In this document: positions 1 to 37,441 of the stretch, one piece after another
Layout of the letters: every line of letters starts with the position of its first letter
Position numbering within the stretch: the first letter of the stretch is position 1
From: a virus
Reading direction: 5' to 3' (one strand)
IMG/VR virus record: IMGVR_UViG_3300009135_000008
Span: 1 to 37,441 of that record
DNA: 37,441 nucleotides
Notes under the pieces: generated by a model
The model's database searches: none
What the model was told of the DNA's origin: nothing
Seen by the model: only the letters and a program-made list of their open reading frames with translations
Position numbers and translations under genes: made by a program

Positions 1-182
1 GCAGCAAAACGGTTAGCCCCAGAAAGAGCCTCGTCCAATGTTGATCTAGGCGGCGCTTTTTGCTCCAGAGGCGTTTCTTCCTCTGGTGATTTATTATCAA
101 GAAAATCATTCATCGCCTTTTCGTCAAACACCGTTTCTTTTCCGTCAAGAAACGCGGCGGCGGCTACAGGGTCAAAGCTCAT
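1..182 (-). CDS. Internal virion (ejection-type) protein, N-terminal fragment
   Basis: This is the first 60 codons of a gene that runs off the left edge. It begins MSFDPVAAAAFLDGKE and is acidic and alanine-rich with no recognised domain in the visible part. Its ATG overlaps the stop of the upstream gene (ATGA), which implies translational coupling in the late operon. It follows two other alanine/glutamine/arginine-rich proteins at the end of the tail module, where podoviruses usually encode large ejected internal virion proteins. That role is inferred from position only. Confidence 0.6.
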   Translation of the reverse strand, partial: MSFDPVAAAAFLDGKETVFDEKAMNDFLDNKSPEEETPLEQKAPPRSTLDEALSGANRFA

Positions 183-1366
183 TTCCCGCTACCGGGGAAG
201 CATTTAGAGTAATACACCTTCAATAATCTGGCTTTTTCATCTCTGTCTATGCCTGGGTAATCACGTATCTCCTTTGCGTATTGACAGCCTGGTTTCGGCG
301 GCACAACCTTAAAAGGATCAACCCCCTCTTCCGTTGCCAAATTCCGATATTGGGTTTTCATTTTGTTTACTCCAGGGCGAACGTGTGCGTCCCGGAAATT
401 TTCTAACACTTCCTGTATTGTTGCCTTCTCTCCCTCTGAACGGGAACCTGTAATAAACCGACCAACGGAATTGATCGTTCTTTCCGCCACATTGCCGTAG
501 GATTTATCAAATTGCTGAAACATTGCCAAAGCTTTGATGTCGGTATTCTTCACCTGTGAAAGCACTTGCGCTAAAAACGTATCAGACAAACCATGATTGC
601 CAGAACTTATCTGGGCGAGGGCATCACTAATATTTGTGTCCATCGCAGCAAAATGCTCTATTCCTTCGTTCGCTTCGTCACGCAAACTTTTGGTAAATTT
701 CTGTTTCCGAGAAAATCGTCGCTCTTGCAAAGACTGTTTCTGTCCCTCACGAACGTCTGTCCCAGCTAACACGCCGACACGTTTTTTGGTTAGCCGTGTA
801 GCTTCCTTTTCAGTGATAAGCTCAGAAGCCTCCGCCTGATTACGTAAACGCTCAAACTCTGACGAACCAGTGGCTTTTTTAGTCAAAAATCCTTCCGCTG
901 ATTTTAATACGCCTGCAAAGTCCCCAGACTTACCTAATGTATCAAGGATGGCCTTTTGTTTTGGATCAGAAAATTGCTTCAATAAATTCTTATATCCCTC
1001 TCTGTCGTCTGCAAAGTCCCTAATCGTTTGGCTTGAGCCAGGGAAAACTCGTTCAACCGAAGGAAGAATTTTATCCAAATATTTAATTCTGCGCTCATCG
1101 TCTAATGTCTGGGCTGTCTTGATAACCTTGTCATGAATACCAAACATGGACTCCAACTTACTCAAATTCTGTTTTTCTCTATTTAGTTTTATCTGCGCGC
1201 GTTCAGCCGGTTTATTTGCTGAAAGACCTAAAAACGTAGCATCTTCCGGGAATTGTTCAGGTTCTGCCCTCGGCAATTCTGGCGTGGGCGCGGTGAGATC
1301 AAGCCCTTCGGACTGTTGGCCGAACAGTCTTGAAATTTCATCGCTTTGTTCTGTTGTCGCTACCAT
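179..1366 (-). CDS. Putative internal virion / DNA-ejection protein
   Basis: A 395-residue, charged, mostly helical soluble protein with no signal peptide or membrane segment. A GGAG Shine-Dalgarno sits 5 bases before the ATG. Long Lys/Glu/Arg-rich stretches (about residues 60-240) suggest coiled coil. Two cysteines lie in the C-terminal 50 residues (PGCQYAKE and YYSKCFPG). It lies between two similar late genes downstream of the nozzle and short tail genes, as ejection proteins do in P22- and T7-like phages. I do not recognise the family, so the function is positional inference. Confidence 0.6.
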   Translation of the reverse strand: MVATTEQSDEISRLFGQQSEGLDLTAPTPELPRAEPEQFPEDATFLGLSANKPAERAQIKLNREKQNLSKLESMFGIHDKVIKTAQTLDDERRIKYLDKILPSVERVFPGSSQTIRDFADDREGYKNLLKQFSDPKQKAILDTLGKSGDFAGVLKSAEGFLTKKATGSSEFERLRNQAEASELITEKEATRLTKKRVGVLAGTDVREGQKQSLQERRFSRKQKFTKSLRDEANEGIEHFAAMDTNISDALAQISSGNHGLSDTFLAQVLSQVKNTDIKALAMFQQFDKSYGNVAERTINSVGRFITGSRSEGEKATIQEVLENFRDAHVRPGVNKMKTQYRNLATEEGVDPFKVVPPKPGCQYAKEIRDYPGIDRDEKARLLKVYYSKCFPGSGK

Positions 1367-1385
1367 AATAACTCCGCTAAACTGT

Positions 1386-2120
1386 TCATACTGCTACGTT
1401 GCCTTCCCCGCCAACCTTAAACCTTGTTTCGTCTATCTTTTCCTGCGTGCTAACACCAGGCTGCCCCAATCGTTCAGACAAGAAAAGCTTTTGCTGTGCA
1501 AGGGGGTCGCCTAGTCCTGCAAGGCCCAAACCAAGCTGGCCAGCAGTGCCGGATAAACCCAGCCGGAATCGACGGGAGTTCTCCCGCAGCATCTCCTGAA
1601 ACCGTTGTCTTTCCAGAGGGAAATCAAGCCGCTGTTGTGCGCCCCGACCCCGAACATCCCGGCCCAGTTGTGCTTTTTGGCGTATCCCTTCGCCCACCAA
1701 TTCACCGCCTCGATCAAGAATAGGTGTATCGGCAAATCGCAAACCACGGGAAGGGGCCGCTCTCTGTTTGAGCAAATCTAACCCTTGCGAGGTAAAGCGA
1801 TCAATATCGCTCTCCCCAAAGGCCAGAGACTGCTCCTCAATCTGTTTAATAAGGGCTTCTTCCTCGGGCCTTATCTGCCCCGCCGCGCCTGCCTGGGCCT
1901 CTGAGGCCGCCAGCGCCTCGGGGGAAAACAAATCCCTTGCTTGTCCACTTAAAAAATCCTGAAATCCCGTCTGGCTTTGAATATTGCCAAACTGAAGTTG
2001 AGCCAGATCAATACCCAGGCCTCTTAATAACTCTTCCGCCCCACCGGCCCCCGGTAAGGTGGTGGTCTCTTGTTTGCCTTTTTCGGTGGTGGTGTCTTCG
2101 GCTTCGCCTGCAACTGACAT
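1386..2120 (-). CDS. Putative internal virion protein, Gln/Gly/Arg-rich
   Basis: A 244-residue protein with a disordered acidic N-terminus (residues 1-30, Thr/Glu/Gly-rich), an alanine/glutamate helical centre, and an Arg/Gln-rich C-terminal half ending in Gly/Leu repeats (about 190-210). A GAGGATTTGAC ribosome site precedes the ATG. It follows the acetyltransferase-like gene by one base and precedes the 395-residue ejection candidate. Proteins of this composition at this place are common in podovirus genomes of this layout and are probably packaged in the capsid. That is inference; no catalytic motif is visible. Confidence 0.55.
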   Translation of the reverse strand: MSVAGEAEDTTTEKGKQETTTLPGAGGAEELLRGLGIDLAQLQFGNIQSQTGFQDFLSGQARDLFSPEALAASEAQAGAAGQIRPEEEALIKQIEEQSLAFGESDIDRFTSQGLDLLKQRAAPSRGLRFADTPILDRGGELVGEGIRQKAQLGRDVRGRGAQQRLDFPLERQRFQEMLRENSRRFRLGLSGTAGQLGLGLAGLGDPLAQQKLFLSERLGQPGVSTQEKIDETRFKVGGEGNVAV

Positions 2121-2121
2121 G

Positions 2122-2568
2122 TCAAATCCTCGCTATCATAATGTTACCTTGGCCAATCGTCCAAGCGCCTCTTTTTTTAAGCAGTTTTTTAAAGTGTTTG
2201 TTTTCAAATAAAACCATCATGCTGGCGTATTGCGATCCTGTCATTTTAAAAACGGCGGTAGCCGCAACAATTAATCGCCATGCGACTTGCGCGCGACGCA
2301 TACTATTAAGTTCAAGGTCGGTCGCCAACATCTCTCCCCGACTAATCGGTTTAGCAGGAAGAACTTGCAAACAACCCACTATCTTTTCATTATCTTTAGC
2401 CACCAACCAATAGGGATTAACTTCTGTCCAATCAACCTCTATATTAAAGCCATTGCTTTTAACCAGGTCGCCAATCAGTTGACCCTCATCATCCGTAGCA
2501 AAGGTCACTTTAGGTGCAAACCGACTTTTTCTTATATTCTTTGTGGTTATTTCTGCGGCATATTCCAT
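2122..2568 (-). CDS. GNAT-like N-acetyltransferase
   Basis: A 148-residue protein whose order of elements suggests the GNAT fold: an N-terminal strand-helix region (KVTFATDDEGQLIGDLV), a central strand pair (PYWLVAKDNEKIVGCLQVLPAKP, about 52-75), a helix near the expected acetyl-CoA site, and the late motif ALMMVLFENKHFKKLLKKRG-like region (about 117-135). The classical Q/RxxGxG/A loop is not clear, so catalysis is uncertain. GNAT-like genes between tail and ejection genes are frequent in environmental podophages, where they may modify virion or host proteins. The gene is divergent from the plus-strand lipoprotein gene. Confidence 0.5.
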   Translation of the reverse strand: MEYAAEITTKNIRKSRFAPKVTFATDDEGQLIGDLVKSNGFNIEVDWTEVNPYWLVAKDNEKIVGCLQVLPAKPISRGEMLATDLELNSMRRAQVAWRLIVAATAVFKMTGSQYASMMVLFENKHFKKLLKKRGAWTIGQGNIMIARI

Positions 2569-2595
2569 TGATTTTTAGCCTTTGTTGCGTTATCT
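2568..2595 (+). promoter_or_regulatory. Possible sigma70 promoter for the cargo cassette
   Basis: TTGATT (2568-2573) and TTATCT (2590-2595) are separated by 16 bases, 18 bases upstream of the lipoprotein ATG. The match is moderate. A separate promoter is expected because the cassette is transcribed against the surrounding late operon. Confidence 0.3.
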
Positions 2596-2613
2596 TGGTT
2601 TTGGGAGGAAATC

Positions 2614-2772
2614 ATGAAAATCATATTATTAGTTATTCTGCTTACGGGCTGTACTACATCACAAGAGCGCGGAATGAAAATGGAGGCGCGTTATGGCCCT
2701 GCGTGCACTGTCATTGGGTTTGAAAAGGGCACAGAAGGTTATGGAAACATGTATTCTCGGGATGCAGCGTAA
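2614..2772 (+). CDS. Small lipoprotein (cargo gene)
   Basis: A 52-residue protein starting MKIILLVILLTGCTTS. It has a short basic N-terminus, a hydrophobic h-region and a lipobox LTGC, so signal peptidase II cleavage before Cys13 is predicted. The mature part has a YGPACTVIGFEKGTEGYGN segment of a type I have seen in other small phage lipoproteins of unknown role. A strong GGGAGGAAATC ribosome site precedes the ATG. It lies on the strand opposite the late operon, 40 bases before the PagL-like gene, so the pair looks like a moron. An outer spanin is possible but no partner inner spanin is visible. Confidence 0.7.
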   Translation: MKIILLVILLTGCTTSQERGMKMEARYGPACTVIGFEKGTEGYGNMYSRDAA

Positions 2773-2811
2773 CGTCATATTGGACTCATATAAGCGTTAG
2801 TTTTTTTCACA

Positions 2812-3276
2812 ATGAAAATAAAATTTATAAAATATTTACTTTTCCTGCTTCCCTTTGATGCGTATGGGGCTGAGTTGTTTCTTGAAAACGGCCAGTCAAC
2901 CAACACCACGACGGGCGCGAAAAATATGGTTATTTACAATTATTCTGCCGCCCTGGTTAGATACAAAAAAATACAGACTATCACCGGAGGGTGGAATAAC
3001 GGACGCAATGGCGGGGCTAATTTTTACGGCCTGGGTATCCAAGGTAAAACGCAGAAAAAATACTTTATTGATTATAGTTTAAACATCATAAAATTATATA
3101 ACAATAACACAGCCCATCTTGACGGCGATATTCAAATGCTGCTCACGCTGGGAATTGGCGCAAGCTTTGATAACCTGATTATTTATTATAAAAAAATACA
3201 TATATCCAATGGCGGAACGAAAGGTGATAATTACGGCATTGACTTCAAAGTAATGGGGTTAGGGCTTGTTTTTTAG
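2812..3276 (+). CDS. PagL-like lipid A 3-O-deacylase (outer-membrane beta-barrel)
   Basis: A 154-residue protein with a signal peptide (MKIKFIKYLLFLLPFDAYG, cleavage near residue 19-20) and alternating amphipathic strands ending in a terminal Phe, as expected for an outer-membrane barrel. Near the C-terminus IHISNGG aligns with the HxSNxG active-site motif of PagL: His130 and Ser132 match the catalytic His and Ser, and Asp144 falls where PagL has its Glu. PagL removes the 3-O acyl chain from lipid A. There is no clear Shine-Dalgarno. It is transcribed opposite to the late genes after the lipoprotein gene, suggesting lysogenic conversion cargo that changes the host surface. The family is fairly sure; activity is inferred. 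Confidence 0.7.
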   Translation: MKIKFIKYLLFLLPFDAYGAELFLENGQSTNTTTGAKNMVIYNYSAALVRYKKIQTITGGWNNGRNGGANFYGLGIQGKTQKKYFIDYSLNIIKLYNNNTAHLDGDIQMLLTLGIGASFDNLIIYYKKIHISNGGTKGDNYGIDFKVMGLGLVF

Positions 3277-3288
3277 CGCGCCAATACG

Positions 3289-3798
3289 TTAAATACCCCA
3301 TCCTATTAGAAATATTAAGACGGCAGCGCCAGTTCCGATAGACTGATTTCTGTACAGATCGAATCTCCCTAAACTGTCTACAGGAACCTTGGCGGTTGAA
3401 AGGTCAAATGCTGCCGCGTAAGTGGAACCGTCCGCCCTCATGGAAGCTTTACTAATTACCCTACTTTCAGCTATAGCCCCTGATGTCCCCGTTTTTCTTC
3501 CGTAAATAAGCTGGGTAGTGGTAGAGCTTGATGAATGTTCAGACAAATTAGAGATCTTTAATTCAACCCATTTAGCCCCATTAGGAACAACATCTAACGC
3601 TGTCCAAATATTTGTTGCCCCACTTCCTGTGGGGCCGACACTCTCCCATGCTGTGCTAATAACTGCGTCTACGTCAAATGCGGTAGAATCTGCTCCATCA
3701 TCCGCTTCAAGATATTCAGTGACACCTTTTACATAACCTGTCACATCTGGGCCTGCGCCAATAGGGTTAAGCGACTTTGAAAAAGTTCTACCTGTCAT
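3289..3798 (-). CDS. Tail-associated structural protein
   Basis: A 169-residue Ser/Thr/Gly-rich protein rich in predicted beta strands, with no signal peptide or enzyme motif. Its start overlaps the stop of the upstream gene by ATGA, and it ends 13 bases from the 3' end of the convergent PagL-like gene. It is the last of three short structural genes after the nozzle. A role as a tail or receptor-contact component is inferred from context. Confidence 0.55.
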   Translation of the reverse strand: MTGRTFSKSLNPIGAGPDVTGYVKGVTEYLEADDGADSTAFDVDAVISTAWESVGPTGSGATNIWTALDVVPNGAKWVELKISNLSEHSSSSTTTQLIYGRKTGTSGAIAESRVISKASMRADGSTYAAAFDLSTAKVPVDSLGRFDLYRNQSIGTGAAVLIFLIGWGI

Positions 3799-4148
3799 GC
3801 CGTATACCTATCCACGCCGCCCGTGATTAAAATAACATTGGTTGTTCCCGCAAAAGCGGTAACCACTTTTGCATTCTGAAGCCGAAGCCTTGGGATAATT
3901 AAAACCAAGCCATTTTCCGCTGGAATGATCTGCTCAATATTCCCATCTGCCGCCGTGGCCGTTCCCCATTCAATAGTTAACTTTTCGGCAGCAGCCGATG
4001 TGTTGTTGGCATAAAGAAAAATCTCGTCCATGTCCGATGTGCCCGTCACAGCGGTATGAATCGTTGTGCCTAATGTGCCGGTAGCAACAACCTTAACGGC
4101 CAAACCGTTCGTCGAGCCACTTAAAAGTTGCGGTGTAAAGGTACTCAT
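3795..4148 (-). CDS. Tail-associated structural protein, small beta-rich
   Basis: A 117-residue protein, almost entirely predicted beta (STFTPQLLSGSTNGLAVKVVATGT...), lacking Cys and Trp clusters. It overlaps both neighbours by 4 bases (ATGA type). The composition resembles small head- or tail-surface proteins with an immunoglobulin-like or jelly-roll fold. No specific family is recognised. Confidence 0.55.
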   Translation of the reverse strand: MSTFTPQLLSGSTNGLAVKVVATGTLGTTIHTAVTGTSDMDEIFLYANNTSAAAEKLTIEWGTATAADGNIEQIIPAENGLVLIIPRLRLQNAKVVTAFAGTTNVILITGGVDRYTA

Positions 4149-4615
4149 GCAAAAAACCTCGCTTTAATTGTTTCGTTTGCGCTGACGGTTGTGGAATAAA
4201 CCTCGCCTGTGGCAGAAAAAGTGATGCCGCCAGTGGTGGTTAAAAGAATATCCCCCGACCCTTTGGCAGTAATATCAATACCAATATTGGTATCCGTTCC
4301 CACCGCATTAATATCTATCGAATCCGTGGTAGCGGAACCGGTAAAATTAAAACCATTAACCGCCGTGGCCACCGTTTTAAATTGCACAATATCCGTGCCA
4401 CCTAACTTGAAGTCGATTTGATTGTTCGTGTCCGCCTGAAGAGACGTATCCGCATCGGCATCAAGAATTAACTCTTGTCCGTTTAAATCAAGGTTGCCGG
4501 TTAAGGGGGAAATTAAGGTAAAAGCGTTGGATAGGATGTTGTTGAATTCGGTGTTTAAGTCGCTTGCGGTTAAAACTTCGGCAGCGGCCCACACCTTAAC
4601 TCGTGAAAGTGCCAT
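4145..4615 (-). CDS. Tail-fibre-like protein with repeating beta elements
   Basis: A 156-residue protein. The N-terminal motif VKVWAAAEVLTASDLNTEFNNI is typical of short phage tail-fibre or appendage proteins that begin with a helix docking to the tail. It is followed by LTGNLDLNGQELILDADADTS and strand repeats rich in D/N/T/G, as in trimeric fibre shafts. It lies directly after the nozzle gene with its stop adjoining that gene's start region. Likely an adhesin or fibre-base component; the exact partner is unknown. Confidence 0.6.
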   Translation of the reverse strand: MALSRVKVWAAAEVLTASDLNTEFNNILSNAFTLISPLTGNLDLNGQELILDADADTSLQADTNNQIDFKLGGTDIVQFKTVATAVNGFNFTGSATTDSIDINAVGTDTNIGIDITAKGSGDILLTTTGGITFSATGEVYSTTVSANETIKARFFA

Positions 4616-6181
4616 TTAATTCTCCGTTGATTCTGCTCCGGGTGTGATCGTGACTGAAAAAGAATGAACCTCTAAATCTTCACTCACACCGTTGTTGGTT
4701 ATTTGATAAGATACGCTTCTCATCTCACCACCCTCCTCTAATTCCATATAGCGATCAATAAATCTAGCGCCACCCAATTGGGATGTGCCTAATGTGAATT
4801 CATTCGCGGTAGCAGGAGCCAACACGTCACCGCCGGACTGAGAAAAGGTTTGTAATTGTTGCGTTTGATCGTCTCGCTCCCAAAGAAAGGTTCCGTTATA
4901 TTCTCCCTTTGGCTTGATCCCCACACTGGCCCGCTCGATGGTTTTCATCATCATAGGGTTGCCGTAGGTTAAGTGAGGCGTGGTGACTTTATAATTAATA
5001 GACGTTGCGCCATCAAGAGACCGAGTCACGACATTGGAACGTCTTAAAAAACCGTCTGTGCCGCCCAGGAAGATTCGATCAAGATTGTTAGTGTCGGTAA
5101 ACAAAGCCATAGACTCCGCATTGTAGGCAGAGATATAAGACCACCGGATAGGATTAAAACGATAGTCCATTAACAGGATCGCATTGTTGGTGCTGTTCGT
5201 ATCAATAGAAATGGAAAACATCACCCAACCTTCCAGAGGATGGTTGGTTGCCCAGATATTTTTAAGTCGGTTATAGTTAAGGTGGTTTTTGATCCACGTT
5301 TGGATAGGCCGACTTAAAGCCGCCTCATCAAAATCACCATAAGCATCTGTAGCCCTCAAGCTATGAATTGTACCGAACTGACTCACAAAACCTAAGTCGT
5401 CTCCAAACTTAAAAATAGAGTTATGCCAAGCCGCCCCGAGTCCCGTAATGAAAGGGATACGCGCAAAGTCTGAGGTAGAGCTGCCCGTGATACGATGAAT
5501 ACTGCCTTTATACGGGCCTTTAAACACCCACAAATCATCCTTGTGCGAAGCAATGCCCGTAATTCTGTCGCCATCGTTTGGATCGATTTGAATCGTCCCA
5601 GAACCGGCTCCTATCCAGTCTTCTGGATCTTCAGAAACACTGTAATAAAGCGTCGAAGGGTTCGCATCCACACCCGCCGCAAACATCCTGTTTTTATGAG
5701 CGACAGAAAAAGCAAAGTTAGGCGGCGTTCCGCCCAAGTTTTGAGCCGTGGATTGATCCCAACTCTTAGGCACATCAGAATTAGACGAACTGGAAATAAT
5801 CAGAAAATCATCAAAGGTCGCGTAAGAGGGAATGGCATCACTCTCCAGGCCGGTGAAAATATTAGCAAAAACATTATCGTCGTTATCGGCTAAAATAACC
5901 GTACCCGCATGAATCACTTTCCGACGCGCGGGCGTGCCACCCACACCTTGTTTCCAATAATCATAACAACCGCGAATCGCCGCACCCGAAGCCACTGCAA
6001 CAGAGTTTAATTTCTCCGTACCGCCTATCTTATGTGGCCCACCGTCCAATTCAAAAAAAACATTTTCGGCATCCCAAAGAAACGGAATGTTTATCTTTCC
6101 TTCCTGATTGGGCGAAGCATCGGTAGTCGGGCCTAAGTCGCTGGCCCAGCCCCCACCAAAAAAATGCCGGATAACGGCCAC
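4616..6181 (-). CDS. Tail nozzle / hub protein, beta-propeller type
   Basis: A 521-residue protein. The N-terminal half carries blade-like repeats (YYSVSEDPEDW, GTIQIDPNDGDRITGIASHKDDLWVFK, GSIHRITG, GTIHSLRATDAYG) matching the propeller of podovirus nozzle proteins such as T7 gp12 or P22 gp10. Those proteins close the tail tube and carry the fibres. The start is GTG at 6181-6179, overlapping the TAG of the adaptor gene. The neighbours, adaptor upstream and short fibre-like genes downstream, fit. The last 130 residues are beta-rich and may contact the fibres. Confidence 0.7.
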   Translation of the reverse strand: MAVIRHFFGGGWASDLGPTTDASPNQEGKINIPFLWDAENVFFELDGGPHKIGGTEKLNSVAVASGAAIRGCYDYWKQGVGGTPARRKVIHAGTVILADNDDNVFANIFTGLESDAIPSYATFDDFLIISSSSNSDVPKSWDQSTAQNLGGTPPNFAFSVAHKNRMFAAGVDANPSTLYYSVSEDPEDWIGAGSGTIQIDPNDGDRITGIASHKDDLWVFKGPYKGSIHRITGSSTSDFARIPFITGLGAAWHNSIFKFGDDLGFVSQFGTIHSLRATDAYGDFDEAALSRPIQTWIKNHLNYNRLKNIWATNHPLEGWVMFSISIDTNSTNNAILLMDYRFNPIRWSYISAYNAESMALFTDTNNLDRIFLGGTDGFLRRSNVVTRSLDGATSINYKVTTPHLTYGNPMMMKTIERASVGIKPKGEYNGTFLWERDDQTQQLQTFSQSGGDVLAPATANEFTLGTSQLGGARFIDRYMELEEGGEMRSVSYQITNNGVSEDLEVHSFSVTITPGAESTEN

Positions 6182-7197
6182 TAGAAACCACCCTCATCAA
6201 AATGTCCTCTGTCGAAACGACCTCCTCTCCGAGAATAAGGACTTCTTGCCTTTCGTTTATAATGCGATACTCTTGGCTTTAAGATAGGTCTGCTTGAGCC
6301 AACTTCATTGTCATTAGCGACACGCTGCATTGCGTCAACATACTCACCCTTAACGGACTGCGCTCTTGGATCGTTTTTCTTATCCCGATACCAGTTATAA
6401 AGCGCGTGCAATACAATAACGTGTCGATACCGCAAAGGCACAATAGGCTCGTCCGCGTCCGCAGAGAAAGACGTTTGCCCCACACCCGCAGAACTCACCA
6501 CCAACAACGAAGTGATATAATCATAAGGCAGGCTATAAGCAATATCGGGGGGCTTATGAAGCCGTATCTTTCTAACCGCCGTAGTATTTCCACTAGGGGC
6601 TTTGTCAACAATAGTGCCAACAAACGGTTTTCCGGTAACCAGGTTCTTAGGGTATCTTCGGCGAAACTCTGTGCGGCCAATCAACTCAATGCTTATTGCG
6701 CTGGAAAAACGCCGCATATCCAACGGTCTTAAAAAATCAGACGCCAATGAATATTCATCTTCAAAATAAAGGTACGCACCACCCGAGACATCTGCTTGAA
6801 CAAACATGCTAGAAAGCGTGGCAGAGGTATCGCTGGCAATGGCTGAAATTTCATAAACTTCATTACCACCATTAATCTGGATCTTCCCGCCAACCTGAAA
6901 GTTATTAGCACCAAAAGTATTCGCCGTATCCCACAAAGTTCCAACACCGGTTAACGTTGTCCCACCTTGCGTAACAGAAAGCGTGCCCGTGTTATATTTT
7001 GGCTGAGTGATTAAAAAACCTTCACGCTCTGCCCACGGAAAACGATAATCAAAACCCAAATGCATGTCTTGCAATGCAATATTAATCGCACGCTTGGCTT
7101 GGTTCTCTGTCGCCGCAACGCCTGTGGTCACCCGTACCGAATTTTGCAGGCCAGTATATAAGTCTGAAAAATCCGTGTACTGGGTGGTCGCGCTCAC
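6181..7197 (-). CDS. Head-to-tail adaptor / gatekeeper protein
   Basis: A 338-residue protein. The N-terminus is helical (about 25-60, NQAKRAINIALQDMHLGFDYRFPWAEREGF). It is followed by a beta insertion with the TGTLSVTQGGTTLTGVGTLW pattern often seen in podovirus adaptor proteins, then a helical segment near RHVIVLHALYNWYRD (about 270), then an Arg/Gly/Tyr-rich basic tail (last 30 residues). It would bind under the portal dodecamer and connect to the nozzle. The order portal, capsid, adaptor, nozzle supports this. It overlaps the coiled-coil gene by 4 bases. Confidence 0.65.
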   Translation of the reverse strand: MSATTQYTDFSDLYTGLQNSVRVTTGVAATENQAKRAINIALQDMHLGFDYRFPWAEREGFLITQPKYNTGTLSVTQGGTTLTGVGTLWDTANTFGANNFQVGGKIQINGGNEVYEISAIASDTSATLSSMFVQADVSGGAYLYFEDEYSLASDFLRPLDMRRFSSAISIELIGRTEFRRRYPKNLVTGKPFVGTIVDKAPSGNTTAVRKIRLHKPPDIAYSLPYDYITSLLVVSSAGVGQTSFSADADEPIVPLRYRHVIVLHALYNWYRDKKNDPRAQSVKGEYVDAMQRVANDNEVGSSRPILKPRVSHYKRKARSPYSRRGGRFDRGHFDEGGF

Positions 7198-7718
7198 TGA
7201 AGCCTCTCAATAGAATCGCTTAATATTTGCCGTTTCTCTTCCACTTCTTCCTGAAGTTTATTTAGCTTGGTCTCTCTTTGGTTAAGCGCCACCTCAAAGG
7301 CGTCCATTACTATCTTGGCCTTTTTAAGCTGTTCTTCACGTTCTGCCAAATTTGTTTTTGTTTCATTGGAAGATTTCACAAAAAACTTTACTTTTTCATC
7401 GTACTTACTTTCCTTTTTCTCAAATTCTGCCTTGAGGTCAGTCATAGCCTTATAAGCATCTTTAAGAGTTTTATCCGCTTCCACTTTGGCTGCTTCCAGC
7501 TCGCTATCGGCGCGCTTGCGATCTTCCAGCGCGCCAGAATGCAGCGATGAAATATTTCTTCCAAGCGCCAGTTTTTCAATCGCCTCATTTGCTTTTAGTC
7601 GCGCAAATTCCAGCTCACCCAAAGCTTTTGTGTACCGCTCTTTATTGTTAATAAGATTTAACAATAAATGCAGATCTCCTGTACCAGGCAATGCTTGATG
7701 ATGTACTTTTGTAGCCAT
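7194..7718 (-). CDS. Coiled-coil virion-associated protein
   Basis: A 174-residue protein with continuous heptad-like Leu/Ala/Lys/Glu periodicity from about residue 25 to the end (KALGELEFARLKANEAIEKLAL and EEQLKKAKIVMDAFEVALNQ). This suggests a long parallel coiled coil, with no Cys or membrane segment. It lies between a lectin-like virion gene and the adaptor, overlapping both by one to four bases. It could be a structural spacer or chaperone. The family is not recognised. Confidence 0.55.
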   Translation of the reverse strand: MATKVHHQALPGTGDLHLLLNLINNKERYTKALGELEFARLKANEAIEKLALGRNISSLHSGALEDRKRADSELEAAKVEADKTLKDAYKAMTDLKAEFEKKESKYDEKVKFFVKSSNETKTNLAEREEQLKKAKIVMDAFEVALNQRETKLNKLQEEVEEKRQILSDSIERLQ

Positions 7719-8740
7719 TACGCACTCCTTACCGCAGCGGGCGATCCAAAGCCAGCGACATTCTTTAACTTAACCAGCGCCCTGGGGTTTGTACCGGAAA
7801 GCTGAACATAGGCACCACGAACCAGATCGACAGGCATCCCAGCAGGATCAACCACTTCATTATTAGCCGTGTTCTTAAGTTCCACCACCGTGTTAGTAGC
7901 ATCAGTAGTATTGGCCGTGTTGGTATCAAAAACCGATGCCACACAATCTACGCCCGCGCCTGACATTAAAGTGATGTTGTCCACCACGCCACGGCCCACA
8001 AAAGCATGGCCCGATTTCGTCATCAGGATAGTGTCGTCATAACGACGAGTGATAGGGTAGACGCGCAAATCATCATGAACGAATTGATCGAACAAGATAG
8101 TGCCCGTCGTCGTGGCGAGATGATCTTGAATGCCTAATCGGCCATCAGTGATAGCGGCTTGATCTAACGAGCCAACCTGTGCGGCCGCGACCGTAGCAGA
8201 AGAAGGTTCCCCTTCTTTTGTTAGATAGAAATCAATCGTCCCATCATTACTGGCTCCGTCATCAAGCGTCACATCAAGCTCAACGGCATACCACGCCCCT
8301 CGCTCAATAGATTGAACAGTGAAGCTGGTCGGAGCCGTTTCACCAATACCAAAATTAATCACACCGGTTGCTGCAACAATCCGCATACCGAAAGTGAACT
8401 CCGCTGTCGCGGTGGCAACACCCTCAAACAGATTAATTGTGTCGTCTGCCGTCGCGGTGAAATTGGGTGAGATCCAAACGTAAAAACGGAAAAAGTTATT
8501 CGCCGCCAAAGCAATATTGATATCACCCTCAACCAGAAAGGCATCCGCCGTTCCACCAGACAAAGTCGCCCTTAAAGCATAACCGCCCTTAAACGGCGCA
8601 GCCGTTGGCCAAGGTAACCCAACCAACGTTTTATAATGAGCAAAGTCCAACTGTCCGGCAGTGTCCGTTTCAGAATCCCAGCCACTGGCGGCAACGTTAG
8701 CCTCTTCAAAATCATCTTCAAAAATAAAAGGAAAAGCCAT
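7718..8740 (-). CDS. Virion protein with concanavalin/LamG-like jelly roll
   Basis: About 340 residues from the ATG at 8740-8738, chosen because AGGAGG lies 8-13 bases upstream. FIFEDDFEEANVAASGWDSE followed by strand-rich sequence with FRFYVWISPNF, ERGAWYAVELDVTLDDG and GTILFDQFVHDDL matches the jelly-roll pattern of LamG/concanavalin-like domains (about residues 5-220). A second beta domain follows. It is probably a capsid- or tail-surface protein that may bind glycans. It lies in the late operon between two coiled-coil genes. Confidence 0.6.
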   Translation of the reverse strand: MAFPFIFEDDFEEANVAASGWDSETDTAGQLDFAHYKTLVGLPWPTAAPFKGGYALRATLSGGTADAFLVEGDINIALAANNFFRFYVWISPNFTATADDTINLFEGVATATAEFTFGMRIVAATGVINFGIGETAPTSFTVQSIERGAWYAVELDVTLDDGASNDGTIDFYLTKEGEPSSATVAAAQVGSLDQAAITDGRLGIQDHLATTTGTILFDQFVHDDLRVYPITRRYDDTILMTKSGHAFVGRGVVDNITLMSGAGVDCVASVFDTNTANTTDATNTVVELKNTANNEVVDPAGMPVDLVRGAYVQLSGTNPRALVKLKNVAGFGSPAAVRSA

Positions 8741-8741
8741 G

Positions 8742-9419
8742 TTAACCACCTCCTGAATCAGACGCGCTATCCATCAAAGCTTTTTCCTTTTCTTCCCGTT
8801 TCGCGGCGTGACGCCTTTTCATGATCTCGGCCTGCTGGGCCTTTCGTTCCGGCGACCAAGCCTTCTCTCGCTCAAGTTTTTCTTGAAGCTTTTCTTGATC
8901 GAGTTTTTCCTGCTCAAGCACGCCGAACTCAACATTGTCATATCCTTGCTTATAAGCTTCGGTAGGCAGGTAATATTGCTTGCCCGGAATGTGTGCATTA
9001 TCCATATTCAAGCTGTTTGTCACCGGCCGGTATCGCTCAAAGTTCGCAATATCCGGGTCGGTAGACTCTGGCTCAAGACGTAAGCGGGTCTCTTTCCACG
9101 CAAGCAATTTTCCCTTATTCCTTTTTTCCCACGCCATGTGCTTCCCCACCGCGCCAGGAGGTGACTTTCGCATTTCTTCCTGTGAGGGCATCCCGTTTAA
9201 AATTTTCTCTCGCAGGTCTTTTTCCTTTTTGACCATCGAGTCAACTTCGTTTGGGTTGTAGGGCTTTGGAACTTGCGTCTCAAGCTGATTGCTTAATTTT
9301 CGCAACTGCGTGTTTACCGCACCCTTATCATGGATGTACGGATTTTTCATTTTGTTTTCCAAGACCTTCTTCTCGGATTGCATTTCTTCACGCTGATTAG
9401 GTCTGAGTAAATTAGTCAT
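8742..9419 (-). CDS. Charged coiled-coil protein of the head region
   Basis: A 225-residue, very Lys/Glu/Arg-rich protein with two coiled-coil zones (about 8-75 and 165-215, with EKLDQEKLQEKLEREKAW) around a Pro-containing centre (PGKQYYLPTEAYKQGYD). It ends in a Ser/Gly tail whose GGT GGT codons also supply the ribosome site for the next gene. It follows the beta-helix gene. Homologous-looking proteins of unknown role are common at this place; an assembly or decoration role is inference. Confidence 0.5.
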   Translation of the reverse strand: MTNLLRPNQREEMQSEKKVLENKMKNPYIHDKGAVNTQLRKLSNQLETQVPKPYNPNEVDSMVKKEKDLREKILNGMPSQEEMRKSPPGAVGKHMAWEKRNKGKLLAWKETRLRLEPESTDPDIANFERYRPVTNSLNMDNAHIPGKQYYLPTEAYKQGYDNVEFGVLEQEKLDQEKLQEKLEREKAWSPERKAQQAEIMKRRHAAKREEKEKALMDSASDSGGG

Positions 9420-9428
9420 AATGACTCC

Positions 9429-10367
9429 TTAAGTAATGGCAACAATAAGAACGCCGCCATCGGTAGCGCCCACGCCAAGTTGATAATTCTCAGCAATTTC
9501 ACATTCACCAGCGTCATAATTATCAATAGCCACTGTCACGGAATCAGAGAAACGACAATCCGTAACTTGAACGCCACTCGCAATCGTTGCGCCTGTGCCG
9601 TCTATACCAGCGGTTAACGTGGCGTTTGATGGCATGAAGTGTCCTTTATGAATATGAACACGCTCTGTTGCCGCGCCCGTAAGGATAGCGGAAGCCCATG
9701 TGCCAGCAGATTGCTGAATGCGGAAATTCTGAATAGTCGAATCAAGCAAACCGGTGGCAACAATAGCGTTACCTTGTGCGCCATCACACTCCACATAAAA
9801 ATCTTCTATCAAGGCATTGCTGGCCGCCGCGCCCGTAATACCCACGGTTGACGTGCTGACCGCAGGCGTTGCAAAATCAAGCGAAAAGTGATGCATATGA
9901 AAATTATCAGCAGCGGCGGTTAAGTCGATAGCATCCGAGGCCGTGATAGGAACGATGTTCACATACCCGATCTCAATATCAGCCGCCGTCACATTCATGA
10001 TCTGATCAGCGGTAATATCTGTGGTGATAGTGGTTCGTTGCTTAAGCATGTTTCCACGCCCGGAAGGAAGACCGAACATACTGACCCCGGCCACATCAGC
10101 AGCAACAGAGCTTGTCTGCACAGTGTGACCGTTCGAGGCTCCGTCAGGGATGAGCATAATAACATCGCCCGCATTCGCCTTAACTAAGTTCCACGCTCGG
10201 TCTATTGTTCTTAGCGCCCTTTCCGGCGAAAGCCCATCGTTATCGTCTGATGCTGAAAAAGTTCGACTTTCAATAGTGTAAGAATCTGATGGGGAAACCC
10301 AGTAAACAGATCCAAATGTTTGAGGGATGAACCCCCAGAAAGAACCATATTTTGTTAAAAAACTCAT
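9429..10367 (-). CDS. Right-handed beta-helix virion protein
   Basis: A 312-residue protein. After an N-terminal segment with SYTIESRTFSASDDNDGLSPERALRTIDRAW, a start often seen in pectate-lyase-like helices, it has successive short strands (IEIGYVNIVPI, NFHMHHFSLDF, ALIEDFYVECD, STIQNFRIQQS, VHIHKGHFMPS, VQVTDCRFSDS) with about 25-residue periodicity. This is typical of parallel beta-helix spikes. Being near the capsid genes rather than the tail end, it could be a head fibre or decoration rather than a tailspike. A GGAGAAATAAA ribosome site precedes the ATG. Confidence 0.6.
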   Translation of the reverse strand: MSFLTKYGSFWGFIPQTFGSVYWVSPSDSYTIESRTFSASDDNDGLSPERALRTIDRAWNLVKANAGDVIMLIPDGASNGHTVQTSSVAADVAGVSMFGLPSGRGNMLKQRTTITTDITADQIMNVTAADIEIGYVNIVPITASDAIDLTAAADNFHMHHFSLDFATPAVSTSTVGITGAAASNALIEDFYVECDGAQGNAIVATGLLDSTIQNFRIQQSAGTWASAILTGAATERVHIHKGHFMPSNATLTAGIDGTGATIASGVQVTDCRFSDSVTVAIDNYDAGECEIAENYQLGVGATDGGVLIVAIT

Positions 10368-10417
10368 TTTATTTCTCCTGTGACACGATTAAGTGATCTG
10401 ATTTGCGCGTCCCCAAA

Positions 10418-10618
10418 TCAGATACCCTCAGAAACGGGGTAATGTTTAACTTTCTTTGTTCCGCCGGAGCGGTCTTTAGGTTGCGTCTTTCCTGGAACAC
10501 CCGGCCAACCCGCCGTTTTTTCCGGCATAGCGGCGGAGCCGCCACGCACCCCTGTTGGAGCACCTTGCTTTTTAGAAAAGTTCGCACCGTGCATATTGTT
10601 AAAGTTTTTATTAGGCAT
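10418..10618 (-). CDS. Small conserved basic phage protein downstream of the capsid gene
   Basis: A 66-residue protein with many Gly, Pro and Lys residues: NKNFNNMHGANFSKKQGAPTG, then AAMPEKTAGWPGVPGKTQPK and a basic C-terminus. This pattern recurs in small proteins encoded just after gpT-type capsid genes in environmental phages. A GGAGGGCTT ribosome site decides this start; a longer overlapping reading in another frame is a shadow. It lies directly behind the capsid terminator. The function is unknown; a minor virion protein is plausible. Confidence 0.6.
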   Translation of the reverse strand: MPNKNFNNMHGANFSKKQGAPTGVRGGSAAMPEKTAGWPGVPGKTQPKDRSGGTKKVKHYPVSEGI

Positions 10619-10629
10619 AAGCCCTCCAT

Positions 10630-10653
10630 AAAAAAAGCCCCTCGAAAGGGGCT
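10630..10653 (-). terminator. Intrinsic terminator after the capsid gene
   Basis: On the minus strand AGCCCCT-TTCG-AGGGGCT is a perfect 7-bp stem with a four-base loop, followed by a run of seven T (10636-10630). It lies 8 bases after the capsid stop. It probably sets high capsid mRNA abundance relative to downstream genes, with partial readthrough. Confidence 0.85.
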
Positions 10654-10660
10654 AAATTGG

Positions 10661-11572
10661 TTAACTTACATTGTTTCCTAAAACAAACCTCCAGTCCGAA
10701 TGCGCGTTGGAATAACGAGCATAACCGCGCCATTTCGCCAAAAGCGTATCAAAGTCCTCAACCATGGCAAACTCAACGCCGACACGTTCAACCCAATGCA
10801 GCATTTGTTTCTTCATGCCACTGTCCATCATGAACCAGTTGTTGTTGTCGGTAAGATAATTCCACTCGTAGCCTTTGTACTTGCCACTGTGGACGTTAGG
10901 ATTGTTGTTGGCTGTATCGACCTTGCCAGACGCGTTTATGATCTCATAAGCCTGCTCATACAGATTAGGCGGTTACCACAACTCATCCGGCATCACGGAG
11001 AACCGCTCGGCCTGGTCACCACGGAAACCCACCATCTGAATACGATTCGCTGCAACCGCCGTGGCGGTTAAAGAAGCCGTACCCAAATTATCAAACCCGG
11101 TCGCCGTCGAGGCTCCTGAGTTTGTAGTATGAGCATTCGCACACAGTGCCACACCTTCTGAGTTGTCGTAAAAATAATTGTCAACAGAGAAAGCGTTGTT
11201 CAGCATTCGTGCGCCGTGTTTTTGACGTGTCCGATAATAAGCGTTTGATAAAGACAAAGGCTTTTGATCCATGATGTTAAATTGATCATCATCAAAAAGC
11301 TTGCGCTCAATCTGAACGCCGCCCGTGAACTCAACAGGCGTCGAGGTGGTATCGTAACCTTGAGACTGCTCACTGTAATTCACCGTACCCGTGAATTCCG
11401 AGAAGTCCGGCAACGTCCCAACTTGGCTCCACGTCATATTGTTCCGGCCATTGGTAGACTCGAAGTTATACAACGAAGGCAGCATATCGGGCAAAGCATC
11501 AAGATTTTCATAGAAAATCCGTTGGAACCTTGGATCGAGTAAGTCACCAAAGGCAGTTGAAATATTAGGCAT
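10661..11572 (-). CDS. Major capsid protein (Mu gpT-like), interrupted by an in-frame TAA at codon 200
   Basis: The start ATG at 11572-11570 has AGGAGG 7-12 bases upstream; an upstream-extended reading lacks this. The protein MPNISTAFGDLLDPRFQRIF resembles Mu gpT/HK97-fold capsid proteins. Matching features include TPVEFTGGVQIERKLFDDDQ, SLSNAYYRTRQKHGARMLNNAF (spine-helix region) and VALCANAHT. At 10975-10973 the codon after PDELW is TAA. The same frame then continues for 103 codons (PPNLYEQAYEIINASGK ... YARYSNAHSDWRFVLGNNVS) to a TAA at 10663-10661. The full reading of 303 residues has the expected family length and the join sits in the conserved PP-containing loop. No frameshift is needed; one base change (for example from a Tyr, Gln, Lys, Glu, Leu or Ser codon) would make the TAA. 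It may be a nonsense mutation, a sequence error or readthrough. Confidence 0.8.
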
Positions 11573-11582
11573 GATAGCCTCC

Positions 11583-12296
11583 TTATGTTGGTCGTGGCCC
11601 CCAGACATGATCGCCAGAAACAGCATAAACAAAACTGTTTGTCTGTCCTGAATCGGTAATGTCTCGGAGGTCAAGCTCTACAGGAACAAATTCCGCACCC
11701 GTGGCGACCGCAATACTGGCATCGGCCTGGGTGAGATTTGTCGTTAATTGGATGGCAACACTTTGCGTAGGCCAGTATGGCGCACGTAAAAAGTTATTAC
11801 CGACAGCGGTGTCTTGATCGAAAGCAACCGTCACGGTTCCGGCGGTGCCAGAGACGGAGGTAATCTTACGAAAAGCCCCCGAATTCGCCCCGTCATAACC
11901 CCAGGTCACACCTTCATCAAAGGTCGGTGAGTCCCAAGCACTGGCCGTGGTAATAACCAAACCAGTAGTGGATGCCGTAGTAACAGGCAAAAGCGTTAAA
12001 GCGGTATTTTCTGTTGCACCGCCTGAAAGCTTAATTCGCCATACCGCATCGGGATTTACGATCATAGTAACTTCACGTTCCGCGCTGGTTCCGTCCGTCT
12101 GTTGAGCAGTAACATAAGTGGCTCCGTCAAGAGTGACGCCCACCATATTAGCGGCACTTGTCGTAGTTGACGTGGCCAAACCTGCCCCTCCAGCCGCCGG
12201 GATCAACAATGGAACGCCCGCGACGGCGGTAGCGGCAACCTGGTATTTCTTCATAACAGGCGCGCTATTACCGGTGAGGGAATATGCATATTGCAT
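11583..12296 (-). CDS. Capsid decoration / cement-like protein
   Basis: A 237-residue, Ala/Thr/Val-rich protein. The N-terminus (MQYAYSLTGNSAPVMKKYQVAATAVAGVPLLIPAAGGAGL) is typical of proteins encoded just before gpT-like capsid genes. The rest is beta-rich with a C-terminal WGPRPT. A GGAGAAACAAA ribosome site precedes the ATG. It lies 10 bases before the capsid gene, where lambda-like phages encode the decoration protein, so a capsid-surface role is likely though not proven. Confidence 0.55.
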   Translation of the reverse strand: MQYAYSLTGNSAPVMKKYQVAATAVAGVPLLIPAAGGAGLATSTTTSAANMVGVTLDGATYVTAQQTDGTSAEREVTMIVNPDAVWRIKLSGGATENTALTLLPVTTASTTGLVITTASAWDSPTFDEGVTWGYDGANSGAFRKITSVSGTAGTVTVAFDQDTAVGNNFLRAPYWPTQSVAIQLTTNLTQADASIAVATGAEFVPVELDLRDITDSGQTNSFVYAVSGDHVWGPRPT

Positions 12297-12307
12297 TTTT
12301 GTTTCTC

Positions 12308-12592
12308 CTAGTAATTGAGAGTTTCATGCACGAACATAAAGGCTCTTGTCGAATGATTACGACAAGCATCACACTGTCCCTGCACGTAAGGGATTGTCCT
12401 ATGCTGAACATAATGGTGCTTTTTGACATCAAAGCCTCGAACACACATCGGACATAGAACAATTGCTTTTTTTAAATCGGCCAAATCAATAACATGACTG
12501 CCGACAGGTTTGCCCCGCTTTCTCCCTTGAGCTTCCGCGTTTCGCATGTGATCGATACGCGTATACTTTTTGGGAATTAAAATTTCAACCAC
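12308..12592 (-). CDS. Small zinc-ribbon protein of the head operon
   Basis: A 94-residue protein with CPMC (about residue 47) and CDAC (about 74), spaced to bind one zinc, with a basic Lys/Arg/His surround (DVKKHHYVQHRTIPYVQGQ). Its ATG overlaps the end of the scaffold-like gene. Small four-cysteine proteins at this place recur in related head operons. The role in assembly is unknown. Confidence 0.55.
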   Translation of the reverse strand: MVEILIPKKYTRIDHMRNAEAQGRKRGKPVGSHVIDLADLKKAIVLCPMCVRGFDVKKHHYVQHRTIPYVQGQCDACRNHSTRAFMFVHETLNY

Positions 12593-13295
12593 GGCTTGAA
12601 TACTTCAGTTCAGCCTCAACCTCGGCCCAGTCTTTATAGACATTGTCGTCTATACGTTTCTGGTAATATTTCTTTTGCCGGGTCGATAAGCCTTTAGCCA
12701 CATCATTTTCCACCGTTTCTGGCTTTTCACCGCCGCCGGTTTCTTGGTGTGTTTCAAGATCGAGTTTCTTTTTCAAATTTTCTACGGGGCCAAAGACGTT
12801 ACGCACAGCCGCGAGTTCCGTTGCAACAGAGTTGGGTAAACCGGTACTGATCAAGTATTCATATTCTCTGGATACTTTTTCCCGGTCTTCACTACCATTT
12901 TTCAAGAGAGTCGGCTTTAACCGCTTGTATTCTCCCAAAGTCTGATCAACCTGCTTGCTGGAGTCACGATGAGCAACCGCACCAAGAACTTTCTTTGTAA
13001 CGTTAGTCGTGATCTGTTCTTCCCACAATTTATCGGCCTGAACCTGTGTGAGCTTCTCATCCTCAACCATCGTCAATAATTCTTCGCGGGTGTGTTCTTC
13101 TGATTTCTCCGTCTTTCTGGATTCCTCTAAGCGAACACGGTCATTACGCTCTTGTTGCAATAAGTCACGTTCTTGCTGTAGCTGCCCTTCCAGGGCATCA
13201 ATTTTTTCTCTGTCCTTAGACGTGGCCGAAGCCAACCTTGCAGCAAATGCTTTTTCAACGTCTTTGTTTTCTGGATCTTTTATCTCTTCTGTCAC
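12585..13295 (-). CDS. Capsid scaffolding protein (putative)
   Basis: 236 residues from a GTG start at 13295-13293, chosen because AGGAGAGG lies 6-13 bases upstream; earlier in-frame codons lack such a site. It is highly charged with a long coiled coil (about 15-75, EKIDALEGQLQQERDLLQQERNDRVRLEE) and a basic helical C-terminus (RQKKYYQKRIDDNVYKDWAEVEAELKY) of the type scaffolds use to bind capsid subunits. It is placed between portal and capsid genes as usual for scaffolds. No protease motif is visible. Confidence 0.65.
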   Translation of the reverse strand: MTEEIKDPENKDVEKAFAARLASATSKDREKIDALEGQLQQERDLLQQERNDRVRLEESRKTEKSEEHTREELLTMVEDEKLTQVQADKLWEEQITTNVTKKVLGAVAHRDSSKQVDQTLGEYKRLKPTLLKNGSEDREKVSREYEYLISTGLPNSVATELAAVRNVFGPVENLKKKLDLETHQETGGGEKPETVENDVAKGLSTRQKKYYQKRIDDNVYKDWAEVEAELKYSSRG

Positions 13296-13344
13296 TCGAG
13301 CCTCTCCTCGTTGTCGGGGTGTGTCGGCCACCCATTACGACCAA

Positions 13345-13366
13345 TAAAAAAGGAGCCGAAGCTCCT
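13345..13366 (-). terminator. Intrinsic terminator between portal and scaffold modules
   Basis: On the minus strand AGGAGC-TTCG-GCTCCT (13366-13351) is followed by a T-rich tract (13350-13345). It lies 5 bases after the stop of the 120-residue gene and upstream of the scaffold gene, so capsid-module genes probably depend on antitermination or a local promoter. Confidence 0.85.
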
Positions 13367-13370
13367 GTGT

Positions 13371-13733
13371 TTACGTCTTATCCTTGAACGGATTCGACTG
13401 TAATTTTCCATACTCAATAATGTCTTTTGGAAACGTCATCAAGGTTCTGATCACCTCCGCCCTCTCTACCAGCCGGATATATTCTGACTTCAGGCTAAAG
13501 ATTTTCTCTGTATCAAACAAAGAAGGGCTGAGGAGTTGATTAGCAATATCTTTCGCGCCCGCTTCGGCTTGCAAAGCAATCGGCTCCAGATACGTTAAAT
13601 ACTTGTTCCACTCTTCCGAGTTGGTTAATAGCTGCATCTGAGGGGCAGCACGCACCGCCTCCATAGAAGCTGTAGATTTGACGGGTTCTCTCTTATGAAG
13701 AAGCGCTTCATAATCCGATTTATTGTATGCCAC
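13371..13733 (-). CDS. Small head protein of unknown function after the portal
   Basis: 120 residues from a GTG at 13733-13731 that overlaps the portal stop; a longer upstream reading within the portal gene is not supported. The protein (AYNKSDYEALLHKREPVKS...) is helical with no Cys motif, and has several Leu/Ile-rich helices at about 45-105. The function is not recognised. Tight coupling to the portal suggests a virion assembly role. Confidence 0.55.
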   Translation of the reverse strand: MAYNKSDYEALLHKREPVKSTASMEAVRAAPQMQLLTNSEEWNKYLTYLEPIALQAEAGAKDIANQLLSPSLFDTEKIFSLKSEYIRLVERAEVIRTLMTFPKDIIEYGKLQSNPFKDKT

Positions 13734-16032
13734 CGCCGCCGCCTCCCGATGTAGGTAAGTCTTCAGCCAAAAGTTCATTCTGTTGCAAAGCAGGATTCCC
13801 ACTTTGCTCAACGGCGGCACCACCACCGCCACCCCCGCCGCCTTGAGAACTAAACTGTTGCGCGGCTTGCAGCAGTTGTTGTTGCTTCATTTCAGCTTGC
13901 GCTTTTTGCGCCATCTCACGGAAATAGGTCTCAAATATTTCTTGCTGTGCAGGCGTCATAAACGGATCTTCACGCTGAGATTCCGTCTGAGCAAATTCCT
14001 GAAGTTTCTGGAAGTGAGCAACGGCCCCTTCCATAGGTTCGCCGTTGGGTATCTCGCCATCCATAATGACGGTGATCGCCTCTTCTGCCAGCATGAGCGG
14101 CTTGTCCGCCCCAGGAACAGGCGGTGTGAGGTATTTGTGTTCTGGATCTTGTCCGTTAGCCTTACCAAAGTCCCGCAGCATACGGTATATGTTTTCTTCA
14201 TTAACGATTCCAGACTGAATAGTGAGCGGGTTAATGTACGCCCCCATCATGGCCCCCAAGCCTTCCTGTAGAGCCGCTTTTGAGGTGTTTAGAATATTGG
14301 CGCTAAATTCATATTGGAAAGTGCCGTCAATTTCCTGTCTGTCCTGGATCTCCTGATAGGGATCTTCACCCGGCTTCTGGTAACCAATCATCCGAAACTT
14401 TTTCTTCTCAGGTAAAAAGAATTTGTTTAACTCATGCATGATTCCCCAGATTTGAGTCAGGCCCATAAAAAACCGTCTCAGCACGCGCTCGGGCCGCGCC
14501 TCACCCTGGCTAAGGATCGTTTGCGCCCCACCGGCTGTACGAAGTGCTGAAGACTTCCCAGTCGGAATACGACCCAATTGCAGATCACCAATTACCGTCA
14601 GTTTTTCCATCTTCTGGCCAATCAGCGTGTCCATGTTAAGACCGAAGGCTTGCGACTGATTGGGGATGACCGGGAAATGAACATCATTTTTGGGGTCGGA
14701 CATAGGGTATCCCTCACCCGCCCACAGCCTCATGACTTCCTGTTTCACGTTCGAAGAAGGCCGATAAAAGAAAAACGGAACCGTGGCCAGTGTCCCGGCA
14801 TCCATCATCTGATCCAGAATTTGCTTATTCCAATCATGAAGTCCTTCCATAGATTCTAAAAGCGACATCCCCTCCCGCCTGCCTTCAACAGGCAAAAAGG
14901 TAGCCTCTGCCAAAGGTCTGCGGGGAGGATTCATAGGATACATCTCGGTTAATCGCTTGGCCTTAAGCAAGATTTTATTTTCAAGTATCATCCACCAGAT
15001 AACATCCTCGTCCAGCCCGTCACCGTCGATGTCATAAGAATCAAAGCAAGTTAGCCGGGTTAAAGTGTCGTGTGATTTTTGATCGGTTGTTTCGTTTATC
15101 TTTCCCTGGACATCATCTTTTTGTCTTTTTTCTTGCTGATAAGATTCATCCCTGGTTAATCTTTCTAATCGTTTGATGTCTTCTTCTGAAGCCAGATCAT
15201 AAAACTTATTGTCCGCCAACTTTTTAATTTCATCAATGGTCGGATAATCAATCAAAATAACATGCGTTGCGCCGTTAGGGTTGGATGGGCCGGGAGCTTG
15301 AAGGTTCGCGGCCCGCACAGGGTGCAACACATCCTCATAAGCCTTAACTATGGGTTTTGGCCCGTCAAACACCGTAACGTTTTTTTCAACAACCATTTCA
15401 ACCCGGCCATCGTCACGAGTGTAAAAAGAGACAGATAAATCGTCGCCAGTATGATCCCATCCATTAGACGTTGAAAAAACCTCATCTCTGTATTCCTGAT
15501 TTAATATCTTCCTGAAATAATCAGCCGGAGACAATTGTGGAGGGATAGGGCTGAACAATAAAACCTGAGAAGCCTTCTTTATCTCCTTTACCCACGGCAC
15601 AAAAGCAGTAAACACACCATCATTAATAAAGTTTTCCGAAAGCTCCTCAATTGTTTTTTCACCCTGCTGCTCAACAAAAAATTGTTGATCTAAAAGATTA
15701 TCAATCTTTTCCTGTTTGTCCTTATCCTCGCGTGACACCGCCTTTGATGAAATGGTGGGTCGTTGCGACATCACGGCATTGTGCAAAGTGTCTTGCATCT
15801 TTAAAGAAGCCGTAGCCATGTCAGGCAAAGCAATGTCAGACGTTTCCTCGCCTATCCAGTCTCTACCCTCCGTCCACTGTCGGTACTTAGCATACCTTTG
15901 AAGTCGTGCTTCACGATCAACAGACTTCGCCTCCATACCATCAGTATAAAATTTATGAATACGAGTCGGTATTTTTTCTTTATCAATTTTTAAAGAATCA
16001 ATTCTTTTGCGCGTTCTTTTTATTTCAGGCAC
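13720..16032 (-). CDS. Portal protein
   Basis: About 770 residues from a GTG at 16032-16030 that overlaps the previous stop (GTGCCTGA); a TTG reading 21 bases earlier is less likely. The size and layout match the large portals of podoviruses and related phages. The N-terminal zone has RYAKYRQWTEGRDWIGEETSD and DMATASLKMQDTLHNAVMSQRP, the centre is a mixed alpha/beta clip and stem, and a long helix region (GKSSALRTAGGAQTILSQGEARPERVL) comes before the C-terminal crown. The crown is Gln/Gly-rich with two polyglycine runs (about residues 728-770). The portal dodecamer is the DNA gateway and docks terminase and adaptor. Its place between terminase and scaffold fits. Confidence 0.8.
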   Translation of the reverse strand: MPEIKRTRKRIDSLKIDKEKIPTRIHKFYTDGMEAKSVDREARLQRYAKYRQWTEGRDWIGEETSDIALPDMATASLKMQDTLHNAVMSQRPTISSKAVSREDKDKQEKIDNLLDQQFFVEQQGEKTIEELSENFINDGVFTAFVPWVKEIKKASQVLLFSPIPPQLSPADYFRKILNQEYRDEVFSTSNGWDHTGDDLSVSFYTRDDGRVEMVVEKNVTVFDGPKPIVKAYEDVLHPVRAANLQAPGPSNPNGATHVILIDYPTIDEIKKLADNKFYDLASEEDIKRLERLTRDESYQQEKRQKDDVQGKINETTDQKSHDTLTRLTCFDSYDIDGDGLDEDVIWWMILENKILLKAKRLTEMYPMNPPRRPLAEATFLPVEGRREGMSLLESMEGLHDWNKQILDQMMDAGTLATVPFFFYRPSSNVKQEVMRLWAGEGYPMSDPKNDVHFPVIPNQSQAFGLNMDTLIGQKMEKLTVIGDLQLGRIPTGKSSALRTAGGAQTILSQGEARPERVLRRFFMGLTQIWGIMHELNKFFLPEKKKFRMIGYQKPGEDPYQEIQDRQEIDGTFQYEFSANILNTSKAALQEGLGAMMGAYINPLTIQSGIVNEENIYRMLRDFGKANGQDPEHKYLTPPVPGADKPLMLAEEAITVIMDGEIPNGEPMEGAVAHFQKLQEFAQTESQREDPFMTPAQQEIFETYFREMAQKAQAEMKQQQLLQAAQQFSSQGGGGGGGGAAVEQSGNPALQQNELLAEDLPTSGGGGGGIQ

Positions 16033-16387
16033 GCTTTTCACCCAACACAGCAATAGGTAATGTCTTTAGCATTGTCTTAAACCACTCATTATGTTTTGTT
16101 TTATCCTCTATTACGCTAAGACCCACATTCAAACGATATTCATCTGTTATCTCTCTCGCCCAGGCATCAAGCACGGCTCTCCAGTCTTTAGAGAAGTTAA
16201 CCGTGCAGTCAGGGCAGTATGTTAAATCCATGGTGGAGCCATCGGTTAACAGAAACGTTTTCTTAACCGCATCAATCGGCTTACCGACCTTTCTTGGCTC
16301 CCTTGCGTAGGGATGGTCGGAAGCGTAGCGTTGCAATATTTCATAAACCTCTTTACCGCAAGATGTGCAACAACCTAGTTTTTTCAT
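16025..16387 (-). CDS. Zinc-binding small protein between terminase and portal
   Basis: A 120-residue protein with CTSC (residues 7-10) and CPDC (about 58-61), consistent with one zinc site, followed by a helical C-terminal half (SKDWRAVLDAWAREITDEYR). It overlaps its neighbours by 4 and 8 bases. No known domain name fits. It may be a packaging accessory or a structural adaptor. Confidence 0.55.
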   Translation of the reverse strand: MKKLGCCTSCGKEVYEILQRYASDHPYAREPRKVGKPIDAVKKTFLLTDGSTMDLTYCPDCTVNFSKDWRAVLDAWAREITDEYRLNVGLSVIEDKTKHNEWFKTMLKTLPIAVLGEKRA

Positions 16388-16599
16388 TCTCTTTCCATCA
16401 AACCGGCAATCTCAGCCTGCAACATCCACAACAAATCCCTGTTTTTAATGCCGGAAGCATTAATGCGCTGCTTACCTTCTTTGTCTATCCATATAACAAC
16501 CAATTGATCAATATCTTCCGCTTTATTAAAAACATTCATCAAAGCGGCTTCAGGCGACCAATCAATATCACCTAACGTGTGTATTTCTGCATTTTTCAT
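16384..16599 (-). CDS. Hypothetical protein
   Basis: 71 residues from the ATG at 16599-16597, which overlaps the TGA of the previous gene; AAGG lies about 10 bases upstream. The sequence (MKNAEIHTLGDIDWSPEAALMNVFNKAEDIDQLVVIWIDKEGK...) has a strand-turn-strand centre and an amphipathic C-terminal helix (RDLLWMLQAEIAGLMERE). A similar small protein with WID/GK and a terminal helix occurs in many phages without known function. Confidence 0.5.
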   Translation of the reverse strand: MKNAEIHTLGDIDWSPEAALMNVFNKAEDIDQLVVIWIDKEGKQRINASGIKNRDLLWMLQAEIAGLMERE

Positions 16600-16826
16600 T
16601 CCGGCAACCTTGCGCCTTTGTGGGCCATCAGCCATCTATGCTTAATCGCCTTAAGCTCAAGCGCGACTATTCCAGTCATCACCGTGTGGTAGTCGTCTAT
16701 CTCGTTATGATAGTCTTGATACTTCGGCAGGCAATCATCACAATAATAAGCCTTGCCGACATAGCCCACTTCCGTTACCTTTTCTGACGGTTTCAAACAG
16801 CAATCGCATGTATAATTAATGCCCAT
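16596..16826 (-). CDS. Zinc-ribbon small protein
   Basis: A 76-residue protein with CDCC (about 7-10) and CDDC (about 29-32) separated by an aromatic beta hairpin (EVGYVGKAYY), a likely treble-clef or ribbon zinc site, then a helix (about 45-65). It overlaps its neighbours by one to four bases in the terminase-portal interval. The function is not recognised. Confidence 0.5.
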   Translation of the reverse strand: MGINYTCDCCLKPSEKVTEVGYVGKAYYCDDCLPKYQDYHNEIDDYHTVMTGIVALELKAIKHRWLMAHKGARLPE

Positions 16827-17296
16827 TACTCACCCTTCACATAACTAACGAACTCTTCAGAACTTTCAAAAGAACCTATCGTTCTACACTGAGCGGGTTC
16901 GCCTGAAATCAAATACCACATGTATAATTCTACCTTGTCGCTATTCGGCACACCCTCTGTCATAGGCTTGAATCTCCAATATAGTTTATTTCCACCTTCA
17001 TTTAATTTTTTACAATTTAATAAAAACCCTTCCCAAGCCTTTAAACATAAAAGCTCTTCCATCGCTGCGTTTGCACGCACCGCCTCTTCATCACTAACAT
17101 AATATTGATATTCAACATATTCTTCACCCGTTACTGAGTGGTGATGATCAGTACTTACGCCAACAGGTAAAACGGCTTCCATCAACTTAACCAGCTCGTC
17201 AATTGTTTTTGGCGGCAGCCACTCCCAAAATTTCGGATCAACATAAGTAGAACCATAATGTTCTCTGCATTTATATTTTGTTGGTTTTGTCATCAA
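16826..17296 (-). CDS. Hypothetical protein after terminase
   Basis: A 156-residue acidic protein with a His-rich stretch (STDHHHSVTGEEYVEYQYYVSD, about 49-70) and aromatic residues throughout (KLYWRFKPM, ELYMWYLISG). Its ATG overlaps the terminase stop by ATGA. There is no signal peptide or Cys pair. I do not recognise the family. Confidence 0.5.
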   Translation of the reverse strand: MMTKPTKYKCREHYGSTYVDPKFWEWLPPKTIDELVKLMEAVLPVGVSTDHHHSVTGEEYVEYQYYVSDEEAVRANAAMEELLCLKAWEGFLLNCKKLNEGGNKLYWRFKPMTEGVPNSDKVELYMWYLISGEPAQCRTIGSFESSEEFVSYVKGE

Positions 17297-18924
17297 TATT
17301 TACTCCCCTTTAGTCGTCTAATCACAGGCGCACCGCCACTTAAATACCGGAAATCGGGATCGGAATTCATTAAATATTTCCACATCGTTGGAAAATCATC
17401 ATATTTTTGTTTCGGTTTTTGTTTAATGCCTTTCTCTAATTTCTGCCGGAAGTCATCCCAGACATATCGCTTGAATTGATATATCGTATTTTTGCATGCG
17501 TGATGGATATGCATTCTGGGTTGTTCGCGTGTCTTTTCAGGTTTTAAATATTCGTTTATTCTCTGTCGTCCAACATCGGAATCATCGGCCAGGTCACAAT
17601 AAAGTCCCGCTGAATCAAATTCGTCACGCCATGTTATCCCGCGTTTTGAGCTGGCCGGTGAGGCACCCATATTGGGATCGATCAATCTTCTAACCACATT
17701 CAAATTAAGCTCGGCCTCAACAGCGTCACACGCTTGCTTAACTTCAACACAGTCTCCCTCTACTTCCAGTTCCGCCACTTGCCATAAATCATCGTAAGGG
17801 TCGATTTGTACCCACATCATCATGTGTGGTTTTCTTGGGTGCGGATCAAGAACGTAGAGAGTGGGCCATGTGGCGGGGTCGTCTTCATGGACATGGCTGA
17901 AGCTTAAAATGTCACCCGCGCATGAAGAGCATTTGTTCTCAACGGCTAAAGTCGTTTTCCCACAACTGAAGCACCAATATTGTGTGATGTCCGTGAAAAG
18001 AGAATGTACCCGATTTGAAAATCGAATAGGCTGACCAAGGATTCTGACCTTGCGAACCTCTTCAGACCAGGCATCACTTTGAGTCGCAATAGCCGTCTGG
18101 TTTAAAAATCGGTTATCCGTGGTGTAAAGATTGATCCATTCAATGTTGGGATTTTTGTTTGGGCCAGGAGAGCCGGGGTCGTAAACCTCATCGAAGATCC
18201 AATCCACGGCAATCGCCGGATCGTCAGGGAACGTCATCGCCATCAACATACGTCCGCCCACACGCATGGTTCTGGCTTGATTTTCTCGCCATATTGCATA
18301 AGAGGGCGGTTCATCATGAAGCACAATATGGAAGTCACCCGAAGCAAAATCCGTTGGGTCTTGATCGACAGACATAAACTGGATCGTGGACTCGCCCCAA
18401 TACTTACCTTTTCTTTCGTCCCAATATTTTATTCGTAAGATTCGCAGCTTTTCAGACCAGGACTTATCCCAAGCCCCCTCTATTAAAGAGGTTCGCGGTA
18501 TCCACCCCCAGTGACCTTTATCGCCGCCGGGTTCCGACACGCCCGTCCACTTCCACCATTGGATCTTAGGTAAAATAATAGGATGCAAAACCGTTGTGAG
18601 CGATTCGCAGACAACGCGACAATTAATCGGCCCCCTTAATTTGCTTTTATCAAAATCCAAATCTTCCGGTATAATACCCGTGGCACAAATCAACAACTCA
18701 ACAAGAGAAGTTTCAGTTTTACTGGAGCCGTTACCGCCAAATAAAGCAACTGTGCTGGCCGTAGAGGTGTGGAGTTTTGCCGACTCAGAAGAAACAGGGT
18801 CATAATAAAGAAGCTGGTTCTCCTGTCTGTCTCGCTCTTCAAGATTTAAAATCTCAACTAATTTTTGCTGGAACTCTTCGTCGGTTAAATTTTCAAGATC
18901 ATCCCCCGTCGGTAGCATACTCAC
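17293..18924 (-). CDS. terL: Terminase large subunit
   Basis: A 543-residue DNA-packaging motor protein. Walker A is FGGNGSSKT (about 62-70). Walker B is HIVLHDEPP (about 199-207), with Asp-Glu as metal ligand and catalytic residue. The C-terminal nuclease domain shows acidic residues at YVLDPHPRKP (Asp360), RRLIDPNMG (Asp416) and DDFPTMWKYL (Asp509/510), as expected for the RNase H-like fold. Between the two domains, WCFSCG and CSSCAG (Cys319, 321/322 region and Cys332/335) form a likely zinc ribbon, an insertion found only in some terminase lineages. It overlaps the small-subunit gene by 26 bases. Confidence 0.9.
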   Translation of the reverse strand: MSMLPTGDDLENLTDEEFQQKLVEILNLEERDRQENQLLYYDPVSSESAKLHTSTASTVALFGGNGSSKTETSLVELLICATGIIPEDLDFDKSKLRGPINCRVVCESLTTVLHPIILPKIQWWKWTGVSEPGGDKGHWGWIPRTSLIEGAWDKSWSEKLRILRIKYWDERKGKYWGESTIQFMSVDQDPTDFASGDFHIVLHDEPPSYAIWRENQARTMRVGGRMLMAMTFPDDPAIAVDWIFDEVYDPGSPGPNKNPNIEWINLYTTDNRFLNQTAIATQSDAWSEEVRKVRILGQPIRFSNRVHSLFTDITQYWCFSCGKTTLAVENKCSSCAGDILSFSHVHEDDPATWPTLYVLDPHPRKPHMMMWVQIDPYDDLWQVAELEVEGDCVEVKQACDAVEAELNLNVVRRLIDPNMGASPASSKRGITWRDEFDSAGLYCDLADDSDVGRQRINEYLKPEKTREQPRMHIHHACKNTIYQFKRYVWDDFRQKLEKGIKQKPKQKYDDFPTMWKYLMNSDPDFRYLSGGAPVIRRLKGSKY

Positions 18925-19405
18925 CTTCTAACGTAATGCCTCGACGTTCGGCCTCTTTTAAAAAGGCAGGAATAATATCTTTTAATGTTCTGCGATCATC
19001 ATGCGTAATAATTTGCGTAGACTCCCCTCTTAATAAACGACCTTTCTCAATTAAAATACCAAACGCGGAAGCCTTTTGGGCCAGAGTTGCCGCTGAAATG
19101 GCATCACGAGACATCAGGTTAAGAATTTCTCCCGCCTTTTGATCGCAAGCATCGGCCATTTCATGAACCGTCATGCGTTTAACGTCTTTTTTATCAAGTA
19201 CTTTTAGAGCTTCAGCGGCTTTTTTAACTTTCTTTTTGCCAAGATGATAATTTGATTGTGCAGAGGCCTTAGAGGAGCCTCGAAGCATGGCGATCTCATC
19301 CCATGAATGACCTTTTTCCTTAAGCTGAAATATTTCTGTTTGTATGGGCGTTAATAGATCTCTTTCATCTTCCGTCAAATCAGAGTAAAAATATTGTCTA
19401 GCCAC
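18899..19405 (-). CDS. Terminase small subunit (putative)
   Basis: A 168-residue protein with a helix-turn-helix near the N-terminus (about 20-60): PIQTEIFQLKEKGHSWDEIAMLRGSSKASAQSNYHLGKKKVKK has the sigma-like WDEIA..RG.S...... pattern. A helical oligomerisation zone follows (about 85-130, ending EKGRLLRGEST, a motif common in small terminases). It would recognise packaging-site DNA and recruit the large subunit. It ends inside the start of the terminase gene, which suggests coupling. Confidence 0.7.
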   Translation of the reverse strand: MARQYFYSDLTEDERDLLTPIQTEIFQLKEKGHSWDEIAMLRGSSKASAQSNYHLGKKKVKKAAEALKVLDKKDVKRMTVHEMADACDQKAGEILNLMSRDAISAATLAQKASAFGILIEKGRLLRGESTQIITHDDRRTLKDIIPAFLKEAERRGITLEGEYATDGG

Positions 19406-19435
19406 CTTCTTTCATCCTTTATTTAATAAACCGGT

Positions 19436-19582
19436 TCAGTCAAGATAATGCTCAACCTCTTTAATGTCGCCGCCGTCAAAACGGGTAAAAATAGTGGGAG
19501 GAATTTCTTCGCCGGTTTTTGGGTTGACCTCCAAAACAAATGTTTCAAAAAGAAGCAGATCATCTTTTTTATCGTCTGACAT
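19436..19582 (-). CDS. Small acidic protein upstream of terminase
   Basis: 48 residues from the ATG at 19582-19580, with GGAG 7 bases upstream. The protein MSDDKKDDLLLFETFVLEVNPKTGEEIPPTIFTRFDGGDIKEVEHYLD is well formed, with a beta hairpin (LLLFETFVLEVNP) and an acidic end. An overlapping 61-codon reading in another frame is basic and low in quality, so I take this one as the real gene. The function is unknown. Confidence 0.55.
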   Translation of the reverse strand: MSDDKKDDLLLFETFVLEVNPKTGEEIPPTIFTRFDGGDIKEVEHYLD

Positions 19583-19597
19583 CTTTTCTCCAGGCAT

Positions 19598-19620
19598 AAA
19601 AAAACCACCCGAAGGTGGTT
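19598..19620 (-). terminator. Intrinsic terminator upstream of the terminase genes
   Basis: On the minus strand AACCACC-TTCG-GGTGGTT (19620-19603) is a perfect 7-bp stem followed by T7 (19604-19598). It lies 45 bases after the stop of the 70-residue gene, so it separates the RNA/YkgJ transcription unit from the packaging genes unless antiterminated. A second inverted repeat, AACTACT/AGTAGTT, lies at about 19629-19647. Confidence 0.85.
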
Positions 19621-19664
19621 GGTTGATTTAACTACTAATTCAGTAGTTATTGGTAGTTAAACAG

Positions 19665-19877
19665 TCAATCAGATTCTTTTTCATCCATAAACTCTATAGA
19701 TGGCTTCTCTTCCCTTGCTTGTGCATATTCAATCTCAATCCTGATTGTACCTATAATCTTCCCGGCGCAATTAACAAGCTGCGATGCTTTCTCGGGAGCA
19801 ATTTTATCATTTTGAAGTTTTTTGAAAACATCCGTTAAACTCACCCTTAACTCTTTAACGTCTTTCACGTCTTTCAT
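19665..19877 (-). CDS. Small charged helical protein
   Basis: A 70-residue protein beginning with the repeated KDVKDVKELRV, with a helix of Lys/Gln/Ala (about 15-40) and an acidic end (PSIEFMDEKESD). GGGA lies about 9 bases before the ATG and the start overlaps the previous gene by 23 bases. Similar short proteins (helix plus IIGTIRIEIEYA strand) occur in many phages near terminase genes without known role. Confidence 0.55.
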   Translation of the reverse strand: MKDVKDVKELRVSLTDVFKKLQNDKIAPEKASQLVNCAGKIIGTIRIEIEYAQAREEKPSIEFMDEKESD

Positions 19878-20268
19878 GTATTTTTTCCCACAATAGTCGA
19901 ATTATCTTAATTTGCAAACGTTTGCACTCAATTAAATCTTTCGATACTTTATATCCAGGCTTGATGCCTAAACGATTTCTGATATACGCTTCTGTCAAGC
20001 GGTCTCTATATTTGTTTGTGCATTTCTTCTGGTTATCTTTTTGATTTTCCCTATAGGATTTAGCCTTCTCAGGATTGGCTTGCCGCCATTCTTTATCCCT
20101 TATTTTTTTCTTTTCCCTTTGATCTTCTCCGCCATAAACCCTTTTTAGATGCGCCTTGTTATGGCATTTTTTACACGTCCATCGCCTTAACCTTCTACCC
20201 GTTTTCCCTTTATATTCAGGGAAGTTCTCAAGAGGGAATTCTTCTTTACACTTCTTACAAACCCTCAT
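19855..20268 (-). CDS. Zinc-finger protein, HNH-adjacent type
   Basis: A 137-residue, strongly basic protein. CKKC (residues 4-7) and CKKCHNKAHLKR (about 32-43) form a likely zinc site of the kind that opens many phage HNH-type or DNA-binding proteins (MRVCKKCKEEFPLENFPEYKGK). The His-Asn-His catalytic core is not visible, so I do not call it a nuclease. The middle is a Lys/Arg/Gln helix (about 50-95). It overlaps the YkgJ-like gene by 14 bases. Confidence 0.55.
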   Translation of the reverse strand: MRVCKKCKEEFPLENFPEYKGKTGRRLRRWTCKKCHNKAHLKRVYGGEDQREKKKIRDKEWRQANPEKAKSYRENQKDNQKKCTNKYRDRLTEAYIRNRLGIKPGYKVSKDLIECKRLQIKIIRLLWEKIHERRERR

Positions 20269-20866
20269 TTTTTTCTAATTCTTTATTAACCATATGCGCC
20301 AGCGTTGCGTTACCTTTAATAGGCGTTATGTTGATCATAGCTGAATAAGTTACTTCGCTCCTGGGTAAAAATAATATCTTTACTATTTTTGGTGAGCCGT
20401 CCTGAATGGCGCAATCTTGAACATCACCCGTTACATAATATTTACGACAAGCAGCAGGTCTGTTTTTGTAGATTTGACATTCGTTTTGTTTAAGAAAAAT
20501 ACAGGGGCGCGGATTATTTTTGAAATCATCGCTGTCCATATTTTTTTGATATTCGAATTCAGTTTGGTCTATTTCAACTTGACCGTTTTTGATCAAGTCA
20601 GCCATCAAAATTGCTTCATCATCAAAAACATCAACGTTCATATAACAGCAATGACAGCAGTCTTTTTGACAAGCTGCTTTTTCCGGGCTTTTAAGTAAAT
20701 CTAAACGTAACCCATTATCCATTAATTCATGAAACTGATTAATTCTATTTTTGCTGTTTAAATTTTTTAAATCTCTTGCTGCCTCAAAAACCATCCGCCC
20801 TATACTGGCTTTTATACTATCACTTTCATCTTTCATTGCTTCTAGTAGATTATTGCTAATCTGCAT
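20255..20866 (-). CDS. YkgJ-family cysteine-cluster protein
   Basis: A 203-residue protein with the signature of the YkgJ family, a putative metal- or iron-sulfur-binding family: CQKDCCHCCYMNVDVFDDEAILMA (about 66-89), then RPCIFLKQNECQIYKNRPAACRKYYV (about 120-145) and a later DC pair. The cysteine spacing is complete, so the metal site should be intact. A GGGGAGG ribosome site precedes the ATG. It is the first protein gene after the large structured RNA, with only about 20 bases between them. The role in the phage is unknown. Confidence 0.75.
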   Translation of the reverse strand: MQISNNLLEAMKDESDSIKASIGRMVFEAARDLKNLNSKNRINQFHELMDNGLRLDLLKSPEKAACQKDCCHCCYMNVDVFDDEAILMADLIKNGQVEIDQTEFEYQKNMDSDDFKNNPRPCIFLKQNECQIYKNRPAACRKYYVTGDVQDCAIQDGSPKIVKILFLPRSEVTYSAMINITPIKGNATLAHMVNKELEKNEGL

Positions 20867-21150
20867 AAACCCTCCCCTTTGTGTGTCAAAAAAGCTCGAA
20901 TCTGATAATTAAGTCCCCCGTAAACCATCGGGGTCAGGCTTGATATATTGAGGGTTGCCGGGGTCTTTTACACCGCTACGTGGACTTGAACCTGTCGCCT
21001 TCCTTCCCTCGATAGTTTTAAAGGTATATCACACCCGTTTATATTCCGCCGGGTCTGGACGGTTGATGTAACTGCTTGCTCTACCCGAAAGTAGGCCAGA
21101 CCTTGAACCTGTTATACGCTCCAGCAGTTGTTTTATATAGCGCCATCATT

Positions 21151-21230
21151 TGCCCAATCTATTCGGCATCACCCCACTGGGCCAGAGTGAGCAGGGACGA
21201 GTACCCGAAGATACCACGCTATGCCTTATT
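21151..21230 (-). repeat. Structured module copy 1 within the large RNA
   Basis: 80 bases, about 89% identical to 21508-21587. On the minus strand GGTATC pairs with GATGCC (21215-21210 with 21170-21165) through a G-U pair, enclosing a GGGT/ACTC helix and CCCAGTGGG. The differences from copy 2 keep the pairing. Confidence 0.85.
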
Positions 21231-21507
21231 AACGGTACTTCTCACGATATGGCCTCTGCTCTATTAAAGTACAGGCGACTGTTTCCAGTCTATCGGCTTA
21301 AAGCTTTATGCATGAGTTTGGAGGTCATACAAAGGTTTTCCTACCTTTGACAGAAGGCTGCATAGACCTTCCATCAAACTAAGAACGGCGCAAACCGAAC
21401 CCAGTTCATACATAGGTGACAGGAAGCGATTATATGATGATATTTTCGTTATCGTATTTAGCCTGTCGCTTTATCCGATAATTTACTTACTCAAATCATA
21501 TGCCGCT

Positions 21508-21587
21508 TGCCCAATCTATTCGGCATCACCCCACTGGGCTAGGGTGTATAAGAACGAGCACCCGAAGATGCCACGCTATGCCTTATT
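21508..21587 (-). repeat. Structured module copy 2 within the large RNA
   Basis: 80 bases, offset 357 from copy 1. GGCATC pairs with GATGCC perfectly (21572-21567 with 21527-21522), and the inner helix is GGGTG/CACCC. Similarity stops abruptly at both edges, so only this domain was duplicated. Confidence 0.85.
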
Positions 21588-21734
21588 GTAAATCCACAGC
21601 GACACGGAGTACGTTTCTCTGCTGCTGTGGAGTCGTACACTTTACCCACTCGCTACGCTCTGGGGCAACTTGACACTCCAGCTTTGCACGTTTTACCGAT
21701 TAAAGCCTTTCTTCAAATAAGGGAGGGGAGGATA

Positions 21735-22001
21735 TCATCCGCCGAAGCGGCTCACAAGTGAGCTGTCAATGGCCTTGCTTGCGTCAAACAAGGCAGAGCC
21801 TGTCTCAAGGGCTTTACCTAGACTAAGAACGGCGTACGTTAGCGATTCTTTCGGCGCAGTTTCTGCAAATTCAAGAAACTTCTCTTGTGTTGTAAAGATT
21901 ACCGGTTCCTTACTGAACACAAGAACTACGTCCCCTCCCTCTGCGATAACGTGAAGATGATCGCTTAATCTGGTAAATTTCTCTAACTTTTCTTTTATCA
22001 T
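21735..22001 (-). CDS. Hypothetical protein directly upstream of the large RNA
   Basis: An 88-residue protein (MIKEKLEKFTRLSDHLHVIAEGGDVVLVFSKEPVIFTTQEKF...) with an N-terminal helix, a beta hairpin (HVIAEGGDVVLVFS), and a helical C-terminal half. It has no Cys. It is the last protein gene before the RNA. AGGGATAACGGGC precedes the ATG. No family is recognised. Confidence 0.5.
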   Translation of the reverse strand: MIKEKLEKFTRLSDHLHVIAEGGDVVLVFSKEPVIFTTQEKFLEFAETAPKESLTYAVLSLGKALETGSALFDASKAIDSSLVSRFGG

Positions 22002-22006
22002 GCCCG

Positions 22007-22453
22007 TTATCCCTGCATCCAGTTATCTTTTAGTATGTTCCTGGCATAATCAGACAAGGCTTGTTTATGTTTTTCACCGTCTCCAGATATTTTTCCCGCC
22101 TTTGATAACTCGTCAAAGAATATTCCCAGCTGATAAAGTGCATTACTTAAATTATCAGAAGCGGTCGGTAAATCAATACCGCTCAACCTATCTAAAGAAG
22201 CAACCTCGGCTTGAACCACCGTTTCGAAAGAGGCCGTGGTCGATTTATCCTTTAATTTTTCCGTATGCTCTATTACCACATTTAATATCTTAACCCCGAC
22301 TTCCCAGCCAACAATCTTTATTATTGACTGACAAGTAAAATCAAGCATCGTTACCGATGAGTCAAGCAGGTCATTTATTGTCTTGCATTTACACTCCCCA
22401 GAGTATTTTGCCGAATGCTTCACAGCCAAACGCATCATTCTTTCGCTATCCAT
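22007..22453 (-). CDS. Hypothetical helical protein
   Basis: A 148-residue, mainly helical protein with CKC near residue 22 and single later cysteines, without a clear metal site. AGGGGAATATA precedes the ATG. It is tightly packed with the next gene (5 bases). The repeated helix pattern (SIIKIVGWEVGVKILNVVIEHTEKL) suggests a soluble bundle. The function is unknown. Confidence 0.5.
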   Translation of the reverse strand: MDSERMMRLAVKHSAKYSGECKCKTINDLLDSSVTMLDFTCQSIIKIVGWEVGVKILNVVIEHTEKLKDKSTTASFETVVQAEVASLDRLSGIDLPTASDNLSNALYQLGIFFDELSKAGKISGDGEKHKQALSDYARNILKDNWMQG

Positions 22454-22464
22454 TATATTCCCCT

Positions 22465-22806
22465 TTATTTTAAAGCTTTGATGATATCAAGCAAATCATC
22501 CTGAAGACGCTGCCTGAGTTGCCCCGTGTTATAATAAGTTTTTGCGGTGATCTCAAGGCCTGCTACCCAAACATCAACCATCTCCGATGTTACCCAAACA
22601 TCAACCATCTCCGATGTTACCGCAGCGGGCACATGGGTCAGGAGAGCCGTATTTATCGCGTACTCAGTAGTATCCCCATTCCTAATACAACCGGCGAAGG
22701 TTGAGACGGTCTGACTAAGTTTATTGGCCTTATTAGCAATTTGCATCATGTCCGATATAAGCTTAAGCTCTTCTTCGGTGTGTGGTTTATCGTCAGGCAC
22801 GGTCAT
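22465..22806 (-). CDS. Hypothetical protein with an internal tandem duplication
   Basis: A 113-residue helical protein in which VTSEMVDVW occurs twice in tandem (about residues 68-85) because of a 27-base duplication. The ATG overlaps the previous gene's stop by coupling and has no strong ribosome site. The perfect identity of the two repeats suggests a recent event. The function is unknown. Confidence 0.5.
   Translation of the reverse strand: MTVPDDKPHTEEELKLISDMMQIANKANKLSQTVSTFAGCIRNGDTTEYAINTALLTHVPAAVTSEMVDVWVTSEMVDVWVAGLEITAKTYYNTGQLRQRLQDDLLDIIKALK
22564..22617. repeat. Perfect 27-base tandem duplication inside a coding region
   Basis: Two identical 27-base units (22564-22590 and 22591-22617), in frame, adding nine residues to the 113-residue protein. 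Length is a multiple of three, so the frame is kept. Confidence 0.95.
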
Positions 22807-23005
22807 CGTCCGACAGACCTTCTATCCACCCCGTAAAAACTTCTTTAATCCTAGCCAGACCAAACCCAGACTTAACCAAAATAGCGGCAGCGCCGGAGAC
22901 AAGGAGTGCTGCAATATTTCCATTGTCCAGCCCATCAGCCCTCATGTCTTTGAACTGACTCGACAGAATGTCGACCCATTTTTTTCTGATTTCTTCTTCA
23001 ATCAT
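22793..23005 (-). CDS. Small hypothetical protein with a hydrophobic centre
   Basis: A 70-residue protein: charged N-terminus, then GNIAALLVSGAAAILVKSGFGLARI (about 29-53), long enough for a membrane or buried helix, then an acidic end (SDDDRA). AAGGGGCTGGGA precedes the ATG. A single-helix membrane protein is possible, but the segment is Ala/Gly-rich and could be a soluble hairpin, so a holin call is not made. Confidence 0.45.
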   Translation of the reverse strand: MIEEEIRKKWVDILSSQFKDMRADGLDNGNIAALLVSGAAAILVKSGFGLARIKEVFTGWIEGLSDDDRA

Positions 23006-23205
23006 TCCCAGCCCCTTAACAATTTAACCCTATTTATTTCTTCAACAATATCCTCGTGGACACTTACCGCTCCTTCTAAAACAGCCTTTCTCATAAGAGA
23101 GGGGACGTTCTTGTCTTCCATATACTCGTTATAGGAATCTATTACTGCTTTAAATTTTTTCGCTTCATCCTCATATAGAGCCAACTGCTCTTTTGTCTCA
23201 ATCAC
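23002..23205 (-). CDS. Hypothetical helical protein
   Basis: 67 residues from a GTG at 23205-23203, which starts 5 bases after the TAA of the upstream gene. A longer reading back to 23259 would overlap that gene by 50 bases and lacks a ribosome site. The sequence is Glu/Lys-rich and helical (ETKEQLALYEDEAKKFKAVIDSYNEYM). No family is recognised. Confidence 0.5.
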   Translation of the reverse strand: MIETKEQLALYEDEAKKFKAVIDSYNEYMEDKNVPSLMRKAVLEGAVSVHEDIVEEINRVKLLRGWE

Positions 23206-23209
23206 GATA

Positions 23210-23440
23210 TTAATCCCAATTCCACTCCTGCACCCCATTCTCCAATCTTGGGTTCTCATCGCTCAAACGTTTGAACTCAGAACATAAGGCCGTGTGTTTA
23301 ACCATCAGCTTTAAATAAGCTATCGCATATGACGGGGGATTCCCACCCCAATTCGACGGCGTGTTCCTGCTCAGCCCCAGCCTACGGGCCAACTCCCTCT
23401 TAGAGATACCGGCCTTTCGGAGCAGTTCTTCAAAGTCCAT
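23210..23440 (-). CDS. Small XRE-type helix-turn-helix regulator
   Basis: A 76-residue protein. ISKRELARRLGLSRNTPSNWG (about 12-32) is a Cro/C1-type helix-turn-helix, followed by PPSYAIAYLKLMVKH, a helix found in short phage regulators of this kind. It probably binds DNA as a dimer and could control the neighbouring small-gene cluster or late transcription. The start overlaps the membrane-protein gene by 11 bases. The operator is unknown; a palindrome at 26046-26065 is one candidate. Confidence 0.65.
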   Translation of the reverse strand: MDFEELLRKAGISKRELARRLGLSRNTPSNWGGNPPSYAIAYLKLMVKHTALCSEFKRLSDENPRLENGVQEWNWD

Positions 23441-23579
23441 TCCACAAATCCTTGGTAAGGTGAATCACCATCCGGTAACCTTCCTTGCCATCAATCAAAC
23501 AGGCCACCGGGAGCATTAATACCCAGAATGCCGGGATAGCCCACCAGGCAATCAGGACTCTTAGCAAGAATAGTCTCAT
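23430..23579 (-). CDS. Small single-pass membrane protein
   Basis: 49 residues: MRLFLLRVLIAWWAIPAFWVLMLPVACLIDGKEGYRMVIHLTKDLWNGL. Residues about 4-28 form one hydrophobic helix rich in Trp/Leu, with a charged C-terminal tail. It overlaps the regulator gene's start by 11 bases (coupling) and follows the previous stop by 3 bases. It could be a holin-like or accessory lysis protein, but a single helix and no adjacent endolysin make that uncertain. Confidence 0.5.
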   Translation of the reverse strand: MRLFLLRVLIAWWAIPAFWVLMLPVACLIDGKEGYRMVIHLTKDLWNGL

Positions 23580-23582
23580 ATC

Positions 23583-23804
23583 TTACATATCATCCATCAC
23601 GCAAGAATCTACCAATACAGATAATATCTTTTTGATCTCCTCATTGGACATACATTCATTACGGCAATGCGTTTTACCATCATCGCCAACATAGAAATCA
23701 ATTTGCCCAAACCCTTTACCTTTAAGGCTCCATCTGAATGATGCTGAACCCACTTCCACTTCACAGCCATCTTCACAATTGTCTAAAAATTCTTTAATTC
23801 CCAT
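23583..23804 (-). CDS. Small Cys/Asp-rich protein
   Basis: A 73-residue protein with Cys at about residues 10, 14, 47, 51 and 68 and a beta centre (EVEVGSASFRWSLKGKGFGQIDFYVGDDG). The spacing C..C and C...C could bind a metal but is not a classic ribbon. A GGGGGAAAT ribosome site precedes the ATG. The function is unknown. Confidence 0.5.
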   Translation of the reverse strand: MGIKEFLDNCEDGCEVEVGSASFRWSLKGKGFGQIDFYVGDDGKTHCRNECMSNEEIKKILSVLVDSCVMDDM

Positions 23805-23881
23805 ATTTCCCCCATAAATATTTATTCAGTTCAGTATAGCTGTAGGTTTATAACCTTCAAGGTGAATATTTTATAAGCCAT

Positions 23882-24109
23882 TCAAAACCACGTTTCCACA
23901 ATAACGGGGGCATCAACCTCTAGTCGAGGTAGCCGAAATAATCCATCCGGTATATATTCTCTTGCCTCTTCCAGGGTCTGGAATGTCTGAACCTCTTCCA
24001 AGGGCTGTTCATTAATCCATTTTCTAACAACAAACAAATCAGGATAATCCGTCGGATTATCGTAAACCACCCAAATTACAAGACCCTTTTCATCGCTTTC
24101 TTGGTTCAT
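23882..24109 (-). CDS. Hypothetical protein
   Basis: 75 residues from the ATG at 24109-24107, chosen for the GGGGGAAAG site 4-12 bases upstream; a longer reading to 24193 would overlap the upstream gene by over 100 bases. The sequence VIWVVYDNPTDYPDLFVVRKWINE is a pattern seen in many short phage proteins of unknown function. It overlaps the next upstream gene by 20 bases. Confidence 0.55.
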   Translation of the reverse strand: MNQESDEKGLVIWVVYDNPTDYPDLFVVRKWINEQPLEEVQTFQTLEEAREYIPDGLFRLPRLEVDAPVIVETWF

Positions 24110-24311
24110 TCTTTCCCCCGCTAATATCTTCTGTCTGCAACGTATCATTAACGGCTTTGCCGACTCGGTCGGCCGTTTCTTCATTGGCGCCATATATCAT
24201 AGTGAGAGCCGCTGCGAGAAAATAAGCAATGACCTCGTCATAAGCGATACCAGAATCCAGCATTTTCTCAGCCGCCTCTCTAAGAAGATCTCTTGCCGCC
24301 TTACTATTCAT
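24090..24311 (-). CDS. Hypothetical helical protein
   Basis: A 73-residue protein, helical throughout (NSKAARDLLREAAEKMLDSGIAYDEVIAYFLAAALTMIYG), with a hydrophobic Ala-rich stretch at about 28-42 and a basic end. AAGGAGGGGGAAT precedes the ATG. No known family. Confidence 0.5.
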   Translation of the reverse strand: MNSKAARDLLREAAEKMLDSGIAYDEVIAYFLAAALTMIYGANEETADRVGKAVNDTLQTEDISGGKNEPRKR

Positions 24312-24468
24312 ATTCCCCCTCCTTCACTAATATATCGTAGATCCCACTTTGTATCCGCTTTCTCCGCTCAGGAGTAACCTGCTGGCCTCCTCTTCTGAGA
24401 AACTTTGCCCATAGAAATGACATTCTTGTGGCCTTCCACTCGTTCCCTAAGCTGGAGATTATTTGCAT
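24304..24468 (-). CDS. Small basic hypothetical protein
   Basis: 54 residues if the ATG at 24468-24466 is used (GGTGGAG about 11 bases upstream, overlapping the end of the previous gene). An internal ATG at 24423-24421 would give 39 residues. The reading overlaps the next gene's start (ATGAATAG). The sequence is basic in the middle (WAKFLRRGGQQVTPERRKRIQ) and acidic at the end. The gene is plausible but short. Confidence 0.4.
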   Translation of the reverse strand: MQIISSLGNEWKATRMSFLWAKFLRRGGQQVTPERRKRIQSGIYDILVKEGEYE

Positions 24469-24665
24469 TTTTTTTGTAATTCTCCACCGCTAACATGGCC
24501 CAAGCAAAACTGAGGCCTTGCTGACACAAAATCATCTTGTACAGTGAACGGTATTCCCATAAGCGTACGGCGACGAACGCAACCCTTAAACAAGAGTCCG
24601 CGACCTATTGTTTGGCCGCGCTTCTTAGCTAACTTCCTTTTGCGCTGTTTTTGATCATACCTCAC
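24459..24665 (-). CDS. Basic protein sharing an N-terminal module with a neighbour
   Basis: A 68-residue protein starting MRYDQKQRKRKLAKKRGQTIGRGLLFKGCV, nearly the same as the start of the gene at 25022-25414, but with an unrelated, possibly truncated, C-terminus. A TGAGG site precedes the ATG. The N-terminal 30 residues look like a basic nucleic-acid-binding or docking tag. The function is unknown. Confidence 0.45.
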   Translation of the reverse strand: MRYDQKQRKRKLAKKRGQTIGRGLLFKGCVRRRTLMGIPFTVQDDFVSARPQFCLGHVSGGELQKKCK

Positions 24666-24803
24666 ATCCTTCCCCTCTTCATTAAATAGTTATCCACAAT
24701 TTCCAGGAAAAACCGAGTATATAACCCCGTGATATTCGGCATTTTCAGCTCTAAGTTATTGATATCTCCGGGTTGGTTAATATTTAACCAACCCTTAAAC
24801 AAG

Positions 24804-25025
24804 CTATATTTCGGCCGCATTCTTTAACCAACGTGCTTCTGCGCTAGATCGGCACGGTCTTCCATGATGGATTCTGTCCAATAAATGTAATTTTTTAGCT
24901 AATTTTGATAGATGAACCGACTTGGTCACCTGTCTTATTCTGCCATTTATGAATATACCACCCTTTTTTCTAGATCGCTCCCCTATCCGTTCAAGATATT
25001 TATTGCGTATTTTTTCATAGGTCAT
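24804..25025 (-). CDS. Small basic hypothetical protein
   Basis: A 73-residue protein beginning MTYEKIRNKYLERIGERSRKKGG, with IHHGRPCRSSAEARWLKNA at the end. The N-terminus may be distantly similar to the MRYDQ-type neighbours. The ATG overlaps the previous stop (ATGA). No domain is recognised. Confidence 0.45.
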   Translation of the reverse strand: MTYEKIRNKYLERIGERSRKKGGIFINGRIRQVTKSVHLSKLAKKLHLLDRIHHGRPCRSSAEARWLKNAAEI

Positions 25026-25414
25026 GAGACTCTTCTAACCATTTTTTCGTGCATTTTCTCAGCTTTTTCCCAGGTAGAGCATCTGTCCATTTCTTGATCA
25101 GGCCCACCAAACACCATTGTTTCAAACAATATTGGTGGGCCTCCGTCTGAAAAAGAATGATCTATGCCTAGAAAGACTGTCGATACTTCAACATCCCCCT
25201 CCTCAAGGAAGCTTTTCTTAACGACTCTATCGGCGTTTTGAAACCATTCACCCCACTTGTAGATATCTCGCTCTAGAACGGCTGTATGGCCGTCTAGTAC
25301 GTACATGAACCCCTTAACAAGATAGACACACCTCTTAACAAATCCCTTTCTGCCTAACTTCTGGCCACGCTTCTTGATTACCTTTCTTCTTCGTTGGATC
25401 TGGTCGTATCTCAT
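25022..25414 (-). CDS. Hypothetical phage protein with a WF..AD..V(K)K(S)/STVFLGIDHSF motif
   Basis: A 130-residue protein. After a basic N-terminal module (1-30), residues about 50-120 read KWGEWFQNADRVVKKSFLEEGDVEVSTVFLGIDHSF...PILFETMVFGG...CSTWEKAEKMHEKMV. I have seen this pattern repeatedly in small phage proteins of unknown function. AAAGGGG precedes the ATG. It is predicted alpha/beta and soluble. The relation to the 24459-24665 gene is in the N-terminal module only. Confidence 0.6.
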   Translation of the reverse strand: MRYDQIQRRRKVIKKRGQKLGRKGFVKRCVYLVKGFMYVLDGHTAVLERDIYKWGEWFQNADRVVKKSFLEEGDVEVSTVFLGIDHSFSDGGPPILFETMVFGGPDQEMDRCSTWEKAEKMHEKMVRRVS

Positions 25415-25482
25415 CTCAGCCCCTTTCTGGAATTGACAAGAATCACAGTATAAGGGCTAATCGTGAATTTTTTGTAATTTTT

Positions 25483-25689
25483 TTATAAGTCATGCGCGCC
25501 CCTCAGATCATCAGGCTCGGATGTCTGGCGGTGCGACCAGTACACTAACTCGCCGACAGTAAGCGACATCACCCGCCTTACTGGAGGTTCAGGGCGGCTG
25601 GCGTAGTAATGCTCAAAGTAGTCCGCTAACAGCTCGTCTAAGGCTTTATGTAGCTCGATGTGTCTCTGTTTATGCTCTTCAGGTGTCAT
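25483..25689 (-). CDS. Small conserved phage protein, MTPEEHKQRH type
   Basis: A 68-residue protein starting MTPEEHKQRHIELHKALDELLADYFEH with later VGELVYWSHRQTSEP. Short proteins with this E/H-rich helix and a terminal WSH.QT...P motif are common in phages and have no known function. No Shine-Dalgarno lies before the ATG, and a promoter -10 box ends 7 bases upstream, so the message may be leaderless. Confidence 0.6.
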   Translation of the reverse strand: MTPEEHKQRHIELHKALDELLADYFEHYYASRPEPPVRRVMSLTVGELVYWSHRQTSEPDDLRGAHDL

Positions 25690-25695
25690 GCGCCA

Positions 25696-25724
25696 AGTAT
25701 AACGGATCTAGGCTGGAATCTTAA
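25696..25724 (-). promoter_or_regulatory. Putative sigma70 promoter for the leftward small-gene run
   Basis: On the minus strand TTAAGA (25724-25719), a 17-base spacer and TATACT (25701-25696). The -10 box is only 6 bases before the ATG at 25689, implying a start of transcription at or near the start codon. Confidence 0.45.
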
Positions 25725-26158
25725 CCTTAACATTCACTCTTTTATTGTGTGGATTAGTGTTTTCGGGGTATTTTGGGGAGAGAGGGGGACTCCTGCCCCA
25801 TTCCGACGGCGGGTGGGGGTCTGCCAGGTGCCGATTACCCTTTACCCTTACCATATCATTTGTTTATCTAGTTCGTAGCTTAGATAGGCTCTCATTGTCT
25901 CTCATGTCATAGCTACTCACTCATCCTATCACCTGTCTGTCTGTGTGTGTGCCTCTCGTGTGCCCCGGATTCATGGTGCCATGGTAACTCATTGATATGT
26001 AACACCTTAATGCGTTATCACACTGCCTTATACAGGCGGTTGCTGGTATAACCTTGTTGTTATACTGTCATTGTGTAGCGATATGAGCGCGGGGCTTGTG
26101 TTATTGCTTGCAAAACAGAAATGCATCAACACAACTCAACCACGCCACAATTGCTCTA
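25725..26158. other. Intergenic region with inverted repeats, no gene seen
   Basis: About 430 bases without a convincing reading frame. It holds a G/C-rich patch (about 25776-25833), a GT-rich tract (about 25933-25965), the palindrome CATGG-TG-CCATG (25972-25983), and a 20-base inverted repeat at 26046-26065. It could hold operators, an origin or a packaging site; none can be named from sequence. Confidence 0.5.
26046..26065. promoter_or_regulatory. Operator-like inverted repeat
   Basis: GTATAAC, 6-base spacer, GTTATAC: a perfect 7-bp inverted repeat, size typical of phage repressor sites. The TATACT at 26061-26066 within it could be a rightward -10 box, although its -35 is poor. Confidence 0.45.
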
Positions 26159-26431
26159 CTAGCCCTCTCTAAGCTGTGAGACTGTTAATACCCTATGCTT
26201 CCGCACCACGCCTGCTCTGTGTTCAAGCTCGAACTGTGTGAACTTGAGCGTTTGCTGTGTATTAGGCCAGCTTGCTTTGATGATATCCAAGGATACATCG
26301 GCCCTATGCGCGAGACATCGTTGCGCGAAGTAGATTGGATCGCCGTCCTTGTGCAATACAGAATACCCACATGCTGTATACACGGTGTGATTGTCATGTC
26401 CTGGCATTGCTTTGATGCTGATCTTGATCAT
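26159..26431 (-). CDS. Hypothetical protein, divergent from the rightward accessory block
   Basis: A 90-residue protein (MIKISIKAMPGHDNHTVYTACGYSVLHKDGDPIYFAQRCLAHRADVSLDIIKASW...) with a beta-rich N-terminus and a Lys/Arg-rich end. It reads cleanly with ordinary codons. A weak GAGAGTGG site lies about 8 bases before the ATG. The opposite-strand reading over the same bases is Cys/Leu-rich and less natural. It may be a control gene for the divergent block. Family unknown. Confidence 0.45.
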   Translation of the reverse strand: MIKISIKAMPGHDNHTVYTACGYSVLHKDGDPIYFAQRCLAHRADVSLDIIKASWPNTQQTLKFTQFELEHRAGVVRKHRVLTVSQLREG

Positions 26432-26544
26432 TCTTTAACCACTCTCACATTGTCCATTTATATATTGTGTGTACTTGTGCTTTGCCGCGTATAAATAGAA
26501 TAGAACTTATTCGTACTTATCTGTAATTATCTGTCATGTATTGC

Positions 26545-26573
26545 TTGACGTGCCCGTATCTGGGTACTAGTAT
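26545..26573 (+). promoter_or_regulatory. Sigma70 promoter with overlapping inverted repeat
   Basis: TTGACG (26545-26550), 17-base spacer, TAGTAT (26568-26573), followed 36 bases later by the first accessory ATG. The spacer contains GTGCCC-GTATCT-GGGTAC, an inverted repeat (5 of 6 pairs), placed where a repressor would block RNA polymerase. Confidence 0.6.
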
Positions 26574-26608
26574 GTAGTCATAGTCAATCACAACACGGAG
26601 TAAATGAA

Positions 26609-26854
26609 ATGAAAGAAGGGTTGGACAACTACTGTGTTAAGCATCCGCGCAATTTTCGCGCAAAGCCTAGGTACATCAAAAGGTCAACAGTGGATCGCGA
26701 GATTGTTACGCGTAATGAATTGTTTGATCAATGGGCGTGGACGTTTAATCAGTCTATTAATATTGATGAATTGCTCACGCACGCCATAGCGCTGGGTTAC
26801 GTCTCTCAGTTGATGCCGGGCGCTAACATGTTTTTAATTAATCCAGATTACTAA
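26609..26854 (+). CDS. Accessory protein, first gene of the rightward block
   Basis: An 81-residue, basic protein with LTHAIALGYVSQLMPGANMFLINPDY at the end. The ribosome site is ACGGAG with 8 bases to the ATG, a pattern repeated before other genes in this block. It has no Cys motif or membrane segment. Family not recognised. Confidence 0.6.
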   Translation: MKEGLDNYCVKHPRNFRAKPRYIKRSTVDREIVTRNELFDQWAWTFNQSINIDELLTHAIALGYVSQLMPGANMFLINPDY

Positions 26855-26871
26855 ACACGGAGTAAATGATT

Positions 26872-27072
26872 ATGGGAAAGCTTAAAAACAAATGCCCTGC
26901 AAGCGGTGATTCAATCCATGGGGGCTATTGGGGGACTGCAAACCGTGTAACAGTTAATGAAGATGGTAAAACTATTTGTCCGATGTGCCGTAAACCTGTA
27001 AGAACTAGAAACCACCCATGGTCTGGTTGTGATATTCAGCAAATACCGCCGCACAACATATTAATAAGCTAA
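26872..27072 (+). CDS. Small zinc-ribbon accessory protein
   Basis: 66 residues from the ATG at 26872 (the same ACGGAG spacing as the previous gene favours this over the ATG 6 bases earlier). It has one CPMCRKP knuckle near residue 41 plus Cys at about 8 and 57, so a zinc site is possible. The function is unknown. Confidence 0.55.
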   Translation: MGKLKNKCPASGDSIHGGYWGTANRVTVNEDGKTICPMCRKPVRTRNHPWSGCDIQQIPPHNILIS

Positions 27073-27113
27073 TCAATGTATGCCCATCGTTGGTGGGTAT
27101 ATGTGGACTAACT
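27072..27113 (+). repeat. Leader hairpin repeat, copy 1
   Basis: Contains GCCCATC-GTT-GGTGGGT (27082-27098), a 7-bp stem with wobble pairs, followed by the conserved TATATGTGGACTAACT. It lies 34 bases before an ATG. It repeats at 27590-27633 with a different loop, so the stem and flank, not the loop, are conserved. Confidence 0.75.
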
Positions 27114-27131
27114 CAAACAGGAGTAACTGTT

Positions 27132-27392
27132 ATGCACACAATAAAGAAAACAGTTCGAACAGGTAACGGGCTCAAAGAACGCGTACATATTAAGGGTTTC
27201 AGGTCTTCCGATGCTATGCATAAGTTCTTGAACAAGCAATCAGATAATAAATGGTCTGTCAACAGTGAGCCTGATTACTACGGCGGGTTCAAGCCTGAGC
27301 TTGCACAACTTAAACCGGGCAAATATGCCTATGCTGGCGGACAGTGGCACAATGTCAAAAGTCTTGATCCGTCCGTCCTTGCTCACATTTAA
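27132..27392 (+). CDS. Accessory protein
   Basis: 86 residues from the ATG at 27132 with AGGAG 9 bases upstream. An upstream extension would read through the repeated hairpin leader and is rejected. The protein is basic at the N-terminus (MHTIKKTVRTGNGLKERVHIKGFRSSDAMHKFLNKQSDN) and contains YAGGQWHNVKSLDPSVL at the end. Similar small phage proteins with KFLN/W..YAGG patterns exist, but none is characterised. Confidence 0.55.
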   Translation: MHTIKKTVRTGNGLKERVHIKGFRSSDAMHKFLNKQSDNKWSVNSEPDYYGGFKPELAQLKPGKYAYAGGQWHNVKSLDPSVLAHI

Positions 27393-27405
27393 GGAGCAAA
27401 TGATT

Positions 27406-27591
27406 ATGAAAACGGTTTTCGAAAATACTGATAATAGCGTTACGGTTGAGTTTGAAAGCGTCAATTGCTTTAGAGAAACTCAACACCTTCCTTCTGGGGA
27501 AGTGGTGTATAACGAATTAACCCCCTTTGAGGCTGCAAAAAAACAACAATATTTGCTTGATCAAGGGTTCTCTGTAAAAGAGGTTAGTTGA
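27406..27591 (+). CDS. Small acidic accessory protein
   Basis: 61 residues from the ATG at 27406 (AGGAG with 9 bases spacing). Beta-rich start (VFENTDNSVTVEFESVNCFRETQHL), then a helix (TPFEAAKKQQYLLDQG). Its stop lies at the edge of the second leader repeat. The function is unknown. Confidence 0.55.
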   Translation: MKTVFENTDNSVTVEFESVNCFRETQHLPSGEVVYNELTPFEAAKKQQYLLDQGFSVKEVS

Positions 27592-27633
27592 TCAATTTAT
27601 GCCCATCTTTATGGTGGGTATATGTGGATTAAC
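27590..27633 (+). repeat. Leader hairpin repeat, copy 2
   Basis: GCCCATC-TTTAT-GGTGGGT (27601-27619), followed by TATATGTGGATTAACT. The stem is the same as in copy 1 but the loop is 5 rather than 3 bases. It precedes the ATG at 27659 by about 26 bases. Confidence 0.75.
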
Positions 27634-27658
27634 TAATACAACATATAAGGATAACACA

Positions 27659-28030
27659 ATGAGCAAAGCAAGCGATTTAGACAAAGTAGTTAAAGCTTAC
27701 ATTATTGATAATATTGACAGTTCGGGCTATGAGGCATCACCGGAAACGGACGAGGAAAAAGTAAGGTTCTTATCCGACACATTCCACTCAGAGTATGGCT
27801 TTCGAATTCCGCAAATCGGAAAACAGAGGGCGCTAAAAGAATGGTTTTCTGGCCTTCCGTCCTCTTGTTCAATCGCCTTTTATAATCACGATATATTAAA
27901 GCTTGCTGAAAAATGGGGTTATCTGTCACCAGACGCTACCGAGTCGAAACAAGAAAAAATTATAAATAACTGGTTCAATCAGTTGGCAGCTAAAACGGAT
28001 CAGCTTTTCAACAAGCACGCAAAAGGATAG
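27659..28030 (+). CDS. Accessory protein, helical
   Basis: A 123-residue protein. AAGGA precedes the ATG at 27659. The sequence (DKVVKAYIIDNIDSSGYEASPETDEEKVRFLSDTFHSEYGFRIPQIGKQRALKEWFSGLPSSCSIAFYN) resembles short phage proteins with a conserved ALKEWFSGLPS.... segment. It has no Cys pairs. The role is unknown; a regulatory or anti-host function is possible only by context. Confidence 0.6.
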   Translation: MSKASDLDKVVKAYIIDNIDSSGYEASPETDEEKVRFLSDTFHSEYGFRIPQIGKQRALKEWFSGLPSSCSIAFYNHDILKLAEKWGYLSPDATESKQEKIINNWFNQLAAKTDQLFNKHAKG

Positions 28031-28034
28031 ACCA

Positions 28035-28313
28035 ATGGCAACACGTACAAAAAAACAGATAAACGATAAGGTTAAAGAGCTTAATAAAATGCTGGGCTTG
28101 CCTGATGAGGCTATGACCGGCACTAAACGCAATATCGGGCACATAAGCGCCGACTATTTAAAAAACTACGGCTACGCTTTAGAACAAGTGAGTGACGACC
28201 TTGGCGGCGTGTCACGTACTGTATTAGGCAAAGTTTGGTTTGGTCGCGTGCCAGCTAAAGTGATGCTTGCATATCTTAATGGTGTGTTAAACGGCATGAG
28301 GGCGAAACGATGA
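28035..28313 (+). CDS. Small accessory protein resembling a recurrent phage family
   Basis: A 92-residue protein: basic N-terminus, then a GYALEQVSDDLGGVSRTVLGKVWFGRVPAKVMLAYLNGVLNGM region (about 45-87). I have seen the same GGVS...R(V/M)P...L...L.G.L pattern in many phages near replication or control genes, function unknown. It overlaps the next gene by 4 bases. Confidence 0.6.
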   Translation: MATRTKKQINDKVKELNKMLGLPDEAMTGTKRNIGHISADYLKNYGYALEQVSDDLGGVSRTVLGKVWFGRVPAKVMLAYLNGVLNGMRAKR

Positions 28314-28579
28314 AAATTAAATCCGTCCATTACGCGTTTGTTTATTCTAAAGTTCAGCCGATCCTTGCCGACAATCCAGAATTGATTGAAATATATCAAC
28401 ATGGGCAGTTTCCACGCGCTGATAAGACAAAGGATTTACAACGCCGATTCTGTTTTGATTTGTTGTCGGCGGCTAATATATCGGCTTGGGTTAGTGACAA
28501 TCTATACAAGTATTTGAATGATGATCATATCTATACAGCTTTAAAAAAGATGCTTCCAACATTGGAACGTAAATTTTAA
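28310..28579 (+). CDS. Accessory protein
   Basis: An 89-residue helical protein starting at ATGA overlapping the previous stop. The sequence (KIKSVHYAFVYSKVQPILADNPELIEIYQHGQFPRADKTKDLQRRFCFDLLSA) follows a pattern common in small phage proteins of unknown function (F...P..D...D...RFR.D.L). No motif of known chemistry is present. Confidence 0.6.
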   Translation: MKIKSVHYAFVYSKVQPILADNPELIEIYQHGQFPRADKTKDLQRRFCFDLLSAANISAWVSDNLYKYLNDDHIYTALKKMLPTLERKF

Positions 28580-28581
28580 CC

Positions 28582-28791
28582 ATGACATGTCAGGCGATTA
28601 TTAATCACAGAAAATGTGGGGGGAAAATGAAGCAAGGCGTATACCTTGCTAATACTCTGTCTTATTCAAGCGCTCGGAAATTAAAGCGTCTTAAAGGGTT
28701 AAATATTCCAACAACAATAAATAGTGGTGGCCCCGGCAAGCTGTCTGCTTGTGTGAAGTGTGAGCGGTGCGGGCACAGTTTATACGTTTAA
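28582..28791 (+). CDS. Zinc-binding accessory protein
   Basis: A 69-residue protein with Cys at residues about 3 and 12 and CVKCERCGHSLYV near the end. A four-Cys zinc ribbon is likely. It is basic in the middle (SARKLKRLKGLN). The function is unknown. Confidence 0.5.
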   Translation: MTCQAIINHRKCGGKMKQGVYLANTLSYSSARKLKRLKGLNIPTTINSGGPGKLSACVKCERCGHSLYV

Positions 28792-28813
28792 ATCAAATAA
28801 AAGGACAATTATT

Positions 28814-29131
28814 ATGCATAAATTAACTAATGAGCTATCTGTTGTTGCCTGCAATGATTCTCTCTCTATCGGTCACACGATTAAAGATATTAGCGGTCAA
28901 TGGTTTGGGTATCCAGAGGCGACCATACCCGCAGGGACAGCGGTTGCAAAAACATCTGGTCTGCTTGCTTGCTCTGTAAAGCTTTACATCAGCGATTTAT
29001 CTTGGATACCTCGCCTGGGTAATGGGGAGAAACAATACGGGTTTATTCACGACGCGACGTTTTACGGGATTTATGTTTCTGTTGATGATGTCGCTATTGA
29101 TGAAACAAATTGCCAATTAAGGCTCGTTTAA
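28814..29131 (+). CDS. Accessory protein, beta-rich
   Basis: 105 residues from the ATG at 28814 with AAGGA 9 bases before; longer upstream readings overlap the previous gene. Composed of successive short strands (GHTIKDISGQWFGYPEATIPAGTAVAKTSGLLACSVKLYISDLSWIPR). No Cys pair. The family is not recognised. Confidence 0.55.
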   Translation: MHKLTNELSVVACNDSLSIGHTIKDISGQWFGYPEATIPAGTAVAKTSGLLACSVKLYISDLSWIPRLGNGEKQYGFIHDATFYGIYVSVDDVAIDETNCQLRLV

Positions 29132-29147
29132 TATTAAGGGTAATATT

Positions 29148-29363
29148 ATGATAATGGATACACCTTGTTATATGTGCGTGAATCATAGCCCTCTTCTGGG
29201 TAATGATTGTTCGCGCTGTCTCGACCCAGACCCCGGCATGACGGGTAACAAAATGGCTAAAAATAAAGGCTGGTTTAATTATCCAACCAGCTTTGACCCC
29301 GCTTGGCGTACAAAAGAATGCTGCAACTTTAAAATGAACCCACTCTTTAAACTAACGAAATAA
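29148..29363 (+). CDS. Cys-rich accessory protein
   Basis: A 71-residue protein with CYMC (about 6-9), CSRC (about 21-24) and a final CC pair (about 60). This is a likely zinc-binding fold with a Trp-rich middle. AAGGG with a 7-base spacer precedes the ATG. The family resembles short uncharacterised phage proteins with C..C....C..C....... W..CCNF. Confidence 0.6.
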   Translation: MIMDTPCYMCVNHSPLLGNDCSRCLDPDPGMTGNKMAKNKGWFNYPTSFDPAWRTKECCNFKMNPLFKLTK

Positions 29364-29372
29364 GGGAAAGAC

Positions 29373-29714
29373 ATGGAAACACTCGAAATTGGGATCAATG
29401 TATATAAGGGCTATATCGTTGAAATAGGGTTAACACCTAAGCAAAAACTTACACATATAAGCCTTTGCTTCAAACCTCCGCCTGAAAAGATATATTACTA
29501 TGAAACATTTGGCCCTGACGGCTCCGACGTTGATTCCTGCATATGCTGCCCAGAAAACGAATTAAACGAAATCGAGCAAGAAATATTAACCATGATAGAG
29601 TTTGACATCAAAGACAGCCCAAGGTTTATGGAAGAAAAAAGAAAAGAAAAAAGAAAAGAAGAATTAATGTATCAAGCCGATCATCTTCGGCAATTGGCCT
29701 TAAAATGTCGTTAA
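29373..29714 (+). CDS. Accessory protein, acidic then basic tail
   Basis: A 113-residue protein. The N-terminal half is beta-rich (METLEIGINVYKGYIVEIGLTPKQKLTHISLCFK). A CICC stretch follows near residue 57, and the end is a very Lys/Glu/Arg-rich helix (FMEEKRKEKRKEELMYQADHLRQLALKCR). It overlaps the next gene by 10 bases. Confidence 0.55.
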   Translation: METLEIGINVYKGYIVEIGLTPKQKLTHISLCFKPPPEKIYYYETFGPDGSDVDSCICCPENELNEIEQEILTMIEFDIKDSPRFMEEKRKEKRKEELMYQADHLRQLALKCR

Positions 29715-29971
29715 TACACGAATACATCAAGCTGTTTAATTCTAATCGTGAAGCTGTCGATCAACTCAATGAGACATTTAATACTAATGTCTCTGTTCAG
29801 AGGCTGTCAGAGTGGGCACGCAAGGATAGCGCCCGCCCTTTGCCCACTCGTATAGCCGAGCCGATGAGAGCGCTCATCCTACCCCTGATATTAGAAGATG
29901 AAGGCGTCAAAGTTTCGCCCGAAACACTAGCAAACATCATTGATAAATTATCATTGATAAATTATCAATAG
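29705..29971 (+). CDS. Putative small transcription regulator (Cro-like)
   Basis: An 88-residue protein. The region LNETFNTNVSVQRLSEWARKDSARPLPTRIAEPMRALILPLIL (about 21-66) matches the usual pattern of short phage helix-turn-helix proteins with QRLSEW.R.....P. near the recognition helix. It would bind DNA and may govern the rightward block. The coding region ends within a pair of AT-rich palindromes at 29938-29968. Confidence 0.5.
   Translation: MSLIHEYIKLFNSNREAVDQLNETFNTNVSVQRLSEWARKDSARPLPTRIAEPMRALILPLILEDEGVKVSPETLANIIDKLSLINYQ
29938..29968. repeat. Tandem AT-rich palindromes at the convergent junction
   Basis: A 14-base unit CATTGATAAATTAT is repeated in tandem (29938-29951, 29952-29965). 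TTGATAA-A-TTATCAA (29954-29968) is a perfect palindrome. It lies at the 3' end of the rightward block, next to the leftward tail gene's end, and could act as operator or bidirectional terminator. Confidence 0.7.
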
Positions 29972-29972
29972 A

Positions 29973-30185
29973 CTAACCTCTCCGCCGCCTCCTGACTAAC
30001 GATTTAATCTGTCTTTGGCGGCGGGTGCCTGTTCCGAACGTCGTCCATAAAATAACCGACTGACCCCATAATAAATGTTGTTTATCATGCTGATTAATAG
30101 TCCCTGGGCTTAGTGGTAGCCCAGATTCCCAGACTTGACACCAATCCATCATAGATAGTTTTTCTGTATCTGTATCTATAAGCAT
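29973..30185 (-). CDS. Small protein after the tail-fibre gene
   Basis: A 70-residue protein (MLIDTDTEKLSMMDWCQVWESGLPLSPGTINQHDKQHLLWGQSVILWTTFGTGTRRQRQIKSLVRRRRRG). Its start directly follows the fibre gene stop (TAAATG). It is Trp-rich with a basic Arg tail. It probably belongs to the tail module, perhaps as chaperone; that is inference. Confidence 0.5.
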   Translation of the reverse strand: MLIDTDTEKLSMMDWCQVWESGLPLSPGTINQHDKQHLLWGQSVILWTTFGTGTRRQRQIKSLVRRRRRG

Positions 30186-31979
30186 TTATGGCCCCGTGAT
30201 TATTTCGGTCTTTGAAACCGTACCCGATACCGAACTGGTTGATTGCTTATGATCAACAACCGTTCCACCATCATTATAAAAATTGGTAATCGAGCCATCA
30301 TTGGTTTTTAAATTCCGTGTCAACTTGTAAAGATAATCAGTTTTTTCGGCCATGCTCGGATTGACAGGGAGCGCGCCTTGTCCAGGCTCTGCCCTTGGAT
30401 CGTTTAATGTGGCTAAAGTATCATCAATATTGCCTGTTGTTATTGCAACGTTACCCGAGTTATCGGTAAGTGCTATATCGCCCGCCTTTGTCAAAGTGCC
30501 ACCGGCACAATTAGCATTCAATGTTAAATGTGCTTGACCGCTCATGTATATTTTATCGACTGATGTCATATTTTGTAATTCAACGTCCCCGCTGTAGTTA
30601 AGCAAGAACACAACCGTGGGCGTAATTCCATCACCTGCAACATCAATAATGGGGGTTATTGCAGTTGTCTGAAAACAATCCCATAGGAAATAACTGTTCT
30701 CTGACGTGAGAGTTACTGTACCGCCAATACCGGTTTGGAGAAGGTTGCAAGTGTCTACGCTTGCATCAAATAGACCACAGAGTTCAAATACAAATCTTGA
30801 CGTACCTATACCTACGCCTGTGATACCTGTGCGGAAAAAGGCTGACCCCGAAATGTCCCATCCGTTTAACGTGATACGGGTAGCGTTGATTACATCGAAA
30901 ATCCAATTATTATAATCTTGATCGAGCAAGAAAGGGACGCCACCTTTAATGTCGAACCATTGACTCTTTTCTCTGTCAGCAATAATTCTGGCATCGGATA
31001 AAACAGAAGACGGAAACTTTATTGTTCCATTGACGCCGGGAACCGTACCCGCCGTGCCGACTGCAAAGTTGACGAAAATCCGCCCACCGTCAAAACCGCC
31101 ATCGTTTACCGTTGCGTGTGCTTGCCCAGGTATGACTTGGTAGTCCGTGGTGGCATCAGGATTGATTACCCATGCTGGGGTTGTTGTGACTATGTCATCT
31201 GCGGCGGTAGAGCCTGTAATTATTGCTTCAGCAGGCGCTCCGGTGCCGTCCACTAATATTACCTTAGCTCGTTGATACTGACCGTCAGTAGCGATATCTC
31301 CAGAGGCTAATTGTATGAAATTATTCCCGCCACTTTGCGCCGTTCCGTCTGTCCAGATAGTGCCTGCGATTTGCCTTAAAATCTTACCCGCTGAGTTTTT
31401 TATATTATGGGTTAAGCCTGTTAATAACCGATCCCATACAGCTTTGGCTATTTCAACCATGCCGGTAGCAGTTGAAACAATAGCATCCAGGCCTATCGCC
31501 GTTAGCGCCGTAGAGGGTACGCCTGCTGTAGTTGGTGTTGCCACTGTGGTTCCTAGCCACTGGACAACATTTATGTCCAGGTTATCACCACCATCAATTA
31601 ATGCGTTATTCAGTGCCGCAGCTCTGAATCCGATTTCTGGGCCAGTCCACGACAATATACCTGTGGCCACGCCGGTAAAATGCCCAAATCCCTCGGTATC
31701 ATTATTAGCAGAGGCTCCACCGCTTGCGGGCATCTCAATTCCGTACATGCCCGAAGTCGTAAAATCTGTCCAGTCGTAGACTCCCCCTGTTGTTGGGGTA
31801 ACAGATGTTACTGTTGTAACGCCTGCTGTTGTTGTGAAATTCCAGAACAGCGCTAAACCAGCTTGGTTATATGCTACGGCGTCTTCAATTGTTTTGAAAT
31901 CGGTGTCATCAATTAAAGAAAGCTTATTTACCGGCACTGATGCAAGCGCGGTATCAACATCCATCCAAATGTCAGGCAT
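30186..31979 (-). CDS. Tail fibre / receptor-binding structural protein
   Basis: A 597-residue, Gly/Thr/Asn/Ala-rich protein. The N-terminus MPDIWMDVDTALASVPVNKLSLIDDTDFKTIEDAVAYNQAGLALFWNF and later GMYGIEMPASGGASANNDTEGFGHFTGVATG are typical of a fibre/virion protein found in several environmental phages. The central and C-terminal parts are strand repeats (GGTVTLTSENSYFLW, VVFLLNYSGDVELQNMTSV, HLTLNANCAGGTLTKAGDIAL) as in beta-helical shafts. It is likely to contact the host surface. The order after the late control region fits. Confidence 0.65.
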   Translation of the reverse strand: MPDIWMDVDTALASVPVNKLSLIDDTDFKTIEDAVAYNQAGLALFWNFTTTAGVTTVTSVTPTTGGVYDWTDFTTSGMYGIEMPASGGASANNDTEGFGHFTGVATGILSWTGPEIGFRAAALNNALIDGGDNLDINVVQWLGTTVATPTTAGVPSTALTAIGLDAIVSTATGMVEIAKAVWDRLLTGLTHNIKNSAGKILRQIAGTIWTDGTAQSGGNNFIQLASGDIATDGQYQRAKVILVDGTGAPAEAIITGSTAADDIVTTTPAWVINPDATTDYQVIPGQAHATVNDGGFDGGRIFVNFAVGTAGTVPGVNGTIKFPSSVLSDARIIADREKSQWFDIKGGVPFLLDQDYNNWIFDVINATRITLNGWDISGSAFFRTGITGVGIGTSRFVFELCGLFDASVDTCNLLQTGIGGTVTLTSENSYFLWDCFQTTAITPIIDVAGDGITPTVVFLLNYSGDVELQNMTSVDKIYMSGQAHLTLNANCAGGTLTKAGDIALTDNSGNVAITTGNIDDTLATLNDPRAEPGQGALPVNPSMAEKTDYLYKLTRNLKTNDGSITNFYNDGGTVVDHKQSTSSVSGTVSKTEIITGP

Positions 31980-31991
31980 TACTTACATCTC

Positions 31992-32558
31992 TCATTGTTG
32001 TGCATAGTAATACCATGGGTTTCCAGCGGCTAACAATCCAGCTTCAAAATTATTAAGCCAAAAGTTTCTGATCGTATTTCTTGGCAAGTAACCTTGTCTT
32101 GTTTCTGTGTTATTGAATGTATCTGTAAAAGTGATTCTTGAAACGGTGTTTATTTTGCAATCAAAATTATCTGATCCGTCCTCTTCGATATACGCAACAT
32201 CCGATGCAGATGCTACTACAGCATAGCTCCCCAAAAGGGTGAATGTTCCTGTAACTCTTTTGTATGCCTGCCATGCAGCACCTGCGTTGCGTAAACCTAT
32301 AAAATTTGATCCATCGGTCACCCGTAGCGCCGCTAAGAAAGCTTCTGCCGTATTATCTGTTCCTACAATAGATTGCGTATATTTAGCGCCCGCGCCTTGA
32401 TCGGGACATTGATAGGCTCCCGCCGTTGATGCCGTTGTGTCGCACTTGACAACATTGCTAACAATCTTAGCATCCCCAGCAACCCCTCCGACGCGAGTCC
32501 AGTTTGCGTCTGCCTCCACATTCTCATCAGCCCGATTGAAGTCGTCAGTAAATGTCAT
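31992..32558 (-). CDS. Tail-associated beta-sandwich protein
   Basis: A 188-residue protein beginning MTFTDDFNRADENVEADANWTRVGGVAG. The DFNRAD...L...W pattern and strand-rich remainder indicate a concanavalin-like jelly roll used for glycan binding, similar in start to the 340-residue virion protein at 7718-8740. It overlaps the upstream gene by 4 bases. A receptor-binding accessory role is inferred. Confidence 0.55.
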   Translation of the reverse strand: MTFTDDFNRADENVEADANWTRVGGVAGDAKIVSNVVKCDTTASTAGAYQCPDQGAGAKYTQSIVGTDNTAEAFLAALRVTDGSNFIGLRNAGAAWQAYKRVTGTFTLLGSYAVVASASDVAYIEEDGSDNFDCKINTVSRITFTDTFNNTETRQGYLPRNTIRNFWLNNFEAGLLAAGNPWYYYAQQ

Positions 32559-32875
32559 TTCAACCTCTTAATTGCAGCTAAAAATTCTGGAGCGTTTTTA
32601 TTTATGGGTATATTTTTCGCAGTTAATATTTCTTCAAGGGCCGCTTGATTTGCTTGCGATTGAAGTCTTGTTACACCCGGTAAATTAACTACATTTTCAT
32701 GCATAGCCAAACACCATTCTGTAGCAGGAGTTCCGTCTTGATTGCTAGGAATAGCGGCCACATTGAAATCACGATAATATCCAAGCCCCCCATCGCCAAT
32801 ATTGCCAGCTATTGCAGGTCGGTATGGATTTAACTCAGCCCCATCACCAATAATGTCACAAACATAAAATTCCAT
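32555..32875 (-). CDS. Hypothetical tail-module protein
   Basis: About 106 residues from the ATG at 32875-32873; a GTG 6 bases earlier is an alternative. The N-terminal MEFYVCDIIGDGAELNPYRPAIA and GGLGYYRDFNVAAIPSNQDGTPATEWCLA suggest a domain often seen at the head of the tail fibre operon. The C-terminal half is helical. It is the first gene after the late leader and terminators. Confidence 0.5.
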   Translation of the reverse strand: MEFYVCDIIGDGAELNPYRPAIAGNIGDGGLGYYRDFNVAAIPSNQDGTPATEWCLAMHENVVNLPGVTRLQSQANQAALEEILTAKNIPINKNAPEFLAAIKRLK

Positions 32876-32934
32876 TAACACCCAGCCATAATTTTGTTAA
32901 ATATATTCGTACAGCCATTATTTTCTCTTGGCAT

Positions 32935-32957
32935 AAAAAAACCCGCCGAAGCGGGTT
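32935..32957 (-). terminator. Second terminator of the late leader
   Basis: On the minus strand AACCCGC-TTCG-GCGGGTT (32957-32940) followed by a T-run (32940-32935), a perfect 7-bp stem. It lies just before the first tail gene, so transcription must pass it, which fits control by antitermination. Confidence 0.85.
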
Positions 32958-32975
32958 GATTGTTAAAATTTGAAC

Positions 32976-33040
32976 CTCAGTTTTGGCGAACACTACTGAG
33001 GAGACAGTGCAGGGTATGGCCAGGGGGGGGAGAGGCCATA
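32976..33040 (-). promoter_or_regulatory. Structured late leader with two inverted repeats
   Basis: CTCAGT/ACTGAG (32976-32981 and 32995-33000) and TATGGCC/GGCCATA (33015-33021 and 33034-33040, loop with G8 on the plus strand) lie between the two terminators. They may be part of a regulatory RNA or a packaging-site-like element; I cannot tell which. Confidence 0.5.
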
Positions 33041-33056
33041 ATCGCCAGGGGGAAAT

Positions 33057-33084
33057 AAAAAAGCCCATCCGGTTAAGGTGGGCT
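33057..33084 (-). terminator. First terminator of the late leader
   Basis: On the minus strand AGCCCA/TGGGCT (33084-33062) with inner pairing, followed by T6 (33062-33057). It lies about 30 bases after the predicted start of the promoter at 33120-33148, like a tR' terminator. Confidence 0.75.
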
Positions 33085-33119
33085 ATGAAATAAAGGGTAA
33101 ACGCTTCGCTAGTGTATTA

Positions 33120-33148
33120 ATACTAGCCCCCTAAGCGGCCCAGTACAA
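33120..33148 (-). promoter_or_regulatory. Putative late promoter (pR'-like)
   Basis: On the minus strand TTGTAC (33148-33143), 17-base spacer, TAGTAT (33125-33120). Its position directly after the last early gene and just before two terminators resembles the lambda pR'-tR' layout that the Q protein overcomes. Confidence 0.6.
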
Positions 33149-33163
33149 TTACATATTAAGCAC

Positions 33164-33718
33164 TTAATTATCATACTTTATCAATCCTGAGTCGTAAAAC
33201 GCGATTTTCAGCTTTCGGATCAAGGTCTCGTATCGTTGATCGCATACCTCAATAATCCCTAATCTTTTTCCCCTCCCCTTTTTGTACTTCCTAAGATGCC
33301 GCTCACCTATAGAGAGGTGATTAGACCACCATTTATCATGGTGTTGTCTTGACAGTCCACAATAACCTCGGACAATATCATTAACAAACCAGCGATCACA
33401 CCATCGGTCTATTTCTTCATATATCGACCATGACACAAATTTACAAGACAGCTCTTTCCGGCCAATTAAACCATGTAGATCGCCAACAGCCTTGGTATAA
33501 TTCGCCAACATAAACTCCCTCTCTGGCTCCATAAGTGTTCTGCGGGCTAATTGTATCGTAAGTCCAGACTGTGCGAAGTCATCCCAAACCGATCCCCCAT
33601 CTGTTGCCCGGATAGATCCATCAGCATATTGTGTCGCGCCGAGAATATTTTTAGCCTCGAATGCAAAAGCATGTCTTAATGCATGGTCAACATCCGTAAA
33701 TTGTGCCTCATCGTTCAT
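33164..33718 (-). CDS. Possible late antiterminator (Q-like) or other last early gene
   Basis: A 184-residue protein with aromatic-rich, helical sequence (MNDEAQFTDVDHALRHAFAFEAKNILGATQ...; EEIDRWCDRWFVNDIVRGYCGLSRQHHDKWWSNHLSIGERHLRKYKKGRG at about 98-147). The basic, Trp-rich C-terminal half could bind nucleic acid. It is the last gene of the early operon, after ninG, where lambdoid phages carry Q, and a promoter followed by terminators lies just downstream. I do not see a Q signature, so this is positional inference. ATG follows the previous TGA directly, with GGGGGGA upstream. Confidence 0.5.
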   Translation of the reverse strand: MNDEAQFTDVDHALRHAFAFEAKNILGATQYADGSIRATDGGSVWDDFAQSGLTIQLARRTLMEPEREFMLANYTKAVGDLHGLIGRKELSCKFVSWSIYEEIDRWCDRWFVNDIVRGYCGLSRQHHDKWWSNHLSIGERHLRKYKKGRGKRLGIIEVCDQRYETLIRKLKIAFYDSGLIKYDN

Positions 33719-33808
33719 TCATTCCCCCCAAAAAATACCAACAATAATCACAATGACAACGATAGCTGTTGAGATAATCTTAACAATTTCTACTAATTCA
33801 CAATCCAT
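33719..33808 (-). CDS. Tiny single-pass membrane protein
   Basis: 29 residues: MDCELVEIVKIISTAIVVIVIIVGIFWGE, essentially one membrane helix. The ATG overlaps the ninG stop by 11 bases, and the TGA adjoins the next ATG. It is short, and the conserved overlaps are the main support. It may also serve to couple translation. Confidence 0.4.
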   Translation of the reverse strand: MDCELVEIVKIISTAIVVIVIIVGIFWGE

Positions 33809-34337
33809 CACTTAATACTCTCACCCGTTTTGAATATTTCTTTTTGATTGCCACAGCATCATCAATCGTTAACTTGATTGGATCATGCGGCCCCTCTAAC
33901 CATTCAACCTTTTCTGTTCCGATTTTCTTAATCAGTCCTTTTCGGTATTCGTGTATGTTCCCCGACAACTTATTACCATCATTGCAAGCCGAACATTGCT
34001 TGTGTACGTTCAACTCCTCAAATCTAAGCTCAGGATAGCCGCCTACAGACTTATAGTGCCCTGCTTGATATTGGCCCTGGTGATGTCGCCCACAACTGAT
34101 ACACGGTTCCTTGGCGTCTCTCAATCTGATAAATTTATTAAATACGACTTGAGCCTCTTTGATGTAATCAGATTTTGATTTTGCCGCCAATTTCATTTGT
34201 CTGGTTTCTTTATTAAAGTCCTTTCTCTTTTTCTCTTTCAGTTCAATCAAAGCGCAAGCCGGAGAACAAACTCGCTGCATGGGTCGGCTTTTAATAAACG
34301 GAATTTTGCAAGCTTTACAAAGTTTTTCTTTTGTCAT
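33798..34337 (-). CDS. ninG: NinG recombination endonuclease (Rap family)
   Basis: A 179-residue protein. N-terminal zinc motif CKACKIPFIKSRPMQRVCSPACALIELKEK (about 7-36) followed by a basic helix. Then CISCGRHHQGQYQAGHYKSVGGYPELRFEELNVHKQCSACNDGNKLSGNIHEYRKGL (about 79-135), with the HNH-like His/Cys centre typical of NinG. NinG in lambda (Rap) is a Holliday-junction-directed endonuclease. It follows the NinB-like gene with overlap, as in the nin region of lambda. Confidence 0.85.
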   Translation of the reverse strand: MTKEKLCKACKIPFIKSRPMQRVCSPACALIELKEKKRKDFNKETRQMKLAAKSKSDYIKEAQVVFNKFIRLRDAKEPCISCGRHHQGQYQAGHYKSVGGYPELRFEELNVHKQCSACNDGNKLSGNIHEYRKGLIKKIGTEKVEWLEGPHDPIKLTIDDAVAIKKKYSKRVRVLSDGL

Positions 34338-34782
34338 TGCTCAAGTGGTCATTAGCCAGTTTATTTACACTTCCCAAAACCTCAGCCATGGTTACCTCTA
34401 AAATATCTTCAAACTTCATGAACGACCTTGTCCCTAGCCGTGTTGATGTCGGGATATTACAAATCATTTTTAAACACTCATGCACTGCTTCAGCCTTTCG
34501 CATAAATAAAACAACACCATGTTCCACCGGCATTTTCTCTGCAAGTATTTTTCTCGTTTCATAATTCGTGTACCCCGTTTTATCGGCTATCCTTTCTACC
34601 ACTTCATCTAACTGAGACATAAAGAAATTAATATTGCACCAGTACCGGCTATTCTGATTGCCTGAGCGTATTTTTGTGCCTTCAGTGACCGTCACAATCA
34701 AAGGTAATTTGTCACCCAGCATACTTAAACGCTTTACCGTGTCATCTAGTTGTTCTTGCGTGGTTACGACTCTTTGTTTCAT
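34315..34782 (-). CDS. NinB-like recombination protein
   Basis: A 155-residue protein. The GTKIRSGNQNSRYWCNINFFMSQL segment (about 35-60) resembles the R...QN..(L/Y)W......... region of NinB/Orf-type single-strand-binding recombination mediators. HLSNDKRKTL ends the protein. Location immediately before ninG, with a 23-base overlap, supports the call. Similarity beyond this region is not clear, so a nin-region protein of other type remains possible. Confidence 0.55.
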   Translation of the reverse strand: MKQRVVTTQEQLDDTVKRLSMLGDKLPLIVTVTEGTKIRSGNQNSRYWCNINFFMSQLDEVVERIADKTGYTNYETRKILAEKMPVEHGVVLFMRKAEAVHECLKMICNIPTSTRLGTRSFMKFEDILEVTMAEVLGSVNKLANDHLSNDKRKTL

Positions 34783-34946
34783 AATAATTTATGTAATGAT
34801 TCATGAAGTTCTTTTTCATCCTGCCTCTCTTGCTCCTTCCTGTAGTAACTTTTCCTTGATTTTTTATTTGCACAGTCAACGCATTCCGTTGAATGGTGGC
34901 GTTTTTCTTTTTCTTGTTTGCACACTGAACAGATTACAGTTTCCAT
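34779..34946 (-). CDS. Tiny zinc-binding protein
   Basis: 55 residues: CSVCKQEKEKRHHSTECVDC (about 6-25) supplies four Cys for one zinc, then a basic helix (KKSRKSYYRKEQERQDEKELHESLHKLL). GGGGTGA precedes the ATG and the stop overlaps the NinB-like start (ATGA). A DNA- or RNA-binding role is inferred. Confidence 0.6.
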   Translation of the reverse strand: METVICSVCKQEKEKRHHSTECVDCANKKSRKSYYRKEQERQDEKELHESLHKLL

Positions 34947-34949
34947 AAA

Positions 34950-35144
34950 TCACCCCTTCTCTAAAAATACTCCTGCCTTAATTGCTGCCTTTTCCAGCAT
35001 ATCAAATGCAGGTTCACGTTCATTAGGACTGTATCGACCAACCACATAAGGCCACTTCCAGACTCTTGCCTCCCTTAGTGCTCCAGTGAACCCCACATCC
35101 CACTGAAAGCCCTGCGATTCGATTTCATTAATTAACTCTTCCAT
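34950..35144 (-). CDS. Small hypothetical early protein
   Basis: A 64-residue protein (MEELINEIESQGFQWDVGFTGALREARVWKWPYVVGRYSPNEREPAFDMLEKAAIKAGVFLEKG). The pattern F...G..REARVW.WP......PYS..PA....A...A...A is common to many short early phage proteins of unknown role. Its start adjoins the previous stop. Confidence 0.55.
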   Translation of the reverse strand: MEELINEIESQGFQWDVGFTGALREARVWKWPYVVGRYSPNEREPAFDMLEKAAIKAGVFLEKG

Positions 35145-35398
35145 TATTTTTCCCCCGTCATTCGAGAATTATCCATCAACCATTGAGGGGCCGCCTCATA
35201 TAAATCTTGTTGCTTTGTTGTGTACATTTTTTTCCGCTTATACTCTTCGCCCTGCATACATTCAACCAACTCCCCTTTTGATAACTGCGTAAGAATTGTA
35301 GCAACTGTTCCCGGATCGATTCCAAGATGCCCTAAATCACAAGGACGATAAACACACCCTGGCTTCATGGCCTGAAGAATTTTTGATGTATGACTCAT
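35144..35398 (-). CDS. Winged-helix-like small early protein
   Basis: An 84-residue protein: LQAMKPGCVYRPCDLGHLGIDPGTVATILTQLSKGELVECMQGEEYKRKKMYTTKQQ (about 9-65) has the helix-turn-helix-wing layout of winged-helix proteins, with GTVATILTQLSKGELV as the recognition part and a beta wing after it. Probably DNA-binding. Its neighbours are replication and nin genes. Confidence 0.55.
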   Translation of the reverse strand: MSHTSKILQAMKPGCVYRPCDLGHLGIDPGTVATILTQLSKGELVECMQGEEYKRKKMYTTKQQDLYEAAPQWLMDNSRMTGEK

Positions 35399-35401
35399 AA
35401 C

Positions 35402-35647
35402 TTACCCCTTCGTTTGCTGGCAGCGTCTACGCTCACACTCTTGATGTCCTTGGTGCGGCATATATCTACTGTTCCCGTAATAACGATGATGTTTGCGCTC
35501 ACAGGCTAGGCGAAGCTTTTGAAGGTCTGGCAAGACTGCTGTATAGCTACCACCAGACATGTATTGTTTTTTCATCTCATGCGCTACCGCAGCGTTTTGC
35601 CATTTCTGAATATATTGCAGCTTTGCTTTTAAATCATTAAATTTCAT
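35402..35647 (-). CDS. Small basic early protein
   Basis: 81 residues from the ATG at 35647-35645, with GGGAGCAGAG upstream; the reading begins 18 bases earlier in frame without a ribosome site. Helical N-terminus (KFNDLKAKLQYIQKWQNAAVAHEMKKQYM), then a Cys/His-rich end (LACERKHHRYYGNSRYMPHQGHQECERRRCQQ). It may bind zinc. Function unknown. Confidence 0.5.
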   Translation of the reverse strand: MKFNDLKAKLQYIQKWQNAAVAHEMKKQYMSGGSYTAVLPDLQKLRLACERKHHRYYGNSRYMPHQGHQECERRRCQQTKG

Positions 35648-35680
35648 TTCTCTGCTCCCGTTCATAACTTTTTGTTATTA

Positions 35681-36094
35681 TCATTTGTTTTCCCCCGTAT
35701 GCTCCACCTTAAAATCTGGATGTTTGTTTTTCATGTGACTGGCCAACTGTTTGAAAGTGCGGTTACAACATGGACAAACACCCGCAGCGGCTCGATTTTT
35801 TAATTTTGTCGCTTGTCCTTTGTACCCGATGGCTCTCTGTCTTTCGTGTTTAGCTTCTTTGGTTAGCCTCGCAGCATTATTCTCTGCCCATTCCCTACGC
35901 TTTTTCTCTTTTTCTAACTGCTTATATACCGAACCTTCAGAATAGCCTCGACTATGGCCGTTTGGGCAAGTCCAAAAGCCGCCCTCTTTGAGGCACGTAT
36001 TAAACATAGCTGATGGTATGCCGTGCCATACACCACAAGTTCCGCACTGAATGACTTCTAAATCTGTTTCAGTATTAATAAATAAATGATTCAT
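35681..36094 (-). CDS. Zinc-finger early protein with coiled coil
   Basis: A 137-residue protein with CGTCGVWHGIP (about 17-27) and CLKEGGFWTCPNGHSRGY near residues 34-51, forming one zinc ribbon, then a coiled coil (about 55-100), then CPCCNRTFKQLASHMKNKH (about 111-129), a classic C2H2-like finger. This architecture (ribbon, coil, finger) is frequent in phage early regions and its function is unknown. GGGGATAGGC precedes the ATG. Confidence 0.65.
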   Translation of the reverse strand: MNHLFINTETDLEVIQCGTCGVWHGIPSAMFNTCLKEGGFWTCPNGHSRGYSEGSVYKQLEKEKKRREWAENNAARLTKEAKHERQRAIGYKGQATKLKNRAAAGVCPCCNRTFKQLASHMKNKHPDFKVEHTGENK

Positions 36095-36112
36095 GCCTAT
36101 CCCCTATGTGTT

Positions 36113-36445
36113 TTACGTGGAGCCTTTCGCCATGTGATTTTTAATCACTTCTTCTCGCCAATCTTTTTTGTTTGGCACACCGTTTTTAATCATATCTTCT
36201 GTCACGTTTAGCCCGTGCTGAACATCTCCAAGATTAAAATAGTGCCAACGGCAATAATACGGGCCGTTGCCTTTGGTGTTGCTGGACAGCGTCCCCATTG
36301 CCGGACAGTGTAGATGACCGTTACGCCAAGCGCATTTGTGGTCAACAACATTTTCTGGTTCCGCTTTTTTTTGCGCCCTCCATCCGCAATCACCACATCT
36401 TTTTGAACCCGGCAAAAGCAACTCTTCACATTTAGGACACCTCAT
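36113..36445 (-). CDS. Zinc-ribbon early protein
   Basis: A 110-residue protein: CPKCEELLLPGSKRCGDCGWRAQKK (about 3-27) is a complete four-Cys ribbon. A second group, CAWRNGHLHCPAMG...YYCRWH (about 38-68), may bind another zinc. Its ATG overlaps the replication gene's stop. Small proteins of this type frequently follow the phage replication organiser. Confidence 0.6.
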   Translation of the reverse strand: MRCPKCEELLLPGSKRCGDCGWRAQKKAEPENVVDHKCAWRNGHLHCPAMGTLSSNTKGNGPYYCRWHYFNLGDVQHGLNVTEDMIKNGVPNKKDWREEVIKNHMAKGST

Positions 36446-37239
36446 GAATATTTATCCTCTAGTACTTTGGCAAAATTTTCAGGCATCATCAACCAAGATA
36501 AATCTGCCTTAAAGGGTTTTCGGTTTGGATCGCTCGGAGACACCCTGCCTGTCAAAAATTTGCTTTCATTCACTTTTTCAAAGAATTGTTTAAACAACTT
36601 CAGGTTGGGCATCTCTCTCCATCTTGCTTGCAAATGAGCTTTTCTTGTGGTGGTGAGTTTCAATACTGCCGGTAGTGTTGGCAGAATATCGTGATAGAGG
36701 TTTATGATTTTTTGATATGGACATCGTGATCGGGGCGGTAACTCATCAGAGTTATTGCCAGAGTGTTTTGATCTTGTATCTGTATCTGTATCTGTATCTG
36801 TATCTGTATGGCGTTTCTTCCCGTTACCTTCCGTTACTGTAACGCTACTTGCGTTATTTTCTTGCACATCTAATCGGTTTAAGCGATGTTTCTTTACTCT
36901 CTTCCTCGTTTGTTCTCTGATCGTGTCTGCGTCTTGCAAGCCTTTGTAGTATTCGTGATTCACGATATGCCATCCCCAAGGTCTATGACCGTCAATCAAC
37001 TCAATGCGTCTCCCTTCTTCCTTGGGCGTCCTGGAATACTTGTCTTCTTTTTCCAAGATCTCGATACCCGCCTTGATATGCTCGATTGGGATACCGGTTC
37101 GACGGGCGATAGCATGAGGCGTCATATCAACAATCCCGTCCGCGTCTGACAAGACAATAAACTGCTGAAACGTGATCAACGCCCGCCAGTCTTCAACCAG
37201 CGTGCCGTCATAAATTGAATTAAATATTTTCCCGTACAT
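36442..37239 (-). CDS. Phage replication protein (O-like replisome organiser)
   Basis: 265 residues from the ATG at 37239-37237, with GAGGG 7-11 bases upstream; a longer in-frame reading to 37353 would overlap the divergent gene and operator. The N-terminal region has a winged helix (DMTPHAIARRTGIPIEHIKAGIEILEKED, about 40-68). A linker with a DTDTDTDTDT run follows (about 155). The C-terminal FFEKVNESKFLTGR...FKADLSWLMMPENFAKVLEDKY is typical of phage replication initiators and helicase recruiters. It heads the early operon and probably binds the origin within or near its own gene. Confidence 0.75.
   Translation of the reverse strand: MYGKIFNSIYDGTLVEDWRALITFQQFIVLSDADGIVDMTPHAIARRTGIPIEHIKAGIEILEKEDKYSRTPKEEGRRIELIDGHRPWGWHIVNHEYYKGLQDADTIREQTRKRVKKHRLNRLDVQENNASSVTVTEGNGKKRHTDTDTDTDTDTRSKHSGNNSDELPPRSRCPYQKIINLYHDILPTLPAVLKLTTTRKAHLQARWREMPNLKLFKQFFEKVNESKFLTGRVSPSDPNRKPFKADLSWLMMPENFAKVLEDKYS
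36777..36806. repeat. Hexanucleotide tandem repeat inside the replication gene
   Basis: Five copies of TATCTG in the plus strand, encoding the Asp-Thr linker of the replication protein on the minus strand. Being six bases long it changes linker length without a frameshift; similar repeats also occur in O-like genes of other phages, where they may mark the origin. Confidence 0.9.
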
Positions 37240-37312
37240 TAAAAGCCCTCTTACGCATAATTTACAACACGTCAAAAAGAAAGCAACCGAGGATGATAGA
37301 AAAGGTTGTGTT

Positions 37313-37441
37313 ATGTATGTTGATCTGATATCGTTCCAAAAACGGAACAACAAAGGGATGCCGCAAGGGTGGGAAAAAACATCATAGATTGGAGGGATAA
37401 TTTAAAAAACTGCATGGATCAGCAAAAGATAAATGCATCAC
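37313..37441 (+). CDS. Truncated divergent gene, possible phage repressor
   Basis: An open frame that runs off the right edge. It may start at ATG 37313 (AAAGG seven bases upstream) or ATG 37358. The visible protein ends GWEKTIIDWRDNLKNCMDQQKINAS. A short helix followed by DNLKNCMDQQKINAS looks like the first part of a C1-type helix-turn-helix. The gene is divergent from the replication operon, as expected for a repressor. Only 43 codons are visible, so another DNA-binding or recombinase family is possible. Confidence 0.4.
37333..37348. promoter_or_regulatory. Operator-like palindrome
   Basis: GTTCC-AAAAAC-GGAAC, a perfect 5-bp inverted repeat with a 6-base spacer, 94 bases upstream of the replication gene ATG. 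Its size and place between divergent genes suit a repressor operator. If the divergent gene starts at 37313 the site lies inside its coding region. Confidence 0.5.

Follow-up and report, generated by a model that had tools for sequence, protein, structure and literature searches.

Results

Noncoding island upstream of the YkgJ-like gene

The window analyzed here is the whole 37,441-nt stretch of the virus record IMGVR_UViG_3300009135_000008, and its minus strand carries an 868-nt noncoding island that is flanked by an 88-amino-acid ORF (positions 21735 to 22001) and a gene for a putative metal-binding protein. The features of the island, apart from two copies of a small domain here called M, and those of the genes beyond it are as follows.

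20867-21734, minus strand: noncoding island
21248-21490, minus strand: segment between the two M copies, folding better than its shuffles (z = -4.9; -4.1 for the plus strand)
21277-21290, minus strand: GAAA-tetraloop hairpin, GACUG-GAAA-CAGUC, within that segment
20890-21133, minus strand: 3' segment with two T-loop-like strings, for which no significant fold or relatives were found
21098-21110, minus strand: T-loop-like string AGGUUCAAGGUCU, by sequence resemblance
20982-20992, minus strand: T-loop-like string GGUUCAAGUCC, by sequence resemblance
20255-20866, minus strand: putative metal-binding protein of the CxxCxxCC (YkgJ-like) type, encoded by the first gene downstream (PF03692, 33.1 bits; cut-off, 23)
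19603-19620, minus strand: terminator-like hairpin AACCACC-TTCG-GGTGGTT followed by TTTTTATG, from a consensus scan; candidate transcript end for the island
17293-18924, minus strand: putative terminase large subunit (TerL), with a Walker-A-like GGNGSSKT; two relatives match phrog_6672 (terminase family)

No ORF of at least 60 amino acids was found on the minus strand of the island; on the plus strand, two short ORFs of 63 and 66 amino acids overlap it. A protein gene was therefore ruled out as its content, in agreement with an earlier reading made from the letters of this DNA (the sequence-only reading), which had seen no credible protein gene here and had correctly placed a YkgJ-family gene directly after the region. 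The candidate TerL gene itself gave zero matches in a profile search; the portal gene of the window was identified by phrog_1216. No tRNA cloverleaf was detected in the window by either ARAGORN or the tRNA model (RF00005). Rfam at its curated cut-offs matched nothing in the entire window, and at E ≤ 10 it gave only weak matches to the island, including one to Methylophilales-1 (RF03011) at 21143 to 21235 (17.2 bits). Elsewhere in the window, a major-capsid-like ORF (phrog_371; 10973 to 11674, minus strand) ends at an in-frame TAA, and capsid-like sequence runs on in the same frame for about 105 codons past it; the TAA is either an assembly error or a real interruption.

The sequence-only reading had described the island as an ornate structured RNA of 830 bases with many long helices. 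An excess of long helices over chance was not confirmed: the folding energy of the whole region is ordinary on either strand (z = -0.68), and folding energy was consequently dropped as proof of structure. When segments were folded separately, only that at 21248 to 21490 was unusually stable, and the 5' part, the 3' part, and the M domains were all ordinary. The predicted GNRA hairpin was confirmed as the GAAA hairpin listed above; the two T-loop-like motifs are present as strings that resemble T-loops in sequence.

No DNA related to the island as a whole was found among 50,697 phage records, through the YkgJ-like gene, or among 11 terminase relatives. The roughly 680 nt of the island that lie outside M likewise had no relatives in the phage records or the terminase relatives.

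Two copies of a pseudoknot domain

The island contains an 81-nt direct repeat (21507 to 21587 and 21150 to 21230), the copies of which are 89% identical and 357 nt apart. Its elements are as follows; R1 is a covariance model of M.

21509-21587, minus strand: M1, 79-nt pseudoknot domain, first copy, AAUAAGGCA...GAAUAGAUUGGGC (R1, 79.3 bits, E = 1e-20, with the window copies included in the model)
21598-21605 and 21500-21507, minus strand: possible outer stem P1 of M1, 8 bp, GUGUCGCU/AGCGGCAU, suggested by the family-wide excess of P1
21579-21582 and 21522-21525, minus strand: helix P2 of M1, GGCA/UGCC
21557-21572, minus strand: helix P3 of M1, a variable UUCG hairpin, GGCAUC-UUCG-GGUGCU
21542-21546 and 21527-21531, minus strand: helix P4 of M1, CACCC/GGGUG, covarying over 61 sequences
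21535-21539 and 21509-21513, minus strand: pseudoknot of M1, GCCCA in the P4 loop with UGGGC, from the fixed-register pairing test
21152-21230, minus strand: M2, second copy, 79 nt (R1, 66.8 bits, with the window copies included in the model; RF03011, 17.2 bits, E = 0.028)
21249-21253 and 21142-21146, minus strand: possible outer stem of M2, 5 bp and weak, GCCAU/AUGGC
21200-21215, minus strand: helix P3 of M2, GGUAUC-UUCG-GGUACU
21178-21182 and 21152-21156, minus strand: pseudoknot of M2, GCCCA/UGGGC, on the same evidence as that of M1

Between the two copies, P3 shows a compensatory change from C-G to U-A. The P1 candidate of M1 competes with an upstream CCACAGC/GCUGUGG hairpin. The pseudoknots of M1 and M2 are probably the two that the sequence-only reading had thought plausible; they proved to be real, being two copies of one repeat whose pseudoknot covaries across phages.

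Two copies in one island are rare. Only 1 of 50 other records searched had a second copy, and this lay on the opposite strand; in that record (L102), the copies are at G040:17110-17221 (plus strand) and 4547-4657 (minus strand), 12 kb apart. One MAG contig carries two copies on a single strand, about 1.45 kb apart.

M is a widespread phage RNA family

A search pattern consisting of the two outer repeat words only (ATAAGGCA...TGCCGAATAGATT) matched 24 other viral contigs, and more were recovered with further patterns that were added later. In all, 61 distinct versions of M were collected from diverse phage records. BLAST searches with 18 motif sequences gave matches, nearly all of them unannotated, in named Aeromonas phages (ST4, 4_4512, 62AhydR11PP, LAh_6, LAh_8, LAh_9, and 4_4572) and Salmonella phages (PAT1, 65FD, 66FD, and VB_ST_SPNIS2, the last partial). 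The R1 model detected M in 51 of 51 records searched, all of which had been chosen for having M, and matched nothing in other phage loci totaling 714 kb or in the terminase relatives. Outside phages, 10 matches were found among 84,980 cellular species, only about 3 of which are the real motif, and a cellular origin of M was rejected on this scarcity. In the family of the M-carrying Caballeronia, 1 of 200 genomes had M under strict filters, and this was the seed itself. A search of plasmids with four motif versions found none.

The layout of M is an outer stem, P1, followed by AAUAA and by helix P2 (GGCA/UGCC), which encloses the variable hairpin P3 and the hairpin P4. The P4 helix occurs as CUCC/GGAG, CACC/GGUG, GGCC/GGCC, or AGGUC/GGCCU; its loop ends in NNNNA and is followed by GUG, GAAUAGAU, and a UNNNN strand that pairs back into the P4 loop. 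The single strands AAUAA, GUG, and GAAUAGAU are invariant.

The conserved unit measures about 75 to 130 nt in other phages and can stand alone in a gap of about 110 to 160 nt. When delimited by a rough ORF rule, the noncoding gaps that hold M span about 110 nt at the smallest and 1.5 kb at the largest, with a median of about 440 nt, and in the named phages M lies within noncoding stretches of 0.6 to 1.1 kb. This range of gap sizes indicates that M is a portable unit and that large islands are optional.

Covariation of the M helices

The pseudoknot strands were absent from the search patterns, and pairing was tested in 61 distinct sequences (40 in a first round). In a fixed register, positions 1 to 4 of the pseudoknot formed 209 of 244 possible standard pairs, compared with 132 ± 5.9 when the partners were permuted without reference to a tree; the maximum among 5,000 permutations was 153. 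This permutation takes no account of phylogeny. A control that does keep relatedness, in which the register was slid, gave 61 to 91 of 183 pairs, compared with 150 of 183 in register. For P4, 307 pairs were observed versus 209 ± 9.5 in a tree-free permutation of the 61 sequences that allowed equal freedom of loop length. A P1 of at least 6 bp occurred in 37 of the 61 versions versus 17 after permutation (maximum, 24), with perfect stems of up to 19 bp, and an obvious P1 was missing in about 24. P2 is neutral in this respect because it is nearly invariant in the family. Taken together, these comparisons argue that the M pseudoknot does form, its pairing being kept by compensatory change. The covariation expected of the island's helices was thus found for the pseudoknot, P4, and P1 of M, and the remaining 680 nt or so have no relatives in which to look for it.

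Relation of M to Methylophilales-1, GOLLD, and ROOL

In 15 of 30 phage records, the Methylophilales-1 model (RF03011) aligned at M over its whole length, positions 1 to 103. The highest scores were 55.8 bits (L036; E = 3.8e-13), 52.1 (L037), 45.6 (L042 and L045), and 44.5 (L043); PAT1 scored 28.0 bits (E = 3.2e-5). The homologous architecture is therefore established at the level of a superfamily and through the relatives, the window copy alone standing at E = 0.028. The curated cut-off for RF03011 is 79.9 bits, which neither the window (17.2) nor its best relative (55.8) reaches, and under the rule that Rfam itself applies, the two copies in the window are not members of Methylophilales-1. 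Because all M scores fall under this cut-off, Rfam misses a wide phage family. M belongs to a superfamily, one corner of which is described by RF03011. We are highly confident that M is a phage-borne pseudoknot RNA domain homologous to Methylophilales-1. Among the papers searched, none names Methylophilales-1 and none deals with a hammerhead-terminase link.

The sequence-only reading had also pointed to the large phage RNAs GOLLD and ROOL. Neither the GOLLD model (RF02032; conserved 3' region) nor the ROOL model (RF03087) matched the window at E ≤ 10, and membership of the island in either family was rejected; the ROOL result is the weaker negative, since that model matched nowhere in the control genomes as well. 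What survives of the proposed likeness is the genomic habit: M is phage-borne, and its relatives occur in tRNA islands with pseudo-tRNAs.

These results bear on whether the island is one ornate RNA of about 840 nt that folds as a whole, perhaps as a GOLLD- or ROOL-like multimer with the M domains as repeated building blocks. The continuous 868-nt noncoding island, the stability of its middle segment (z = -4.9), and the presence of two near-identical domains, a GAAA loop, and T-loop-like strings would all suit such an RNA, as would the 0.6-to-1.1-kb noncoding stretches around M in named phages and the setting of GOLLD itself, which contains a pseudo-tRNA and is surrounded by tRNA genes (PMC6582537, PMC12286853). 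However, the GOLLD and ROOL models fail to match, the energy of the whole region is ordinary, M stands alone in gaps of about 110 to 160 nt in some phages, and the non-M parts are without relatives. We consider a single large RNA unlikely, although it is the main alternative to the reading of M as a small trans-acting RNA. Structured RNA on the minus strand was thus borne out for two copies of about 79 nt; a single 830-nt unit is unproven because the flanking 680 nt or so have no relatives.

Genomic context of M

M lies near tRNA genes far more often than random placement would predict, and within tRNA arrays it is found beside or between the tRNAs. Among 17 tRNA-bearing records, a tRNA occurred within 500 nt of M in 8 (0.85 for random placement) and within 100 nt in 5 (0.34), counts that were reached by none of 5,000 simulations; most M-bearing records had no tRNA detected at all. 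In L092, whose contig holds about 20 tRNAs, a tRNA, M, and a terminator follow in order; in L096, M follows a tRNA; and in L110, a tRNA begins 5 nt after the M pseudoknot. Downstream of M, 62AhydR11PP carries tRNA-Asn and then a terminator, ST4 carries three tRNAs and then a terminator, and PAT1 carries a terminator. Several named phages have a terminator-like hairpin downstream of the M-carrying stretch. In an 86-kb phage contig, a permuted tmRNA (RF04321/RF01850; L024:3532-3887) directly adjoins M. In the Lahexavirus loci L050:3758-4051 and L051:3717-4013, M has a gene for a ProQ-type RNA chaperone about 1 kb upstream, on its own strand.

Proximity to tRNA genes is much stronger than proximity to the terminase. 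The packaging genes named in the sequence-only reading are indeed close by in the window, the island being 2.2 kb from TerL, and family-wide the enrichment is mild: M lay within 2.2 kb of TerL in 9 of 26 records, compared with 3.7 expected (P = 0.007). TerL proximity as the main placement rule was rejected on this weakness. The 2.2-kb distance in the window and these counts speak for a DNA-packaging RNA or packaging-site feature that works with the terminase in the manner of the phi29 pRNA. Against this, the other 17 of 26 records have M farther from TerL, by up to 36 kb, the excess within 1.1 kb is not significant (P = 0.08), and the M RNA may be oriented away from the terminase; we regard a packaging role as very improbable and place it last among the alternatives.

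No conserved neighbor gene of M was found: among 138 neighboring proteins, the commonest family occurred only 4 times, which argues against a cis-regulator of one gene. The absence of a common downstream gene also weighs against a riboswitch or a self-cleaving ribozyme, in which the junction bases around the pseudoknot would form a ligand pocket or active site, and so does the fact that no gene separates the two copies in the window. The variable helices, invariant junction bases, and pseudoknot of M do resemble such RNAs, but we think this reading quite improbable and rank it third. Ahead of it, and behind the single large RNA, comes a cis-acting element for processing or stability of the late mRNA, by which M would mark or protect a cleavage point between genes or tRNAs. 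M is placed between genes in operons, lies in 38 of 61 cases on the strand of the gene that follows it, and adjoins tRNAs, which are themselves cut from those transcripts. In PAT1 and ST4, however, M is transcribed opposite to the neighboring structural genes, and its elaborate invariant single strands exceed the needs of a cleavage site, so that a cis role, too, seems unlikely to us.

Exchange of M with tRNA-type cassettes

Three epsilon15-like loci have common flanks. PAT1 has GTTGTGG-M-CCACAACCCAATCACGCC; the prophage of Escherichia coli E2348/69 has, between GTTGTGG and CCACAACCCAATCACGCC, a 113-nt sequence annotated as a pseudo-tRNA-Gly; and phiV10 has a tRNA-Arg in that slot. Thus, in these phages M and a tRNA or tRNA-like RNA alternate on the same 7-bp stem, and the shared flanks and stem indicate that M exchanges with tRNA-type cassettes while the stem is kept. 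Just downstream of M, at L012:2101-2255, lies a degenerate sequence resembling a tRNA, which has a good T arm and a stem of the GTTGTGG/CCACAAC type. The M-carrying stretch of PAT1 (L049:5176-6303) is 1.1 kb long, noncoding, and unannotated, and lies between portal-side genes and the terminase. It has partial relatives in 1,965 of 5,426 complete E. coli genomes and in 76 phages, and relatives also lie beside repressor genes in mEp390 and cdtI; the stretch looks like a mosaic of RNA cassettes.

In CUS-3 and SopranoGao, a different element, X, sits on the same stem as the M of PAT1. X is a second phage RNA element, without an Rfam report in the loci scanned, in which an acceptor-like covarying stem (GUUGUGGU/ACCACAAC) encloses two hairpins with complementary loops (GAAUGCGC-AGGCUGAU-GCGC and GCCGG-AGAUCAGCA-CCGG). 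Its locations include the following.

L010:7832-7850, L003:7022-7040, L046:4707-4725, L056:3508, L060:3252, L104:2648, and L111: element X

X was found in at least 120 viral contigs, and in about 10 loci it shares the strand of M and is separated from it by no more than about 360 nt. Its stem averages 7.2 bp, compared with 5.3 bp after permutation, and its loop pair shows one compensatory change (GAUGAU/AUCAUC in L111).

Discussion

We propose that the island rides the late transcript through the YkgJ-like and endonuclease-VII-like genes to the hairpin at 19603 to 19620. On the reading that we consider likeliest, M would be trimmed from such transcripts as a tRNA is, with P1 serving as an acceptor-like stem for tRNA-processing enzymes, and the released M would accumulate as a stable RNA of about 80 to 130 nt. 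Its AAUAA, GUG, and GAAUAGAU strands might then bind a tRNA-handling host factor as a decoy or ligand; candidate targets are a tRNA-cleaving defense nuclease and a translation factor. In the window, two modules on one transcript could provide a double dose or a bivalent RNA. Charging of M is unlikely because its 3' flank keeps no CCA. The window itself speaks against a tRNA-like release, in that it has no tRNA gene and the P1 stems available to its two copies are weak or of longer range. The lack of an obvious P1 in about 24 of the 61 versions, and of a detected tRNA in most M-bearing records, also counts against it.

That M is a trans-acting RNA of the tRNA habitat is somewhat more likely than not in our judgment. 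The decoy or ligand mechanism is a tentative suggestion, and the whole chain, from the M domain through tRNA-like release, has somewhat less than an even chance of being right. A broader view, possible but doubtful, is that the RNA cassettes of phage late regions, among them tRNAs and their degenerate forms as well as M and the kissing-loop-like X, are interchangeable and built on a common acceptor-like stem, with M and X mimicking tRNA and acting in trans on the host tRNA machinery or on tRNA-targeting defenses.

A barely characterized Rfam motif, earlier catalogued only as a narrow Methylophilales motif, thus becomes a broad family of phage RNAs that spans many phage groups, is known in about 60 distinct versions, and has a pseudoknot supported by covariation. 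The family is tied to tRNA islands, a habitat common to GOLLD and ROOL, and if M and tRNAs do use one slot and one stem, this would point to tRNA mimicry or processing. Culturable carriers are available by name: the Aeromonas phages 62AhydR11PP, ST4, and LAh_8 and the Salmonella phage PAT1.

Comparison with known systems

M shares with Methylophilales-1 the outer stem P1, AAUAAGGca, a variable hairpin, a P4 with a CAGUG loop, and ugCCGAuAUAGAUU. It differs in that GAAUAGAU is commoner in the phage versions than GAuAUAGAU, in its wider range of sequence, and, in the window, in the presence of two copies. Unlike a tRNA, M has no D, anticodon, or T arms and no conserved CCA, and neither ARAGORN nor the tRNA model detected it as one. 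ROOL resembles the island as a large noncoding RNA associated with phages, but sequence or layout in common was not seen. GOLLD has been described among tRNA genes, with a pseudo-tRNA inside it and HNH genes nearby (PMC6582537, PMC12286853). Like the M family, although the window itself has no tRNA, it occurs in phages and prophages and in tRNA clusters with a pseudo-tRNA inside or beside it (PMC6582537, PMC12286853), and its overall length is similar to that of the island in the window, whereas the conserved unit of M is about 79 nt, repeated, and portable. By analogy, GOLLD is the closest parallel to M in habit.
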